Positions 1 through 64,000 of a stretch of 64,000 nucleotides of DNA are shown here, one piece after another; position 1 is the stretch's first letter; each line of letters begins with the position of its first letter. The position numbers and the translations under genes are program-made. The notes under the pieces are model-generated. The model searched no databases and was not told the DNA's origin. It saw only the letters and a list, made by a program, of their open reading frames with translations. The stretch covers positions 62,001 through 126,000 of the forward strand of contig LYSY01000009.1 of the NCBI GenBank assembly GCA_001657395.1, read 5' to 3'. Source of the DNA: Rhodospirillales bacterium BBD 1991-14. GTDB lineage: Bacteria; Pseudomonadota; Alphaproteobacteria; Kiloniellales; Kiloniellaceae.

Positions 1-454
1 CGGCCAGCGGATTGGCGTGCTCGGCGATGCCGTCGCTCGGGTCGATTTCAACCGCCGCGTTGTCCTCGAACCAGGTATCCACCTTGTTCCAGTAGAAGGC
101 GACGTAGCCGCGGATCCCAAGCGCTTCCTCGATGGGGTCTTCGTAGCTCCAGGCCGCGTTCTCCACCGTCTTGCCGTCGACGGCGACATGCCAGTAGTTG
201 GCCGTTCCCTTGAAGGGACAGTAGGTGCGGTGCTCGCTGGCCTGGAGGAACTGCATCGCAATGTCGTCACGCGGCAGGTAATAGACCGGCGGCAGGCGGG
301 TCTCGCGCAGCACCAGGGCCCGGCTGCTGTCGGCAACGGTTTGGCCGGCATAGACCACCCGCACGCGCTTGCCGCTCGGCTCGATGGCAATGCGGTACTC
401 GCTGGAATCCAGCGTTTCGGGCAGTTTTGGCGCGAGGGGGGCAGCCTCTTGCAT
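1..454 (-). CDS. DUF427 domain protein (3' part missing at window edge)
   Basis: Reading leftwards from the ATG at 454 the frame stays open to the window edge, giving 151 residues. It contains one DUF427 fold: the run TYCPFKGTANYWHV and the later GYVAFYWNKVDTWFED are typical of the family. DUF427 proteins have one or two such domains and no established biochemical function. Because the gene runs off the left edge I cannot tell which form this is. It is transcribed divergently from glpR, with 277 bp between them. The family call is secure and the role is unknown. Confidence 0.8.
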   Translation of the reverse strand, partial: MQEAAPLAPKLPETLDSSEYRIAIEPSGKRVRVVYAGQTVADSSRALVLRETRLPPVYYLPRDDIAMQFLQASEHRTYCPFKGTANYWHVAVDGKTVENAAWSYEDPIEEALGIRGYVAFYWNKVDTWFEDNAAVEIDPSDGIAEHANPLA

Positions 455-680
455 AGACGCCTCTTGCTAATGAGATGATCGACCGGAGCGGACGCCGCTG
501 CCTTGGCGCGGTGATCGGCGGTCCGTCGCGGCGCGGATGAGTTGCTTCAATATAGGGGCTTCGCTCCGCCCTTTCACGCCCTGATATTCTGTGCCGGACC
601 GAGCCCCCGAAAGGGGCCGCATCCGGCGCCGGAACGGCCCCTTTCGGGCGCCCCAACCGGCTCGCGGCGTCCATGTTCGA

Positions 681-698
681 ATTTTCGGTTTCGAAAAT
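681..698. promoter_or_regulatory. Putative GlpR operator upstream of glpR
   Basis: A perfect inverted repeat, ATTTTCG - GTTT - CGAAAAT, lies 34 bp before the glpR start. The TTTTCG half-site recurs three times in front of glpD (1608-1629), so both sites probably bind the same DeoR-type protein, GlpR itself. A -10-like TATGCT at 712-717 would put this site over the -35 region, which fits autorepression. The shared motif is seen; binding is inferred. Nothing else was recognised in the 455-731 gap except a small CTCCC/GGGAG hairpin at 716-730. Confidence 0.55.
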
Positions 699-731
699 CC
701 GTATCTGCGCCTATGCTCCCGTTATGGGAGT

Positions 732-1565
732 ATGGCAGTGAGCGAGCCCGGTGAAGCGGGCGCCGGGGGTGAGCCGCGGCCCCCGCGCAGCGAGTTGAAT
801 CAGCGCCAGGAGCGGATCATCGACTTGGTTCGCGAGCGTGGCTTCGTGGCCATCGAGGCGCTGGCGGACCACTTCGCGGTGACGCCGCAGACGGTGCGGC
901 GCGATATCAACCAGCTCTGCGATCAGGGCCTGATGCGGCGCTATCATGGCGGCGCCGGCCTGCCTTCGTCGGTGGAAAACCTGGCCTATCAGACGCGGCA
1001 GGTGCTGAACCGCGAGGCGAAGTCCCGGATCGCCGCCATCGTCGCAAGGGAGGTGCCGGACAACGCCTCCCTCTTCATCAACATCGGCACCACGACAGAA
1101 GAGGTGGCAAAGGCCCTGGTCGACCGCCGCGGGCTCCGCGTCATCACCAATAATCTCAATGTTGCCAGTATCTTATCGGAGAATCGCGACTTCGAAGTGA
1201 TCATCGCCGGAGGTCTGGTGCGAAGCCGTGACAAGGGCATCGTCGGCGAAGCGACGCTCGATACCATCCGGCAGTTCAAGGTCGACATCGGCATCATCGG
1301 AATCTCCGGCATCGATGACGATGGTTCGCTTCTGGACTTCGATTACCGGGAGGTGCGCGTGGCGCAGGCGATCATCCGCAACTCGCGGCGCGTGTTTTTG
1401 GCGACCGACCACACGAAGTTCGGGCGCAACGCCATGGTCCGCCTCGGTCATCTCGATGAAATCGATGCGGTCTTTACCGATCGGCCGCCGACCAAAGCGA
1501 TGCGCGGAATCATGAAAGAGGCCGGCGTGGCACTGCATATCGCGACGGCGGGGACCGAAGACTAG
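732..1565 (+). CDS. glpR: DeoR/GlpR family repressor of glycerol catabolism
   Basis: The 277-residue product has the two-part DeoR layout. A winged helix-turn-helix lies at about residues 23-76 ([11 protein letters not shown], then [13 protein letters not shown]). A phosphosugar-sensing domain starts near residue 95, with the ligand-loop motif [10 protein letters not shown] at about 118. Such proteins usually repress glp genes until glycerol-3-phosphate binds; its place directly before glpD and the transporter supports that role. I place the start at ATG 732. GTG 738 is a real alternative because GGGAG at 726-730 is then ideally spaced as a ribosome site. The upstream in-frame extension lacks family similarity. 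Confidence 0.88.
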
Positions 1566-1599
1566 GGTTCGTCCGGCGACGCGCTGGGTTCGCGCCAAG

Positions 1600-1660
1600 T
1601 TCGATTTTTTTCGTTTTCGAATATTTTCGATTGTCAAAGCTTGGCAAGGCGGCCTATGCT
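1600..1660 (+). promoter_or_regulatory. glpD promoter with triple TTTTCG operator
   Basis: Three TTTTCG direct repeats occur at 1608-1613, 1614-1619 and 1624-1629, followed at once by TTGTCA (1631-1636), an 18-bp spacer and TATGCT (1655-1660), a reasonable sigma-70 promoter. The repeats match the half-site of the palindrome before glpR. Repressor bound here would cover the -35 region of the glpD-glpSTPQUV operon. The motif is seen; the regulator assignment is inferred. Confidence 0.6.
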
Positions 1661-1746
1661 TCAGGCCAAGCAATCAAACGCAGACCGTTGCGGCTGCGGA
1701 CGGCCCCGCGCAAGGGGCGATTTTGGGGGAGGGCTCGACGCCGGTC

Positions 1747-3270
1747 ATGACCGAGGCGTTTGACATCGTTGTCGTTGGCGGTGGCATTAATGGGGCGGGC
1801 ATTGCCCGTGACGCTGCCGGGCGCGGCCTCTCCGTTCTTCTGTGCGAAAAAAACGACCTGGCGAACGCCACCTCCTCGGCCAGCACCAAGCTGATCCACG
1901 GCGGGCTGCGCTACCTGGAGTACTACGAGTTCCGGCTGGTGCGCGAAGCGCTGATCGAGCGCGAGGTGCTGCTGCGGTCGGCGCCCCATATCATCTGGCC
2001 GCTGCGCTTCGTCCTGCCGCATAACAAGGGGCTGCGGCCGGCCTGGCTGATCCGCCTGGGGCTCTTCCTCTACGATCACCTCGGCGGGCGCAAGCTGCTC
2101 CCCGGCTCCACGGGCGTCGACCTGCGCCATCACGAGGCCGGCGCGCCGCTGGTGCCGGAACTCAAGAAGGGATTCATTTACTCGGACTGCTGGGTGCAGG
2201 ATTCACGCCTTGTGACCCTGAACGCCCTGGACGCGCACGAGCACGGCGCGGAGGTGCTGACGCGGGTGGAATGCGTTTCGGCCCGCCGCCAGGACGGCGG
2301 CTGGCACATCGTCCTGCGCGATCTGCGCGACGGCGCGACGCGGGAGGTGCAGGCCCGCGCGCTGGTGAATGCCGCCGGGCCCTGGACAGCGGAGTTCATC
2401 GAACAGCGCGCCGGCCTCAACAAGGCGCAGTCGCTGCGCCTCGTGAAGGGCTCCCACATCGTCGTGCGCAAGATGTTCGAGCACGACTATCCTTACATCT
2501 TCCAGAATCCGGACGGGCGCATCGTCTTTGCGATTCCCTACGAGCAGGACTTCACCCTCGTGGGTACCACCGACGTCGACTTCGATGGCGACCCGGCAGC
2601 CGTTGCGATCTCGGAAGAGGAGACGGCCTATCTCTGCGAGGCGGTGAACGCCTACTTCCGAAAGAAGGTCACGCCGGCGGATGTGGCCTGGGCCTATTCC
2701 GGTGTGCGCCCGCTCTACGATGACGAAGCCGAGAACGCGTCGTCCGCCACCCGCGACTATGTGCTGGAACTGGATCACGGGCCGGGCCGCGCACCTCTGC
2801 TCTCGGTCTTCGGCGGCAAGATCACGACCTTCCGGAAGCTCTCGGAGCATGCTCTTGTGAAGCTTGCCGAGGCCCTGGGGCCGCTGGGCGAGCCCTGGAC
2901 CGCCACGGCGCCGCTGCCCGGCGGCAATATCGCCGATGCCGATTTCGACGGTTATCTGGCACGCTTCCGCAAGGAGCGCCCCTGGCTGCCGGCAGGTCTC
3001 GCCTGGCGCTACGTGCGCAACTACGGGACCCGGGCGGAGACCATCGTCGCCGGTGCGCGCGCTCTGACCGACCTGGGCGAAGACTTCGGCGATGGCCTCC
3101 ATGCCGCCGAGATGACCTATCTGCGCAAGCACGAGTGGGCGCAGACGGCCGACGACATTCTCTGGCGCCGCTCCAAGATGGGGCTGCATGTCTCCGATCA
3201 GACAAAGCAGAAGCTGGAGGCTTGGCTGGCACGCCAGGACGGCGGCACGCCGCGGCAGGAGTCGGCCTGA
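1747..3270 (+). CDS. glpD: Glycerol-3-phosphate dehydrogenase, FAD-dependent
   Basis: This 507-residue flavoprotein oxidises sn-glycerol-3-phosphate to dihydroxyacetone phosphate and passes electrons to quinone at the inner membrane face. The N-terminus carries the FAD-binding GGGINGAGIARDAAGRG motif (residues 11-27), followed by the family runs STKLIHGGLRYLE and VNAAGPW. The C-terminal part contains the typical FGGKITTFRKL segment. Length is normal for GlpD. ATG 1747 follows a GGGGGAGGG ribosome site; a TTG eight codons earlier would bury that site. The gene leads the glp operon and overlaps glpS by one base. Glycerol kinase is not in the window. Confidence 0.96.
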   Translation: MTEAFDIVVVGGGINGAGIARDAAGRGLSVLLCEKNDLANATSSASTKLIHGGLRYLEYYEFRLVREALIEREVLLRSAPHIIWPLRFVLPHNKGLRPAWLIRLGLFLYDHLGGRKLLPGSTGVDLRHHEAGAPLVPELKKGFIYSDCWVQDSRLVTLNALDAHEHGAEVLTRVECVSARRQDGGWHIVLRDLRDGATREVQARALVNAAGPWTAEFIEQRAGLNKAQSLRLVKGSHIVVRKMFEHDYPYIFQNPDGRIVFAIPYEQDFTLVGTTDVDFDGDPAAVAISEEETAYLCEAVNAYFRKKVTPADVAWAYSGVRPLYDDEAENASSATRDYVLELDHGPGRAPLLSVFGGKITTFRKLSEHALVKLAEALGPLGEPWTATAPLPGGNIADADFDGYLARFRKERPWLPAGLAWRYVRNYGTRAETIVAGARALTDLGEDFGDGLHAAEMTYLRKHEWAQTADDILWRRSKMGLHVSDQTKQKLEAWLARQDGGTPRQESA

Positions 3271-4355
3271 TGGCGCTTGAACTGAGAAACGTCAGCAAGC
3301 GGGTGGGTGCGGAGATGCATATCCGCGACGTGTCGCTGGGCCTCGACACCGGCTCTCTGAACGTCCTGCTGGGGCCGACCCTTTCGGGCAAGACCTCCCT
3401 CATGCGCCTGATGGCCGGGCTTGACCGGCCGACGGAGGGCGACGTCCTGGTCGACGGTCAGTCGGTGGTCGGCATGCCGGTGCAGAAGCGCAACGTCGCC
3501 ATGGTCTACCAGCAGTTCATCAACTACCCGACGCTGACGGTCTACGAGAACATCGCGTCGCCGCTGCGTGTGGCCGGTGCGGACAAAGCGACCATCGAGC
3601 GTAAAGTGAACGAAGCCGCCGGGCTCCTGAAGATCGATGCGCTGTTGCAGCGCACGCCTCTGGAGCTTTCCGGCGGTCAGCAGCAACGCACGGCCCTCGC
3701 ACGCGCTCTTGTGAAAGGGGCCGACCTGGTCCTTCTCGACGAGCCTCTTGCCAATCTCGATTACAAGCTCCGCGAGGAACTGCGCGTCGAACTGCCGCGT
3801 ATCTTCGCCGAAACCGGCGCGGTCTTCGTCTACGCAACCACCGAGCCCCATGAGGCGCTGCTGCTGGGCGGCAAGACGGCGACCCTGTCGGAGGGGCGCG
3901 TGACCCAGTTCGGTCCGACCATCGAGGTTTACAACCGCCCGGCCGACCTGATCACGGCGGTGACCTTTTCCGACCCGCCGATGAACCTGGTACCGATGGT
4001 GAAGGCGGGCGCGCAGTTCAGTTTCGCCGGCCGCTCCGTGGCCGCGCCCGCCGGTGCCGAATCCCTGGCCGACGGCCCCTACCGGGTGGGCATCCGGCCG
4101 CACCACCTGCTGCTGCACAGCCCCGAGGGCGCCTGCCTGGAAGCCCGGGCCGCGGTCTCAACCACCGAGATCACCGGGTCCGAGAGCTTCGTGCACGTCG
4201 AGAGCGAGGGCGAGCGCTGGGTGGCGCTGACCCATGGGGTCCACCGTGTCGAGGTGGGGGACACCATCTCGGTCTACCTCGACCCGGCGTCCTTCTATGT
4301 GTTTGACGACGCCGACAGGCTGGTCGCCGCCCCGGCGGCGCGTGCGGCGGAGTAG
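3270..4355 (+). CDS. glpS: Glycerol ABC transporter ATP-binding protein GlpS
   Basis: A 361-residue MalK-type ATPase with a C-terminal regulatory (TOBE-like) domain. Walker A is GPTLSGKT (35-42), the signature is an intact LSGGQQQR (133-140), and Walker B is LVLLDEP (153-159). The H-loop is altered: the position of the switch histidine is Thr191 (YATTEPHEA instead of YVTHDxxEA). GlpS and GlpT are the paired ATPases of the rhizobial-type glycerol importer; GlpT keeps the histidine but has a degenerate signature, so the two appear complementary. The ATG overlaps the glpD stop by one base, indicating translational coupling. Confidence 0.92.
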   Translation: MALELRNVSKRVGAEMHIRDVSLGLDTGSLNVLLGPTLSGKTSLMRLMAGLDRPTEGDVLVDGQSVVGMPVQKRNVAMVYQQFINYPTLTVYENIASPLRVAGADKATIERKVNEAAGLLKIDALLQRTPLELSGGQQQRTALARALVKGADLVLLDEPLANLDYKLREELRVELPRIFAETGAVFVYATTEPHEALLLGGKTATLSEGRVTQFGPTIEVYNRPADLITAVTFSDPPMNLVPMVKAGAQFSFAGRSVAAPAGAESLADGPYRVGIRPHHLLLHSPEGACLEARAAVSTTEITGSESFVHVESEGERWVALTHGVHRVEVGDTISVYLDPASFYVFDDADRLVAAPAARAAE

Positions 4356-4360
4356 GGATC

Positions 4361-5434
<1,074 letters not shown>

Positions 5435-5437
5435 GCC

Positions 5438-7098
<1,661 letters not shown>

Positions 7099-7100
7099 TC

Positions 7101-7382
7101 ATGGGCCTCTCGTGGATGGCCTGGACCTGGCAGACGGCGACCTTCTTCAGTGTCATCGCCCTGTTGCTGATCGGCATGACGGTCTGGGAATGGCGGCGCC
7201 CCGGCGGCAGCCCGCGCCGCGGCGTTCTGGGTCTCGATACGACCCGCGGCGACCGCCTGTTCATCTCGCTTTTGGGCAGTGCCTACATTCATCTCGCCTG
7301 GCTGGCCCTGGCCACCGGGCCGCTGTGGATCGCCACGGTTATCGCGGTGATCTACGCGCTCGCGGTCTTCCGCTGGGTGTGA
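7101..7382 (+). CDS. glpU: Small membrane protein GlpU (DUF2160)
   Basis: A 93-residue protein with two or three hydrophobic helices (an N-terminal one, then about 17-30, then near the C-terminus). It matches the DUF2160 proteins that always sit between the permease and binding-protein genes of this type of glycerol importer. Its role in transport is not established; a small accessory membrane subunit is the natural guess. ATG 7101 follows GGGGAGGG with 7-base spacing; the upstream TTG at 7095 would overlap glpQ. Confidence 0.85.
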   Translation: MGLSWMAWTWQTATFFSVIALLLIGMTVWEWRRPGGSPRRGVLGLDTTRGDRLFISLLGSAYIHLAWLALATGPLWIATVIAVIYALAVFRWV

Positions 7383-7414
7383 GGGGGACTGCCGACATGG
7401 AATTCGCTTTCGCT

Positions 7415-7433
7415 CCGGGCACGGTCGTGCCGG
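7415..7433 (+). promoter_or_regulatory. Hairpin between glpU and glpV
   Basis: In the 160-bp gap before glpV the run CCGGGCACGGTCGTGCCGG can fold into a 7-bp stem with one bulged G and a GGTC loop. No U-tract follows, so it is not a normal terminator. A processing or attenuation site that lets the binding protein be made in excess over the permeases is a common arrangement, but this is inferred only from position and folding. Confidence 0.35.
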
Positions 7434-7542
7434 ATTTGCAGAAGGGCGCTGGCGAAGGCGGCTGTGCGGGGGCTCCACGCTCCCCACGGCCGGTTTTTGG
7501 GCCCGTTTCCGGGCGCATAAGAACCTCAAGGGAGGAGGGAAT

Positions 7543-9273
7543 ATGAAGAAGCTACTGGCATCAGCCACCGCGCTGGCCATGCTTTGCGGGGCGGGTCCTG
7601 CCTTCGCGGACATGGCAGCGGCGGAAAAGTGGGTTGATGAAGAGTTCCAGCCTTCGACGCTGACTCGCGACGAGCAGCTCGCGGAGATGGACTGGTTCAT
7701 CAAAGCCGCCGAGCCCTTCCAGGGCATGGAGATCAACGTGCTGTCGGAGACGATTCCGACCCACAGCTATGAGTCCGAAGTCCTGACCAAGGCCTTCGAA
7801 GAGATCACCGGTATCAAGGTGAACCACCAGCTTCTCGGCGAGGGCGAGGTGGTTCAGGCGGTGCAGACGCAGATGCAGACGCGCCGCAATCTCTACGACG
7901 CCTACATCAACGACTCCGATCTCATCGGCACGCACTCGCGCCTCCAGCTTGCCTACAACCTCACCGACTTTATGGAAGGTGAGGGCAAGGACGTGACCAA
8001 CCCGGGTCTCGACATCGATGACTTCATGGGCAAGTCCTTCACCACCGGGCCGGACGGCAAGCTCTACCAGCTGCCCGACCAACAGTTCGCGAACCTCTAC
8101 TGGTTCCGCAAGGACTGGTTCGACAAGCCGGAGCTGCAGGCTCAGTTCAAGGAGATCTACGGTTACGACCTGGGCGTGCCGGTGAACTGGTCCGCCTATG
8201 AGGACATCGCCGAGTTCTTCAGCGTCCACGTGAAAGAGATCGACGGTGTGCGCGTCTATGGCCACATGGACTACGGCAAGCGTGCGCCGGACCTCGGCTG
8301 GCGCATGACCGATGCCTGGCTGTCGATGGCCGGTGCCGGCTCGACGGGCCTGCCCAACGGCGTGCCGATCGACGAGTGGGGCATCCGCATGGAAGCGGGT
8401 TCCTGCAACCCGCAGGGCGCATCGGTGTCCCGCGGTGGCGGCACCAACGGTCCAGCGGCCGTCTATGCCATCCGCAAATGGGACGAGTGGCTGCGCCAGT
8501 ATGCGCCTCCGGGGGCGGCCAGCTACGACTTCTACCAGTCGCTGCCGGCGCTGAGCCAGGGCAACGTGGCCCAGCAGATCTTCTGGTACACGGCCTTCAC
8601 CGCCTCGATGGTCAAGCCGAAGGCGGACGGCAACAACACGGTCGATGACGAGGGCAACCCGCTCTGGCGGATGGCGCCGAGCCCGCACGGCCCCTATTGG
8701 CAGGACGGTCAGAAGCTCGGCTATCAGGACGCCGGGTCCTGGACCATCCTGCAGTCGACGCCGATCGACCGCGCCAAGGCGGCCTGGCTCTACGCCCAGT
8801 TCGTCGTGTCCAAGACCGTCGACGTCAAGAAGAGCCACGTCGGTCTGACCTTCATCCGCGACTCAACCGTGCGGCACGAGAGCTTCTCGGAGCGTGCGCC
8901 CAAGCTGGGTGGTCTGGTCGAGTTCTACCGCTCGCCCGACCGCGTCCTGTGGTCGCCGACCGGCATCAACGTTCCCGACTATCCGAAGCTGGCCCAGCTC
9001 TGGTGGCAGCAGATCGGTGACGTGAACTCCGGCGCCTTCACGCCGCAGGAGGCCATGGACCGCCTCGCCGGCGAGATGGACCAGGTGATGGCCCGTATGC
9101 AGGCGGCCGACGAGCAGGCCAATGTCTACGGCGGCTGCGGCCCGCGCCTGAACGACGAGCAGGACGCTTCGGCCTGGCTCGGCAAGCCGGACGGCCCCAA
9201 GGCCAAGCTCGCGAATGAGAAGCCCCAGGGCGAGACCATCGCCTATGAGGAAATCATCAAGCGCTGGCAATAA
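7543..9273 (+). CDS. glpV: Glycerol ABC transporter substrate-binding protein GlpV
   Basis: A 576-residue periplasmic protein. The first 22 residues are a signal peptide ending GPAFA before Asp23. Mature residues include the type-1 solute-binding run TIPTHSYESEVLTKAFEEI near 70. It is larger than usual sugar-binding proteins (about 430 residues), as expected for the GlpV class. It delivers glycerol to GlpPQ-GlpST. A strong GGGAGGAGG ribosome site precedes the ATG, and the operon terminator lies about 70 bp after the stop. Confidence 0.92.
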   Translation: MKKLLASATALAMLCGAGPAFADMAAAEKWVDEEFQPSTLTRDEQLAEMDWFIKAAEPFQGMEINVLSETIPTHSYESEVLTKAFEEITGIKVNHQLLGEGEVVQAVQTQMQTRRNLYDAYINDSDLIGTHSRLQLAYNLTDFMEGEGKDVTNPGLDIDDFMGKSFTTGPDGKLYQLPDQQFANLYWFRKDWFDKPELQAQFKEIYGYDLGVPVNWSAYEDIAEFFSVHVKEIDGVRVYGHMDYGKRAPDLGWRMTDAWLSMAGAGSTGLPNGVPIDEWGIRMEAGSCNPQGASVSRGGGTNGPAAVYAIRKWDEWLRQYAPPGAASYDFYQSLPALSQGNVAQQIFWYTAFTASMVKPKADGNNTVDDEGNPLWRMAPSPHGPYWQDGQKLGYQDAGSWTILQSTPIDRAKAAWLYAQFVVSKTVDVKKSHVGLTFIRDSTVRHESFSERAPKLGGLVEFYRSPDRVLWSPTGINVPDYPKLAQLWWQQIGDVNSGAFTPQEAMDRLAGEMDQVMARMQAADEQANVYGGCGPRLNDEQDASAWLGKPDGPKAKLANEKPQGETIAYEEIIKRWQ

Positions 9274-9342
9274 ACCTGGGCCACACGCCGCGCGCCGGAG
9301 GCTCTTCGCTTCCTGCAGCGTAAGGCAGAGGGTTCCACTGCT

Positions 9343-9368
9343 GGGGCGGCTTCGGCCGCCCCTTTTTT
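9343..9368 (+). terminator. Rho-independent terminator of the glp operon
   Basis: GGGGCGGC and GCCGCCCC form a perfect 8-bp stem around a TTCG tetraloop, followed directly by six Ts (9363-9368). This is the clearest intrinsic terminator in the window and it ends the glpD-glpV transcript. Confidence 0.93.
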
Positions 9369-9431
9369 CGTGCTCCACTCGGTTCCAGGGATGGGCCGAT
9401 GGCCGCCAGCGGCCGGTTTCGATCCCGGTTG

Positions 9432-10493
9432 CTATTCGACGCGCTGGGCGGAGCGGATCATGGCGGCAAGCAGGGAGAGGTCGAGGGGCCTGCGGGGCGG
9501 CAGCCCCAGATCCGCCGCATAGTCGGCCGCCGCGGCCTGAACGTCGCGGGACGCGTTGGCATACCCCAGGGCTTGCAGCAGCGTGGTGGCTGAAGCCGTC
9601 GGCACTGTCCGCACCGGGCCTCTGTCGGCAGGCTGGCCCGGGTCGCCCAGCAGGTTGCCCCGGCGGGTCATCGCCGCCTGGCGGGCCAGCGCGGATCCCT
9701 GCGCGGCCCCGCGCACGAAGAAGTCGGCCAGAACCCGCATTTCTCCATCGGCCATGACGAAGGGCGGCAGTCCCCGCTCGGACGGGGTCGCCTGACAGAG
9801 ATCGGCCAATGCTGCTCCCCGGCCTGCCTCCCGGCCCTTGCAGCCGAAGTAGAGGGAGACCGCGTGGGGCCAGTCGACGCGGTAGCCCGCCCGCAGCGTG
9901 ACGGCTTCGCCGCGCGCTTCGCGCGCTTCCAGACCCGGATCGCGCCACTGCAAACCCAGCCAGCCGGTCGTGAGGCCGATCGGCTCCGCCAGCTTCAGAA
10001 CCGCCCAGTTGTTGGCCAGGTTGGCCAGGTTGGCACCGGCGGCGGGCGTGTACCCGGGCGCCGGGGTGAAGCCGGCAATCTTGGAGTCGGCCAGGAAACG
10101 GTCGCGCTGGTAGGCCGCAATGAAGTGCAGTTCCTGCGGCTGCCACCAGCGGCCTTCGCGCTTGGAGTAGAGGCACTGCGCCTGGGTCAGGACGAGTTGC
10201 GGCGCGATCAGGACACCGTTGCAGAAGCCCTGGCCGGCCAGATTGACCCGCCCGAGCGCGCTCCAGGGATATTCCTGGGCATCGGCGATCACGCGGCCGT
10301 CCAAGGGGGTCGGGTCGGTGCGCGTTGCTGCGGCGGGCGGTGTCTCGTCGCGGGTGGCCGCGGGGGCCGGCGGGGCCTCCTGCCTCGGGGCGCAGGCCTG
10401 GAGGAGGAGCAGCAAGGCCAGGCCGCTCTGTGCGAGCGCACGACGTATTGTCGCTGGCGCCGGGCGGCGGCCATCCGATCGATCTGTGAACAT
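9432..10493 (-). CDS. Trypsin-fold lipoprotein lacking the catalytic triad, with C-terminal peptidoglycan-binding-like domain
   Basis: A 353-residue secreted protein with a lipoprotein signal (LLLLQAC, Cys34) and a Pro/Ala-rich linker to about residue 65. The trypsin-like fold spans about 72-265, but all three catalytic positions are changed. The family TAAHC is TQAQC (Gln106 for His), NDWALL is NNWAVL (Asn162 for Asp), and GDSGSP aligns with SERGLP (Arg240 for Ser). Residues 303-350 resemble a peptidoglycan-binding domain (TLLQALGYANASRDVQ ... GLPPRRPLDLSLL). It is probably a non-catalytic envelope protein. ATG 10493 has an AAAGGAAA ribosome site; an earlier in-frame ATG would break the lipoprotein signal. 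Confidence 0.75.
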   Translation of the reverse strand: MFTDRSDGRRPAPATIRRALAQSGLALLLLLQACAPRQEAPPAPAATRDETPPAAATRTDPTPLDGRVIADAQEYPWSALGRVNLAGQGFCNGVLIAPQLVLTQAQCLYSKREGRWWQPQELHFIAAYQRDRFLADSKIAGFTPAPGYTPAAGANLANLANNWAVLKLAEPIGLTTGWLGLQWRDPGLEAREARGEAVTLRAGYRVDWPHAVSLYFGCKGREAGRGAALADLCQATPSERGLPPFVMADGEMRVLADFFVRGAAQGSALARQAAMTRRGNLLGDPGQPADRGPVRTVPTASATTLLQALGYANASRDVQAAAADYAADLGLPPRRPLDLSLLAAMIRSAQRVE

Positions 10494-10733
10494 GCCCCGT
10501 TTCCTTTTGCGGCTGGCCCTCTTGCGGCTGGCCATCTCGCGCCTGGCGCGGCCGGATCCCGCTCGGCCGGTCACCCCTGCCTGTCCCAGCGACCCTTATA
10601 GCCTGCTTTGGCGCCGGGCGCCTGACCATAATCGGCGTTGGCCCGGCGGCCGGGACCTCGGCGGTGGCCGCTCGTCCGGCTGCGTGGCATACTCCCGGCC
10701 GTCGTTGCAGATGCGATCGTTTCGGAGGAGTTC

Positions 10734-11258
10734 ATGACCTTACGGCCAAGCCGTCTTTTGGCGGCCGTTTTCGTACTGCTGTTTTCTGCCGCCGGTGTTC
10801 AGGCCCAGGGTCAGGCCCAGGATCAGACACAACCGGCCGCTGCGGCGCCCGCCGGTGGCCCGCTTGCGGGCGTCAACGTCCTGCAGCTCTCGATCGCGCC
10901 GCTCAGCGCGGATTCGCAGCGCTGCGGCCTGCAGCAGGACCTGGTTCTGGAGTCGTTTCAGCAGCCGCTGGTTGCCGAGGGGCTTTCGGTTCAGCGGTCC
11001 GCCCACGTGCGCATCGTGGTGACCGCGACAACGGTGGTCTACGAAGGCGGCACCTGCATCTCGACCATCGGGGCCATGGCGACCCAGAACACGCGTTACT
11101 TCGACCGCCAGACCCAGGCGGAGCGGGCCGGTCAGGTGCTGATGTGGAGCGACTCCGGCCTTTTCGTCACGGGCGAGCGCGATCATGTGGTCCTGACCAA
11201 CATCGGTTTTCGCGATCTGGCCCGCTCCTTCGTCCGCAAGTGGCAGCTCGATCAGTAA
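10734..11258 (+). CDS. Secreted hypothetical protein
   Basis: A 174-residue protein with a clear signal peptide (1-24, ending GVQAQ) and a low-complexity Gln/Ala/Pro stretch (25-42). It then has a compact region with two Cys residues (CGLQQDL and GGTCIS) that could form a disulfide. I recognise no family. The ribosome site GGAGGAG sits 3 bases before the ATG. It is divergent from the pseudo-trypsin gene across 240 bp, so both could share envelope-related control. Confidence 0.7.
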   Translation: MTLRPSRLLAAVFVLLFSAAGVQAQGQAQDQTQPAAAAPAGGPLAGVNVLQLSIAPLSADSQRCGLQQDLVLESFQQPLVAEGLSVQRSAHVRIVVTATTVVYEGGTCISTIGAMATQNTRYFDRQTQAERAGQVLMWSDSGLFVTGERDHVVLTNIGFRDLARSFVRKWQLDQ

Positions 11259-11567
11259 GGCGCAACACCAAAACGCAGAAATGAGGAAGAAGATGCAACC
11301 TTAAGGTTGTGATCTCGATTCCGATGCGCTAAACTTTAAGAAGAAGCGGCAGTAGAGCCTGCACTTCAGTGCTCTCTTCCCCAAGAAAGCTTCCCTTCTC
11401 TTGCCCCCGCCGACCTCCCCGGTGGGGGCGTTTCCTTTGCAGCGCCCGGCGACTGCGATAGCTTGAAGGGAGCTTGGCGTAGGGGGGCCGTCGTCCGTCA
11501 CCTTCGGCGGATGACTTCCGTGGGACCGAAGCAGCGCCAGCGATTTTGGGGAGAGAACTGGGCACCT
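11259..11567. other. 309-bp gap between the secreted protein and the LOG gene
   Basis: The gap holds a perfect 14-bp palindrome, CAACCTTAAGGTTG (11296-11309), and a GC-rich hairpin (GCCCCCGCC 11403-11411 with GGTGGGGGC 11421-11429, one G-T pair) followed by GTTTCCTTT. The hairpin may be a weak terminator. I see no credible gene in it. Confidence 0.4.
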
Positions 11568-12386
<819 letters not shown>

Positions 12387-12415
12387 CCCGGCCCGAGACT
12401 CTAGCGCCGCAGCGA

Positions 12416-13696
12416 TCAGCCCCTGCCGTGCGACAGGGGTTGCGCTTGCGGCAGTGTGGCCTCCTGCCGAAGGTCCCTTTCCTTGACGCAGAGGTGTAGC
12501 CCGGCGGAGAGAAAGCCCAGCAGGATCGAGGCGTACCAGATCGCATCGTAGTGTCCGAAGCGGTCGAAGTAGAGTCCGCCGATCCACACGCCTGCGAAGC
12601 CGCCGAGCTGATGGCTGAGGAAGACAAATCCGAAGAGGGTGCCCATGGCGCGCGGCCCGAACATTACCAGCACCAGCGCGCTGGTCAGCGGCACGGTGGA
12701 AAGCCAAAGGACGCCCATGGCCAGGGCGAAGATCATCAGCGAAAGGGGGGTCAGGGGCTGCGAGATGAAAGCGAGAAGAACCAGGGAGCGCAGGCCGTAG
12801 ATCGCCGCCAGCACATAGGGTTTGGGATAGATGGCGCCCAGGCGCGAGGCCAGGAGGGTGCCGGCGACATTGGCCAGGCCGACCAGGGCCAGCGCGCGCA
12901 GGCCGAAGGCCCGCAGTTCGTCGGGCGTCATGGTGGTCCCGCCGCAGAAGTGCACGACGTAGTTCGGCAGATGCGCGGTGATGAAGGCGAGGTGGAAGCC
13001 ACAGACGTAAAAGCCGAGGCCGAGCAGCAGATAGCTGGGCTGCGTAAAGGCGTGGCGCAGGGTCCGGACGAGCGGCACAGCCGCGGTTTCAGCCGACGGC
13101 GGGGCTGCCGCGCAGAGGCGCGGGATGCACAGCGCCATGGGCGCCAGCATGGCGGCGACAATGATCATGACCATGCGCCAGTCGAACCATTCGATGAGCT
13201 GCGAGACCACAAGCGGCAGAACGACCTGGCCGACCGATCCAAGGGCGGAGGTCAGGCCCAGGTAGGCGCTTCGTTTTTCCGCCGGCGCGGCGCGTCCGAC
13301 AACGGCGAGGACGACACCGAAAGCGGTGCCGGATATCCCCATGCCCACAAGCAGGCCGGTGCCGATGTGCTGGGCCAGAGGGGTGCTTCCGGTAACACAG
13401 ATGGCCAGGCCCAGAGCATAGCAGCCGAACCCGATCCACAGCGCCAGGCGGTCTCCCCACTTGTCGGCAAGGGCGCCGAAGGCCGGCTGTGCCAGGCCCC
13501 AGACCAGATTCTGGATCGCGATCGACAGCGAGATGATCTCAATGCGGCCGTCGAAGAGATCGTCGGAGACCGGTTCGACGATTCCGCCGAAGACCGCGCG
13601 CACCCCGAAGGACAGCGCCAGGACGATGCCACCGGCGATCACGATGCTCATGGACCCGCTGGTATCCCGGTCTTTCGCCAAGATGCTGATGGTCAT
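12416..13696 (-). CDS. Major facilitator superfamily transporter
   Basis: A 426-residue membrane protein with about 12 hydrophobic helices split by a central loop near residue 200. The loop-2/3 motif appears as AFGALADKWGDRLAL. The general form resembles the monocarboxylate/oxalate-formate branch of the MFS, but the substrate cannot be read from sequence. It is divergent from a LysR regulator (94-bp gap), which suggests that regulator controls it and that the substrate or a metabolite of it is the inducer. Confidence 0.85.
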   Translation of the reverse strand: MTISILAKDRDTSGSMSIVIAGGIVLALSFGVRAVFGGIVEPVSDDLFDGRIEIISLSIAIQNLVWGLAQPAFGALADKWGDRLALWIGFGCYALGLAICVTGSTPLAQHIGTGLLVGMGISGTAFGVVLAVVGRAAPAEKRSAYLGLTSALGSVGQVVLPLVVSQLIEWFDWRMVMIIVAAMLAPMALCIPRLCAAAPPSAETAAVPLVRTLRHAFTQPSYLLLGLGFYVCGFHLAFITAHLPNYVVHFCGGTTMTPDELRAFGLRALALVGLANVAGTLLASRLGAIYPKPYVLAAIYGLRSLVLLAFISQPLTPLSLMIFALAMGVLWLSTVPLTSALVLVMFGPRAMGTLFGFVFLSHQLGGFAGVWIGGLYFDRFGHYDAIWYASILLGFLSAGLHLCVKERDLRQEATLPQAQPLSHGRG

Positions 13697-13790
13697 CCGC
13701 GTCCTGCCTAGAAGCTTCGCATTGGGCGGCGATACGCCCGGATTGACCGGGAGGGTAGCGGCAGCTTATAGTTTTGAATAACGAAAATGT

Positions 13791-14711
13791 ATGAACTTAA
13801 AATTCAAGAAAACTGAAGTGAATCCAACCTTCGACATCGATGCCTTGCGTGCCATCGTGATGGGAACCGACCTGCGCAGCTTCGCCAGTGCGGCCGTACA
13901 GCTCGGGCGCTCCCAGTCCGCGATCAGCATGCAACTGAAGAAGCTTGAGCAGCAGGCGGGGACCCCGCTCTTCGTGCGCAAGGGACGCGGTCTCGTGCCG
14001 ACCGAGGCGGGCGAGGCTCTGGTCGCCTACGCGCGCCGGATCGTGGCCCTGAACGACGAGGCGGCGGCCACCCTCGGCGCCGCGGCGACCACGGCAACGG
14101 TCCGGCTTGGTCTGCCTCAGGATTTCTTCGATGACGTGATGCCCGCGACCTTGACGGCCTTCTCGCGTGATCATCGCACTGTTCATGTCGAAGTACAGGC
14201 GGGTCCGAACCACATCCTGGGACAGGAGATCGCTGCCGGCCGTCTCGACGTGGCGATTGCCTTGTTCAAGCAGCGGGCGGCTGCGGAAGGGGAACTGCTG
14301 TGCGATCTTCCGATGCGTTGGATCGCACAGCGGAACAGCGCGGCGCTTGCGGACCAGGATCCTCTGCCCCTGGTTCTCTTCAGCCACCCCTGCCATTTCC
14401 GCGAAGCCGCGCTGACGGCGCTCGATAGGGCCAAGCGGCGCTGGCATGCTGCCGTCACAACGCCGAGCCTGCCCGGCATCTGGGCCTCCTTGCGGTCAAA
14501 GCTGGGCGTTGCGGTTCGGACCGGGCACGGCCTGCCGAAGGACATGGTCTGTCTGCCGCGCAACGCCGGCCTGCCGGACCTGCCGCGCATCGAACTGAGG
14601 ATGCTCCGGGCGCCGGAGGCTTCGGCGGCTGCGCAGAGTCTCGCCACGATCCTGAAGCGGGAGACGCTCGCGCGGGTCGGCGGGGCGGCGGCCCCTGGGT
14701 GCGATCGATGA
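13791..14711 (+). CDS. LysR-type transcriptional regulator
   Basis: A 306-residue protein. The winged helix at about 16-75 contains the LysR recognition run LGRSQSAISMQLKKLEQQAG and the following FVRKGRGLVPTEAGE. The effector-binding domain follows from about residue 100. It probably controls the divergent MFS transporter gene. The ribosome site before ATG 13791 is weak; the intergenic region is AT-rich and contains TTAT-N8-ATAA (arms within 13767-13782), too short to call an operator. The helix-turn-helix assignment is firm; the target is inferred. Confidence 0.85.
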   Translation: MNLKFKKTEVNPTFDIDALRAIVMGTDLRSFASAAVQLGRSQSAISMQLKKLEQQAGTPLFVRKGRGLVPTEAGEALVAYARRIVALNDEAAATLGAAATTATVRLGLPQDFFDDVMPATLTAFSRDHRTVHVEVQAGPNHILGQEIAAGRLDVAIALFKQRAAAEGELLCDLPMRWIAQRNSAALADQDPLPLVLFSHPCHFREAALTALDRAKRRWHAAVTTPSLPGIWASLRSKLGVAVRTGHGLPKDMVCLPRNAGLPDLPRIELRMLRAPEASAAAQSLATILKRETLARVGGAAAPGCDR

Positions 14712-14782
14712 TGAACGGCCCTGGCCATTGCTCTATGGTTTCAGCAGCGGGGGTTCCCGCAGAAAGGCAGGAGGAGACAGCG

Positions 14783-15178
14783 ATGGTCATCACCAAGGGT
14801 TTCAAGGATCTGCTGGCCGAGGCCAATGCGGTCGTCGATGTGGTCTCGGTGCGCGAAGCCATGGACATGCTCGAGGACGCGGATGTGGCCTTCATCGACC
14901 TGCGCGAGCGCGAGGAGCTGGCGCAGGGTACGATTCCCGGTGCGGCCCACGTGCCCCGCGGCCTGCTGGAATTCGTCGCCGACCCGGAAAGCCCGATGCA
15001 CAATCCCTCCTTCGACCCGGCCAAGCAGCTGGTCGTGTTCTGCGCGTCCGGCGGGCGCTCGGCCCTGGCCGCAAAGACCCTGACGGACATGGGTTTTCAA
15101 CGGGTCGTGAACCTGGTCGGCGGGTTCCAGGCCTGGAGCGAGGCACAGGCGCCGATCGATCCCCTGCGCGACGTCTAG
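14783..15178 (+). CDS. Rhodanese-domain sulfurtransferase
   Basis: A 131-residue single-domain rhodanese. The active-site loop is CASGGRSA with Cys87, and the upstream FIDLREREELAQGTIPGA run is the standard rhodanese N-half. Such proteins carry persulfide sulfur; the acceptor is unknown. A strong GGAGGAG site (14770-14776) marks ATG 14783 as the start. The DinB-family gene begins 5 bp after its stop, so the two are co-transcribed. Confidence 0.9.
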   Translation: MVITKGFKDLLAEANAVVDVVSVREAMDMLEDADVAFIDLREREELAQGTIPGAAHVPRGLLEFVADPESPMHNPSFDPAKQLVVFCASGGRSALAAKTLTDMGFQRVVNLVGGFQAWSEAQAPIDPLRDV

Positions 15179-15183
15179 CAACC

Positions 15184-15777
15184 GTGGCGGAGGGGACGAC
15201 GGTCAACGCGGCGGGCCACCTTCTGGCGCAGGCGCGCAACAACGCCTGGGCGAACCGGCGCCTGCTGGCGGCCTGCGCTGCCGTGACGCAAGAACAGTTC
15301 ACCGCACCTCTTGGCGGGTTCTTCGGCAGCCTGCGGGCGACGCTGAATCACATCCTCTATGTCGACTGGTACTATGTCGACGCGCTGGAGGGCGGCAGCC
15401 TGGGCCCCGCAGCCTGGCGCGACGAGGAGCCCTGCAAGACTCCCGGTGATCTGCAGCGCGAACAGGCCGCCGTCGACCACCGCCTGATCGCGTTCTGCGA
15501 GGGCCTGGACGACACCAAGCTCGGCGCGCCGGTGCGCCTCATCCGTGCGGGCGGCGACAGGATCGAACGGGTCGACCGGGTGCTGCTGCATCTCTTCCAG
15601 CACCAGATCCATCATCGCGGCCAGGCGCACGGCCTGCTCTCCGCCGCCGGGGTCGAGCCGCCGCAGCTCGACGAATTCTTCCTCAACCAGGACAGAGACT
15701 TTCGCACTGAAGAGTTGGACGCGCTCGGCTGGCGGGAGGAGGATCTCTGGCGGGCCTGGCCTGAGCCCAACGCCTGA
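15184..15777 (+). CDS. DinB family metal-binding protein
   Basis: A 197-residue four-helix DinB-type protein. The metal-site histidines are in LNHILYVDWYYVDAL (about residues 54-68) and FQHQIHHRGQAHGLL (about 138-152). DinB proteins are often thiol-dependent S-transferases or damage-induced proteins of unknown substrate. The start is a GTG at 15184, only 5 bp after the rhodanese stop. Its 3' end forms a hairpin shared with the convergent photolyase gene. Confidence 0.85.
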   Translation: MAEGTTVNAAGHLLAQARNNAWANRRLLAACAAVTQEQFTAPLGGFFGSLRATLNHILYVDWYYVDALEGGSLGPAAWRDEEPCKTPGDLQREQAAVDHRLIAFCEGLDDTKLGAPVRLIRAGGDRIERVDRVLLHLFQHQIHHRGQAHGLLSAAGVEPPQLDEFFLNQDRDFRTEELDALGWREEDLWRAWPEPNA

Positions 15778-15794
15778 TCGGCTCTAGGCGTTGG
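15767..15794. terminator. Shared hairpin between convergent DinB and photolyase genes
   Basis: CCAACGCC (15767-15774) and GGCGTTGG (15787-15794) form a perfect 8-bp stem with a 12-base loop. Each arm encodes the last residues of one gene (both end Asn-Ala), and both stop codons fall in the loop. There is no U-tract, so it may serve as a bidirectional transcript end or be a by-product of the two coding ends. Confidence 0.45.
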
Positions 15795-17235
15795 CGGCCT
15801 TCTTCATGTCCTCATAGCCGCCGAGTGCGCGGGCCCGGGCCGCCTTGTGGTCGACGATGGGATTGGGGTAGGTCTCGCCGAGAACGATGCCGGCGTCCGC
15901 CAGCACCGGAGCCGGCGCTTCCCAGGGCTTGTTCAGATAGGCGTCCGGCAGTGTCGCGATCTCCGGAACCCAACGTCTGACATAGCGGCCCTCGGGATCG
16001 AACTTCTCGCCCTGGGTGATGGGATTGAAAATGCGGAAGTAGGGCGCTGCATCGGCGCCGGAGCCGGCGACCCACTGCCAGCCGGCGGCGTTGTTGGCCA
16101 GGTCGGCATCCACCAGCGTATCCCAGAACCATGCCTCGCCCCGCTGCCAGGGGATCAGCAGATGTTTCACCAGGAAGGACGCGGTGATCATGCGCACCCG
16201 GTTGTGCATCCACCCGCTGTGCCAGAGCTCGCGCATGCCGGCATCGACGATGGGGTAGCCGGTGCGGCCACGGCACCAGGCTTCGAAACCGGCATCGTCA
16301 TCGCGCCAGGGGTAGCCGTCGAATTCCGGCCGCCAGGAGCGCTCGGCAAAGTCCGGCCAGTGATACAGCAGGACATGGGAGAAGTCGCGCCAGCCGAGTT
16401 GACGCAGAAAGCCCATGACCCCGTCTTCCTTTGCGGTGCCGGCGGCGATCGCCTGCTGTCCCGCCTGCCAGACCTGTCTCGGAGAGACCTCGCCCCAGTG
16501 GAGATGCGGGGAGAGCCGCGACGTCGCCGGCTCGTCGGGACGGTCCCGGCGCGCGCTGTAGGCGCCGGCCGCTTCGTCCAGGAAGGCCTGCAGCCGGGCT
16601 GCGGCACCCGCTTCGCCGGGTGTCCAACGGTCGCGCAGACCGCCCGCCCAGTCGGGCTTGCTTGGCAGCAGGTCCCAGTCTTCCAGCCGTTCGCTCTCGA
16701 CACCCTTCAAGCCGTCGATGGTCTTGGGCGCCGGTTCGGGCGCGGGCGGTGCCGGGGCCGCCAGCATGGCCTTCCAGAAGGGTGTGAAGACCTTATAGGG
16801 GCCGCCGCTGCCGGTGCGAATCTCCCAGGGCTCGAAGAGCAGGCTGCCGTTGAAGCTTTCCGCCGCAAGGCCACTTTCCCGAAGGCTTGCTTTCAGCGCC
16901 TTGTCCCGGGCGATGGCGAAGGGCTCGTAACAGCGGTTCCAGTAGACGGTGGTCGCGCCGGTCTCCGCCGCCAGGGCCGGCAGGATCTCCGCGGCGTCGC
17001 CGCGGCGCAGACACAAAGGCGCGCCCTTGGATTCCAGGTCGCGGGTCAGCGCGGCGAGCGAATGATGCAGCCACCAGCGTGCCGCGCCGCCTGGCTTCCA
17101 GGCCCCAGCATTGGCGTCGTCCAGAATGAACAGGGGCAGAACCTCGCCGCCTTGCGCGCAAGCGGCCTGCAGAGCCGGGTTGTCGGCCAGGCGCAGGTCC
17201 TGGCGCAGCCAGACGATACTGGGTGGAACGGTCAT
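15784..17235 (-). CDS. phrB: Deoxyribodipyrimidine photolyase (cryptochrome/photolyase family)
   Basis: A 483-residue class I photolyase that repairs UV-induced cyclobutane pyrimidine dimers in light. The N-terminal antenna domain starts [17 protein letters not shown]. The FAD domain has the characteristic run [20 protein letters not shown] and the [20 protein letters not shown] segment. Length is normal. ATG 17235 fits the family start; upstream in-frame codons read into the promoter region. It is convergent with the DinB gene and divergent from the first FAS1 gene. Confidence 0.94.
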
Positions 17236-17533
17236 CGCAGTGCCAAGTATGGGAGTTTCATGCCGGAATCGGGAAGGAACCGCCTTACCAATTATGGCGC
17301 GGATTGGGGAAGCCAAGCCCTTCCAGATGTCATTTGCACACGAATTTCAGCCGGTTCGGCCATCATTGTGGGAAAAATTCACATTTTTTTGGTCTGGCAT
17401 CTTGACGGCCCGGATCCGGGCTCTACTTCCCGGGACAAGCGCGCGACAAGTGAACCGGGGGAAACGGTCAGGCTATCGCCAACAGCCTCTGTCGCCGCCT
17501 CAGCAAGACCACTGTTTTAGAGGAGGCATCTTC

Positions 17534-18022
17534 ATGAAAACCCTTTCGCGCGCGCTTTTCGCCGCCGCCGTTGCGGCCCCGCTCGCCCTTTCGTCCATCG
17601 CTGCCAAGGCGGCCGACATCGTCGACACCGCTGTCGGGGCCGGCCAGTTCGAAACGCTCGTCGCTGCGGTGCAGGCCGCGGGCCTGGTCGACACGCTGAA
17701 GGGCGACGGTCCTTTCACCGTCTTCGCGCCGACCGACGAGGCCTTTGCCAAGCTGCCGGCCGGCACGGTTGAAAGCCTGCTGAAGCCTGAAAACAAGGAC
17801 CAGCTGATTGCGGTTCTGACCTACCATGTCGTGCCGGGCAAGGTGATGTCCGGTGATCTTGCGAACAAGCAGATGAAGGCCGGTACGGTCCAGGGCAGTA
17901 AGCTCAGCATCAACGCCCTGAATGGTGGCGTTGCCGTCGACAACGCCCAGGTCGTCCAGGCTGACATCGAAACTTCCAACGGCGTCATCCACGTGATCGA
18001 CACCGTGGTGCTGCCCCAGTAG
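17534..18022 (+). CDS. Secreted fasciclin (FAS1) domain protein, copy 1
   Basis: A 162-residue protein made of a signal peptide (about 1-27, ending AAKAA) and one complete FAS1 domain. The domain shows the conserved [17 protein letters not shown] (H1 box) and the C-terminal [14 protein letters not shown] (H2 box). FAS1 domains mediate adhesion or matrix contacts; bacterial single-domain forms are secreted or periplasmic. AGAGGAGG precedes ATG 17534. It is a tandem duplicate of the gene at 18521, with 23 differences in 162 aligned residues by eye. Confidence 0.92.
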
Positions 18023-18520
18023 GACGCCAAACTCAAGGCATCAAACGTAATACGTCTTACTGCGCACCGCCGTTTAACTTCGGCGGCAGTGTTTCAGCGA
18101 GCGGCCGCTCCGATCATTCGGGGCGGCCGTTGCTGTGCTCGCGGTTGTTGTTCTGAGCGCTGCTCAATGCTGTAGGGGCGGCTTTGCTTCTGCAGCTCTG
18201 ACGGCTCACAACACTGTTTGAAGTCGCGCGGAGCAGGACTCGATGACGCGCGGAGCACGACGGCAAGCGGCCTGGGCGCGGGTTTGGCTGTGTTCTTTCT
18301 GGGGCCGCTGCGGCCGCGCCGGCACGCGATCAAGGGCTTAGGCCGCGAGTGCCCGAATCTTAAATTTTCTTCATCCGATCAGCCACTTGATGCCTGCGGC
18401 GGTTGCGCTAGATCGGGTGTTAAGCGAACGGCATCGAAACCGATGAAAGCGGTTTGGCTGACAGCAACAGTCGCTGCCTTCGTCTCAGCAAGAAATCCAA
18501 ACTCATGGAGGAGGCACCTC
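18023..18520 (+). other. 498-bp gap between the two FAS1 genes
   Basis: Two hairpins follow copy 1. The first is CCGCCG/CGGCGG (18067-18086). The second, AGCGGCCGCTCC (18100-18111) with GGGGCGGCCGTT (18120-18131), is a decayed version of the terminator after copy 2. The last 50 bp, containing CTCAGCAAGA and the GGAGGAGG ribosome site, resemble the leader of copy 1. The duplication therefore included leader, gene and terminator. No convincing gene lies in the rest. Confidence 0.55.
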
Positions 18521-19009
18521 ATGAAGGCCCTTTCACGTACCCTTTTTGCCGCCGCCGTTGCGGCCCCTCTCGCGCTTTCGTCCATCGCCGCCAAGGCCGC
18601 CGACATCGTCGACACCGCCGTTGAGGCCGGTCAGTTCGAGACCCTGGTGGCTGCGGTCCAGGCCGCCGGTCTGGTCGAGACGCTGAAGGGTGACGGCCCC
18701 TTCACGGTCTTTGCGCCGACCGACGAAGCCTTTGCCAAGCTGCCGGAAGGCACGGTCGAGAACCTGCTGAAGCCGGAAAACAAGGATCAGCTTGTTGCGA
18801 TCCTGACCTACCACGTCGTGCCGGGTAAGGTGATGTCCGGCGACATCGCCGGCAAGATGACCGAGGCGACGACGGTCCAGGGCAGCGAGCTTACCATCGA
18901 TGCCATGAAGGGCGGCGTCCAGGTCGAGGAGGCGCAGGTCATCCAGGCCGACATCGAAACCTCCAACGGCGTCATCCACGTCATCGACACCGTGGTGCTG
19001 CCCCAGTAA
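18521..19009 (+). CDS. Secreted fasciclin (FAS1) domain protein, copy 2
   Basis: The same length (162 residues), signal peptide and FAS1 H1/H2 boxes as copy 1. The two copies differ mainly at about 110-140, where copy 2 reads [19 protein letters not shown]; this is the part of the fold most exposed in FAS1 structures, so divergence may reflect surface specialisation. GGAGGAGG lies just before ATG 18521. The stop codon sits in a 16-bp repeat present nearly three times. Confidence 0.92.
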
Positions 19010-19047
19010 CGGATCGACCCAGTAACGGATCGACCCAGTAACGGATC
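19002..19047. repeat. 16-bp unit repeated 2.9 times across the FAS1-2 stop codon
   Basis: CCCAGTAACGGATCGA occurs at 19002-19017 and 19018-19033, followed by 14 matching bases at 19034-19047. Each unit contains TAA (19007, 19023, 19039). Since 16 is not a multiple of three, the three TAAs fall in three different frames. Confidence 0.95.
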
Positions 19048-19090
19048 AGTTCCAATCCGCATGCCGCCATCCCCCCGGCGGCAGCGTTCG

Positions 19091-19130
19091 AGCGGCCGCC
19101 CCATCCCCCGGGGGCGGCCGCTTTCCGTTT
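19091..19130 (+). terminator. Intrinsic terminator after FAS1 copy 2
   Basis: AGCGGCCGCCCC (19091-19102) and GGGGCGGCCGCT (19111-19122) form a perfect 12-bp stem with an 8-base loop, followed by the T-rich TTCCGTTT. A decayed copy of the same hairpin follows the first FAS1 gene. Confidence 0.8.
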
Positions 19131-19138
19131 GATCTGCG

Positions 19139-19867
19139 CTATCCGACCACGGCGCTGTGCGGGTAGGGGAAGACCTGGCGGCGGCCCAGCAGCATGACCT
19201 GGAAGCGCGGCCCCAGAAGCCCTGCGATGGCCGGGTCGAGAACGTTGAGGCCGCCCGTATAGGCGCCGAAGGCGGGCAGGATGAGTCGCCGGCCGTCGGT
19301 GATGAAGCAGGGCGCGGAGATGCGCTTGCCGCGCACGCGCACCGCGGCCTTGGGGTGGAAGTGACCGGAGATTTCACCAAAGACTTCGCCGGCCGTGGCG
19401 CCCGGCTCGGCCTCATGGCGGAAGGTGAGGGCGCCTTCCGTCCAAACGGCCTCCACCGTTCCGCCCAGATCCTCCGGCGGCGCCGGGTCGTGGTTGCCGG
19501 CAATCCAGATCCAGTCGTGGCGGGCGGTCAGATCGCGCAGGCGCCGCACAATGGGGGCGGGCAGGCGCGCCGCCGCCCCCTGGTCGTGAAAGGAATCGCC
19601 CAGGCAGATCAGCCGTTCCACGGCATGGCGGGCCAGCACCGCCTCCAGCCTGTCGAGGGTCGCCGCCGTGTCGTAGGGCGGCAGGAACTGGCCGCGCTCG
19701 GCAAAGGCCGAGCCCTTCTCGAAATGCAGGTCCGCCACCACGGCCAGGCGCCGGTCCGGCCAGAGCAGGGCGCCGTAATGGTCGGCGATCAGCTCCACCC
19801 CGTTCACCAGCAGCCGGCCGCTGCGCCGGTCCGGCTGCGGCGCCGGGGTCTCCGCCGCGCCGCTCAC
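19139..19867 (-). CDS. pdeM: Ligase-associated DNA damage response phosphoesterase PdeM
   Basis: A 242-residue calcineurin-like phosphoesterase. Metal-binding motifs are in order: VADLHFEKG (about 44-52), CLGDSFHD (about 88-95), AGNHD (about 122-126) and SGHFHPK (about 166-172). This matches the PdeM family found with bacterial ATP-dependent ligase and Lhr-type helicase genes. It overlaps the helicase gene by 4 bp, so the two are translationally coupled. The other two partners (exonuclease, ligase) are 10 kb away. Confidence 0.9.
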   Translation of the reverse strand: MSGAAETPAPQPDRRSGRLLVNGVELIADHYGALLWPDRRLAVVADLHFEKGSAFAERGQFLPPYDTAATLDRLEAVLARHAVERLICLGDSFHDQGAAARLPAPIVRRLRDLTARHDWIWIAGNHDPAPPEDLGGTVEAVWTEGALTFRHEAEPGATAGEVFGEISGHFHPKAAVRVRGKRISAPCFITDGRRLILPAFGAYTGGLNVLDPAIAGLLGPRFQVMLLGRRQVFPYPHSAVVG

Positions 19868-22353
19868 AGCGGCAGCTCGGACTGGCCCCGGCCGATCTCC
19901 ATGCCGGCGGTGGCCTCCTCGATCAGCTCCTGGGCGCCCTCGTCGAGCAGCTCGTCCAGGCCGCTGCCGTAGACCTGTTCCTTGCCGATCTCCAGCAGCA
20001 CCGGCACCGCCAGGGGGGAGATCTTCTCCAGCCGGCGGTGCTCGATGCGGCCCTGGATGCGCTTCAGCATCTCCGCAAGGCGGCCGATGTCGGTCAGGCC
20101 GCCGGCAGCGTCAGCGCGTGTGGCCTGCAGCAGGATATGGTCCGGCTCGTGCTTGCGCAGCACGTCGTAGATGAGATCGGCGTTGAAGGTCACCTGGCGG
20201 CCCGACTTCTCCTGCCCCGGCGAGCGCGCCTCGATCAGCCCGGCGATCACCGCCACCTTGCGGAAGGTCCGCCTGAGCATGGAGGACTCGGCCATCCACT
20301 CCTCCAGGTCGTCGCCGAGCATGTCCTCATCGAAGAGGGCGGCGAGATCGCTGGCCGGCTTCAGGCTCCAGACCGCGATCACGTAGTCGGTGGCGACGAA
20401 GCCGAGGGGGGCAAGCCCCGCCCGCTCCATGCGCCGCGTCAGCAGCATGCCGAGGGTCTGGTGCGCGTTGCGCCCCTCGAAACTGTAGGCGACCAGGAAC
20501 TCCTTCTCGCCGCGGGGAAAGGTCTCGACCAAAAGGCCGGAGGCGTCGGGCAGCACCGAGCGCCAGCGTTGGATGCGCAGCCACTCCGCCACCGCCGGCG
20601 GCAGGTCCTGCCACTGGGCAGGGTTGGAGAGAATGCCGCGCACGCGCTCGGCCAGGTGGGTGGACAGCGGCAGCCGTCCGCCGGCATAGGCGGGCACCTT
20701 GGGGTCGCCGCCCTTGCCGCGGCTGACCAGAACGGTGTTGTCGCGCATGCCTTCGAAGCAGAGGAGCTGGCCGGCGAAGATGAAGCTGTCCCCCGGCAGC
20801 AGCCCGTTGACGAAATACTCTTCCACCTCGCCCAGAACGCGGCCGTTCCTCATCCGGATTTTCAGGACCGGCGCCTCGACGATGGTCCCCACGTTCATGC
20901 GATAACGCTTTACATGCGAGATGTGAGCGACCCGGTAAAAGCCTTGCAGATCAAGGCCCAAGCGGCGGTAGCGTTCATAGGATTTGAGGGCGTAGCCGCC
21001 GGTTGAGACGAAATCCAGGGCTTTGTCGAAGTCCTGTCTTGTCAGGGACTTATAGGGATAGGCTGTGATGATTTCTCGGTAGAGCCGGTCCGCCGCGAAG
21101 GGCCCGGCGCAGGCGGTTCCGAGGATGTGTTGAGACAGCACATCAAGTCCGCCGGGCCGGGGCGGGTCGCCGTCCAGGCTGCGCGCGGCGACCGCTTCCA
21201 GGGCGGCGCGGCATTCCAGCACCTCGAAGCGGTTGGCCGGTACAAGCAGGGCGCGGCTCGGCTGATCAAGCTGGTGGTTGGCCCGCCCGATACGCTGCAG
21301 CAGTCGCGCCGAACCCTTGGGGGCGCCCACCTGGACCACCAGGTCGACGGCGGCCCAGTCGATGCCGAGATCGAGGGAGGAGGTCGCCACCACCGCGCGC
21401 AGCTTGCCGGCCGCCATGGCGGACTCCACCTTGCGGCGCTGCTCCACGGCGAGGCTGCCGTGGTGCAGGGCGATGGCCAGGCCGTCGTCGTTTAGACGCC
21501 AGAGCTCCTGAAACACCAGCTCCGCCTGGGCCCGGGTGTTGACGAAGACCAGTGTGGTCCCGGCCGTGCGGATCCGCTGGTAGACCTCGGCGATGGCGTG
21601 CACCGCCATGTGGCCGGACCAGGGGAGGTATTCCCTGGTGGTGAGAATCTCCACCTCCGCCTCGGCGCCGTCGCGGCCGATGATGCGGCGCACGCCCCCC
21701 GGCCCGGCGCTCGGCGAGATCCAGGCCGCCAGCCAGTCGGGGTCATGCACCGTGGCGGAGAGGCCGACCCGCCGGCAGCCCGGGCTGAGAGTCTGCAGGC
21801 GGGCGAGGCCGAGCGCCAGAAGGTCGCCGCGCTTGGTTCCGGCCAGGGCGTGAAGTTCGTCGATGATGACGCACTTCAGGCCGGCGAAGACCTCCGGCGC
21901 GTCGTAGTAGCTGAGCAGCAGCGCCAGGGACTCCGGCGTCGTCATCAGGATGGCCGGGGGCTTGCGGCGCTGCCGCTGGCGCTTGGACTGCGGCGTGTCG
22001 CCGGTGCGGGTCTCGCAGGGGATCGCCAGACCCATCTCCTCGATGGGCTGGGTGAGGTTGCGGTGGATGTCCACCGCCAGCGCCTTCAGGGGCGAGATGT
22101 AGAGCGTATGCAGCCCTTGCGTCTGATCCTGACTCTGGCGGGCGGCGAGATCGACCAGGGAGGGGAGAAAGCCCGCCAGGGTCTTGCCGCCGCCGGTGGG
22201 CGCGATCAGCAGCGCCGACTCGCCGCCTTCCGCCGCCCGCAGCATCTGCAACTGATGGGGATGGGGCTGCCAGCCGCGCGCCTCGAACCACGCTGCAAAG
22301 CGTGGCGGCAGGGCCGAAAGGTTCGAGTCGCTGAGAAGGGCTGGCTGGCTCAC
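19864..22353 (-). CDS. Ligase-associated DNA damage response DEXH-box helicase (Lhr-like)
   Basis: About 829 residues, superfamily 2. Motifs: I APTGGGKT, II DELH, III SAT, and VI QRIGRANH. The C-terminal DUF1998-like/Lhr core follows. This is the helicase of the four-gene ligase-associated repair set. I use GTG 22353 (residues VSQPALLSDSN...), close to the conserved LPPRFAAWFEARGW start. A TTG at 22422 would add 23 residues; neither has a strong ribosome site. It is coupled to pdeM by a 4-bp overlap. Confidence 0.9.
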   Translation of the reverse strand: MSQPALLSDSNLSALPPRFAAWFEARGWQPHPHQLQMLRAAEGGESALLIAPTGGGKTLAGFLPSLVDLAARQSQDQTQGLHTLYISPLKALAVDIHRNLTQPIEEMGLAIPCETRTGDTPQSKRQRQRRKPPAILMTTPESLALLLSYYDAPEVFAGLKCVIIDELHALAGTKRGDLLALGLARLQTLSPGCRRVGLSATVHDPDWLAAWISPSAGPGGVRRIIGRDGAEAEVEILTTREYLPWSGHMAVHAIAEVYQRIRTAGTTLVFVNTRAQAELVFQELWRLNDDGLAIALHHGSLAVEQRRKVESAMAAGKLRAVVATSSLDLGIDWAAVDLVVQVGAPKGSARLLQRIGRANHQLDQPSRALLVPANRFEVLECRAALEAVAARSLDGDPPRPGGLDVLSQHILGTACAGPFAADRLYREIITAYPYKSLTRQDFDKALDFVSTGGYALKSYERYRRLGLDLQGFYRVAHISHVKRYRMNVGTIVEAPVLKIRMRNGRVLGEVEEYFVNGLLPGDSFIFAGQLLCFEGMRDNTVLVSRGKGGDPKVPAYAGGRLPLSTHLAERVRGILSNPAQWQDLPPAVAEWLRIQRWRSVLPDASGLLVETFPRGEKEFLVAYSFEGRNAHQTLGMLLTRRMERAGLAPLGFVATDYVIAVWSLKPASDLAALFDEDMLGDDLEEWMAESSMLRRTFRKVAVIAGLIEARSPGQEKSGRQVTFNADLIYDVLRKHEPDHILLQATRADAAGGLTDIGRLAEMLKRIQGRIEHRRLEKISPLAVPVLLEIGKEQVYGSGLDELLDEGAQELIEEATAGMEIGRGQSELPL

Positions 22354-22698
22354 GGAGCCTAAGATAGAGCGGGTGCGGAGACGGGGAAAGGCGTGCCACG
22401 GCGGATCGTGCAGCTCCTGCAATGCTGCTGACTCGCCGAGGCTGCGGCGGCCGCATTCACACCTGCAGCCGCGCGGCTATCGCCCGCTCCTTTCCAATGC
22501 GATTTCGCACAAATGCATCGCGGTTTTTTCCTGCCTACGCTCCCGTCGTGCGATGTGACTTCGGGTTCCCGCGCCAAGCCTCTGGTGTGGCGGGGCTTTG
22601 TCGTTTTCGGCTGGAAATCGCCCTCCCTTAACGAAGTCTTGACCCTAAATCTCTATCCTAAGTATCCGATTTTACAGAGTTTCGGGGAGGCCCCCGCA
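22354..22698. other. 345-bp divergent gap before the TadG-like gene
   Basis: This contains the promoters of the helicase operon (left) and the TadG-like gene (right). A GC-poorer stretch at about 22625-22680 before tadG is the likely promoter area, but I cannot assign -35/-10 boxes confidently. The open frame here is the upstream extension of tadG and has no family similarity. Confidence 0.35.
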
Positions 22699-24084
22699 AT
22701 GATAACGCGACTGCAGAAACTGCGGCAGACGTGCGCGAAGTTCAGAGAGGATGCCGGCGGCAACGTTGCTATCTTCTTTGCCTTCGGCGCCTTCGCCGTG
22801 ATCGGCACCGTCGGTATCGCCATCGATACCTCGGTCGCCTACAACGTGCGTTCGCAGCTGGCGTCGGCGGTCGACGCCGCAGCGCTGGCCGGTGCGCGCA
22901 ACTATGCGAGTCCGACCCGCGACGCGGACATCCAGCGCTATTTCGATGCCAACTTCGAGGCCGGCTACATGGGCTCCGTGCTGGAGCCGCTGAGCATCAC
23001 GCCGGATGACCAGGCCCGGACCGTGACGGTGACGGCGAGAGCCAACATCCCGACCTTCTTCATGAACATCTTCGGGACCGACTCCACGGACGTTGCCGCG
23101 ACTGCCGAAGCGACGCTGTCCTCGCGCGATGTGGAGGTGGCGCTGGTCCTCGACGTCACCGGCTCGATGTCCGGCAGCCGCATGACCTCTCTCAAGGCGG
23201 CGGCGATCGAACTGGTCGACATCGTCGTCCAGGATCTACAGGACCCCTTCTACTCGAAGGTGGCTTTGGTTCCCTATTCCAATTCCGTCAACGTCGGCAG
23301 CTATGCCACTCAGGTCCGCGGCACCATCACCTCCGGCGGCTGCACCTACCCGGATGCGCCGAGCTGCGAAGACTTCACGTTCACGCGGCAGAGCGGCGGC
23401 TCCACCACCTTTGCAGCCACCACCTGCGCCACCGAGCGCTCGGGCGCGCATCTTTCCACCGATGCCGCGCCGACTCTGGCACCGCTGGGCACGCACTTTC
23501 ATCGGCCGGACGGCGGCTACAATCCCTGCCCCTCGGCGACGATCATGCCGCTGACGAGCAACAAGACGGCACTGAACAGCGCCATCAACGGGCTGACCAC
23601 CGGCGGTTCCACCGCCGGGCAGATCGGGACGGCCTGGGGCTGGTACATGATCTCGCCCAACTTCGCCTATCTCTTCTCCGGCGAAGGCCAGCCGGCGAAC
23701 TACGGTGCGGTCCACCTGGGCCAGGAGGTGCTGAAGGTCGTGGTTATCATGACCGACGGCGACTTCAACACCATCTATCACTCCGGCGTGGTCGCCAACA
23801 ATTCGACCAGTGGCAGTGGCGACAACGATCACAAGATCAATCAGGCCGGCACCAACGGCAGCGCCTTCGATCAGGCCCAGGCGCTCTGCACCGCGATGAA
23901 GGCCGAAGGCGTGAAGGTCTATACCGTCGGCCTGGAACTCGCCACTTTGCCGGCGGCCACGACCTTCGTGAACAACTGCGCCACCGATGCCGACCACGTG
24001 TACCTGCCGGAAAGCGGCACCCAGCTGCGGCAGGCCTTCCAGGACATCGCGCGCCAGGTCTCCAACCTGCGAATTTCCATGTAA
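22699..24084 (+). CDS. TadG-like protein with pilin-like N-terminus and von Willebrand A domain
   Basis: A 461-residue envelope protein. The N-terminal segment DAGGNVAIFFAFGAFAVIGTVGIAID (about 18-43, read here as adjoining parts) is the TadE/TadG type-IV-prepilin-like helix, followed by SQLASAVDAAALAGARNY. A VWA domain begins near residue 149 with a MIDAS-type DVTGSMSGSRM. TadG proteins belong to Flp/Tad pilus machinery or act as adhesins. No other tad gene is in the window, so it is an orphan here. ATG 22699 has GGGGAGG upstream. Confidence 0.85.
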   Translation: MITRLQKLRQTCAKFREDAGGNVAIFFAFGAFAVIGTVGIAIDTSVAYNVRSQLASAVDAAALAGARNYASPTRDADIQRYFDANFEAGYMGSVLEPLSITPDDQARTVTVTARANIPTFFMNIFGTDSTDVAATAEATLSSRDVEVALVLDVTGSMSGSRMTSLKAAAIELVDIVVQDLQDPFYSKVALVPYSNSVNVGSYATQVRGTITSGGCTYPDAPSCEDFTFTRQSGGSTTFAATTCATERSGAHLSTDAAPTLAPLGTHFHRPDGGYNPCPSATIMPLTSNKTALNSAINGLTTGGSTAGQIGTAWGWYMISPNFAYLFSGEGQPANYGAVHLGQEVLKVVVIMTDGDFNTIYHSGVVANNSTSGSGDNDHKINQAGTNGSAFDQAQALCTAMKAEGVKVYTVGLELATLPAATTFVNNCATDADHVYLPESGTQLRQAFQDIARQVSNLRISM

Positions 24085-24093
24085 CCTTTGCCG

Positions 24094-24126
24094 CCGGCCC
24101 TCCTCCCGATTGCGGGGGAGGGCCGG
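24094..24126 (+). terminator. Hairpin after the TadG-like gene
   Basis: CCGGCCCTCC (24094-24103) pairs with GGAGGGCCGG (24117-24126); three inner pairs extend the stem past one bulged T. No clear U-tract follows (TTGG), so termination strength is uncertain. Confidence 0.6.
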
Positions 24127-24214
24127 TTGGAGCGCGTCGAATCGCTTGACCGGCGCCGCTGCATCGTGATCCCTCTCGGGCGACCAGTGCCAGCAACCGA
24201 GGGGAACAGCAGCG

Positions 24215-25204
24215 ATGGGCCGAAGCGGGCCGGCGGCCAGTGGCGTCGACGTCGACCTGACCGCCGTGGTGGTTTCGGTTCGGGATGACGAGCCGCAGGC
24301 CCTGGTGGTGCCGGCGGCTGCATCGGGGCGCGCCGCGCTTCCCTCCGGCCCTCTGCGCCCCGACCACGGCACCCTGCAGGCGGGGCTCAGAAGCTGGGTC
24401 GAGCAGCAGGCCGGGCGCCGGCTGGGGTACATCGAGCAGCTCTACACCTTCGGCGACCGCCCCATTCCGGCGGGGGATAGCGGTGGCGGCCAGCCGAGAA
24501 CCCTCTCCATCGCCTACCTGGCGCTGGTTTCGGCCACCGAAGGCGAGACGGCGGGCCCGGCCGACTGGCAGCCCTGGTACACGGCCTTTCCCTGGGAGGA
24601 CTGGCGCGCGGGAGAACCGCCGGTTCTGAAAGCCCTGCGCGCCCGGCTGCGCCGTTGGGCAGGCGAGGGCGGCGCGGAGCAAAAACGCCGGCGCCAGGAG
24701 CGCCTCCGCGCCATCTTCGAGCCGGCGTCCGGGGAGTCCTCTGGTGGCTCCTCAGGTGGCTCCTCTGGCGGCTGGGACGAGGAAAGGGCGCTGGAGCGCT
24801 ATGAACTGCTCTACGAGGCCGCCCTGGTGCCGGAGGCCTGGCACGACAAGGGCAAGGCGCCGCCGGAGGACCTGGCGGCTTTCGCCGGCCGGGCCATGGC
24901 CTCGGACCATCGGCGCATCCTCGCCACCGCCATCAGCCGCCTGCGCGGCAAGATCAAGTATCGCCCGGTCCTGTTCGAACTGCTGCCCGCCGAGTTCACC
25001 CTCTTCCGGCTGCAGCGGACGGCGGAGGCGCTGACCGGCGCCCGGCTGCACAAGCAGAACTTCCGCCGCCTCGTAACCCAGCAGGGCCTGGTGGAGGAGA
25101 CCGGCGCGCTGGACTTCGAAACCGGCGGGCGGCCTGCAAAGCTCATGCGCTTCCGCCGGGCCGTGACCCAGGGGCGGACGAAGGGGCGCAGCAGCGCAGC
25201 TTGA
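24215..25204 (+). CDS. nadQ: Nudix-related transcriptional regulator of NAD synthesis (NadQ/NrtR type)
   Basis: A 329-residue protein: an N-terminal Nudix-like ligand-sensing domain (about 12-150) and a C-terminal winged helix (about 190-325, with [24 protein letters not shown]). The Nudix box catalytic residues are not recognisable, as expected of a sensor. It lies directly before nadA, whose leader has two matching palindromes. In Alphaproteobacteria NadQ controls nadABC. An unusual feature is a perfect three-unit Ser-Ser-Gly-Gly linker (about 175-186). It could equally be called NrtR-like. Confidence 0.82.
24737..24772 (+). repeat. 12-bp x 3 tandem repeat encoding an SSGG linker in nadQ
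   Basis: TCCTCTGGTGGC, TCCTCAGGTGGC and TCCTCTGGCGGC follow one another in frame and encode (Ser-Ser-Gly-Gly)3 between the Nudix-like and winged-helix domains. Only synonymous bases differ. Confidence 0.9.
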
Positions 25205-25224
25205 CTCTCCGGCCGCGCCGCCAA

Positions 25225-25243
25225 TATGCTCTGTTGGAGCATA
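25225..25243. promoter_or_regulatory. NadQ operator 1 upstream of nadA
   Basis: TATGCTC - TGTTG - GAGCATA is a perfect 7-bp inverted repeat with a 5-bp spacer, 72 bp before the nadA start. The core ATGCTC-N5-GAGCAT recurs at 25285-25301 with the same geometry. It probably binds the NadQ dimer encoded just upstream. Confidence 0.75.
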
Positions 25244-25284
25244 AGGGCTGGATCCCCATTCAGCCCTCTCTTCGGCGCACAATA

Positions 25285-25301
25285 ATGCTCAGAATGAGTA
25301 T
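25285..25301. promoter_or_regulatory. NadQ operator 2 at the nadA ribosome site
   Basis: ATGCTC - AGAAT - GAGTAT has the same half-sites and 5-bp spacing as operator 1, with one changed base. It ends one base before the AAGGAGGGTGG ribosome site. Its centre is 59 bp (about 5.6 turns) from that of operator 1. Two sites suggest cooperative repression of nadA-nadC. Confidence 0.72.
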
Positions 25302-25314
25302 AAGGAGGGTGGAT

Positions 25315-26334
25315 ATGGCCATCGCAAGCACGCAGGAAGGCGGCAGCTTGCCGTTCACCGAGGAGGTTGCGGAGCGTACCGCCGCGATCTTCGAGCGCAT
25401 CAGGACCGTGGTGCCGCCGCTGGAATGGCCGCTGCACGCACCGGAAATCGATGCCATCAACCGTCTGAAGGCGGAACGCAATGCCATCGTTCTGGCACAC
25501 AACTACCAGACGCCGGAGATCTTTCACGGCGTGGCCGACATCACCGGCGATTCCCTGGCGTTGGCGCGGCGGGCGGCGGAGACCGATGCGGAGGTGATCG
25601 TCCTGGCGGGCGTGCACTTCATGGCCGAGACGGCGAAGCTGGTGAACCCGGAGAAAACGGTGCTGATGCCGGATATGGACGCCGGCTGCTCGCTGGCGTC
25701 CTCCATCACCGGGCAGGACGTGCGGGACCTGCGCAAGGCCCATCCCGGCGTGCCGGTGGTCACCTACGTGAACACCTCGGCCGAGGTGAAGGCCGAATGC
25801 GACATCTGCTGCACCTCGGGCAATGCCATCAAGGTGGTGGAGTCCCTCAAGGCGCCGCGGGTGATCTTCCTGCCGGATACCTATCTGGCGACCCATGTCG
25901 CCCGCAACAGCGATGTCGAGATCATCGACTGGCAGGGCCGCTGCGAGGTGCACGAGCGCTTTACCGGCGCGGAGATCGAAGGCTTCCGCGAGGGTCATGA
26001 CGGCCTCACCGTCATCGCCCATCCGGAATGCCCGCCCGATGTGCTCGACGCCGCCGACTTCGTCGGCTCCACCGCCGGCATGATCGACTACGTGCGCCGC
26101 GAACGCCCGGCCCAGGTGCTGATGGTGACCGAGTGCTCCATGAGCGACAACGTCGCCGTCGAACTGCCGGAGATCGACTTCGTGCGCCCCTGCAATCTCT
26201 GCCCGCATATGAAGCGCATCACCCTGCCCAAAATCCGCCGGGCGCTGGAGACCCTCTCGCCGGCGGTCGAACTGGACCCGGCGGTCGCGGCCCGCGCAAG
26301 GGTGGCCGTCGAGCGGATGCTGGCTGTTGGATAG
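25315..26334 (+). CDS. nadA: Quinolinate synthase A
   Basis: A 339-residue [4Fe-4S] enzyme that condenses iminoaspartate with dihydroxyacetone phosphate to quinolinate, the second step of de novo NAD synthesis. The cluster cysteines are in [17 protein letters not shown] and [10 protein letters not shown]; the substrate-site AHNYQTPEI is present near 60. ATG 25315 follows an excellent AAGGAGGG site. nadC begins 5 bp downstream. nadB, the usual iminoaspartate source, is not adjacent. Confidence 0.96.
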
Positions 26335-26347
26335 GGCCGGTGGATAG
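26328..26347. repeat. Short repeat across the nadA stop codon
   Basis: TGGATAG at 26328-26334 (ending in the nadA TAG) is repeated at 26341-26347, 13 bp later and thus in another frame, inside the first codons of nadC as annotated here. It is short, so chance is possible; it is listed because the same layout occurs at other genes in the window. Confidence 0.5.
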
Positions 26348-27254
26348 CGGAGGGAAGACGTCCGGGGCGCCGGTCGTCGCGTCAAGGCCTCAGCCCCTTC
26401 CGCGGGTGATGGTGGAGCCCCTGGTGCGGGCGGCCCTGCTGGAAGACCTGGGGCGCGGCGGCGACCTCACCAGCGAGGCCGTCGTACCCGCGCAGCAGGC
26501 AACAGAGGCGTTTTTGGTGGCGCGGGCAGCGGGAACCCTGGCCGGGCTCGATGCCGCGGCGCTCGCCTTTCAGATCATGGACCCGGCCGTGACCGTGGAG
26601 CCGCTGAAAGCCGATGGCGAAGCGCTGGCGCCGGGCGACAGCCTGTTGCGGCTGAACGGTCCCGCCCGGGCCATTCTCTCCGCCGAGCGGGTAGCCCTGA
26701 ACCTGGTCTGCCATCTCTCGGGCATTGCGACCGCGACGGCGGAGCTCGTGGCCGCCGTGCGGCCCCATCCGGTTGACGTCACCTGCACGCGCAAGACCAC
26801 GCCGGGCCTGCGCGCCCTGGAGAAGTACGCGGTGCGCGCCGGCGGCGGGGCCAACCACCGTCTCGGGCTCGACGATGCGATTCTCATCAAGGACAACCAC
26901 ATCGCGCTGGCCGGCGGTGCGGCGGAGGCCGTGACCCGTGCCCGGGCGCGGGCCGGGCATCTGGTGAAGATCGAGGTGGAGGTCGACCGGCTGGATCAGC
27001 TCGAGGAAGCGCTCGGCGCCGGCCCCGATGCGGTGCTGCTGGACAACATGACGCCGAAGCAGCTGCGCGAGGCTGTGCGGATCGTCGCCGGCCGAGCTGT
27101 CACCGAGGCCTCAGGTGGAATCACGCAGGAGACCATTGCCCAGGTTGCGGCCAGCGGTGTCGACGTGATCTCCGCCGGCTGGCTCACCCACAGTGCCCCC
27201 AGTCTGGATATCGGGCTGGACATTCTGACCGAGCGACAGCGCCGTGGCGGATAA
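26340..27254 (+). CDS. nadC: Nicotinate-nucleotide pyrophosphorylase (carboxylating)
   Basis: A 304-residue enzyme converting quinolinate and PRPP to nicotinate mononucleotide. Family runs seen are EDLGRGGDLTSEAV, the substrate-binding TCTRKTTPGLRALEKYAV, and GGGANHRLGLDDAILIKDNH. The GTG at 26340 gives a 23-residue extra tail; ATG 26409 would give 281 residues, closer to typical length. Both share the same stop. It is part of the nadA-nadC operon under NadQ control. Confidence 0.95.
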   Translation: MDSGGKTSGAPVVASRPQPLPRVMVEPLVRAALLEDLGRGGDLTSEAVVPAQQATEAFLVARAAGTLAGLDAAALAFQIMDPAVTVEPLKADGEALAPGDSLLRLNGPARAILSAERVALNLVCHLSGIATATAELVAAVRPHPVDVTCTRKTTPGLRALEKYAVRAGGGANHRLGLDDAILIKDNHIALAGGAAEAVTRARARAGHLVKIEVEVDRLDQLEEALGAGPDAVLLDNMTPKQLREAVRIVAGRAVTEASGGITQETIAQVAASGVDVISAGWLTHSAPSLDIGLDILTERQRRGG

Positions 27255-27377
27255 CCTTGGTCATCGAAAAGACAACCCTGGACAGCCTTCGAAGGGGGAT
27301 CTACTGTCACTCGGTTTCTTATCTCAAACCTCTGTAGAGTAAGGATTTTCTGATCCAACCAGTACAGGATCGAGGGC

Positions 27378-28019
27378 ATGGGCTTCTCAACTGTGATGGT
27401 GCGGATATTCGACCGAAAGTTGCTTCTGGCTTCGGTCGTAACAGCCTTGCTGGCCGGCTGCGAGACCCTGGACCGTCTCGTGGCGCCGGGTGTCGAGGGG
27501 CTGCTGCTGGCCCCGGACTTCACCGCAGTCGCGCTCACTGACGGAGGCATCGGAGACACAGGCGTCCGATCGACGCTGGACGGCAGGACGGCCAGTCCTG
27601 AGTCGCTGCAGACCATGCTGACAGCGGCGATCCGCAGCAAACGGCCGGACGTCTTTGTCGGCGCGCGCGGGCGCTACCAGGTCTCCGCCCAGGTGATCGG
27701 CGACGATGTCAGCAAGCGCAGCAAGGACATCGAGGGGACCACCTACCGCTGGGCCAAACGCCAGGTGAAGGTGAGCTACACGGTCGTCGACGGGGTGACA
27801 GCGCGCCAGGTCTGGGGCGGCATCATCACGACCGAGAACGAGACCCTGGCGACCTACGAGATCCAGCGGCCGACAAAGACCAGCGAGCGTATGCTGGAGG
27901 AAATCGTCACCGCGCTCACCGACACCGAGCCCTATCCCTACCCGGATCCGCCGGCCTTCACTGACGTGGTGAACCAGAACTTCGAAGGCTTCGCGCTGAA
28001 CCTGCCGTACCAGAGTTGA
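27378..28019 (+). CDS. Hypothetical lipoprotein
   Basis: A 213-residue protein with a lipoprotein signal ending LLAGCETL (Cys28). The middle part (about 100-170) is predicted to alternate strands, with QVKVSYTVVDGVTARQVWGGIITTEN resembling outer-membrane-associated lipoproteins that sense or assemble envelope material; I do not assign a family. The C-terminus is Pro/Tyr-rich (TEPYPYPDPPAF). It is probably monocistronic and converges with the HIT gene. Confidence 0.75.
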   Translation: MGFSTVMVRIFDRKLLLASVVTALLAGCETLDRLVAPGVEGLLLAPDFTAVALTDGGIGDTGVRSTLDGRTASPESLQTMLTAAIRSKRPDVFVGARGRYQVSAQVIGDDVSKRSKDIEGTTYRWAKRQVKVSYTVVDGVTARQVWGGIITTENETLATYEIQRPTKTSERMLEEIVTALTDTEPYPYPDPPAFTDVVNQNFEGFALNLPYQS

Positions 28020-28043
28020 GGGGCTACTGGCCCTCCGTCACCG

Positions 28044-28460
28044 TCAAAACGCCTTGAAAGCGTCCTTCAGAACCTTAACTCGCTCTTCCAGGGCTGTCGG
28101 CTCGTAAGCGGCGGCGGGGGCCGTGCCCCAGACCGGGCCGGGCCAGGCCGGATCACCGGTGAAGCGGGCGATGATGTGGAGGTGAAGCTGGGGCACCATG
28201 TTGCCCAAGGCGGCCACGTTCATCTTGTCGGCGCTGACGGCGGCCTGCAGGGCGCGGGAGGCGGCGCAGATCTCCGCAGTGAAGCGGGGCATGTCCGCCG
28301 CTTCGACGTCGTGAAAGTCGCTCAGCCCCGGGCGGCGCGGGACCAGGATCAGCCAGGGGAAAGTGGCGTCGTTCATCAGCAGCACGCGGCAGAGCGGCCA
28401 GTCGTCGATCATGATACAGTCGGCCGCCAGCCTTTCGTGGAGGACAAAGTCGTCGGTCAT
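28044..28460 (-). CDS. HIT family nucleotide hydrolase/transferase
   Basis: A 138-residue protein with the family histidine triad as QLHLHIIAR (first His replaced by Gln in the H-x-H-x-H pattern, common in one HIT branch). The fold run LILVPRRPGLSDFHDV is typical. HIT proteins act on nucleoside phosphates such as Ap4A or AMP derivatives; the substrate is unknown. ATG 28460 fits the family start; a longer reading would overlap the divergent hydrolase. Confidence 0.85.
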   Translation of the reverse strand: MTDDFVLHERLAADCIMIDDWPLCRVLLMNDATFPWLILVPRRPGLSDFHDVEAADMPRFTAEICAASRALQAAVSADKMNVAALGNMVPQLHLHIIARFTGDPAWPGPVWGTAPAAAYEPTALEERVKVLKDAFKAF

Positions 28461-28503
28461 GCGCAAGCGATTTTCCGGTTTCGAGTTCCGATCCAAGGTG
28501 GGC

Positions 28504-29607
28504 ATGCCCACCGTAGTCGCGAAAATCGCGAAAGCGAAGCGTGACGTCAGGCGGTTTTACGGTGCGGCGATGCTCCTGCTTGCAGCCGCTGCGCTTCCGA
28601 CCGTGGTACTTCCGTCTGGCGCCACTGCCATGCCGGATCTCGCTTTGCCCTGGCCCGATGCAGCCCTGGAGGGCCGGAGCGGCGGCACCACGATCAGCTT
28701 TTCCAGCCGCAGTCCCTTTGCGCTCTCCAACGTGGGCAACGGCCCCGAGGAATCGCCGGAAACCGAAGGCCTCGGCCAACTCTACCTGCCGCCAGAGGCC
28801 TCCGCCGAGCGCCCGGTGCCGGCGGTGGTGATCCTGCACGGCGCCTCCGGCGTGCAGTCGGTGCGGGAGCTGACCTATGCCCGCCAGTTCGCCGCCCGCG
28901 GCGTCGCCGCCCTGGTGATCGACGTCTTCGGCGCCCGCCGCGACCGGGCGACCGGCTTCGTCAACAGGCTGCTTCAGATCACCGAGGCCATGTTCCTGGC
29001 CGATGCCTATGCAGGCCTTGAACACCTCGCCGCGCGGCCGGAGATCGACGCCGGCCGCATCGCCCTCATCGGCTTTTCCTACGGGGGCATGGTGGCGACC
29101 TATGCCGCCTATGCCCAGGTGGCCGAGCGCTATGCGCCGGAGGGGCCGCGCTTCGCTGCCCACGTGGCCTTCTACGCACCCTGCATCGCCGAGTTTCAGG
29201 ACAGCCGCGCCACCGGCGCGCCCCTGCTGATGCTCTACGGCGGCCGCGACGCCATCGTCGATCCGGAGCGCTGCGCGCGCGTCGCCCAGCAGCTGGAAGA
29301 GGGCGGCACGCCTGTCGAGACGATCGTCTACCCGGAGGCGGTGCACCAGTGGGACGGGCGCTTCGCCGGCGAACGGCAGATCGGCCGCAACCTCGCCGAC
29401 TGCCGCTTCGTGGTGGAGAGCGACGGCACGGTGCGCGACCGCTGGCTCTGGCTGCCCATGTCCAGTGTGTTCTACCGCCGGGTCATCCTCGGCCTCTGCA
29501 CCGACGAGGAAGGCTATCTGATCGGCCGCAACGACGAGGTGCGGGCCCAGGCGAACGAGGCCCTGGGAAGCTTCCTTGCGCCGATCCTGCTCGGCGGCGA
29601 GAGCTGA
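28504..29607 (+). CDS. Secreted dienelactone hydrolase-like alpha/beta hydrolase
   Basis: A 367-residue protein with an N-terminal membrane or signal segment (LLLAAAALPTVVLPSGATA, about 26-44) and a dienelactone-hydrolase fold. The oxyanion/entry motif ILHGASGVQS is near 118, the nucleophile elbow is GFSYGG, and the likely Asp and His are in YGGRDAIVD and AVHQWDG. The true substrate is unknown; such proteins are often broad carboxyl-ester hydrolases. It ends 14 bp before the exonuclease gene. Confidence 0.8.
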   Translation: MPTVVAKIAKAKRDVRRFYGAAMLLLAAAALPTVVLPSGATAMPDLALPWPDAALEGRSGGTTISFSSRSPFALSNVGNGPEESPETEGLGQLYLPPEASAERPVPAVVILHGASGVQSVRELTYARQFAARGVAALVIDVFGARRDRATGFVNRLLQITEAMFLADAYAGLEHLAARPEIDAGRIALIGFSYGGMVATYAAYAQVAERYAPEGPRFAAHVAFYAPCIAEFQDSRATGAPLLMLYGGRDAIVDPERCARVAQQLEEGGTPVETIVYPEAVHQWDGRFAGERQIGRNLADCRFVVESDGTVRDRWLWLPMSSVFYRRVILGLCTDEEGYLIGRNDEVRAQANEALGSFLAPILLGGES

Positions 29608-29621
29608 CGGACGTCTGCGCC

Positions 29622-30674
29622 ATGCCCGCGGCGAAACCGGAGTCCTGGCTGAAGGTGACCGAGCGCGGGCTCTACTGCGTGCCCGGCGGCTTCTACGTCG
29701 ATCCGCACCGCCCCGTCGAGCGTGCCGTCGTGACCCACGGCCATGCCGACCACGCCCGGCCCGGCAACCGCGCTGTGCTCGCAACCCCCGAAACCCTGGC
29801 CATCATGAAACGCCGCTATGGCGACGAGGCGGGCGATGCCTTGGAGCCGCTGACCTACGGCGAGAACCGCGATATCGGCGGCGTGACGCTGTCCTTCCTG
29901 CCCGCCGGCCACGTGCTGGGCAGCGCCCAGGCGGTTCTGGAATGGAAGGGCTGCCGCATCATCGTCTCCGGCGACTACAAGCGCCGCGCCGACCCGACCT
30001 GCGCGCCCTTCGAGGTGATGTCCTGCGATGTCTTCATCACCGAGGCGACCTTCGGCCTGCCGGTCTTCCGCCATCCGCCCGACGCGGAGGAGGTCGAGAA
30101 GCTGCTGACGGCGCAGCAGCAGTTCCCGGACCGTGCCGTGCTGGTGGGGGCCTACTCCCTCGGCAAGGCGCAGCGGGTGATCGCTCTGCTGCGGAAGGCC
30201 GGCTATGACCGGCCGCTCTACATCCACGGTGCGTTGCAGGGGCTCTGCGACCTTTACGGCGACCTCGGCGTCGACCTGGGCGAACTGAAGCCGGCCACCG
30301 GCGCCGGCAAGGCGGAGCTGGCCGGGCAGATCGTGCTTGCCCCGCCCTCGGCCCTCAACGACCGCTGGTCGCGGCGCCTGCCGGACCCCCTGACCGCGAT
30401 GGCCTCCGGCTGGATGCGGGTGCGCGCCCGTGCCAAGCAGCGCGGCGCCGAACTGCCGCTGATCCTCTCCGACCACGCGGACTGGGACGAACTGGTGCAG
30501 ACCCTTGAGGACGTCGGCGCGCCCGAGGTCTGGGTCACCCACGGCAACGAGGAAGCCCTCGTGCACTACGCCTCCGGCAAGGGCATCCGCGCCCGCGCCC
30601 TGGCCCTCATCGGCCGCGGCGAGGAGGAGCAGGAGGGGGCGGCAGAAGAGGAGCCTCGGGAGGCGGCGTCATGA
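29622..30674 (+). CDS. Ligase-associated DNA damage response exonuclease (MBL fold)
   Basis: A 350-residue metallo-beta-lactamase/beta-CASP nuclease of the type always found beside bacterial ATP-dependent ligases. The metal motif is THGHADHARPG (about 38-48), with GHVLGSAQ, VSGDYKRRADPT and the later LSDHADWDEL. It overlaps the ligase gene by 4 bp. Its usual neighbours, the helicase and PdeM, are at 19.1-22.4 kb in this genome. Confidence 0.92.
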   Translation: MPAAKPESWLKVTERGLYCVPGGFYVDPHRPVERAVVTHGHADHARPGNRAVLATPETLAIMKRRYGDEAGDALEPLTYGENRDIGGVTLSFLPAGHVLGSAQAVLEWKGCRIIVSGDYKRRADPTCAPFEVMSCDVFITEATFGLPVFRHPPDAEEVEKLLTAQQQFPDRAVLVGAYSLGKAQRVIALLRKAGYDRPLYIHGALQGLCDLYGDLGVDLGELKPATGAGKAELAGQIVLAPPSALNDRWSRRLPDPLTAMASGWMRVRARAKQRGAELPLILSDHADWDELVQTLEDVGAPEVWVTHGNEEALVHYASGKGIRARALALIGRGEEEQEGAAEEEPREAAS

Positions 30675-32254
30675 AGGCCTTCGCCGAACTCCTGGATCGC
30701 CTGTCCTACACCGCCGGCCGCAACGCCAAGCTCACCCTGATGGCGGACTACTTCCGCGCCGCGCCGGACCCGGACCGCGGCTATGCCCTGGCGGCATTGA
30801 CCGGGCGGCTCGACTTCGCCACCGCCAAGCCGGCGATGATCCGTGGCCTGGTCGAGCAAAGGGTCGACCCGGTGCTCTTCGGCTGGTCCTACGACTACGT
30901 CGGGGACATGGCGGAAACGGTGGCGCTCATCTGGCCGCAGCGCCCCGGTGCCAACCGTCCGCCGGAACTCGCCGAGGTGGTGGAGCGGCTTTCGACCGCC
31001 AGCCGCTCCGACTCGCCGGCGCTGGTGGAGGGCTGGCTCGACGCCCTGGATGCCACCGGCCGCTGGGCCTTCCTGAAGCTCATCACCGGAGGGCTGCGGG
31101 TCGGCGTCTCGGCGCGTCTGGCCAAGACCGCGCTGGCGAAGCTCGGCGATGTCTCCCTGGAAGAGATCGAGGAAGTCTGGCACGGCGTGACCCCGCCCTT
31201 TACGGAGGTCTTCGCCTGGCTGGAAGGCCGCGCGCCCATGCCGCAGATCGACCTGCGCCGCGCCTTCCGCCCCCTCATGCTGGCCAACCCCCTGGACGAG
31301 GCGGATCTGGAGAAGCTCGACGCCGCGCACTACCGCGCGGAATGGAAGTGGGACGGCATCCGCGTGCAGTTGGCCGCCGGCGGTGGGGAGGCGCGGCTGT
31401 TCTCGCGCTCCGGCGACGAGATCACCCGGGCCTTTCCCGACCTCATGGAGACCGCACGCTTCGATGCGGTGCTGGACGGCGAGCTTCTGGTGATGCGCGA
31501 CGGCGAGATCGCCCCCTTCAACGACCTGCAGCAGCGCCTCAACCGCAAGCGGGTGACGGCGAAGATGCTGGAGAGCTATCCCGCCCACCTGCGGGTCTAC
31601 GATATCCTGTTCCACGGCGACGACGATCTGCGCGAGCAGGGCTTCGACGACCGCCGCGTCAGACTGCAAGCCTGGCACGCGGAAACCGGCCCGGCGCGCA
31701 TCGACCTTTCCCCCATGCTGGACTTCGCGCGCTGGGAGGACCTGGCGGCCCTGCGCGAGACGGCGCGCGAGCGTGCCATCGAGGGCCTGATGCTGAAGCG
31801 CGGCGACAGCCCCTATGTCGCCGGGCGGCCCAAGGGTCCTTGGTTCAAGTGGAAGCGCGATGCGCTGACGCTGGACACCGTGCTGATGTACGCGCAGCGC
31901 GGCCACGGTAAGCGCTCCTCGCTCTACTCCGACTACACCTTCGGCGCCTGGCGTACCGGTGACCATGGGGAGCCGGAACTGGTGCCGGTGGGCAAGGCCT
32001 ACTCGGGCTTCACAGACGAGGAGTTGCTGCGTCTCGACAAGTGGGTCCGCGCCAACACCACCGAGCGCTTCGGGCCGGTGCGCGCGGTGAAGCCGGGCTT
32101 GGTGCTGGAGGTCGCCTTCGACGCCGTCCACCGCTCCAAGCGCCACAAATCAGGCGTCGCCATGCGCTTCCCGCGCATCCACCGCATCCGCTGGGACAAG
32201 CCCATCGAAGAAGCCGACCGCCTGCCCACCCTGGAGAAACTCATCGAGGGGTGA
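30671..32254 (+). CDS. ATP-dependent DNA ligase (ligase-associated repair set)
   Basis: A 527-residue ligase with an N-terminal DNA-binding domain, nucleotidyltransferase core and OB-fold. The adenylated lysine is in AEWKWDGIRVQ, followed by LFSRSGDEIT, VLDGELLVM, EGLMLKRGDSPYV and WFKWKRD. It is the bacterial LigB/LigC-like ligase, separate from the essential NAD ligase LigA, and acts in damage repair with the exonuclease. Its TGA stop lies inside a GGGTGAGGGG motif that pairs with the start of the dispersed repeat. Confidence 0.93.
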   Translation: MKAFAELLDRLSYTAGRNAKLTLMADYFRAAPDPDRGYALAALTGRLDFATAKPAMIRGLVEQRVDPVLFGWSYDYVGDMAETVALIWPQRPGANRPPELAEVVERLSTASRSDSPALVEGWLDALDATGRWAFLKLITGGLRVGVSARLAKTALAKLGDVSLEEIEEVWHGVTPPFTEVFAWLEGRAPMPQIDLRRAFRPLMLANPLDEADLEKLDAAHYRAEWKWDGIRVQLAAGGGEARLFSRSGDEITRAFPDLMETARFDAVLDGELLVMRDGEIAPFNDLQQRLNRKRVTAKMLESYPAHLRVYDILFHGDDDLREQGFDDRRVRLQAWHAETGPARIDLSPMLDFARWEDLAALRETARERAIEGLMLKRGDSPYVAGRPKGPWFKWKRDALTLDTVLMYAQRGHGKRSSLYSDYTFGAWRTGDHGEPELVPVGKAYSGFTDEELLRLDKWVRANTTERFGPVRAVKPGLVLEVAFDAVHRSKRHKSGVAMRFPRIHRIRWDKPIEEADRLPTLEKLIEG

Positions 32255-32367
32255 GGGGAAGTCCCCCTCACCCAGCTTCGCCTAGGCTCGGTTCCCTCCC
32301 CAAGGCTGCGCAACCCTCTCCCACCAGGGGAGAGGGAGGGCCCCGCGTCAGCGGGAGGGTGAGGGGG
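32249..32367. repeat. Dispersed GC-rich intergenic repeat, copy A
   Basis: Core 32263-32367: it begins CCCCCTCACCC, contains GCTTCGCCTAGGC and GCGCAACCCTCTCCC, and ends GGGAGGGTGAGGGGG. The ends are mutually complementary, so the whole unit is a large imperfect hairpin. GGGTGAGGGG (32249-32258, including the ligase stop) also pairs with CCCCTCACCC (32264-32273). Related copies lie at 43008 and 45337. Confidence 0.85.
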
Positions 32368-32383
32368 CGTTCGCACAACTGTC

Positions 32384-32500
32384 ACCCTCGGGCTTGACCC
32401 GAGGGTCCATCTTTCCACAGCGCGAGCGCCGGCGAGCCGGTAATCCGTTTTGGGGTTCGGGTCGGGCACTTGCATGGATGCTCGGGTCAAGCCCGAGCAT
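32384..32500. repeat. Pair of inverted palindromic units
   Basis: ACCCTCGGG-CTTGA-CCCGAGGGT (32384-32406) and ATGCTCGGG-TCAAG-CCCGAGCAT (32478-32500) are perfect 9-bp palindromes with the same GCTCGGG-type core in opposite orientations, 71 bp apart. This looks like a BIME-type mosaic of extragenic palindromes between convergent genes. Copy number elsewhere cannot be judged here. Confidence 0.8.
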
Positions 32501-32523
32501 GACGAGCGGGCTGAGGACTGGAC

Positions 32524-32946
32524 CTAAATCTCCGGCCGCTTGAAGCGCTTGTGGGGGATGAGGGCGATGGGGACGACCTCTACCAGCAGCTCCGGGATCA
32601 CCAGGCCCGGCACCTGGATCAGGATGCTGGCCGGCGCGCTCGGCGTCTCGAAGTATTGACTGCGCACCTGCTGGATCGCCGGCAGGTCGTCACGGTCGAG
32701 GAAGTAGATGGTCATGGAGACGATGTCGTCGAGGCTGCCGCCGGCGGCTTCCAGGATCACCTGCGTGTTCTCGATCGCTTTTTGCATCTGGGCGGCGCAG
32801 TCGCCGGGTCCGACGACATTGCTCTCGGCATCCCAGGCGACCTGCCCGGTGATGTAGAGCGTCACCCCCTCGCCGGCGATCACGCCCTGCGAGAAGGCCC
32901 GCCCGTTCGGCCCCCAGATGCCCGGGGGATTGAAGCCATAGGCCAT
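32524..32946 (-). CDS. RidA family protein
   Basis: A 140-residue protein of the YjgF/YER057c/RidA family, whose best-known members hydrolyse reactive enamine/imine intermediates. Family runs visible are FSQGVIAGEGVTLYITGQVAWD, QMQKAIENTQVIL and ASILIQVPGLV. The conserved Arg of active RidA (usually R in the RxxIQV region) is replaced: the segment reads SAPASILIQVPGL, so it may be a non-imine-deaminase subgroup. AAGGGA precedes ATG 32946. Confidence 0.82.
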   Translation of the reverse strand: MAYGFNPPGIWGPNGRAFSQGVIAGEGVTLYITGQVAWDAESNVVGPGDCAAQMQKAIENTQVILEAAGGSLDDIVSMTIYFLDRDDLPAIQQVRSQYFETPSAPASILIQVPGLVIPELLVEVVPIALIPHKRFKRPEI

Positions 32947-33197
32947 GGAAGAATCCCTTATGGTGGAAGTCGCGCGCCGCGGCGTGTGGGCGCGCGAAGG
33001 ACAAGGATGCGGCAGAGTTGGAAGCATAGCAGCCGTCCGGTCGCGCCCGAAGCACAACTGTGATGCAAAGGTCCTGCTGGCGGCGGTGCAGGGCCACTGC
33101 GATTCGGAGGCCAACGACCCTTGAACCCTCGGTGGCGGCCATGCGACTAACCTTCGGTGACGGCGCGGGCGCTTTTGCGTGCAAAGGGGGATCGGAA

Positions 33198-35039
33198 ATG
33201 AACGCAAGGTCTCTGGGCCCTGTCCTTTTGGGCCTCCTCTTTGGCGCCAGCCTCCTTGCCGCCAGCCTCCTTGCCGGTGGCAGCCTCGCGTCGGCGGCGA
33301 CTTTGCCGGAGCACTGCCGCCGTGCGCCGGTGGCCGCGGACTGCACGGCGCCGCTGTTCGACCGTCTGATGGAACGAATCGCGGCCGAACGGCAGATCGA
33401 TCAGGCGGGTTTGAAAGCCGGCCTCACCGACAAGCTGATCAACCTGGGCAGCCTGGATCTCGCACAAGAAGTTGCGGTGGGAATCGATCACGCGTCGATC
33501 CGGGATGTGAAGCTCGCGGTGATCGGGGTGCTGCAGGCGAACCAGCGGCACTACGGAGCGGCCTCCGACCTCGCCGATCTGATCGGCGATCCGCAGCAGC
33601 GCCTGCCGGTCTACACTGCCATCGTCGAGCGCTTCGTGGCCGACGGCGAGGTCGAACCGGCCTGGACCCTGGCCAAGGCGCTTGGCGATGCGGCGCTGTC
33701 GGACAGTTTTCAGGCTGCGCTGGTCGTCCGCTTCGCCGCCGAGGGGCGCTTCGAACTGACCCTGCCCAACGCGCTGGAGGTCCGCGACGCCGGCCGGCGC
33801 GCCGATGTGCTCTTCGGTCTGGCATCCCGGCAGTTGGTGTCGCGTACCCTGGACGAGGTGTTGCAGTCTTTGGAAGCGATTGACGACCCTGAGGTCCGAG
33901 CCCGCGATTTCGCGCTGCTGGGCCAGCAGGCCCACGACCTGAAGAAGCCGGATGCCGCCGAGGCGCTTTTTGCGCGCGCCCTTGAGGGCTTGGCGCAGCT
34001 GGAGGCCGCCGGCAGCGAAGACACAGACGATCTCCGGCAAGGCATCGCCGGGGCGCTGGAGGCGTCGGGCCGCGACACAGAGGCCCTGGCCGTGGCTGCG
34101 GAGATTCGGGATTTGGAGCGCCGGCTTGAGTCCGCCGGGCGGATCGCCCCGACCTTGGCGCAGAGCGGTCAGACCGACAGGGCGCTCGCCGTGCTGAAGG
34201 ACAACGCCGCGGCGGCGGCAAAGATCGCCGATGCCGAGCGGCGTATCCTTTCACTGACCCGTCAGGCCGAGTTCATGGTCGAGGCCGGCTTTGCCGACGA
34301 GGCTCTCCAGGTGATTGCGCGCATCGCGGCGCCGGACCGCCGCTCCGACGCGCGCCAGGCGCTCGCGCGGGCCGCGGCCCGTCAGAACGCCTTTGATCTG
34401 GCGGAGCGCCTCGTCGCGGAAGACCCGTCTGTCCTCCACCGGGTGACCGGGCAGCTCGGACTCGCCACGGCCCTCGGTGTCGTCGAGGGCGAGCGGGCTC
34501 GTGCGCTGGCGTTGGCCGAGACGGCGCAGATGGCTCTTGAGATGGACGCCATCGAGGGTGCTGAGGGCGTCTACGGCTTGCTGGTCGACACCCAGCTCAG
34601 CCTGCGGCAGTTCGACCGGGCGCGGAGCCTTATCGACTGGCTGCACGAGCCGGAAGCCCGCTTTGAGAAGCTCGACCGGCTTGCCGTGGCCGCAGCCCGG
34701 GCCGGTGCCGGGGAGGCCTTGTTGCGCGCCATCGACGACATGATCGCCCTCATCGCAGGGGACAGCCTCTACGAGCGCTACGGCCGAACCGCCATGATCG
34801 CGCAACGCCTGCCGGCGGAGCTGACCCCGGGGGAGATTCTCCTGCTGTCCAAACGCCTGAAGCAGGCTGACTTCGAGTGGGTGTTCCTCCACGTCACCGC
34901 GGTGCGGCTGGCCGAAGCGGGACGCGTGGGCGACGCGCAGGACCTGGTGGCCCTGGCCGACGACCCCGGCCTCACCGCTGACTTCGAACTCCCCGAACTC
35001 GCAGCCCTGCTGGCGCTGAGCCTGAAGAGCGGCCAATAG
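33198..35039 (+). CDS. Large secreted alpha-helical repeat protein, function unknown
   Basis: A 613-residue protein with a signal peptide (about 1-34) that contains an exact internal duplication (ASLLA-ASLLA). The mature part is Ala/Leu/Arg/Glu-rich and helical throughout, with TPR/HEAT-like helix pairs (for example DLAERLVAEDPSVLHRVTGQ and FDRARSLIDWLHEPEARFE). I do not recognise a family. It probably forms a periplasmic scaffold. Its stop is 3 bp from the convergent betA stop. Confidence 0.75.
   Translation: MNARSLGPVLLGLLFGASLLAASLLAGGSLASAATLPEHCRRAPVAADCTAPLFDRLMERIAAERQIDQAGLKAGLTDKLINLGSLDLAQEVAVGIDHASIRDVKLAVIGVLQANQRHYGAASDLADLIGDPQQRLPVYTAIVERFVADGEVEPAWTLAKALGDAALSDSFQAALVVRFAAEGRFELTLPNALEVRDAGRRADVLFGLASRQLVSRTLDEVLQSLEAIDDPEVRARDFALLGQQAHDLKKPDAAEALFARALEGLAQLEAAGSEDTDDLRQGIAGALEASGRDTEALAVAAEIRDLERRLESAGRIAPTLAQSGQTDRALAVLKDNAAAAAKIADAERRILSLTRQAEFMVEAGFADEALQVIARIAAPDRRSDARQALARAAARQNAFDLAERLVAEDPSVLHRVTGQLGLATALGVVEGERARALALAETAQMALEMDAIEGAEGVYGLLVDTQLSLRQFDRARSLIDWLHEPEARFEKLDRLAVAAARAGAGEALLRAIDDMIALIAGDSLYERYGRTAMIAQRLPAELTPGEILLLSKRLKQADFEWVFLHVTAVRLAEAGRVGDAQDLVALADDPGLTADFELPELAALLALSLKSGQ
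33246..33275 (+). repeat. 15-bp perfect tandem duplication in a signal peptide
   Basis: GCCAGCCTCCTTGCC occurs twice in direct succession (33246-33260 and 33261-33275), in frame, lengthening the hydrophobic core of the signal peptide by five residues. Confidence 0.95.
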
Positions 35040-35042
35040 CTC

Positions 35043-36701
35043 TCACCGCTGCGCCGTGGCCCAGTTTTCGGCGATCCAGACGGGGGCTTCGGAGGCGGGG
35101 AGGGGCGCCTTGCCGCGGATCGTGTCGGCGAGCTTTTCGGCCAGCATGATGGTCGGGGCATTCAGGTTGCCGCTGACGATGTCGGGCATGATGGAGGCGT
35201 CGACGACGCGCAGGCCCTCCAGCCCGTGCACCTTTGCTTCGCCGTCGACCACGGCCATGGGGTCGGTGCCCATCTTGCAGGTGCAGGACGGGTGGTAGGC
35301 GCTTTCCACGTGCTGGCGCACGAAGGCGTCGATGTCCTGGTCCGACTGCACTTCGGGGCCCGGAGCCAGTTCGGCGCCGCGGAAGGGGTCGAAGGCCTTT
35401 TGCGTGAAGACCTCCCGCGTCAGGCGGATGGCGGCGCGGAACTCCTGCCGGTCGGCCTCCTGGCTCATGTAGTTGAAGACAATGCGCGGCGGCGCCTTGG
35501 GGTCGGCGGAGGCCAGGGTGATTTCCCCGCGGCTCTGGGAGCGCATCGGCCCGACATGAGCCTGGAAGCCGTGGCTGCCCGCCGGGTTGCTGCCGTCGTA
35601 GTTCATGGCAATGGGCAGGAAGTGGTACTGCAGGTCCGGGTGCTCGATTCCGGCCCGGCTGCGGATGAAGCCGCCGGCCTCGAAGTGACTGGAGGCGCCC
35701 AGGCCCTTTTTGAAGAACAGCCAGTCGAAACCGATCTTCGCCTGGTTCCAGGGCTTCAGCGCCGAGTAGAGGGTGATGGGCTGGGTGCAGGCGTGCTGCA
35801 CGTAGACCTCCAGGTGATCCTGCAGGTTCTTGCCGACCCCCGGCAGGTCCCGCACCACCGGGATGCCGTGCCCGGTGAGGTCGTCCGCCGGGCCGACGCC
35901 GGAAAGCAGCAGGGTCTGCGGCGAGTTCACGGCGCCGCCGCAGAGGATCACCTCGCGCTCCGCCCGCACTTCGGCCCTGGTGTTGCCCTTGGCCAGCTCG
36001 ACGCCGACGGCGCGGTAGCCGTCGAAGAGCACGCGGGTGGTGAGCGCGCGGGTCCAGACCGTGAGGTTGGGCCGCGTCATGGCCGGCTTCAGGTAGGCGA
36101 CCGCCGCACTCCAGCGCCGCCCGTCATGGACCGTCATGTCCATATGGGCGAAGCCTTCCTGCTGGCGTCCGTTCATGTCCGGCGTGACGGGATAGCCGGC
36201 CTGGCGTCCGGCCTCGATCCAGGCCTGGAACAGCGGGTTCTTGCAAGGGCCGGCCGAGACGTGCAGGGGTCCTTCGCCGCCGCGGTAGGGGTCGGCGCCG
36301 CGCTCGTAGGTCTCGGCCTTGCGGAAGTAGGGCAGGACGTCGGCGTAGGACCAGCCGGCGAGCCCGCCCTGGGCCCAGCGGTCGTAGTCGCGCGCGTGGC
36401 CGCGCACGTAGGCCATGCCGTTGATGGAGGAGGAACCGCCGAGCACGCGCCCGCGTGGGCAGTAGAGCCGGCGGCCGTCCAGATGGGGCTCCGGCTCCGA
36501 ATGGTAGAACCAGTTGTACTTGTCGTTGGCCAGCGGCTTGGCCAGTGCCGCCGGCATGTGGATGAAGATCGAGGAGTCGCGCCCGCCGGCCTCCAGCACC
36601 AGCACTGAAACCTCCGGGTCTTCGGTCAGCCGGCTCGCCAGCACGCAGCCGGCCGAACCGGCGCCGACGATGATGTAGTCGAAGCTCTCGCTGGATGTCA
36701 T
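35043..36701 (-). CDS. betA: Choline dehydrogenase
   Basis: A 552-residue GMC-family flavoprotein that oxidises choline to betaine aldehyde at the membrane. The FAD motif is [18 protein letters not shown] (about 6-23); GMC signatures [18 protein letters not shown] and [13 protein letters not shown] follow. The catalytic His is in [15 protein letters not shown], matching BetA. It is the last gene of betI-betB-betA, 11 bp after betB. Confidence 0.95.
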
Positions 36702-36712
36702 GGAACGGGTCT

Positions 36713-38176
36713 CTAGTAGGGCGAGTCGACGCCGTTGACGGCGACGTAGACGCTTTTCAACTGACTGTAGTGCTCGATGGCGGCCAGGCCGTTCTCGCGC
36801 CCCAGGCCGGACTGCTTCATCCCGCCGAAGGGCATGGCGATGGGGGTGATGTTGTAGGTGTTGATCCAGCAGGTGCCGGCCTGCAGCCTGGCGATCACCC
36901 GGTGCGCGCGGGCCAGGTCGCGCGTGAAGACACCGGCGGAGAGGCCGAATTCGGTGTCGTTGGCGCGGGCGACGACCTCTTCTTCGTCGCGAAAGGGCAG
37001 CACCGTCATGACAGGCCCGAAGATCTCTTCGCGCACGATGGTCATCTCGTCGGCGCAGCCGGCGAAGATGGTCGGCTCGACGAAATTGCCGGCGGCGAGC
37101 GCAGGGTCATTCGGGCGCCCGCCGCCGACCGCGACCCGGGCGCCCTCGGAGCGGCCCTGGTCGATGTAGCCCAACACCTTCTCGGTGTGTTCGCTGGAGA
37201 TCAGGGCGCCGACCTGGGTTGCCGGGTCCAGCGGATCGCCGATCTTCAAGCCGGCGGTCTTGGCCACCAGCTTCTCCAGGAGGGCGTCATGCACGTCCTC
37301 CTGCACGAAGACCCGCGTGCCGTTGGAGCAGACTTCGCCCTGCGTGTAGAAATTGGCCAGCAGTGCGCCGTGCACGGCGTTCTCAAGGTCGGCGTCTTCA
37401 AAGACAATGAGCGGCGACTTGCCGCCCAGCTCCAGGGTCACGGCCTTCAGGGTCTCGGCCGCGTCGGCCATCACCTTGCGGCCGGTGCCGACCTCGCCGG
37501 TGAGGGAGACCTTGGCGATGCCGGAATGGCGGACCAGCAGGCGGCCGGTCTCGGCAAAGCCCTGCACAACGTTGAAGACGCCGTCCGGCAGCCCGGCCTC
37601 GGTATAGATCTCCGCCAGCTTCAGCGCGGTCAGCGGTGTCAGTTCGGCCGGCTTGAAAATCATCGCATTGCCGCAGGCCAGCGCCGGCGCCGACTTCCAG
37701 CAGGCGATCTGCATGGGATAGTTCCACGCGCCGATGCCCGCGCAGATGCCCAGCGGTTCGCGCCGGGTATAGGCGAAGTCGCCGCCGAAGTCGTGATGTT
37801 CGCCGTGCAGCGTGCCGGCAACGCCGGCAAAGAACTCGATGCAGTCGGCGCCGGAGATGATGTCCACGACCTCGGCTTCCTGGATCGGCTTGCCGGTGTC
37901 CAGCACTTCCAGTTCGGCCAGTTCGCGGTTGCGCGCGCGCAGGATGCGGGCGGCTTCTCCCAGGATGCGCCCGCGCTCCGCCCCGCCCATGGCCGACCAG
38001 ACGGCGAAACCTTCCTGCGCCGCGGCGACTGCGGCCTCCACGTCTTCAGCGCCGGCCTGCTGTACGCTGCAGATGACCTCGCCGGTCGCCGGGTTCAGGG
38101 TCTCGAAGCTCTGGCCGCTGCGGGCCTCGCGGTAGCCGCCGCCGATGTAGAGCTGTTGTTCGGGAAGGTTGCGCAT
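36713..38176 (-). CDS. betB: Betaine aldehyde dehydrogenase
   Basis: A 487-residue NAD(P)-dependent aldehyde dehydrogenase giving glycine betaine. Family motifs are [17 protein letters not shown], the catalytic Glu in [13 protein letters not shown] and the nucleophile Cys in [12 protein letters not shown]. Its context between betI and betA makes BetB the clear assignment. A triplicated stop/ribosome-site motif lies between betI and this gene. Confidence 0.96.
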
Positions 38177-38177
38177 C

Positions 38178-38212
38178 GGTCCTCTCAGGGGTCCTCTCAG
38201 CCGGTCCTCTTA
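38178..38212. repeat. Three copies of a stop-plus-ribosome-site motif between betI and betB
   Basis: On the plus strand GGTCCTCTCA occurs at 38178-38187 and 38190-38199 and GGTCCTCTTA at 38203-38212. Read on the coding (minus) strand each is a stop codon followed by AGAGGACC: TAA (the betI stop), then TGA, then TGA. The last copy serves as the betB ribosome site. Confidence 0.88.
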
Positions 38213-38797
38213 AGCGCTTGCCTTGGCAAGGCAGCGCGTCACGTAATCGCGGGCGATGGCCCGGGCCTCATCGATGGTCAGCAGCCCGTCGGAGAGCGCA
38301 CAGCGCAGCCAGAGACCTTCGATCATCGCCGCCAGGCCGGTTGCCGCCATCTCCGCGTCTGCGTCCGGGAGCACCTGCTTGAAGGCGTGGCGCAGGTTGC
38401 TGAGCAGGCGCCGCTCGTTGATCTTCTGAATGCGCCAGAGCGCCGGAAAGGTTCGCGCCTCGGCCCAGAAGGCGAGCCACGCCGACACGGTCTCCGGGTC
38501 GTTCTGGTCGGGCGAGAAGTTGGCCAGGATCACGGCGTCGATGCGCTCGGCCGGGGTCCTGGCCATCTTCAGACGATGCACCGTTTCCGCCAGAAGGTCC
38601 TGGGCGAGGAAGCGCATGGTGGCGGCCAGCAGGCCCGCCTTGTCGTCGAAGTAGTGGGCGACGATGCCGCCGGACAGGCCGGCGTTGCGGCTGATCCGCG
38701 AAATGGTGGCGTTGGCGAAACCCTGCTCGTGAATCGAGGTGATGGTCGCCGCGATCAGTTGCCGGCGCCGCAGATCCTCCATTCCAACCTTGGGCAT
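38210..38797 (-). CDS. betI: TetR-family repressor BetI
   Basis: A 195-residue TetR protein. The N-terminus KVGMEDLRRRQLIAATITSI and the helix-turn-helix ATISRISRNAGLSGGIVAHYF match BetI, the choline-responsive repressor of bet genes. ATG 38797 gives the conserved MPKVGMEDLRR start; a longer reading would run into the operator. It is divergent from choX; the 24-bp palindrome at 38881 lies between them and could control both. Confidence 0.93.
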   Translation of the reverse strand: MPKVGMEDLRRRQLIAATITSIHEQGFANATISRISRNAGLSGGIVAHYFDDKAGLLAATMRFLAQDLLAETVHRLKMARTPAERIDAVILANFSPDQNDPETVSAWLAFWAEARTFPALWRIQKINERRLLSNLRHAFKQVLPDADAEMAATGLAAMIEGLWLRCALSDGLLTIDEARAIARDYVTRCLAKASA

Positions 38798-38880
38798 CGT
38801 CGGCGTTCGCCTTCCCCTGAAACCCGTCACTGCACACGCGCCAGCGGCACGCTTAAGCACTATCCTCAAGACGTATTTTA

Positions 38881-38904
38881 TTTTGATTGAACGTTCAATC
38901 AAAA
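38881..38904. promoter_or_regulatory. BetI operator: perfect 24-bp palindrome
   Basis: A perfect 24-bp palindrome centred on GAACGTTC, with core TTGATTGAACGTTCAATCAA, lies 84 bp from the betI start and 158 bp from choX. The core matches the kind of site bound by E. coli BetI in its bet promoter. TTGAAC within it can act as -35 for both directions. Binding is inferred; the palindrome is seen. Confidence 0.82.
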
Positions 38905-39061
38905 AAACCTAGGCTGAATGCCTCATCAGCGAAAGGTCGGCGGTTCCCCGGGGAACGTGAAGGCGCGCCTATGCGGGTTGCAGGCGCCAGGCCAGAAACA
39001 GGACCACAAACAAACGATCGCACGAAGATCGGACAAAGAGGGAAGAGGAGGCTTGAAGTCC

Positions 39062-40012
39062 ATGCAAAGGAGTTTCCAGTTCGGCCTGGCCGCGGCGGCG
39101 GCCCTGGTGGTTTCCTCGGCGGCAGGCGCTGCCTGGGCGGCGGATCCTGCGGCCTGCAAGGAGGTTCGCTTCGCCGACGTCGGCTGGACCGACATTACGG
39201 CGACCACGGCGGCCACCTCGGTGGTTCTCGACGGCCTGGGCTATGAGCCCAGCGACGAGCTTCTGGCCGTACCGGTGACCTATGCCAGCCTGAAGAACGG
39301 CGACATCGACATCTTCCTCGGCAACTGGATGCCGACCATGGAGGGCGACCTTGCCAAGTACCGTGACGAAGGCTCGGTGGAGGTGCTGGGCGCGAACCTG
39401 GAAGGCGCCAAGTACACCCTCGCCGTGCCCAGCTACACGGCAGCGGCCGGCATCAAGGACTTTGCCGACATCGCCAAGTTCGAGAAGGAGCTGGACGGCA
39501 AGATCTACGGCATCGAGCCGGGCAACGACGGCAACCGCCTGATCCTCGACATGATCGACCAGAACACCTTCGGTCTGGAGGACTTCGAGCTGGTGGAGTC
39601 CTCCGAGCAGGGCATGCTGACCCAGGTTGCCCGCGCGGTGAAGCGCGAGGAGCACATTGTCTTCCTGGGCTGGGCGCCGCACCCGATGAACAACAACTTC
39701 GAACTGACCTATCTCTCCGGCGGTGACGACATCTTCGGCCCCGACTTCGGCGGCGCGACGGTCTACACCAACGTGCGCAAGGGCTACACCAGCGACTGCC
39801 CGAATGTCGGCCAGTTGCTGACCAACCTGAAGTTCACGCTGCCCATGGAAGGCGCTATCATGGAAGCCATCCTCGACGGCGAGGACAAGAAAGAGGCCGC
39901 GGCGGCCTGGCTGAAGGCCAATCCCGGGACACTGGACGGCTGGCTGGCGGGTGTGAAAACCCTCGATGGCAGCGACGGCCTGGCAGCCGTGAAGGCGCAT
40001 CTGGGCCTGTAA
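39062..40012 (+). CDS. choX: Choline ABC transporter substrate-binding protein
   Basis: A 316-residue periplasmic protein: signal peptide (1-26, ending AAWAAD) and a type II binding fold. The ligand-cage residues of ChoX-like proteins are recognisable in VGWTDITATTA, LGNWMPTMEGD and FLGWAPHPMN. It binds choline (probably also acetylcholine) for ChoWV. GAGGAGG precedes ATG 39062. Near its stop a 14-bp motif is repeated, and a hairpin separates it from choW. Confidence 0.94.
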   Translation: MQRSFQFGLAAAAALVVSSAAGAAWAADPAACKEVRFADVGWTDITATTAATSVVLDGLGYEPSDELLAVPVTYASLKNGDIDIFLGNWMPTMEGDLAKYRDEGSVEVLGANLEGAKYTLAVPSYTAAAGIKDFADIAKFEKELDGKIYGIEPGNDGNRLILDMIDQNTFGLEDFELVESSEQGMLTQVARAVKREEHIVFLGWAPHPMNNNFELTYLSGGDDIFGPDFGGATVYTNVRKGYTSDCPNVGQLLTNLKFTLPMEGAIMEAILDGEDKKEAAAAWLKANPGTLDGWLAGVKTLDGSDGLAAVKAHLGL

Positions 40013-40037
40013 TCGGGCCCGCAATCTGGGTCTGTAA
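39999..40037. repeat. Imperfect duplication across the choX stop codon
   Basis: ATCTGGGCCTGTAA (39999-40012, ending in the choX TAA) recurs as ATCTGGGTCTGTAA at 40024-40037, one mismatch in 14. The second TAA is 25 bp later, in another frame. Confidence 0.75.
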
Positions 40038-40064
40038 AAGCTGATCTCATTGGTTGTAAGCTTG

Positions 40065-40102
40065 GAACGGTCAGGCCAGCGTGCCTGGCCGTTCTGCTTT
40101 TG
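40065..40102 (+). terminator. Attenuator-like hairpin between choX and choW
   Basis: GAACGGTCAGGC (40065-40076) and GCCTGGCCGTTC (40083-40094) form a 12-bp stem with one G-T pair and a 6-base loop, followed by TGCTTTTG. Its place between binding-protein and permease genes suggests partial termination that keeps choX expression higher than choWV. Confidence 0.65.
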
Positions 40103-40134
40103 CAGGTCTGACAAACAAGGGGGGAGACCTCGGC

Positions 40135-40983
40135 ATGGAGTGGCTGGAGGACAATAAGATCCCGCTCGGCAAGTGGATCGAAGGCTTTGTGGAGTTTCTG
40201 ACCGAAAACGCCGCCTGGTTCTTCGACGGCATTTCCGACGTGCTGGGGTTTCTGATCAACGGGCTCATCGACGTCCTGCAGTTCGCACCGCCGCTGCTGC
40301 TGGTGCTGCTGATCGCCGCCGTGGCCTATTGGCTGCAGCGCTCGATCTGGCTGGCTGTCGGCGTCGCGCTGTCGCTGCTGCTGATCATCAACCTCGGCTA
40401 TTGGGAAGAGACCATCGAGACGCTCTCCCTGGTCATCTACGCCACCCTGTTCTGCATGGTGATCGGCGTGCCGGTCGGCATCGCCGCCGCGCACCGGCCC
40501 TGGCTCTACACGGCGATTCGCCCGGTGCTCGATCTCATGCAGACCATCCCCACCTTCGCCTACCTGATTCCGACGCTGATCCTCTTCGGCCTCGGCGTGG
40601 TGCCGGGGCTCATCTCCACCGTCATCTTCGCCATTCCCGCACCGATCCGGCTGACCTACCTCGGCGTCTCCTCCGTGCCCACCAACCTGGTGGAGGCCGG
40701 CGAGTCCTTCGGCGCAACCAAGAGCCAGCTCCTTTGGAAGGTCGAACTGCCCCATGCCATGCCGACCATCATGGCGGGTCTTACCCAGTGCATCATGCTG
40801 TCGCTTTCCATGGTGGTGATCGCCGCCCTGGTGGGGGCCGACGGCCTCGGCAAGCCGGTGGTGCGGGCGCTGAACACGGTGGACGTGGCCCGCGGCTTCG
40901 AGGCGGGCCTCGCCATCGTCATCGTCGCCATCGTGCTCGACCGGCTCTGCAAGCAGCGCGGCGCCGCCGCGCAGGAGCGCTGA
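40135..40983 (+). CDS. choW: Choline ABC transporter permease
   Basis: A 282-residue ProW/OpuB-type inner-membrane permease with about six hydrophobic helices. The conserved loop NLVEAGESFGATKSQLLWKV, followed by ELPHAMPTIMAGL, is the ATPase contact site of the family. GGGGGGAG precedes ATG 40135. It is followed 3 bp later by choV and completes the choline importer with ChoX. Confidence 0.93.
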   Translation: MEWLEDNKIPLGKWIEGFVEFLTENAAWFFDGISDVLGFLINGLIDVLQFAPPLLLVLLIAAVAYWLQRSIWLAVGVALSLLLIINLGYWEETIETLSLVIYATLFCMVIGVPVGIAAAHRPWLYTAIRPVLDLMQTIPTFAYLIPTLILFGLGVVPGLISTVIFAIPAPIRLTYLGVSSVPTNLVEAGESFGATKSQLLWKVELPHAMPTIMAGLTQCIMLSLSMVVIAALVGADGLGKPVVRALNTVDVARGFEAGLAIVIVAIVLDRLCKQRGAAAQER

Positions 40984-40986
40984 GCC

Positions 40987-42255
40987 ATGAGCGCCGAGAC
41001 CAATCCGAATACCGTCGTCGATTTCCGCGACGTCGACATCATCTTCGGCAAGGAACCGGAGAAGTCCCTGGCCCTGCTGGACAGCGGCGCCGGGCGCGAC
41101 GAGATCCTTGCGCGCACCGGCAACGTGCTGGGGGTCGCCGGCGCCTCGCTGGCCATTGAGGAGGGCGAGATCTGCGTGCTTATGGGGCTTTCCGGTTCCG
41201 GCAAGTCGACCTTGCTGCGTGCCGTCAACGGCCTCAACAAGGTGACGCGCGGCGCCGTCATGGTGCGCGACGAGAGCGGCCCAAATGGCGCTGAGATGGT
41301 CGACGTCGCCTCCTGCGATGCCGCCACCCTGCGCCGCCTGCGCATGAACCGGATCGCCATGGTGTTCCAGCAGTTCGCCCTGCTGCCCTGGCGCACGGTG
41401 AAGGAGAACGTCGGCTTCGGCCTGGAACTGCGCGGCATGGGCCAGGGCGAGCGCGACGCCATCGTCGGGGAGAAGCTGGAACTGGTCGGCCTCTCCCAGT
41501 GGCAGGACAAGTTCGCACATGAACTCTCCGGCGGCATGCAGCAGCGCGTCGGCCTTGCCCGCGCTTTCGCCACCGATGCCGACATCCTGTTGATGGACGA
41601 GCCCTTCTCGGCCCTCGATCCGCTGATCCGCGACCACCTGCAGGACGAACTGCTGGAGCTGCAGCGCCGCCTGAAGAAGACCATCGTCTTCGTCAGCCAC
41701 GACCTCGACGAGGCGCTGAAACTGGGCAGCCACATCGCCATCATGGAGTCCGGCCGCATCGTCCAGTACGGCGAGCCGGAGTCCATCGTTCTCAAACCCG
41801 CCAGCGATTACGTGGCGGAGTTCGTCGCCCACATGAACCCGTTGAATGTGCTGCGCGGCGGCTCCCTCATGACCCCCGTCGAAAAGCTGAAACGCGAAGA
41901 CGATAACGTGCTGCTGGACAGCCGGGGGCGGTTCCGGGTGAAGCTGGACGCACGCGGCGCGCCTGAGTCGGTCACCCTGGACGGTTACCTCGGCCGCCTG
42001 ATGGCCTATGATGACGGCATGGACATGACCGACCTTCCCGACGTCGCCCTGATCACCGCGCCCACCGACATGTCGATGCGTGTGGCCATCGAACTGCGCC
42101 AGGCCACCGGCCATCCCGTCGCACTTATGGAGGATGGCCGCCTCGTAGGCGTCTGCGGCGACGAGGAGATCTACGCCGGCATCCTGCGCCAGAGCCGTGC
42201 CGCGGATAAGCCCGACGAGAACCCTGAAGATGCGGAGGCCGCGGCAGCGTCGTGA
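40987..42255 (+). CDS. choV: Choline ABC transporter ATP-binding protein
   Basis: A 422-residue ProV-type ATPase. Walker A is GLSGSGKST, signature LSGGMQQRVGLARAF, Walker B ILLMDEPFSALD, and the H-loop SHDLDEAL is intact. The extra C-terminal part (about 280-420) is the regulatory extension usual in ProV/ChoV proteins. It shares its last bases with the start of the HAD gene (GTGA overlap). Confidence 0.93.
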   Translation: MSAETNPNTVVDFRDVDIIFGKEPEKSLALLDSGAGRDEILARTGNVLGVAGASLAIEEGEICVLMGLSGSGKSTLLRAVNGLNKVTRGAVMVRDESGPNGAEMVDVASCDAATLRRLRMNRIAMVFQQFALLPWRTVKENVGFGLELRGMGQGERDAIVGEKLELVGLSQWQDKFAHELSGGMQQRVGLARAFATDADILLMDEPFSALDPLIRDHLQDELLELQRRLKKTIVFVSHDLDEALKLGSHIAIMESGRIVQYGEPESIVLKPASDYVAEFVAHMNPLNVLRGGSLMTPVEKLKREDDNVLLDSRGRFRVKLDARGAPESVTLDGYLGRLMAYDDGMDMTDLPDVALITAPTDMSMRVAIELRQATGHPVALMEDGRLVGVCGDEEIYAGILRQSRAADKPDENPEDAEAAAAS

Positions 42256-42986
42256 GCGGGACGTCGGGCGACATCCGGGGCATCCTTTTCGACAAGGACG
42301 GAACGCTGCTGGACTACCACGCCACCTGGATGCCGCTGAACCGGGAGGCGGCGCTGGCGGCGGCGGGCGGCAATGCGGTGCTGGCGGAGCGCCTTCTGGC
42401 GGCCGGCGGCTACGATGCGGCCAAGGACTGCATCGTGCCGGACTCGGTTCTCATCAGCGGCAGCAACGACGATCTCGGCGCCTGCTGGGCGGAGATCCTC
42501 GATGCCGACGCGGCGGAACTGACCGACCGCCTTTCCGCGCTTTTCGAGGCCGGCAGCGCGGCCACGGCAGTGGCCGTCGCCGGCCTGGCAGAGACGCTGA
42601 GCGCCCTCGCGGCGCGGGGTCTCGTGCTCGGGGTCGCCACCAACGACAGCGAGGAGGGGGCCTATAACAGTCTGGGGCCCTTCGGCGTGCTGGACCATTT
42701 CCCTTTCGTCGCCGGCTACGATTCCGGCCACGGCGCCAAGCCCGGCCCCGGCATGGTTCAGGGCTTCTGTCAGGCGATGGACCTCGTTCCCGAGGCCGTC
42801 GCCGTGGTCGGCGACAGCCGCCACGACATGGAGATGGGCCGCAACGCCGGCGCCGGCCTGCTGGTCGGCGTGCTCACCGGCAGCGCCGCCCACGACGACC
42901 TCGCCCCCCACGCCCACCACGTGCTCGACAGCATCGGGGAGTTGGAGCGTCTGCTGGAAGAGCTGGCGAGGAAGCTGCAGGCGTAG
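42252..42986 (+). CDS. HAD-superfamily phosphatase coupled to choXWV
   Basis: A 244-residue phosphoglycolate-phosphatase-like HAD hydrolase. Motif I is ILFDKDGTLLD (about 10-20) with both Asp residues, motif II is in GVATNDSEEGA, and motif IV is VVGDSRHDMEMG. The GTG start overlaps the choV stop, so it is translated with the choline importer. Dephosphorylation of a choline-derived phosphate is a reasonable guess from context, but the substrate is not readable from sequence. Confidence 0.82.
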   Translation: MSGTSGDIRGILFDKDGTLLDYHATWMPLNREAALAAAGGNAVLAERLLAAGGYDAAKDCIVPDSVLISGSNDDLGACWAEILDADAAELTDRLSALFEAGSAATAVAVAGLAETLSALAARGLVLGVATNDSEEGAYNSLGPFGVLDHFPFVAGYDSGHGAKPGPGMVQGFCQAMDLVPEAVAVVGDSRHDMEMGRNAGAGLLVGVLTGSAAHDDLAPHAHHVLDSIGELERLLEELARKLQA

Positions 42987-43007
42987 CGTTCGCGCTTCCG
43001 AGGGTCT

Positions 43008-43164
43008 CCCTCACCCAGCTCCGCCTAGGCGCGCTCCGCTTGCCAAGCCTGCGCAACCCTCTCCCGCCAGGGGAGAGAGATAAGGAAGCAGGGTGGCAGC
43101 CTCATTCGTTCCCTCTCCCCTCCGTGGGAGAGGGAGGGGCCCACGCAGTGGGAGGGTGAGGGGG
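43008..43164. repeat. Dispersed GC-rich intergenic repeat, copy B
   Basis: Starts CCCTCACCCAGCTCCGCCTAGGC, passes through GCGCAACCCTCTCCC, and ends GGGAGGGTGAGGGGG. It is longer than copy A because of an extra internal block with a second CCCTCTCCCC...GGGAGAGGGAGG hairpin. It sits between the convergent HAD and oxygenase genes. Confidence 0.88.
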
Positions 43165-43176
43165 CTGCGTGCCCGC

Positions 43177-44184
43177 CTACAGAACGTCCCCGCCCAATTC
43201 CGGAAAGACCTTGGAGACCTTGCCGAGCAGGTAATCGCCGTAGGTGCCGGTGAAGGCCTGGAGGTCGGCGCCGTCCCAGCGCGGCTCGCCGGGGCCGACC
43301 TGGCCGATGTTGGCCTCGGGCGGCAGCGGCTCCATCGCCGCGGCGAAATCGGGGTCGAAGAACAGGGGGAAGGAGAGGCGGTCGGCGCCGCTTTCGTTCA
43401 GCACCCGGTGCGGCGTCGAGCGGTACCAGCCGCCGGTCAGGCGGTCCAGCATGTCGCCGATGTTACAGACCAGGGTGCCGGGCAGCGGCGGCGCGGCGAC
43501 CCAGCCGCCGGGCGTCTTCACCTGCAGGCCGCCATGGCGGTCCTGCGCCAGCAGGGTCAGGAGGCCGTAGTCGCTGTGCTCCCCAACGCCCCAGCTCTCC
43601 GCCGTCTTCAGGGGCGCCGGCGCGCTGGCCGGGTAGTGGAAGATGCGGAACAGGATGGTCGGCTCGGCGGTGTAGACGCGCGCGAAGTAGTCTTCTTCGA
43701 GGCCGAGGCTGAGGGCCATGCCGCGCATCAGGGCATGGCCCGCACGGGTGGCGGCGCCCATGTAGGCCTCCACGGCAGGGCGCAGTTCGGGCACCTCCGC
43801 CGGCCAGAGGTTGGCGCCGTGCAGCGGCCAGCCGGCGGCGACGCGGGGATGGTCGGCGGGCAGCTCGCTGCCAAAATAAAGACCTTCCTTCAGGTCCGGG
43901 CGGCCGGAGGTGAGCTCGCCGCCCAGCGGAAAATGTCCGCGCCAGGCCCGCCCGCCCTTGCTCATGGCAATGGTGGCTTTGGTCTCTTCCGGCAGGGTGA
44001 AGAAGCGGCGGCTGGCGGCCTCCAACGCAGCGAGCACGGCGTCGGAGACGCCATGGCCTGTCACGTAGAAGAAGCCATGAGCGCGGCAGGCGTTGCGAAT
44101 CGCCTCGGCGACCGCCGTGCGCTCTGCCCGCCCGCCGCCGAACAGCGGCGCCATGTCGATGACGGGCAGGCGGGCACCTGTCAT
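43177..44184 (-). CDS. Isopenicillin N synthase-like 2-oxoglutarate/Fe(II)-dependent oxygenase
   Basis: A 335-residue protein of the 2OG-Fe(II) oxygenase family. The N-terminal DIOX_N region is recognisable ([17 protein letters not shown]). The iron ligands are the His and Asp of [12 protein letters not shown] and the distal His of YRSTPHRVL; the 2OG-binding Arg is in RLSFPLFF. The substrate is unknown; its place between choline uptake and betaine-methyl-transfer genes hints at a methylated amine or sulfur compound, but this is only context. ATG 44184 is 7 bp after the methyltransferase gene. Confidence 0.88.
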
Positions 44185-44191
44185 GGTGGGC

Positions 44192-45247
44192 TCAGCCGGT
44201 TGCGCGCCCGCGCCGGCCACGGCGCCGGCCTTCACGCCCGGCCGGTGCTTCGGGGATGTCCCCCAAGGGCCCTGCCTGCTGCTGCTCGGCGCCCTTGGAG
44301 ATCTCGCCCAGCTTGGCGATGACGGTGGCCATCTCCGGCGGCGATCCCTTCTCGTGGGCTTCCAGCGCGCTGCGCATGGCGCGGATATGCTCCGGGGTGG
44401 TGCCGCAGCAGCCACCGATGATGCGCACCCCGGCGTCGAGGGCCAGGCGGGCGTAGTCGGCCATCAGCTCCGGCGTGCCGGTGTAGTGAATCTCGCCGTC
44501 CACGTATTCCGGGATGCCGCAGTTGCTCTTGGCGATCAGCACATCGGCGGCGTCCTTGGCCTCTTCCAGGTTGAGGATTGCCGCCATCAGCTCCGAGGCG
44601 CCGGTGCCGCAGTTGCCGCCGAAGGCCACCGGGCGCGGCTCCAGTTCGTGGGTCAGGGCGGCGAACTGTGCCGGCGTCACGCCCATCATGGTCCGCCCGT
44701 TGGTGTCGAAGGAGAGGGTGACGGCATAGGGCAGGGCCGCGGCCTTGGCGCCCATGACCGCGGCCTGAACCTCATCGACGGCGGAGATGGTCTCGATCCA
44801 GGCGAGATCGGCGCCGCCGGCGGCGAGGCCCCTGGCCTGTTCGGCGAAGGCAGCCGCGCCCTCCTCGACAGTCAGCGGCCCCAGCGGCTGAAAGAGATCC
44901 CCGGTCGGGCCCATGGAGCCGGCGACGATCACGTCCTTCCGCCCGCTTTCTTCGATGGCGCGGTGCGCCAGCTCGGCGGCGGCCTTGTTGATCTCGAAGA
45001 CCCTGTCCTGGGCGCCGTGCAGCTTCAGTCGGTTGGCGGTGCCGCCGAAGGTGTTTGTGAGGATGACGTCCGAGCCGGCGTCGATGAAGGATCGGTAGTG
45101 ACGCACCACGTCGTCCGGGCGGTCCAGGTTCCAGAGCTCCGGCGCGTCGCCGTGCTGCAGGCCCATGGCGAAGAAATTGGTGCCGGTCGCCCCGTCGGCC
45201 AGCAGCCAGGGGCGGGTTTCCAGCAGGTCGGTCAGGCGGTCGGCCAT
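44192..45247 (-). CDS. bmt: Betaine-homocysteine S-methyltransferase
   Basis: A 351-residue zinc-dependent methyltransferase of the BHMT/Bmt class, moving a methyl from glycine betaine to homocysteine to give methionine and dimethylglycine. The zinc cysteines are in [10 protein letters not shown] and [22 protein letters not shown] starts the barrel. A Gly/Arg-rich tail ends the protein. The product dimethylglycine would be used by the dehydrogenase upstream (45503-48070). Confidence 0.9.
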
Positions 45248-45336
45248 ATGCGCTTCACAGGTCCTTCTGAGGTGGGTGGCGGACGATAGGCTCTTCCTTG
45301 AGAGAGGGCAAGACGGCGAAGTCGTACCCGCCACCT

Positions 45337-45494
45337 CCCCCTCACCCAGCTCCGCCTAGGCTCGATCTTCGATCTCACCACGGCTTCACAACCCTCTCCC
45401 ACGCTGGGGAGAGGGAACCCATGTTGGGGCCGCCGCGCGAACCCTCTCCCCTCCGTGGGAGAGGGAGGGGCCCACGGAGTGGGAGGGTGAGGGA
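45337..45494. repeat. Dispersed GC-rich intergenic repeat, copy C
   Basis: Starts CCCCCTCACCCAGCTCCGCC TAGGC and ends GGGAGGGTGAGGGA, with two internal CCCTCTCCC...GGGGAGAGGG hairpins as in copy B. It lies between the stop of the dimethylglycine dehydrogenase gene and the start of bmt, which run in the same direction, so it may also affect readthrough. Confidence 0.86.
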
Positions 45495-45502
45495 GGCTTC
45501 GG

Positions 45503-48070
45503 TTACGACCTCATCCGTTCGTTGGTCGGATCGTAGAGCCCTTTCATTCCGACGGCGGCAACCTCGACGGGGAACTTCTGATTGAAGTACTCGATCTCGA
45601 GCTGGCGGCCTTCCTCGCAGTAGTCCTGCGGCAGGTAGCCGAGCGCGATGGTCTTCCCGATCGACGGGCCGTAGGCCAGGCTCGTCGTGTAGGAGCGCCG
45701 GCCGAGGGAGTCGATCAGCACGTCGTCCGTTTTGGGATCGACGATCGGGCAGTTGCCGAGCGGGAAGCGCGTCACGCCGTCCTTGTCGACGCTGTCCGTG
45801 ACCGTGAGCGTGCAGAGCATCGCCGGCTGCTGGCTGCGCTCGCGATGCTTGAGATAGGCGGCCTTGCCGTGGAAATCGGCGGCCTTGACCTTGGGGCGGG
45901 CGAGCCCGGCCTCGACCAGGTTGTACTCGGTCAGCAGGTCGGCATTCTGCAGGCGCAGGCTCTTCTCCAGCCGGCGGCTGTTGGCGTAGGTCTCGATCCC
46001 GATCGGGGCTATGCCGACTTCGCGGAACATGTCCCAGAGCGCCAGGCCGTAGGCGAGGGGGAAGTGCAGCTCCCAGCCCTGCTCGCCGACATAGGAGATG
46101 CGGAAGCCTTTCACCGGCACGCCGCGCAGGGTGAAGTCCCGGCTGGCCGCGAAGGGGAAATTCTCGGGATCGAGGCCGGCCGGATCGTCGGCCAGCTTCT
46201 TCAGGCTCTCGCGGGCGTTCGGTCCCCAGACGCCGATGCAGCCATAGTGATCGGTGCGGTCCTCGACGAAGACCGACCATTCCTTGTCCTGGGTCATGCG
46301 GCGCAGATAGGTCATGTCGCGATGGCCGGCGTCCGCGCCGTCGATGACGCGGAAGCGGTCCTCGCCCAGGCGCAGGACCGTGAGGTCCGCAAGCACGCCC
46401 CCGGCGTCGTCGAGGAAGTTGGTATAGACGCCCTTGCCGACGGCTGTGTCGCCGGCGACCTTCGAGGAGGAGACGTACTCCATCAGCCGCTCCGCGTCGC
46501 GGCCCGAGACGTCGTAGACCGCGAAGTGGGAGAGGTTGATCATGCCGACGTTCTCGGAGAGCTCCAGGTGCTCGGCGTTGGAAACCCGCCAGAAGTGTCT
46601 GGCGTCCCATTCGTTCAGACGCTCGGGCACGCGGTTGGCGTGCTTGGCCAGCAGCGTCGCCTCGTTGGCGGCATAGCCGTGTGCCCGCTCCCAGCCGGCG
46701 ATCTCCATGAAATAGCCGCCCAGCTCCTTCTCCCGCAGATAAAAGGGGCTGCAGCGCAGGTTTCGGCCCTTGGAGTAGGGCTCCCGGTTGTGGACCGGCG
46801 GATTGTAGATCTTGAACGCCGTCTCGTAGCAGCGGTCGTAGATGAAGGGCTCGGTCTTCTGAATTGGATAATAGCGGGCGTAGTCGATGCTGTGATGATC
46901 GAACTCGGTCCGGCCGTCGGTCATCCAGTCCGCAATGAGCTTGCCCGTTCCCGGGCCGTCCTTGATCCAGACGGACACGCCGTACCACAGGCCGCGCACA
47001 TCCGGCGACTCGCCGATGGACGGCCCGCCGTCGGCGGTGACCTGCAGCAGCCCGTTGAAGGAGTGCTTCTCGTTGTAGCCGAGCTCCCCGAGGATCGGGG
47101 TCAGTTCCATCGCGCGCTCCAGGGGCTCGATGACCTGCTCCATATCGAGGTCGCGCTGGGAGGGGGAGAGGCGGGCCTCCTCCTTCTCCAGCAGGTCGCG
47201 CGGATGGACGAGGCGGGGCGCCTTTTCCTCGTAGTAGCCCCATTCGATCTGGCCGCCCTCGGTCGTCTTCGGATCCCCGGTGTCGCGCAGATAGGCCGAG
47301 TTGCCCTGGTCGCGCAGCAGCGGATAGCCGATCTCCTTGCCGGTGCCGGCGAATTCGTTGAAGGGCCCGAAGAAGGTCAGCGGATGGTCGACCGGCATGA
47401 CCGGCAGGTCCTCGCCCGCCATCGCTGCGATCAGGCGGCCCCAAAGGCCGGCGCAGACCACGACATGGTTCGTCTCGATGGTGCCGCGGGTGGTGTGCAC
47501 GCCCTTGATGCGGCCGTTCTCGATATCGAGGCCAGTGCAAGGGGTGTTGGCCAGGGTTTCCAGCTTGCCGGTTTCCTCGGCGTCGCGGATCATCTCCCCG
47601 GCGACGACCTGGGAGCGCGGGATCACCAGACCCGCATCCGGATCCCACAGCCCGCCCTGGATGACGTCTTCCTCGATCAGCGGCATCAGTTCCTTCACCT
47701 TCTTCGCCGTGATCATCTCGACCCGGTTGCCGAAGGCGCGGCCGGAGCTGACCCGGCGCTCGAGCTCGCGCATGCGTTCGTCGTCGCCCTTGCGGGCGAC
47801 CTCGATGCCGCCGATGCGCGCATAGCGGCCGCGCTTCTCGAAGAAGTCGATGCTGTACCGGGTCGTGAAGATGGTCATCTGGTCGTGCATCGTGTTGAAA
47901 CAGAAGTCCGAGGCATGACCGGTCGAGCCGATATCGGTCGGGATGCCCGACTTGTCGATCCCGATGATGTTGTCCCAGCCCCGTTCGATCAGGTGATGGG
48001 CAACGGAGGCCCCGACGATGCCGCCCTGGCCGATGATCACGACGTTCGCGCTCTTATAGACCTTTGCCAT
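45503..48070 (-). CDS. Dimethylglycine dehydrogenase-type flavoprotein (FAD + GcvT domains)
   Basis: An 855-residue two-domain protein. The N-terminal FAD oxidoreductase has GQGGIVGASVAHHL and GSTGHASDF; the His of the latter aligns with the covalent FAD histidine of vertebrate DMGDH. The C-terminal half is GcvT-like, binding tetrahydrofolate (SYVGEQGWELHFP, then EAGLARPKVKAADFHG). It demethylates dimethylglycine or sarcosine to one-carbon THF units. ATG 48070 has GGAG upstream. It is divergent from the MttB homologue. Confidence 0.88.
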   Translation of the reverse strand: MAKVYKSANVVIIGQGGIVGASVAHHLIERGWDNIIGIDKSGIPTDIGSTGHASDFCFNTMHDQMTIFTTRYSIDFFEKRGRYARIGGIEVARKGDDERMRELERRVSSGRAFGNRVEMITAKKVKELMPLIEEDVIQGGLWDPDAGLVIPRSQVVAGEMIRDAEETGKLETLANTPCTGLDIENGRIKGVHTTRGTIETNHVVVCAGLWGRLIAAMAGEDLPVMPVDHPLTFFGPFNEFAGTGKEIGYPLLRDQGNSAYLRDTGDPKTTEGGQIEWGYYEEKAPRLVHPRDLLEKEEARLSPSQRDLDMEQVIEPLERAMELTPILGELGYNEKHSFNGLLQVTADGGPSIGESPDVRGLWYGVSVWIKDGPGTGKLIADWMTDGRTEFDHHSIDYARYYPIQKTEPFIYDRCYETAFKIYNPPVHNREPYSKGRNLRCSPFYLREKELGGYFMEIAGWERAHGYAANEATLLAKHANRVPERLNEWDARHFWRVSNAEHLELSENVGMINLSHFAVYDVSGRDAERLMEYVSSSKVAGDTAVGKGVYTNFLDDAGGVLADLTVLRLGEDRFRVIDGADAGHRDMTYLRRMTQDKEWSVFVEDRTDHYGCIGVWGPNARESLKKLADDPAGLDPENFPFAASRDFTLRGVPVKGFRISYVGEQGWELHFPLAYGLALWDMFREVGIAPIGIETYANSRRLEKSLRLQNADLLTEYNLVEAGLARPKVKAADFHGKAAYLKHRERSQQPAMLCTLTVTDSVDKDGVTRFPLGNCPIVDPKTDDVLIDSLGRRSYTTSLAYGPSIGKTIALGYLPQDYCEEGRQLEIEYFNQKFPVEVAAVGMKGLYDPTNERMRS

Positions 48071-48382
48071 CAACTCCGTCTCCGTCTGGGAAGCCTATAC
48101 CGCCCCGATTGACCTCGGCGTCCGCTCCGCCTCTGCAAGGGGCCTATTCTTTCCCGAAGCCGGCCGGCTGCTCCCTGTCTGCGCGACCGCAATTGTCGTA
48201 TCTCCGACACCTTTGCCTGCTCCCCCTGACACAGGCCAGGAGCGGCGGAATTCCAGGGCTTGGGGGCGGGTCGCCGGGGCGTCAACTGGCGCATTTTCGC
48301 CCGACCCGGTCGCGCGTGCGACAGAGCGCAAAATGCGCCGATGCCGATAATCCGGCTCGTCCCAAAGGTTGAGGATCGGACC
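48071..48382. promoter_or_regulatory. Divergent promoter region of the dehydrogenase and MttB genes, with inverted repeat
   Basis: GGCGCATTTT (48288-48297) and AAAATGCGCC (48330-48339) are perfect inverted repeats 32 bp apart, centres 42 bp (four helical turns) apart. Each arm also has partial dyad symmetry (for example GCGCAAAATGCGC). This spacing suits a regulator binding two sites on one DNA face and controlling both genes. The regulator is unknown. I see no gene in this gap. Confidence 0.6.
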
Positions 48383-49969
48383 ATGGCAAGGTTGGCAGGC
48401 GGCGAGGGAATCATGCCCTCCGACGGCGGCCGGGCGCGCGGACGGCGCGGCCGGGGCGGCGGCGGTGCGGAAGCGCGGCGTGCCCTGCGCGGCAGCGGCA
48501 CCGCGGCCAAGAACCGCTATATCGAGCGCCAGATCCCGCCCTACGAGATCCTGACAGAAGAGGGTCTCGCCCTCGTGGAGCAGAACGCCGAGACGGTGCT
48601 GGAGGAGATCGGCATCGAGTTTCGCGAAGATCCCGAGGCGCTGAACCTCTGGAAGGAGGCCGGCGCCGATGTCGAAGGCGAGCGTGTGCGCTTTCCCCGC
48701 GGCCTCTGCCGCAAGCTCTGCGAGACCATCCCCTCCAGCTTCACCCAGCACGCCCGCAACCCGGAACGCTCCGTCGTCATCGGCGGCAACAACACGGTCT
48801 TCGCACCGGTCTACGGCCCGCCCTTCGTGCGCGATCTGGAGGGTGGGCGCCGCTATGCGACGATCGAGGACTTCCAGAACTTCGTGAAGCTGGCCTACAT
48901 GGCCCCGGCACTGCATCACTCCGGCGGCACGGTCTGCGAGCCGGTCGACATTCCGGTGAACAAGCGTCACCTGGATATGGTCTACGCCCACCTGCGCTAC
49001 TCCGACCTGCCCTTCATGGGCTCGGTCACGGCGCCGGAGCGGGCGGAAGACTCGGTGGCCATGGCGAAGCTCGTTTTCGGCGCGGACTTCGTCGAGAACA
49101 ACACCGTGATGATCAACCTGATCAACGCCAACTCGCCGATGACCTTCGATGCCACCATGCTCGGCGCGCTGAAGGTCTACGCCCGCCACAACCAGGCCTG
49201 CATCGTCACGCCCTTCATCCTCTCCGGCGCCATGGCCCCGGTGACGCCGGTGGGCGTGATGACGCAGACCCTGGCCGAAGCGATGGCCGGGCTTGCTTTC
49301 TCCCAGCTCGTGCGCCCCGGCGCACCGGTGGTGCTCGGCAGCTTCGCGTCCTCGATCTCCATGCAGTCGGGCGCGCCGACCTTCGGCACGCCGGAGCCGG
49401 CGCTGGTGCTCTACGGCATGGCGGCCCTGGCCCGGCGCCTGGGTGTTCCCTTCCGCTCCGGCGGCTCGCTCTGCGGCTCCAAGGTGCCCGATGCCCAGGC
49501 GGCCCACGAAAGTTCCCAGACCCTGCTGCCGACCGTGCTGGGCGGAGTGAACTTCGTTCTCCATTCCGCCGGCTGGCTGGAGGGCGGCCTGGTGTCGTCC
49601 TATGAGAAGTTCGTCATCGATGCCGATCAGCTCGGCATGATGCAGACCTTTGCCCAGGGCTATGACCTCAGCGAGAACGGCCAGGCCATGGACGCCCTGC
49701 GCGAGGTGGGGCCGGGCAGCCACTTCCTCGGCTGCGCCCACACCCAGGCCAATTTCGAGACCGCCTTCTACCGGTCGTCGATTGCCGACAACAACTCCTT
49801 CGAGCAGTGGGAGGCCGAGGGCGCGCAGGATGCCTACCAGCGCGCCAATGGGATCTATAAGAAGATGCTGGCGGACTATCAGGCCCCGGCCCTCGACCCG
49901 GCGTTGGACGAAGCGCTCCAGGCCTTCATCCGCGAGCGCAAGGATGCGATGCCCGACGCATTCTCCTAA
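48383..49969 (+). CDS. Non-pyrrolysine MttB-family methyltransferase
   Basis: A 528-residue protein of the trimethylamine methyltransferase superfamily. Family runs are RYIERQIPPYEILTEEGL, GGNNTVFAPVYGPPFVRDL and ALHHSGGTVCEPVD. No in-frame TAG occurs, so it lacks the pyrrolysine of true MttB and is like MtgB-type glycine-betaine methyltransferases. No corrinoid protein gene is nearby, which leaves the methyl acceptor unknown. The N-terminus has an odd Gly/Arg-rich stretch (about 12-40). ATG 48383 has GAGGATCGG upstream. Confidence 0.85.
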   Translation: MARLAGGEGIMPSDGGRARGRRGRGGGGAEARRALRGSGTAAKNRYIERQIPPYEILTEEGLALVEQNAETVLEEIGIEFREDPEALNLWKEAGADVEGERVRFPRGLCRKLCETIPSSFTQHARNPERSVVIGGNNTVFAPVYGPPFVRDLEGGRRYATIEDFQNFVKLAYMAPALHHSGGTVCEPVDIPVNKRHLDMVYAHLRYSDLPFMGSVTAPERAEDSVAMAKLVFGADFVENNTVMINLINANSPMTFDATMLGALKVYARHNQACIVTPFILSGAMAPVTPVGVMTQTLAEAMAGLAFSQLVRPGAPVVLGSFASSISMQSGAPTFGTPEPALVLYGMAALARRLGVPFRSGGSLCGSKVPDAQAAHESSQTLLPTVLGGVNFVLHSAGWLEGGLVSSYEKFVIDADQLGMMQTFAQGYDLSENGQAMDALREVGPGSHFLGCAHTQANFETAFYRSSIADNNSFEQWEAEGAQDAYQRANGIYKKMLADYQAPALDPALDEALQAFIRERKDAMPDAFS

Positions 49970-50622
49970 GTCAGCGTGCAGTCCGGCAGGCTGAGGCGCC
50001 GCGGGGCACCGTCCTCGTGGCTGAGCGTCAGGATGATGCCCTGCGCTGGTCCCGAAGAGAGCTTCAGGAGCCCTTGGTCCGCGAGGGCCTGCAGCGCTTC
50101 AGCCGGCGCGACGGAGTCGGGCAGCATGATCTCGACCGTTTCGATCTCGCGAAGACCCAGGGCTCTTTGCCGTGCGGACTGACGCTCTTCGGGCCACTGG
50201 TCCGGGCGCAGGTCTCCGGGCGAGCCGAAAACGAGGGGCTGCGCAAGGTCGTCGCTGAAGGCGGCGATGGGCAGCACCTTGCGCCCGCCGGGCCTGTATG
50301 GCGGGTGGTAATCCCAGGTTTCGAAGGGCAGCGGGGCCCGCGGCCCGAAGCCGCGCAAGGCGATGCCGAGCGGCGAGGCAGCGTTTTCCCGCCAGCGCGC
50401 CCGCTCCGCCAGTTGCGTGCGGGCAACCGCCGGAGAACGGGCTTCCGCTTCGTTCACCAGCCACAGCAGCTCCAGATAGGCGTTGTCGAAAACGTAGCAG
50501 ACATTGCAAGTGCCCTGCCCCGGGTGGTTGCGGCGGGCATTTATCTCAAATCCAAGAGATTCCAGGCGTTTCGGCTCCGGCCCATCGGGCGCTATGAAGA
50601 CGAAAAGGTGGTCCAGTTCCAT
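49966..50622 (-). CDS. Glyoxalase-fold (VOC-type) hypothetical protein
   Basis: A 218-residue protein with a VOC/glyoxalase-like N-terminus (MELDHLFVFIAPDGPEP and NVCYVFDNAYLELLWLVNEAEA). Family members bind metal for varied lyase or dioxygenase reactions; no specific substrate is evident. Its stop overlaps the MttB gene stop by 4 bp (convergent). ATG 50622 is used; a TTG 15 bases earlier is possible. Confidence 0.72.
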   Translation of the reverse strand: MELDHLFVFIAPDGPEPKRLESLGFEINARRNHPGQGTCNVCYVFDNAYLELLWLVNEAEARSPAVARTQLAERARWRENAASPLGIALRGFGPRAPLPFETWDYHPPYRPGGRKVLPIAAFSDDLAQPLVFGSPGDLRPDQWPEERQSARQRALGLREIETVEIMLPDSVAPAEALQALADQGLLKLSSGPAQGIILTLSHEDGAPRRLSLPDCTLT

Positions 50623-50813
50623 GCGGTTTCCGTACAAGGGAGGATAGCTGGCCAGGCAGGCCGGGGTGCACCAGGAACGGTGCCGTTCTGCCTGCGCCCG
50701 GGCATCGTTGGCGCAAGGCGGGCTCCCGATAGCCTTAACCCTTCGCTAACCACGATTCAATTCGGCCGGGCAGATCTGGTGACGCTCGGCCGAACCAGGA
50801 GTGAGGATGGGTC

Positions 50814-51425
50814 ATGCTCATCGCCTTTGAAGCGCGAGACAAAGACGTGATCGAGTCGCAGAGGCGCGACCTGCAGTACCTCTGCACGCAGTCTGCGGCT
50901 GCGGCGCGGCAGCCCTGCGGCGCTTGCGGTGCGGCCGCACAAAACGGTGGCGCCTGCGGCTGCGGACTGGACTGGTCGCAGTTGGCCCGCCAACTCTCCT
51001 CCGACCCCGAGCGCTTTCCCATCGAAGCGTGCATTCTGCCCCTGGTCTTTGCGCTCTCCGAGCTGCCGGCCATCGCACCCTGCTGGTCCTGCGAGGGCCA
51101 TCTCGATACGGAGGGGCGGCTGCACCGTCTGCCCAGCGTCTGGTTCACCTGCCACGCGCTGGCTTACCCGAGCCTGCTTGCCGAGGCGCTGTCGGCGCTG
51201 TCGGCGAAGCGCGTCCTGAAGCACAACTGGCAGATTGCGGCTGTGCACTGCGGTTCGGCGCTGGAGCCGGTTTTCGCGATCGAGCCGCGGGTTGGCGGTA
51301 CGGACGCCAGCTTGGATGCACTCCATGCCGACATCCAGGCCCTGTCTGCAAAGCTGAGAGACCGGCTCCAGGTTCTGGCTGCAGCGCATATCGCCCGCCT
51401 CGACGCCCGCTTGCTGGCGGCCTAA
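50814..51425 (+). CDS. Conserved-looking cysteine-rich hypothetical protein
   Basis: A 203-residue cytosolic protein. The N-terminal part has a CGAC and a CGCG motif in a Gly/Ala-rich stretch (about 35-51), followed by APCWSCEGH (about 88-96) and VWFTCHALAYPS. Four Cys pairs suggest a metal site. A helical C-terminus (about 160-203) ends the protein. I do not recognise a family. An AGGAGTGAGGA run precedes the ATG. It ends 1 bp from the convergent secreted gene. Confidence 0.65.
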   Translation: MLIAFEARDKDVIESQRRDLQYLCTQSAAAARQPCGACGAAAQNGGACGCGLDWSQLARQLSSDPERFPIEACILPLVFALSELPAIAPCWSCEGHLDTEGRLHRLPSVWFTCHALAYPSLLAEALSALSAKRVLKHNWQIAAVHCGSALEPVFAIEPRVGGTDASLDALHADIQALSAKLRDRLQVLAAAHIARLDARLLAA

Positions 51426-51426
51426 C

Positions 51427-51813
51427 TCAAAAGCCCATCTGGCGGCCGTCGGTCATGGTGAAGGGGGAGCGGTAGTCGTCGCCGGGCGTGACCCAGTAGT
51501 AGGTCGTGCCGTCCGTCTCGACGTCGTAGCAGGCCCAGCCGCCGCGCCGCCACCAGGAGCAGTACTGGTTCTTAGCCGCGTCGACCTTCCATTTTCCCTC
51601 GTCGGGTGCACCGCCCTTTTCCAGATAGACGGTTGCCCCCGAGGCCTCGAAGTACTGGCGGGTCTCGGTCCCGCGCCAGTTGCCCAGCGCCGTGCGGTCC
51701 TCCAGCAAGGTCTGGATCTCCGCAGCCGTCAATTTCTCGTCGGCATGACCGCCCGCCGGTGACTGCAGGAGAGCGGACAAGCCGATCATCACGGCAAAGG
51801 CGAGGCGATACAT
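51427..51813 (-). CDS. Small secreted hypothetical protein
   Basis: A 128-residue protein with a signal peptide (about 1-24, ending GGHADE). The mature part contains LTAAEIQTLLEDRTALG and the aromatic-rich YCSWWRRGGWACYDVETDG. It resembles small periplasmic DUF995-type proteins in shape, but I cannot assign it firmly. GGAGGAG lies 6 bases before ATG 51813. Confidence 0.75.
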   Translation of the reverse strand: MYRLAFAVMIGLSALLQSPAGGHADEKLTAAEIQTLLEDRTALGNWRGTETRQYFEASGATVYLEKGGAPDEGKWKVDAAKNQYCSWWRRGGWACYDVETDGTTYYWVTPGDDYRSPFTMTDGRQMGF

Positions 51814-52170
51814 TGGGTGACTCCTCCACGGGTTCGGAAAAGCATAGGCCTGTGGGCGTTGGGAGAGAAGCGGTCCCGCAGTTTTCCCTCCCGTGAAACG
51901 CTGCGCACACAGTTGAAGAACGAATGAAACGCGTTTCTTACAAATGTCCATTGATCGCGGTTGGGACCTCGGTCACACTACAGCCAAAAGCACCTAAAGC
52001 TGTCTCGGTGTGAGTCGGCCCGTTCCGCGGAGGGAGTCAGGTCAAGCCCCTCCGCCCTTGCTTTTCGCGCTTTGCGTCGACCCGACATCGTGACGTCCGG
52101 ACTCTTCTTCAGGGTCCGGAAGGGCAGGTCCAGGCCCGACAGAGGCCGGCAATTGGGAGGAACGACGCCA
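51814..52170. promoter_or_regulatory. 357-bp divergent region before acoA
   Basis: GAAACGCGTTTC (51926-51937) is a perfect 12-bp palindrome with a central CG, a form seen in LacI-type operators. TCCGGAC (52096-52102) and GTCCGGA (52114-52120) form a 7-bp hairpin in the likely acoA leader. No sigma-54 promoter of the usual TGGC-N-TGC type, which often serves aco operons, was found. No gene recognised. Confidence 0.45.
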
Positions 52171-53139
52171 ATGCTTCAATTGAGCAAAGAAGATCTCGTC
52201 AAGGCGTACACGCAGATGCGCACGATCCGCGATTTCGAGGAACGGGTGCATGAGGAGTTTGCCGGCGGCGGCATTCCGGGCTTCGTCCACCTCTATGCGG
52301 GAGAGGAAGCCTCGGCCGTCGGAGTCTGCATGAACCTGAACGACCGGGACAATATCGCCTCGACCCACCGCGGGCACGGCCACTGCATCGCCAAGGGCTG
52401 CGACGTGAAGGGCATGATGCAGGAGATCTACGGACGCCGGGGCGGCCTCTGCGGCGGCAAGGGCGGCTCCATGCACATCGCCGACCTTTCCAAGGGCATG
52501 ATGGGGGCCAACGGCATCGTCGGCGGCGGGCCGCCGCTGATCTGCGGCGCCGCGCTCAGCGCCAAGACCCTGGGCACCGGCGGCGTGGCGGTCGCCTTCG
52601 TCGGCGACGGCGGCTCCAACCAGGGCACCACGCTGGAATCCTACAATCTGGCCAAAGTCTGGAACCTGCCGGCGATCTTCGTTGTGGAGGACAATGGCTA
52701 TGCCGAGTCCACCGCTTCGGCCTGGTCGGTTGCCGGCAGCCAGATCAAGCGGGCCGAAGCCTTTGGCATGGAGGGCTACGAAGTCGACGGCCACGACTTC
52801 TTCGCCGTCTACGAGGCGGCGCGCGACGTCATCGCCAAAGCGCGCGACGGCGGCGGGCCCAGCCTGCTGCATGTGAAGCTCAACCGCTATTTCGGCCACT
52901 TCGAGGGCGACGCCATGACCTATCGCGGCGACGGCGAGGTGGATGCCCTGCGGCAGAGCCGGGACAGCCTGCAGATCTTCCGTCAGCGGGTGTCGGAAAC
53001 CGGCCTGCTGGAGCCGGCGGAGATGGACGAGATCGACCGCTCGGTTTCGGGTCTCGTCGACGAGGCGGTCAGCGAGTCGGAGGCCGCGCCGCCGCCGACC
53101 CGCGACGATCTCACCACCGACGTCTACGTCTCTTACTGA
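52171..53139 (+). CDS. acoA: Acetoin dehydrogenase E1 alpha subunit (TPP-dependent)
   Basis: A 322-residue thiamine-diphosphate enzyme subunit. The E1-alpha hallmarks are STHRGHGHCIAKG near 70 and the TPP motif FVGDGGSNQGTTLESYN near 145. With AcoB and AcoC it splits acetoin to acetaldehyde and acetyl-CoA. A pyruvate-type dehydrogenase is possible but the AcoC-like E2 next door favours acetoin. GGGAGGA precedes ATG 52171. Confidence 0.88.
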   Translation: MLQLSKEDLVKAYTQMRTIRDFEERVHEEFAGGGIPGFVHLYAGEEASAVGVCMNLNDRDNIASTHRGHGHCIAKGCDVKGMMQEIYGRRGGLCGGKGGSMHIADLSKGMMGANGIVGGGPPLICGAALSAKTLGTGGVAVAFVGDGGSNQGTTLESYNLAKVWNLPAIFVVEDNGYAESTASAWSVAGSQIKRAEAFGMEGYEVDGHDFFAVYEAARDVIAKARDGGGPSLLHVKLNRYFGHFEGDAMTYRGDGEVDALRQSRDSLQIFRQRVSETGLLEPAEMDEIDRSVSGLVDEAVSESEAAPPPTRDDLTTDVYVSY

Positions 53140-53151
53140 GGGGAGGGTGCG

Positions 53152-54165
53152 ATGCCGAAAAAATCCTTTCGCCAGGCGATCAACGAGGCCCTGGCCATGG
53201 AGATGCGCCGCGACCCAACGGTGGTGCTGATGGGCGAGGACGTGGCTGGCGGGGCCGGAGCGGCCGGCGAAGACGATGCCTGGGGCGGCCCGCTGGGCGT
53301 CACCAAAGGGCTGATGCCGGAGTTCGGGCGCGACCGCATCCTCGATACGCCGATCAGCGAGAGCGCCTTTATCGGCGCGGCGGCGGGGGCCGCCGCTACG
53401 GGACTGCGCCCCGTCGCGGAGCTCATGTTCGTCGACTTCATGGGGGTCTGCCTCGACCAGATCTACAATCAGGCCGGCAAGTTCCGCTACATGTTCGGCG
53501 GCAAGGCGGTGACGCCCATGGTGGTGCGCACCATGTACGGCGCCGGCTTTCGCGCCGCCAGCCAGCACAGCCAGTGCCTCTATCCCGTCTTCACCCACAT
53601 GCCGGGCCTGAAGGTCGCGATTCCCTCCTCGCCTTACGAGGCCAAGGGCCTGCTGATCCAGGCGATCCGCGACGACGACCCGGTGATCTTCTTCGAGCAC
53701 AAGGTGATGTACGACGACGAGGAGGAGGTGCCCGACGAGGCCTACACCATCCCCTTCGGCGAGGCCAACCTGACCCGCGAGGGCGACGACGTGACCATCG
53801 TCGCGCTCGGCCGCATGGTTCAGTTCGCCAACCAGGTGGCCGACAAGCTGGAGGGCGAGGGCATCACCTGCACCGTGGTCGACCCGCGCACCACCTCGCC
53901 GATGGACGAGGATACCATCCTGGAGTGTGTGGAGGAGACAGGGCGGCTGGTCATCGTCGATGAGGCCAGCCCGCGCTGCAACATTGCCACCGACGTTTCG
54001 GCCCTGGTCTCCGAGCGCGCCTTCGGGGCCCTGAAGGCGCCGATCCGCATGGTGACGCCGCCCCACACGCCGGTGCCCTTTGCGGCCGAACTGGAAGATC
54101 TTTACATCCCCAACCCGGAGCGCATCGAAGAAGCCGTGCGCAGCGTCATGGGACATCAGGCATGA
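53152..54165 (+). CDS. acoB: Acetoin dehydrogenase E1 beta subunit
   Basis: A 337-residue E1-beta subunit: VLMGEDVAGGAGAAGEDDAW near 25, RILDTPISESAFIGAAAGAA and the C-terminal transketolase domain with VDEASPRCNIATD. It pairs with AcoA to form the E1 heterotetramer. GAGGGGAGGG precedes the start and the E2 gene follows 13 bp later. Confidence 0.9.
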   Translation: MPKKSFRQAINEALAMEMRRDPTVVLMGEDVAGGAGAAGEDDAWGGPLGVTKGLMPEFGRDRILDTPISESAFIGAAAGAAATGLRPVAELMFVDFMGVCLDQIYNQAGKFRYMFGGKAVTPMVVRTMYGAGFRAASQHSQCLYPVFTHMPGLKVAIPSSPYEAKGLLIQAIRDDDPVIFFEHKVMYDDEEEVPDEAYTIPFGEANLTREGDDVTIVALGRMVQFANQVADKLEGEGITCTVVDPRTTSPMDEDTILECVEETGRLVIVDEASPRCNIATDVSALVSERAFGALKAPIRMVTPPHTPVPFAAELEDLYIPNPERIEEAVRSVMGHQA

Positions 54166-54178
54166 GAGGATTCAGGTT

Positions 54179-55300
54179 ATGAGCGAGGCCGCGTCAATCC
54201 AGGCCATCACCATGCCCAAGTGGGGCCTGGCGATGGAGGAGGGCAAGGTCAGCGCCTGGATGGCCGAGGAAGGCGCGGCCATCGACAGCGGCGAGGAGAT
54301 CCTGGAGATCGAGACCACGAAGATCACCAACGTCTTCGAGTCTCCGGTCGCCGGGACCCTGCGCCGCCGCGTGGTGGCGGAGGGCGAAACGGTGCCGGTG
54401 GGCGCGCTTCTCGGCGTTGCCGCGGCCGCTGACACGCCTGACGATGCAATCGAGGCCTTCATCGCCGACTTTCAGGCGAGCTTCGTCGTCGAGGCCAGCG
54501 ATGCGGCCGAAGCGCCGGAGCCGGAGATGATCACCGTCGCCCGGCGTCAGCTCTGCCATCTGCGCATGGGGCCGGAGCAAGGCCCGGCGGTGATCCTGGT
54601 GCACGGCTTCGGCGGCGACATCGAAAGCTGGCTGTTCAACCAGCCGGTCCTGGCGGAAAGCCACCGGGTCTATGCCCTCGAACTGCCCGGCCACGGCCGT
54701 GCGGAGAAAAACGTCGAAGGGCTGGACGTGGCCACCCTGGCGATGCTGCTCGCCGACTATATGGACGCTGCCGGGACCGGCCCCGCCCATCTGGTCGGCC
54801 TCTCCCTCGGCGGCGGGATCGTGCTGAAGCTGGCCCTCGACCAGCCGGAGCGGGTGACGGCCCTGAGCCTGCTGGCGCCGGCGGGCCTCGGCCCGGAGCT
54901 CAACATGGACTTCATCGAAGGCTTTATCGCTGCCGAGCGGCGCAAGGAGATCAAAGGCCTGTTGGGCCAGCTCTTCGCCGATCCGGAACTGGTGAGCCGC
55001 GACATGGTCGACAAGGTGCAGAAATTCAAACGCCTCGACGGAGTGAAGCCGTCGCTGCGGGGCCTCGCCGACAGCGTTTTTCCCGGCGGCCACCAAGCTT
55101 TGGTCATGAAGGATCAACTCGCGAGCCTGACCATGCCCGTGCAGGTGATCTGGGGCGATGCGGACGCCATCCTGCCGCCGGCGCAGAGCGAGGGCCTGCC
55201 GGACAACGTGCAACTGCGGATCCTGGAGCAGATCGGCCACATGCCGCACATGGAGGCCGCCGGCGAGGTGAATCGCCTGATCGCAGACTTCGGGGACTAG
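54179..55300 (+). CDS. acoC: Acetoin dehydrogenase E2 with alpha/beta-hydrolase catalytic domain
   Basis: A 373-residue AcoC-type protein: lipoyl domain at about 5-80 with the lipoylated Lys in EIETTKITNVFES, then an alpha/beta-hydrolase fold replacing the usual E2 acyltransferase core (HGFGGDIESW, VGLSLGGGIV, the D in WGDADAILP, and H in IGHMPHMEA). This fusion is the hallmark of AcoC. No lipoamide dehydrogenase (E3) gene is in the operon. Confidence 0.9.
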   Translation: MSEAASIQAITMPKWGLAMEEGKVSAWMAEEGAAIDSGEEILEIETTKITNVFESPVAGTLRRRVVAEGETVPVGALLGVAAAADTPDDAIEAFIADFQASFVVEASDAAEAPEPEMITVARRQLCHLRMGPEQGPAVILVHGFGGDIESWLFNQPVLAESHRVYALELPGHGRAEKNVEGLDVATLAMLLADYMDAAGTGPAHLVGLSLGGGIVLKLALDQPERVTALSLLAPAGLGPELNMDFIEGFIAAERRKEIKGLLGQLFADPELVSRDMVDKVQKFKRLDGVKPSLRGLADSVFPGGHQALVMKDQLASLTMPVQVIWGDADAILPPAQSEGLPDNVQLRILEQIGHMPHMEAAGEVNRLIADFGD

Positions 55301-55362
55301 AGCAGATCCGGGTTTGATGGAATCGCGGAAGCGATCCATCAAACCCGGTGAATCCGCTCTAG
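55297..55362. repeat. 66-bp imperfect palindrome overlapping the acoC stop
   Basis: Outer arms CTAGAGC/GCTCTAG (55297-55303 and 55356-55362) enclose CCGGGTTTGATGG...CCATCAAACCCGG (55308-55320 and 55336-55348) around ATCGC-GGAA-GCGAT. Nearly the whole unit pairs, with one bulged A. It looks like an extragenic palindromic repeat element and can also end acoABC transcription. The acoC stop codon is inside the left arm. Confidence 0.85.
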
Positions 55363-55429
55363 GCGTCCGAAAGCCCTGGTCCGCTCGTTACGGCGGCGGC
55401 TCCAAGGCGTTGTCGCGGCTGTCGTAACC

Positions 55430-55783
55430 TTACCGATCCATGATCATCTCGAAGCCGCCGTAGATCAGGCGTTTGCCGTCGAAGGGCATGGGGTTGTGGT
55501 CCGGCTGCATGCGCGGGTCCTCCATGGCCTTCTGCCAGGCTTCGTCGCGCGCCGCTTTCGAGGGCCAGACGACCCAGGAGAAGACCACCGTCTCGCCAGC
55601 CTCGCACTTCACTGCCAGGGGAAAGGAGGTCAGCTCGCCGTCCGGCACGTCGTCGCCCCAGCACTCCACGGCCTTCAAGGCACCGAACTCCTTGAAGACC
55701 TCTGCGGACTTCTCGGCGTGTTTCAGATAGTCCGCTTTTTTGTCGTTCGGCACGGCAGCGACGAAGCCATCCACATAGGCCAT
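55430..55783 (-). CDS. DUF1428 family protein
   Basis: A 117-residue member of DUF1428 (YbaA-like), with typical MAYVDGFVAAVPNDKKADYL start and WPSKAARDEAWQKAMEDPRM. Function unknown; a ferredoxin-like dimeric fold is expected. It is the last gene of the ArsR-SRPBCC operon. AAGGAGA precedes the ATG. Confidence 0.9.
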   Translation of the reverse strand: MAYVDGFVAAVPNDKKADYLKHAEKSAEVFKEFGALKAVECWGDDVPDGELTSFPLAVKCEAGETVVFSWVVWPSKAARDEAWQKAMEDPRMQPDHNPMPFDGKRLIYGGFEMIMDR

Positions 55784-55796
55784 CAAAGGGTCTCCT

Positions 55797-56267
55797 TCAT
55801 TTGTTGTTGTGGGCCATCTCAAGCGCGGCGATATCGATCTTGCTCATCTGCAGCATGGCCTGCTGCACGCGTTCGGCGGCGGCCCGGTCCGGCGAGGCCA
55901 GGAGGCGGGGCAAAGCTTCCGGCACGATCTGCCAGGACAGGCCGAAGCGGTCGGTGAGCCAGCCGCAATGGCCTTCGCTGCCACCCCCGGCGACGAGCGC
56001 CGTCCAGAGTCGGTCTGTCTCTTCCTGGTCCTTTGTCGTCACCGCAATCGAGGCCGCTGGTGTGAGGGTGTAGTGCGGCCCGCCGTTGAGCGCCTGGTAG
56101 GGCGCGCCCGCCAAGGTGAAGAGCACGATGAGGGCGGGGCCTTCCGGGTCCGGCCGGATGACCTCGGTGATTCCGGAGTCCGGCAGCAGCGAGACGTAGA
56201 ACGCCGCCGCCTCCTCGGCTCCGCCATCGTACCACAGGCAGGTGGAAACCTTCGCGGCAGCCCTCAT
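55797..56267 (-). CDS. VOC family protein (PhnB-like)
   Basis: A 156-residue vicinal-oxygen-chelate protein of the PhnB/3-demethylubiquinone-methyltransferase-like group. The run STCLWYDGGAEEAAAFYVSLLP and the later TDRFGLSWQIVPEALPRLL are diagnostic. Biochemical role unknown. Its start overlaps the upstream SRPBCC stop by 4 bp (ATGA). Confidence 0.88.
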   Translation of the reverse strand: MRAAAKVSTCLWYDGGAEEAAAFYVSLLPDSGITEVIRPDPEGPALIVLFTLAGAPYQALNGGPHYTLTPAASIAVTTKDQEETDRLWTALVAGGGSEGHCGWLTDRFGLSWQIVPEALPRLLASPDRAAAERVQQAMLQMSKIDIAALEMAHNNK

Positions 56268-56758
56268 CGCTGTTGCGCCTGCGCTGCCGGGATGCGCCGC
56301 AGGTAGCCGTCGAGCGCCTCCAGGGTCTCCCGCCAGCTGACCTCGTAGCCGCTGGTCCCGGCGGCAGAGCGCGCCTCGCCCGAGACGAAGACGGCATCCA
56401 GTGTCAGTCTGGTCCCGCCGCCATCGTCTTCGAAGAGCACCGTCACCACGGCGCGGGGTGGCAGACCGGCACCGCAGGCATCCGGCGCTTGCGGGTCGCC
56501 CTTGATCACCAGGCGCCGCTCGGGCACCAGTTCCTTGATAACGCCGCGGCTCGGGTGGGCGCTGCCGTCGGGGGCATGCATGACGATCTCGAAGAGGCCA
56601 CCGACGGCGAGGTCGAGGGTCGCAGCGGTCCGCTCCGGCCCGAAGGGTCCCCACCAGGCGGCGAGGTGTGCCGGATCGGTCCAGACCTGCCAGACGAGCG
56701 CGCGCGGCGCGCGATAGAGCCGGGTGATCGTCAGGCTGCGTTCGGCGAGATCGCTCAT
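56264..56758 (-). CDS. SRPBCC (AHSA1-like) domain protein 2
   Basis: A 164-residue START/Bet v1-like protein with the AHSA1 pattern RLYRAPRALVWQVWTDPAHLAAWWGP and the later SWRETLEALDGYLRRI. Such proteins bind hydrophobic ligands; those behind ArsR regulators are common in Alphaproteobacteria and have unknown targets. It overlaps the first SRPBCC gene by 4 bp. Confidence 0.88.
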   Translation of the reverse strand: MSDLAERSLTITRLYRAPRALVWQVWTDPAHLAAWWGPFGPERTAATLDLAVGGLFEIVMHAPDGSAHPSRGVIKELVPERRLVIKGDPQAPDACGAGLPPRAVVTVLFEDDGGGTRLTLDAVFVSGEARSAAGTSGYEVSWRETLEALDGYLRRIPAAQAQQR

Positions 56759-57228
56759 GGCGCCACGGTCCGCTCGGCCAGGTGGTTCGCGAGCCGGTCG
56801 AGCAACCAGCCCCAGCCGCCTTCGCGGGCCGCCCGCGTATCGCCGCCGTCGAGAATGGCGATCTGCTCGGTGAACACCATGCGGGTCGCCTCTCCGGCCG
56901 GTTCCAGCGCGACGGTCGCCAAGGAGACCGAAATCGGCAGGCCGCCGACCACCATGCGGTAGGAGAACACAATCCTGCAGTCCGCCGCGATGTCGTGGTA
57001 GACCGTTTCGTTGAGGAAGGAGCGGCCGCTGGGCTCCAGACCATCGCAGATTTCCGCTCCGCCGACGCGGAAATCCAGGCTGTGAGTCTTCAGCGTGAAA
57101 CCCTCGCCTTCGGCGAACCAGCGGCGCTTGGCGGAAGGGTCCGCCCAGGCGGCGAAGACGCGCTCCGGCGCTGCTGCGAAGCTGCGCTCGATGGTAAAAG
57201 TTTCATGGTCGACTCTGCGTCCCGTCAT
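56755..57228 (-). CDS. SRPBCC (AHSA1-like) domain protein 1
   Basis: A 157-residue Bet v1-fold protein: FTIERSFAAAPERVFAAWADPSAKRRWFAEGE and the C-terminal GWGWLLDRLANHLAE. It is the first structural gene after the ArsR regulator (66-bp gap) and is coupled to the second SRPBCC gene. Similar ArsR-SRPBCC pairs are seen widely; the ligand is not known. Confidence 0.88.
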   Translation of the reverse strand: MTGRRVDHETFTIERSFAAAPERVFAAWADPSAKRRWFAEGEGFTLKTHSLDFRVGGAEICDGLEPSGRSFLNETVYHDIAADCRIVFSYRMVVGGLPISVSLATVALEPAGEATRMVFTEQIAILDGGDTRAAREGGWGWLLDRLANHLAERTVAP

Positions 57229-57294
57229 GCGTCCGGCTCCCTTGAACGGGTGACCGTGCCGATGGCACCGTCATGCGCTTCGCATCTGCCTCGC

Positions 57295-57645
57295 TCAGCC
57301 GTCATCGCGCTTCCCCTTGGCCTGCAGACTGTTGAGGTAAGCATCCAGCCGGTCGAAGCGCGCTTCCCAGATCGCGCGCTGTCCCGAAAGCCAGCGTTCG
57401 GCCTTCGCCAGTTCCCGCTGCTTGACCGAGCAGGTGCGGACCCGGCCCACCTTTTTGGAGCGCACCAAGCCGCTCTCTTCGAGCACCTTCAGGTGCTGCA
57501 GGAAGGAAGGCAGGGCCATGTCGAAGGGCTCAGCCAGTTCGGTCACCGAAGCAGGCCCCCGGTTCAGACGCTGAATGACCGCGCGCCGGGTCGGGTCGGC
57601 GAGGGCCCGGAAGACAGTGTCGAGAGCGGCTTCTTGGTTAGGCAT
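57295..57645 (-). CDS. ArsR-family transcriptional regulator
   Basis: A 116-residue winged-helix protein: VFRALADPTRRAVIQRLNRGPASVTELAE, the recognition helix near PSFLQHLKVLEESGLV, then VGRVRTCSVKQRELAKAE. It lacks the Cys pairs of metal-sensing ArsR proteins, so metal is not the likely ligand. A palindrome covering its own start codon indicates autorepression of the operon 57645-55430. Confidence 0.9.
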   Translation of the reverse strand: MPNQEAALDTVFRALADPTRRAVIQRLNRGPASVTELAEPFDMALPSFLQHLKVLEESGLVRSKKVGRVRTCSVKQRELAKAERWLSGQRAIWEARFDRLDAYLNSLQAKGKRDDG

Positions 57646-57654
57646 ATACCTAAC
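57637..57654. promoter_or_regulatory. ArsR operator overlapping the regulator start codon
   Basis: GTTAGG - CATATA - CCTAAC is a perfect 6-bp inverted repeat with a 6-bp spacer. The start codon of the arsR-type gene (CAT on plus strand, 57643-57645) lies in the spacer. A weaker AGGT-GATT-ACCT lies at 57688-57699. Binding here would block both transcription and leader translation. Confidence 0.65.
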
Positions 57655-57743
57655 TTATCAGAGTCGTCTTGCAGCAACAAGACAGATAGGTGATTACCTC
57701 ACTAAATGACCTGAGTGTAGTCTGCGCGCTCAGTGTTCGGACC

Positions 57744-58187
57744 TTAAGCCAGCGACCGCAGGTCTGCCCGCAACCGGGCGGGGTCCGGGCTGCTGAGTTC
57801 CTTGTCGACCGCGTCGTGGGTCGCACGCCACACGGGCACGGCCTCGACCAGGAGGGTTCGGCCCTTGTCCGTCAGCGCCAAACGCTTGGACCGCGAGTCG
57901 TCCGGGTCGGGCAGGATGCTGACCAGACCTCTGCGCTCCAGGGGCTTCAGAGCGGCCGTCAGCGTCGTGCGGTCCATCGCCAGGAAGGGCGCAAGATCGA
58001 CGATCCGTGGCGGCTCGGGCCGGTTCAGCGCCATCATCATGGAGTACTGACCGTTCGTCAGACCGAAAGGCCTGAGCGCACTGTCGAACCGGCGCGCAAG
58101 CGCCCGCGCGGCGCGTTGGACATGCAGGCAGAGACAGCGGTCACGCACCTCATGCGTCACGGAGAGGGGCAGGTCGGCGCTCATCAT
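57744..58187 (-). CDS. MarR-family transcriptional regulator
   Basis: A 147-residue winged-helix protein. Family runs are RPFGLTNGQYSMMMALNR, the recognition segment APFLAMDRTTLTAALKPLERRGLV and the wing DPDDSRSKRLALTDKG. It is divergent from a GST gene with a perfect palindrome between, so it probably represses that gene and itself. Upstream start codons would overlap the palindrome. Confidence 0.9.
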   Translation of the reverse strand: MMSADLPLSVTHEVRDRCLCLHVQRAARALARRFDSALRPFGLTNGQYSMMMALNRPEPPRIVDLAPFLAMDRTTLTAALKPLERRGLVSILPDPDDSRSKRLALTDKGRTLLVEAVPVWRATHDAVDKELSSPDPARLRADLRSLA

Positions 58188-58196
58188 GGGAATTAA

Positions 58197-58208
58197 GTTG
58201 ATATCAAC
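58197..58208. promoter_or_regulatory. MarR operator between marR-type and gst genes
   Basis: GTTGATATCAAC is a perfect 12-bp palindrome 10 bp upstream of the MarR start and 94 bp before the GST gene. Its position and symmetry suit a MarR dimer controlling both genes. Confidence 0.65.
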
Positions 58209-58301
58209 GTAAAAGCCTGTCAAGCTGTCTCTTCAAGCAAGACCGGGAGCATCCGGAATGGCCTCTGTAGGCGGACTTCCGCTGGAAGAGGGAGATGCCG
58301 C

Positions 58302-58958
58302 ATGACGATCGAGATCAGCGCCTTTGCGTGGGTGCCGCCCTTCGCCCAGGGCTACGTGAAAGACCTTCGGCCCCGCTGGGCTTTGGAAGAGGCGGGACTC
58401 GACTACAAGGTCCGCCCATTGGCGGGCGACGATCAGAACGCAGCCGGCTACCGCGCCTGGCAGCCTTTCGGACAGGTGCCGGCCTACCGGGACGGCGAAG
58501 TTGAGCTCTTCGAGAGCGGTGCCATCGTTCTTCGCATCGCCGCACAGTCCAAGGCGCTCTCCCCGCGTGACCCGCAGGATGCGGCGCAGACGCAGGCCTG
58601 GGTCGTCGCGGCACTGAATTCGATTGAGCCCAAGGTCGACAACCTGGTCTTCCCGTCGATCTTTCATGCCGGCGAGCCATGGGTCGAGGGGTGGCGGCCC
58701 CATGCCGAGGCGGTCCTTGAGACGCGGCTGAAGTCGCTGTCGAAATGGCTGGAGGGGCGTGACTGGCTGACGGGCCGGTTCAGCGTCGCCGATATCGTCA
58801 TGGCGACCGTTCTGAGATCCCTGGAGGAGGAACCCATCTGGGCGCGCTTCCCCCGCCTCGTGGCCTATCTTGATCGCTGTCTCGCGCGGCCGGCCTTTGA
58901 GAGAGCCCTGAGGGCGCAGCTCGAGACCTTTGCCGAAAACGCACCCGCGCGGTCCTGA
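58302..58958 (+). CDS. Glutathione S-transferase family protein 1
   Basis: A 218-residue two-domain GST. The N-terminal thioredoxin-like domain (about 1-85) contains LRPRWALEEAGLDYKVRPL and the substrate-binding FGQVPAYRDGEVELFESGAI; the C-terminal helical domain ends with YLDRCLARPAFERAL. The divergent MarR regulator suggests induction by an electrophile or phenolic compound. The specific class is not assignable. Confidence 0.9.
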   Translation: MTIEISAFAWVPPFAQGYVKDLRPRWALEEAGLDYKVRPLAGDDQNAAGYRAWQPFGQVPAYRDGEVELFESGAIVLRIAAQSKALSPRDPQDAAQTQAWVVAALNSIEPKVDNLVFPSIFHAGEPWVEGWRPHAEAVLETRLKSLSKWLEGRDWLTGRFSVADIVMATVLRSLEEEPIWARFPRLVAYLDRCLARPAFERALRAQLETFAENAPARS

Positions 58959-59071
58959 TCGCTGATTCGCTGCTGCCGGACCCCATGGCGCTGATCGGCC
59001 CTGGCGCTTGCCGATGGATTGACCCTTCGAACTGCCTATGATGGCAGGCAGTTTTGGCGGAGGACTCTCGG

Positions 59072-59524
59072 ATGATCGACGACGCGGTTACGGGCGGTTG
59101 CCAGTGCGGGGCGGTGCGCTACCGGGTAGAGCGCCTGGGCCGCGCCTCCATCTGTCACTGCCGCATGTGCCAGAAGGCCTTCGGCAGTTTCTTCGGGCCC
59201 CTGGTGTCTGCCGAGGGAGTCACCTGGACGCGCGGCGAGCGATCGGTCTTCCACAGCTCCAACCGCAACTGGCGCGGCTTCTGCGCCGCCTGTGGCACGC
59301 CGCTCACCTATGAGTCCGAAGGCGCCATCGAGGTTTCCATCGGCAGCCTCGACCGGCCGGATCTCGCGCCGCCGACGGTTCAGGTCAACGTCGCGGACCG
59401 CTGTCGTTTCCTCGACGGCCTGTTTGCGCTGCCGGAGGTGGCGCCGGCGCAGGCCAGTCAGGACGCCGCGTGGAACGCCGGGGTGATCTCCAACCAGCGC
59501 CCTGACCGCGACACGGACGGCTAG
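59072..59524 (+). CDS. GFA-fold zinc protein (glutathione-dependent formaldehyde-activating family)
   Basis: A 150-residue protein with the GFA zinc cysteines GGCQCGAVRY, CHCRMCQKAFGS and FCAACGTPLTY. The family is named for formaldehyde-glutathione adduct formation, but most members have no proven activity. In a region rich in demethylation enzymes and GSTs a formaldehyde link is attractive but unproven. GGAGGA precedes ATG 59072. Confidence 0.9.
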   Translation: MIDDAVTGGCQCGAVRYRVERLGRASICHCRMCQKAFGSFFGPLVSAEGVTWTRGERSVFHSSNRNWRGFCAACGTPLTYESEGAIEVSIGSLDRPDLAPPTVQVNVADRCRFLDGLFALPEVAPAQASQDAAWNAGVISNQRPDRDTDG

Positions 59525-59542
59525 GCACGCGGGCCGTCGGGG

Positions 59543-60208
59543 TCAGCTCCAGGAGATGGCGACCTTGCGGGCCAGTTCCTGATTGAACAGTCTTTCCATG
59601 GAACTGCCGAGCGACGGCGTGCGGTCGATGGCTTTCTGCAGCGCTGCCTTGGGCCATTCGATGTACTTGGCTTCCGGCGGCAGGGAAACGCTGGCTGTCG
59701 CGGTGCCGCCGAGCAGGAAGGAGACCTCGCCGATGAAGAGGCCGCCCGGCAGCGTAAAGGTACGGCCGGCTTTTCGAATCTCGACATCCCCGTCGATGAC
59801 GAAGTAGAGGCTGGGCACGGCCTCTCCCTCGACGGTGAGCTGCGTCGGCTTGGTGGTGGTATGCCATTCCGCCATCTGCATCAGCCGGCGGAATTCTCCG
59901 GGGGTCAGCACCTTCAGCATGTCGACGAAGCAGTCTTCGTGTTCCATGCCGTGGTTCAGTCTTCGGTCCAGGATGACGCGGGCGATGCCGATCAGGTTGG
60001 CCGCGGCCAGGCCGGTGCTCCAGAACATGGCACCCCAAAGCGGGGCGATGGGAAAGAGATAGTAGTAGGCGGTGTAGATGAGACTGCCGGCCAGCACCAG
60101 CCCGCGCAGGACCAGTTGATTGCGATTGAGGAGACCGAAAATCTGAAGCAGCGCGGCGGCGTGAACCAGCAGACCGGCATCCCAGGCCAGATCCAGTTCC
60201 TGAAACAA
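59543..60208 (-). CDS. Popeye-like membrane protein with cyclic-nucleotide-binding fold
   Basis: A 221-residue protein: three hydrophobic helices (about 10-85), then a cyclic-nucleotide-binding-like domain (about 95-200) with LTVEGEAVPSLYFVIDGDVEI and FIGEVSFLLGG. This is the layout of Popeye-domain proteins. The usual Arg in the phosphate-binding cassette is absent (GGTATASVSL), so nucleotide binding is uncertain. The start is TTG 60208, with GGGGAGG 5 bases upstream. Confidence 0.78.
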   Translation of the reverse strand: MFQELDLAWDAGLLVHAAALLQIFGLLNRNQLVLRGLVLAGSLIYTAYYYLFPIAPLWGAMFWSTGLAAANLIGIARVILDRRLNHGMEHEDCFVDMLKVLTPGEFRRLMQMAEWHTTTKPTQLTVEGEAVPSLYFVIDGDVEIRKAGRTFTLPGGLFIGEVSFLLGGTATASVSLPPEAKYIEWPKAALQKAIDRTPSLGSSMERLFNQELARKVAISWS

Positions 60209-60361
60209 CTCAACCTCCCCAATCGACGGCGGCGGCGCGGTCGGTTGCCCTTGATTGCAAGTTGCGCGCAGCCTATGCCGAAAGGGGAGGCCGGGTTAAT
60301 CGCCCAAGTTTGTTGAACCCCCTAAATAAAGATTCACCGATTACTCCCTTTGCGCCCTTGT

Positions 60362-60988
60362 TCAGCCTTCGTAGCTGCGTTGGTAAGCCGGGCGTTGCTT
60401 CAGGCGCCCGTGATAGGCCCGTAGGACGGGGTAGTCGCCGATCAGGTCCAGGTGCGTCGCCATAAAGCAGCTATGACCGATCAGGATGTCGGCGCCGGTG
60501 AAGCGGGAACCGAGCAGATAATCGCGCCCGCTCAGCGCCTTTGACAGCGCTTCGGCGCGCAGGGCGAAGTCGCGCCGGCCATAGCCGGCGAACTCGGCGT
60601 TGTGCTGGCGGCCCGGCGGCCGCATGGCCTCCAGCGGTCTGAGCGCGTTGTCGAAGTAGGCCATCAGCGCAGGGTCCATCTCCGCGCAGGCGAAGGTGCA
60701 CCATTGATAGTAGAGCGCGCGCTCCGGGCTTCCGGGCGGCGGTGCGAGGTTCTTCTCCGGGTGCTCGTCGATCAACTGCAGCACCACCGCCACCGACTCG
60801 AACATGGTGTAGCCGTCCGCCTTCAGGGCCGGAACCACGCCCAGGGGATGGATGGCGCGATAGTCCGCGCCGTTCTGCTCGCCTTCCGTCAGCTTGACCG
60901 GATGGCTTTCGTAGTCGAGGCCCAGTTCCTCCAGCACCCAGCGGGCCCTTTGGGAGCGGGTGGGCGGCCATTCGTACAAGACACGCAT
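60362..60988 (-). CDS. Glutathione S-transferase family protein 2
   Basis: A 208-residue GST with the thioredoxin-like N-half (YEWPPTRSQRARWVLEELGLDYE, then PLGVVPALKADGYTMFESVAV) and a helical C-half. It is unrelated in detail to the GST at 58302. GGAGGA precedes ATG 60988. No regulator is attached to it. The substrate is unknown. Confidence 0.9.
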   Translation of the reverse strand: MRVLYEWPPTRSQRARWVLEELGLDYESHPVKLTEGEQNGADYRAIHPLGVVPALKADGYTMFESVAVVLQLIDEHPEKNLAPPPGSPERALYYQWCTFACAEMDPALMAYFDNALRPLEAMRPPGRQHNAEFAGYGRRDFALRAEALSKALSGRDYLLGSRFTGADILIGHSCFMATHLDLIGDYPVLRAYHGRLKQRPAYQRSYEG

Positions 60989-61103
60989 GCTGTCCTCCGT
61001 CTCGGGTTGCGGCCGCCGCTGCGAGCGGCCTGACAGTTCCTAGACGAAGCGCGCTGCCGGTTCCCGACAGCGGAAGGTCGATCAATGTCGAGGCGCGTGG
61101 AGG

Positions 61104-61733
61104 CTACCCGAGGTATTCCTGCGCGGCGTCGCTCAGCCAGCGCCAGAGATAGTCGGAGAAGGAGCGGCGGGTGTAGAGGTCGTAGCCCGGCTCTGCCGCT
61201 GCCCCGGACCCGCCGGCATCGCTCACGTTATGCAGCGTGACGGCGGCCTTGGCGACGTGGCTCTGGGCGCAGTGCCCGGCGGCGAAGACGCCCGGGTGCA
61301 GGTCCAGCGGGCAGCCCTTGGCGATGACATCGGCGGCACGGGGCCCGGCGATGTGGATGCAGGCGAGACTCTCGCCCACCTCGGTCACCGCGGCGTGGAA
61401 GGCCGGCAGCGCCTCGCGCAGGCGTTCGGCCAGGCGGCTTTCGGCCGTCGGCTCGTCGTCGTGGCTGACCGCGAGCCACTCGTTCGGCCCCAGCCAGAGC
61501 ACGGCGATCCGCTCGCTGCTCTCCACCCGATTAGGCTCCAGGGGCAGCGCGACGCCGAGGGCCTGCTGTACGGCAGCCAGGAAGGCCTCGTCGGTGGGAT
61601 CACCGCGGAGGTTCACCGCTGCCGGCAGCACCTTCTCGGTAAGACGGACCGGCGCGGCCTCCTGGCCGCTCGGGTCGCGGGCTTCGAGGCCTAGATGGGC
61701 CAGCGCGCTCTGTCTGAGGTAGCTCTCAACCAC
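61104..61733 (-). CDS. soxG: Sarcosine oxidase gamma subunit
   Basis: A 209-residue protein of the SoxG family, the small folate-related subunit of heterotetrameric sarcosine oxidase. LGPNEWLAVSHDDEP and ACIHIAGPRAADVIAKGC are characteristic. GTG 61733 is the likely start; it overlaps the soxA stop by 8 bp. soxB and soxD, which normally precede soxA, lie beyond the right edge. Confidence 0.9.
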   Translation of the reverse strand: MVESYLRQSALAHLGLEARDPSGQEAAPVRLTEKVLPAAVNLRGDPTDEAFLAAVQQALGVALPLEPNRVESSERIAVLWLGPNEWLAVSHDDEPTAESRLAERLREALPAFHAAVTEVGESLACIHIAGPRAADVIAKGCPLDLHPGVFAAGHCAQSHVAKAAVTLHNVSDAGGSGAAAEPGYDLYTRRSFSDYLWRWLSDAAQEYLG

Positions 61734-64000
61734 GCATCCGCTCCCCTTCCGGATCGAAGAACACCGGGCTCTCGGCCACCACGCAGGGCACCACCTTGCC
61801 GCCCACCAGGGGCGCGTAGAGCGTCTCGCCCTTGCGCGCGAGGCCGCCCTTAACCAGGGCCATGGCGATGGAGCGCCCGCAGTTGGGGCTGTAGTAGCTG
61901 GAGGTGATATGCCCGAGCATTGCCATGGGCGGCTGCGCTTCGACTTTCTCCACGAGCTGCGCGCCCTCCGGCAGCACCTCGTCCGGGTCCGTGGTGAGGA
62001 TGCCGACAAGCTGCTTGCGGTCCGGCTTTGCCATGTCCTCGCGCGTGAGGGAGCGCTTGCCGACGAAGTCCTTGGTCTTGGAGACGATCCAGCCCATGTC
62101 GAGATCGAGCGGCGTGACCGAGCCGTCGGTCTCCTGGCCGACGATGATGTAGCCCTTTTCGGCGCGCAGCACATGCATGGCTTCGGTGCCGTAGGAGGTG
62201 ATGCCGTAGCGTTCGCCCGCCGTCATCACCGTCTGCCAGACCGCCATGCCGAAGGAGGCGGGCACGTTGATCTCGTAGGACAGCTCGCCGGTGAAGGAGA
62301 TGCGGAAGATGCGTGCCGGGGCACCGGCCACCCGCGCGGCGGTGTAGCCCATGTGGGGCAGGGCATTGCCCGAGAGCTCGGCGTCGCTCAGCTCGGCCAG
62401 CAGGCGCCGGGCGTTGGGCCCGGAAAGGGTGATGGTGGCGAACTGCTCGGTGACCGAGGTCAGGAAGACTTTCAGGTCCGGCCACTCGGTCTGCAGGTAG
62501 TCCTCCAGATGGGCCAGCACCGGGGCGGCGTTGCCGGTTGTGGTGGTCATCAGGAAGTGGTTTTCGCCCAGGCGCGTGGTGACGCCGTCGTCCATCACCA
62601 TGCCGTCCTCGCCCAGCATCAGGCCGTAGCGGCAGCGCCCGATATCCAGTTTCTTCCAGGCGTTGGTGTAGACGCGGTTCAGGAACTCGGCGGCGTCCGG
62701 CCCCTGGATGTCGATCTTGCCGAGGGTCGAGGCATCCAGCACGCCGAGGGAGTCGCGCACCGCCTTGACCTCGCGGTTCACCGCGGCGTGGATGTCTTCG
62801 CCGAACTGCGGGTAATACCAGGGCCGGCGCCACTGGCCGACGTCCTCGAAGAGAGCGCCGTTGCGCTCGTGCCAGGCATGCATCGGCGTGCGGCGAATGG
62901 GGTCCAGCAGGTCGTCGACGTCGCGCCCGGCGAAGATGCCGAAGCTCACCGGCGTGTAGGGTGGGCGGAAGGTGGTGACCCCGACCTCCGGCAGCGGGCG
63001 GCCGAAGTCGTCGGCGACGATGCCGATGGCATTGACGTTGCCGAGCTTGCCCTGGTCGGTGGCCATGCCCGTTGTGGTGTAGCGCTTCACGTGTTCGATC
63101 GAGCGGTAGCCCTCGCGCAGCGCCAGCTTCAGGTCGGCGGCGGTGACATCGTTCTGCTGATCGACGAAGTGCTTGGCCTTCTTGCCCAGCGGTTTGTCGG
63201 AGGGGACCAGCCAGATCCAGCGCCCCGGCAGGCAGCCGCGGTCCTCGGCGCCGGCTGTCACCGCAGCGCCGGCGGCGAAGCCGGCTTCTCCGGCTGCCGC
63301 CGCTCCCGCCGCCGCGCCTTCGGCCAGGCAGGTAGCCAGGCCGAAGCCGCCGTTGGCCGCTCCCGCGGCACGCTGGCCCGGCTGCTGGGCCGCGCCCGGC
63401 ACGAAGCAGGCCTGCTCGGCATCCCAGACGAGCTGGCCCTTGGCATGGCAGAAGAGGTGGACCGTCGGGCTCCAGCCGCCGGAGACGGCCAGGAGGTCGC
63501 AGTCGATCTCCTCCACCGCGCCGACCACGGCGTCGCCCTCGGCGCTCAGCTCGGCGACGCGCACCTTGCTGACCCGCTTCTTGCCCTCGGTGCCGATGAT
63601 GGCGTGGTCGGCCAGGATGCGCAGGCCGGCGGCCTCCGCCCGTTCGGTGAGCGGCCCGCCGGGGGCGGCGCGCAGATCGACCACGGCGGCGACCTCGACC
63701 CCGGCGGCTGTCAGGTCCAGGGCCGCGCCGTAGCCGCTGTCGTTGTTGGTGAAGACCACGGCGCGCCGGCCCGGCTTGACAGCGTAGCGGTTCAGGTAGC
63801 TCTGCACCGCCGAGGCGGTCATGATCCCCGGCCGGTCGTTGTCGGCGAAGACCATGGGCCGCTCGATGGCGCCGGTGCAGAAGACCGCCTGCTTGGCGCG
63901 CAGCTTCCAGAGCCGATGGCGCGGCAGGTGGTCGGGCGCTTCGGGCAGATGGTCGGTGACGTTCTCCATGACGCCGTAGAAGCCGTGATCGAAGGCACCG
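61726..64000 (-). CDS. soxA: Sarcosine oxidase alpha subunit (N-terminus missing at window edge)
   Basis: The frame is open to the right edge, giving over 750 residues of a protein usually near 1000. Seen are the NAD/FAD-binding part (KAVFCTGAIERPMVFADNDRPG region, given in pieces), an Ala/Gly-rich insert (about residues 195-245 of the visible part), and the C-terminal GcvT-like THF domain (FTGELSYEINVPASF, TPLDLDMGWIVSK). It oxidises sarcosine to glycine, one-carbon THF and H2O2. The true start is outside the window. Confidence 0.93.
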   Translation of the reverse strand, partial: GAFDHGFYGVMENVTDHLPEAPDHLPRHRLWKLRAKQAVFCTGAIERPMVFADNDRPGIMTASAVQSYLNRYAVKPGRRAVVFTNNDSGYGAALDLTAAGVEVAAVVDLRAAPGGPLTERAEAAGLRILADHAIIGTEGKKRVSKVRVAELSAEGDAVVGAVEEIDCDLLAVSGGWSPTVHLFCHAKGQLVWDAEQACFVPGAAQQPGQRAAGAANGGFGLATCLAEGAAAGAAAAGEAGFAAGAAVTAGAEDRGCLPGRWIWLVPSDKPLGKKAKHFVDQQNDVTAADLKLALREGYRSIEHVKRYTTTGMATDQGKLGNVNAIGIVADDFGRPLPEVGVTTFRPPYTPVSFGIFAGRDVDDLLDPIRRTPMHAWHERNGALFEDVGQWRRPWYYPQFGEDIHAAVNREVKAVRDSLGVLDASTLGKIDIQGPDAAEFLNRVYTNAWKKLDIGRCRYGLMLGEDGMVMDDGVTTRLGENHFLMTTTTGNAAPVLAHLEDYLQTEWPDLKVFLTSVTEQFATITLSGPNARRLLAELSDAELSGNALPHMGYTAARVAGAPARIFRISFTGELSYEINVPASFGMAVWQTVMTAGERYGITSYGTEAMHVLRAEKGYIIVGQETDGSVTPLDLDMGWIVSKTKDFVGKRSLTREDMAKPDRKQLVGILTTDPDEVLPEGAQLVEKVEAQPPMAMLGHITSSYYSPNCGRSIAMALVKGGLARKGETLYAPLVGGKVVPCVVAESPVFFDPEGERMRG

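Follow-up and report, generated by a model that had tools for sequence, protein, structure and literature searches.

The window, by which we mean the whole 64,000-nucleotide stretch of DNA analysed here, carries at 9432..10493 on the minus strand a gene for a 353-aa protein of the S1 (chymotrypsin/trypsin) family that has lost its entire catalytic triad, and this gene is our main finding. Its trypsin-fold domain (about residues 65-275; 9669..10301, minus strand) has Gln106 at the His57 column (codon 10176..10178), Asn162 at the Asp102 column (10008..10010) and Arg240 at the Ser195 column (9774..9776), all three codons on the minus strand, and a Ser at column 238, the position of Gly193 in active S1 peptidases. 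Assignment to the family comes from an S1 profile match and a predicted double beta-barrel, whose nearest fold neighbours are glutamyl endopeptidases and YdgD. A pattern search places a lipobox, LQAC, at residues 31-34 (10392..10403, minus strand), downstream of a hydrophobic stretch and with Cys34 as the predicted lipidation site; the same search finds LQAC or LGAC in 8/8 Pelagibius orthologues, and under a stricter rule the lipobox of the window protein is of weak grade. The protein is probably lipidated, which would give it a membrane anchor. Residues 285-353 (9435..9641, minus strand) form a divergent three-helix domain that resembles PG_binding_1, for which there was no Pfam match in the window protein or the 7 Pelagibius orthologues scanned, and no Foldseek hit at E <= 0.001 with the domain alone. 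The initial annotation had described an S1-fold lipoprotein with Gln, Asn and Arg in place of the triad, and fold prediction and pattern search both bear that description out. Because the triad and the oxyanion residues are changed, loss of protease activity is expected. Compared with glutamyl endopeptidases and other V8-like proteases and with E. coli YdgD, the window protein has lost the triad and oxyanion centre and has added a lipobox and a C-terminal domain; our literature search found nothing on YdgD as a periplasmic serine protease.

The flanking genes are on the plus strand. Convergent with the window gene is an ABC transporter operon (4361..9273) whose ATPase is nearest to UgpC, at a score under the UgpC cut-off, and whose last gene encodes a putative binding protein; we saw no evidence of a functional link between this operon and the window gene. 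On its other side the gene stands head to head, in 8/8 Pelagibius genomes, with a gene for a small secreted protein (10734..11258) that gives no Pfam or NCBIfam match, and between these two neighbours lies the Pelagibius site. Further along is a lysine-decarboxylase-like/LOG gene (11463..12386), a homologue of which also adjoins the corresponding gene in both loci of the f7g17 group, which supports common descent of the site. It had been suggested that the small secreted protein could be a partner of the window protein, and co-occurrence across 143 genomes does not support this outside Pelagibius: homologues of the 10734 gene are present in 20 genomes and adjoin a relative of the window gene only in the 8 Pelagibius genomes. 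The Kiloniella homologue lies on a different contig in 8/8 genomes that have one, two genomes (G008, G011) have the small gene and lack the other, and four genomes of the Denitrobaculum group show the reverse. With adjacency limited to one genus, we set aside the idea of a general partner.

Relatives with and without the triad

Matches to the window protein were obtained in 53 of the 143 genomes searched (its own included), among Pelagibius, Kiloniella, Denitrobaculum and uncultured Kiloniellaceae; the first three genus labels are our own assignments. Triad counts are based on 87 protein rows read from the places fetched, leaving out 13 places whose match was weak (E no better than 2e-12; G029, G058 and G060 of the order are among them) and a 154-aa overlapping frame at L053. 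His, Asp and Ser are all retained in 48/87 rows. We use the term Ser-less for the other 39 rows, which come from 24 genomes; 38 of them show another residue in place of Ser, and in the remaining one (G022) that position was unread. No residue of the triad survives in 22 of the 39, including 8/8 Pelagibius rows, and 16 still have His, Asp or both (His in 7 Denitrobaculum-group rows, Asp in 7 rows, both in 2). Ser-less forms occur in three genera of this family, and two other families have them as well. An order-wide search covered 61 genomes and gave a match in 39, three of which were too weak and were left out; a Ser-less gene is found in 24 of the 61, with an intact copy alongside in 22, a co-occurrence counted over related genomes and hence not over independent events. 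The two exceptions, where no intact copy was seen, are G021 (97% complete) and G022 (77%). All 8 Pelagibius genomes carry both a triad-less orthologue and an intact paralogue, and the window's own genome has one paralogue with intact H, D and S.

The lipobox is distributed unevenly. The pattern is seen in 8/8 Pelagibius, 2/2 f7g17 and nine main Kiloniella rows and in G049; a convincing lipobox is absent from the Denitrobaculum group and from a Kiloniella form of about 280 aa. Under the strict rule 20/39 Ser-less rows pass, one of them (in the Denitrobaculum group) doubtful, against 0/48 intact rows, among which G017 reaches the same weak grade as the window protein.

We compared 36 intact Kiloniellales rows with the 39 Ser-less rows column by column. 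The losses centre on the active site, at columns 104, 106 (His57), 162 (Asp102), 231, 238 (Gly193), 239 (Asp194) and 240 (Ser195), and extend to 241, 242 (Ser197), 244 and 256 as well as 73, 90 and 166. Against this, 21 columns of the trypsin-domain framework are invariant in 39/39 Ser-less rows: Y75, P76, W77, S78, G81, R82, N84, G87, C91, A105, C107, Y128, Q129, W163, L168, G173, G177, W178, G203, Y204 and C218. New majority residues have also appeared, among them Leu156 (37 of 39 rows), Leu242 (36), Glu113 (32) and Trp208 (30), and Asn occupies the Asp102 column in 29/39. The initial annotation took the protein for a protease converted to a structural or decoy role in the envelope. A non-catalytic envelope role fits the conserved Ser-less group, its purifying selection and the lipobox; a decoy that mimics the enzyme toward substrates is less likely, because the oxyanion and pocket columns (Gly193, Asp194, Ser197) are changed too, and we gave that idea less weight also in view of the His of column 258, which is present in 28/36 intact rows and in only 6/39 Ser-less rows.

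Nei-Gojobori dN/dS values were computed for the protease domain and the ten closest pairs listed for each group, with several dS values high or saturated. Among the listed Ser-less pairs with finite dS, dN/dS is 0.02-0.31 overall: 0.078-0.31 in Pelagibius, 0.02-0.09 in the Denitrobaculum group and 0.02-0.14 in Kiloniella. The closest Pelagibius pair has 0.078, against 0.032 for the intact copies in those two genomes, and in f7g17 the Ser-less pair has 0.124 against 0.18 for the intact pair. Across Pelagibius genome pairs the Ser-less proteins are 60-94% similar and the intact ones 71-98%, the Ser-less being less similar in 27/28 pairs and equal in one. As judged from these substitution patterns the Ser-less group is under purifying selection, and by the same evidence the window gene encodes a pseudoprotease, a protein kept in the absence of its catalytic residues. 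We regard the existence of this conserved pseudoprotease as close to certain.

Whether the triad was lost once or several times depends somewhat on the tree. When only the triad columns are masked, a quick tree puts the 39 Ser-less rows in one group and needs one change (SH-aLRT 95 for the split, with long-branch warnings). A careful tree, from which the motif regions and 7 long outgroup rows were removed, needs two changes because the intact G046 row falls within the Ser-less group. With motif columns removed, a single change is enough in only 14% of 200 bootstrap trees, and a constraint holding the 39 rows together is not rejected (p-AU 0.298). A single origin is likely. The G046 protein (L048/L143, 2-1201, plus strand) has H, D and S but reads GASGSP instead of GDSGSP; given its place on the careful tree, it may be an intermediate.

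Genomic settings of intact and Ser-less copies

In the window's own genome (G000) the intact paralogue lies 3' of genes for an LssB-type ABC exporter, an HlyD adaptor, a LapG-family protease (PF06035) and a PAS/HD-GYP protein, all on one strand; the opposite strand carries a gene for an outer-membrane efflux protein upstream of the operon and, past a set of glycosyltransferase genes, giant RTX genes. The locus has the parts of a Lap/Dvh-type system, namely an LssB-type T1SS, a BTLCP protease, a candidate c-di-GMP receptor and a giant RTX adhesin. TIGR03375 scores 991 bits (cut-off 693), TIGR01843, PF06035 and HD_5 are above their cut-offs, and RTX repeats are present; the LapG equivalog NF045674, at 91 of 320, and a dCache match in the HD-GYP protein, at 18.4 of 45 bits, are under theirs. 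Three LapG-family matches occur in this genome (G000:C3:18044-18511, G000:C1:826121-826567 and G000:C15:825147-825599), one of them in the adhesin operon. The minus strand of L191/L192 (G000:C3 about 30000-57142) has consecutive giant genes, an RTX ORF of ~1180 aa and another of >5000 aa, together with a VWA/DUF5801 gene cut off by the contig end. Several glycosyltransferase genes (L190:12431-17792, plus strand) separate the S1 protease from the giant RTX genes and perhaps serve in adhesin glycosylation. The window gene itself is outside this locus, on contig C11, whereas the adhesin locus is on C3.

The HD-GYP gene is a steady companion of the intact protease. It is found in 27/28 Kiloniellales-type intact loci (at least 245 bits with the paralogue and at least 1.5 kb upstream), L151 being the exception and L143, L154 and L159 being too short upstream to count. 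Among the intact loci less close to the paralogue, nine (L161, L180, L182-L188) are without it, as is the frame-split L189, and L181 is too short to count. In 28/28 rows from 27 loci SQ replaces HD in the HD-GYP protein. The available part of the Dvh paper describes DvhD, with SQ in its HD-GYP domain, as a c-di-GMP receptor that does not hydrolyse c-di-GMP in vitro (PMC13090378), and the PAS-HD-GYP protein of L190 (8567-10660, plus strand), like its counterparts at 27 named loci, has both SQ for HD and a Met before the His of HERLDG, as in DvhD. Its sequence makes this protein a candidate for a Dvh-type c-di-GMP receptor in Alphaproteobacteria. A PF16448 (LapD-type) scan gave no match in the window's own genome nor in 14 control genomes and is hence uninformative. 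The Kiloniellales operon resembles both the Lap (LapA/LapD/LapG) and the Dvh (DvhA/DvhD/DvhG) systems in its T1SS adhesin and BTLCP protease, and the Dvh system in its PAS-HD-GYP receptor that reads SQ for HD, as those systems are described in the available part of the same paper (PMC13090378). It differs in having an extra S1 protease with a PG_binding_1 domain 3' of the receptor gene, and the main text of that paper contains the terms serine protease, trypsin and OmpA 0 times. The window gene departs further in being outside the adhesin operon.

The sites of the Ser-less genes differ among genera; our gene calling in the neighbourhoods is rough and overlooks some genes, such as the OmpA gene in L194, which was placed separately. 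In two sister genera, 12/13 genomes have an OmpA gene and a Ser-less gene 382-747 bp apart. In Kiloniella (8/9 genomes, not G022) the Ser-less gene concerned encodes the 280-aa form, at a distance of 382-523 bp from an OmpA-family gene (PF00691 above cut-off in the one protein scanned). This OmpA gene adjoins the beginning of a giant adhesin-like gene in 7/8 regions, the contig ending first in G014. With the giant genes of Pelagibius, those of Kiloniella have an MTDDL start and cluster similarity in common; a scan of a single N-terminal stretch found no RTX match. In the Denitrobaculum group 4/4 genomes have an OmpA homologue 628-747 bp from a Ser-less gene. Elsewhere, in G004 and G007, the OmpA homologue and the intact protease are on one contig, 36-40 kb apart. 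The Pelagibius Ser-less gene has no OmpA-flanking arrangement. A second Kiloniella group lies behind pstSCAB-phoU-phoB, directly 3' of phoB in 6/8 loci (PhoB identity tested in L158 only). At two of the pst-phoU-phoB sites (L158:8977-10990 and L173:9797-11845) there is a tandem pair of Ser-less S1 genes, one with a lipobox and the other with a hydrophobic N-terminal stretch and no lipobox.

Possible roles of the inactive copy

As the intact sister copy sits in a giant-adhesin cluster, the dead copy may help to control surface attachment. Our best reading, which we hold tentatively and at slightly less than an even chance, is that the Ser-less proteins are non-catalytic envelope partners in adhesin control. 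In Kiloniellales, an S1 protease that was secreted, had a PG_binding_1 domain and belonged to a Lap/Dvh-type adhesin operon would long ago have been duplicated, presumably in that direction. The duplicate would have lost its catalytic centre while retaining the trypsin framework, and in some lineages, Pelagibius among them, it would have a predicted lipid anchor that intact copies lack. Surfaces still common to the intact enzyme might then bind the intact protease or a joint ligand, for which the adhesin retention region, the OmpA protein and the LapG-like protease are candidates, and such binding could tune adhesin processing or retention. The link to adhesion in Pelagibius itself we infer from the neighbourhoods in sister genera and from the operon of the paralogue; the Pelagibius gene is outside the adhesin locus, so that support comes from other groups of the clade, and the phoB-linked Kiloniella genes point elsewhere or only to regulation. 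A more ambitious and rather doubtful version would have a Dvh-type c-di-GMP adhesin switch with a second protease layer in Kiloniellales, in which a peptidoglycan-bound S1 protease competes with, or is licensed by, envelope-anchored inactive copies, and release reflects the balance of active and dead forms, in Kiloniella possibly under phosphate control via PhoB.

Some of the same observations could be read otherwise. The lipobox and PG_binding-like tail of Pelagibius would suit a structural tether that links outer membrane to peptidoglycan, with the protease domain as an inert spacer and adhesion uninvolved; we think this unlikely, since the tail lacks a Pfam match, the one 280-aa Kiloniella form scanned shows Trypsin only, and a spacer sits poorly with 21 strictly conserved trypsin-domain columns. 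Just as unlikely, in our estimate, is a new ligand-binding role apart from adhesion, such as metal, phosphate-stress or small-molecule sensing, for which the metal binding of MamO would be a parallel: the phoB-linked Kiloniella copies, the transporter operon beside the Pelagibius copy and the variation of sites between genera are in its favour, but it leaves aside the OmpA neighbourhood in 12 genomes and the adhesin neighbourhood in 7. Catalysis through a relocated or unusual active site might be proposed from the conserved framework, from His57 in 7/7 Denitrobaculum-group rows and from the two Kiloniella rows with His and Asp; we consider it very improbable, as Ser195 is replaced in 38/38 rows read by residues that vary by group, with no conserved Ser, Cys or Thr at that column, and the Gly193 and Asp194 columns are changed in most rows as well. 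The missing catalytic residues, taken alone, could even mark a decaying pseudogene retained by chance in one genome. Homologues that kept the triad had been named as the sign of such recent decay; the orthologues are open and triad-less in 8/8 Pelagibius genomes with low dN/dS, the intact copies are the adhesin-operon paralogues, and the Ser-less forms extend over three genera and two further families, so that we discarded this explanation as scarcely credible.

For a non-catalytic partner in adhesin control, the retained framework, the selection and the frequent intact companion would fit by analogy with MamO and MamE. In the available portion of the paper on MamO of Magnetospirillum, this protein activates MamE-dependent proteolysis non-catalytically (PMC4794232). 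MamO, as described there, also shares with the window protein an alphaproteobacterial origin, a trypsin-like fold with degenerate triad and non-Gly193, and an active relative as its pair; it differs in being HtrA-homologous, with a transporter domain and a magnetosome role (PMC4794232), whereas the window protein is nearest in fold to glutamyl endopeptidases and YdgD and has a lipobox, a PG-binding-like tail and an intact relative in an adhesin operon. CspC of Clostridioides difficile is likewise, in the part of the paper available, a bacterial pseudoprotease that activates a related protease (PMC4619724), but is subtilisin-like and acts in spore germination, and the animal serine protease homologues (clip-domain SPHs, scabies SMIPPs) are unrelated in lineage and setting. 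Our literature search found nothing on bacterial trypsin-like pseudoproteases tied to peptidoglycan, only an Antarctic community review on Pelagibius or Kiloniella proteases, only reviews, judged by title, on LapG/LapD adhesins with a trypsin-like protease, and, by title or abstract opening, no pseudoprotease system in an adhesin or biofilm setting. As far as this limited search goes, a dead protease of this kind with an adhesin-operon paralogue is unreported, and the one bacterial pseudoprotease of trypsin fold and known role that we recognised in it was MamO. The present family is a conserved pseudoprotease family spread across three families of one order, its intact paralogues serve as built-in controls, and the Lap/Dvh-type operon of those paralogues carries an additional S1 protease gene. 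Marine bacteria thereby offer a way to test what function dead proteases have in the envelope and whether anything beyond a LapG-type protease takes part in adhesin release.
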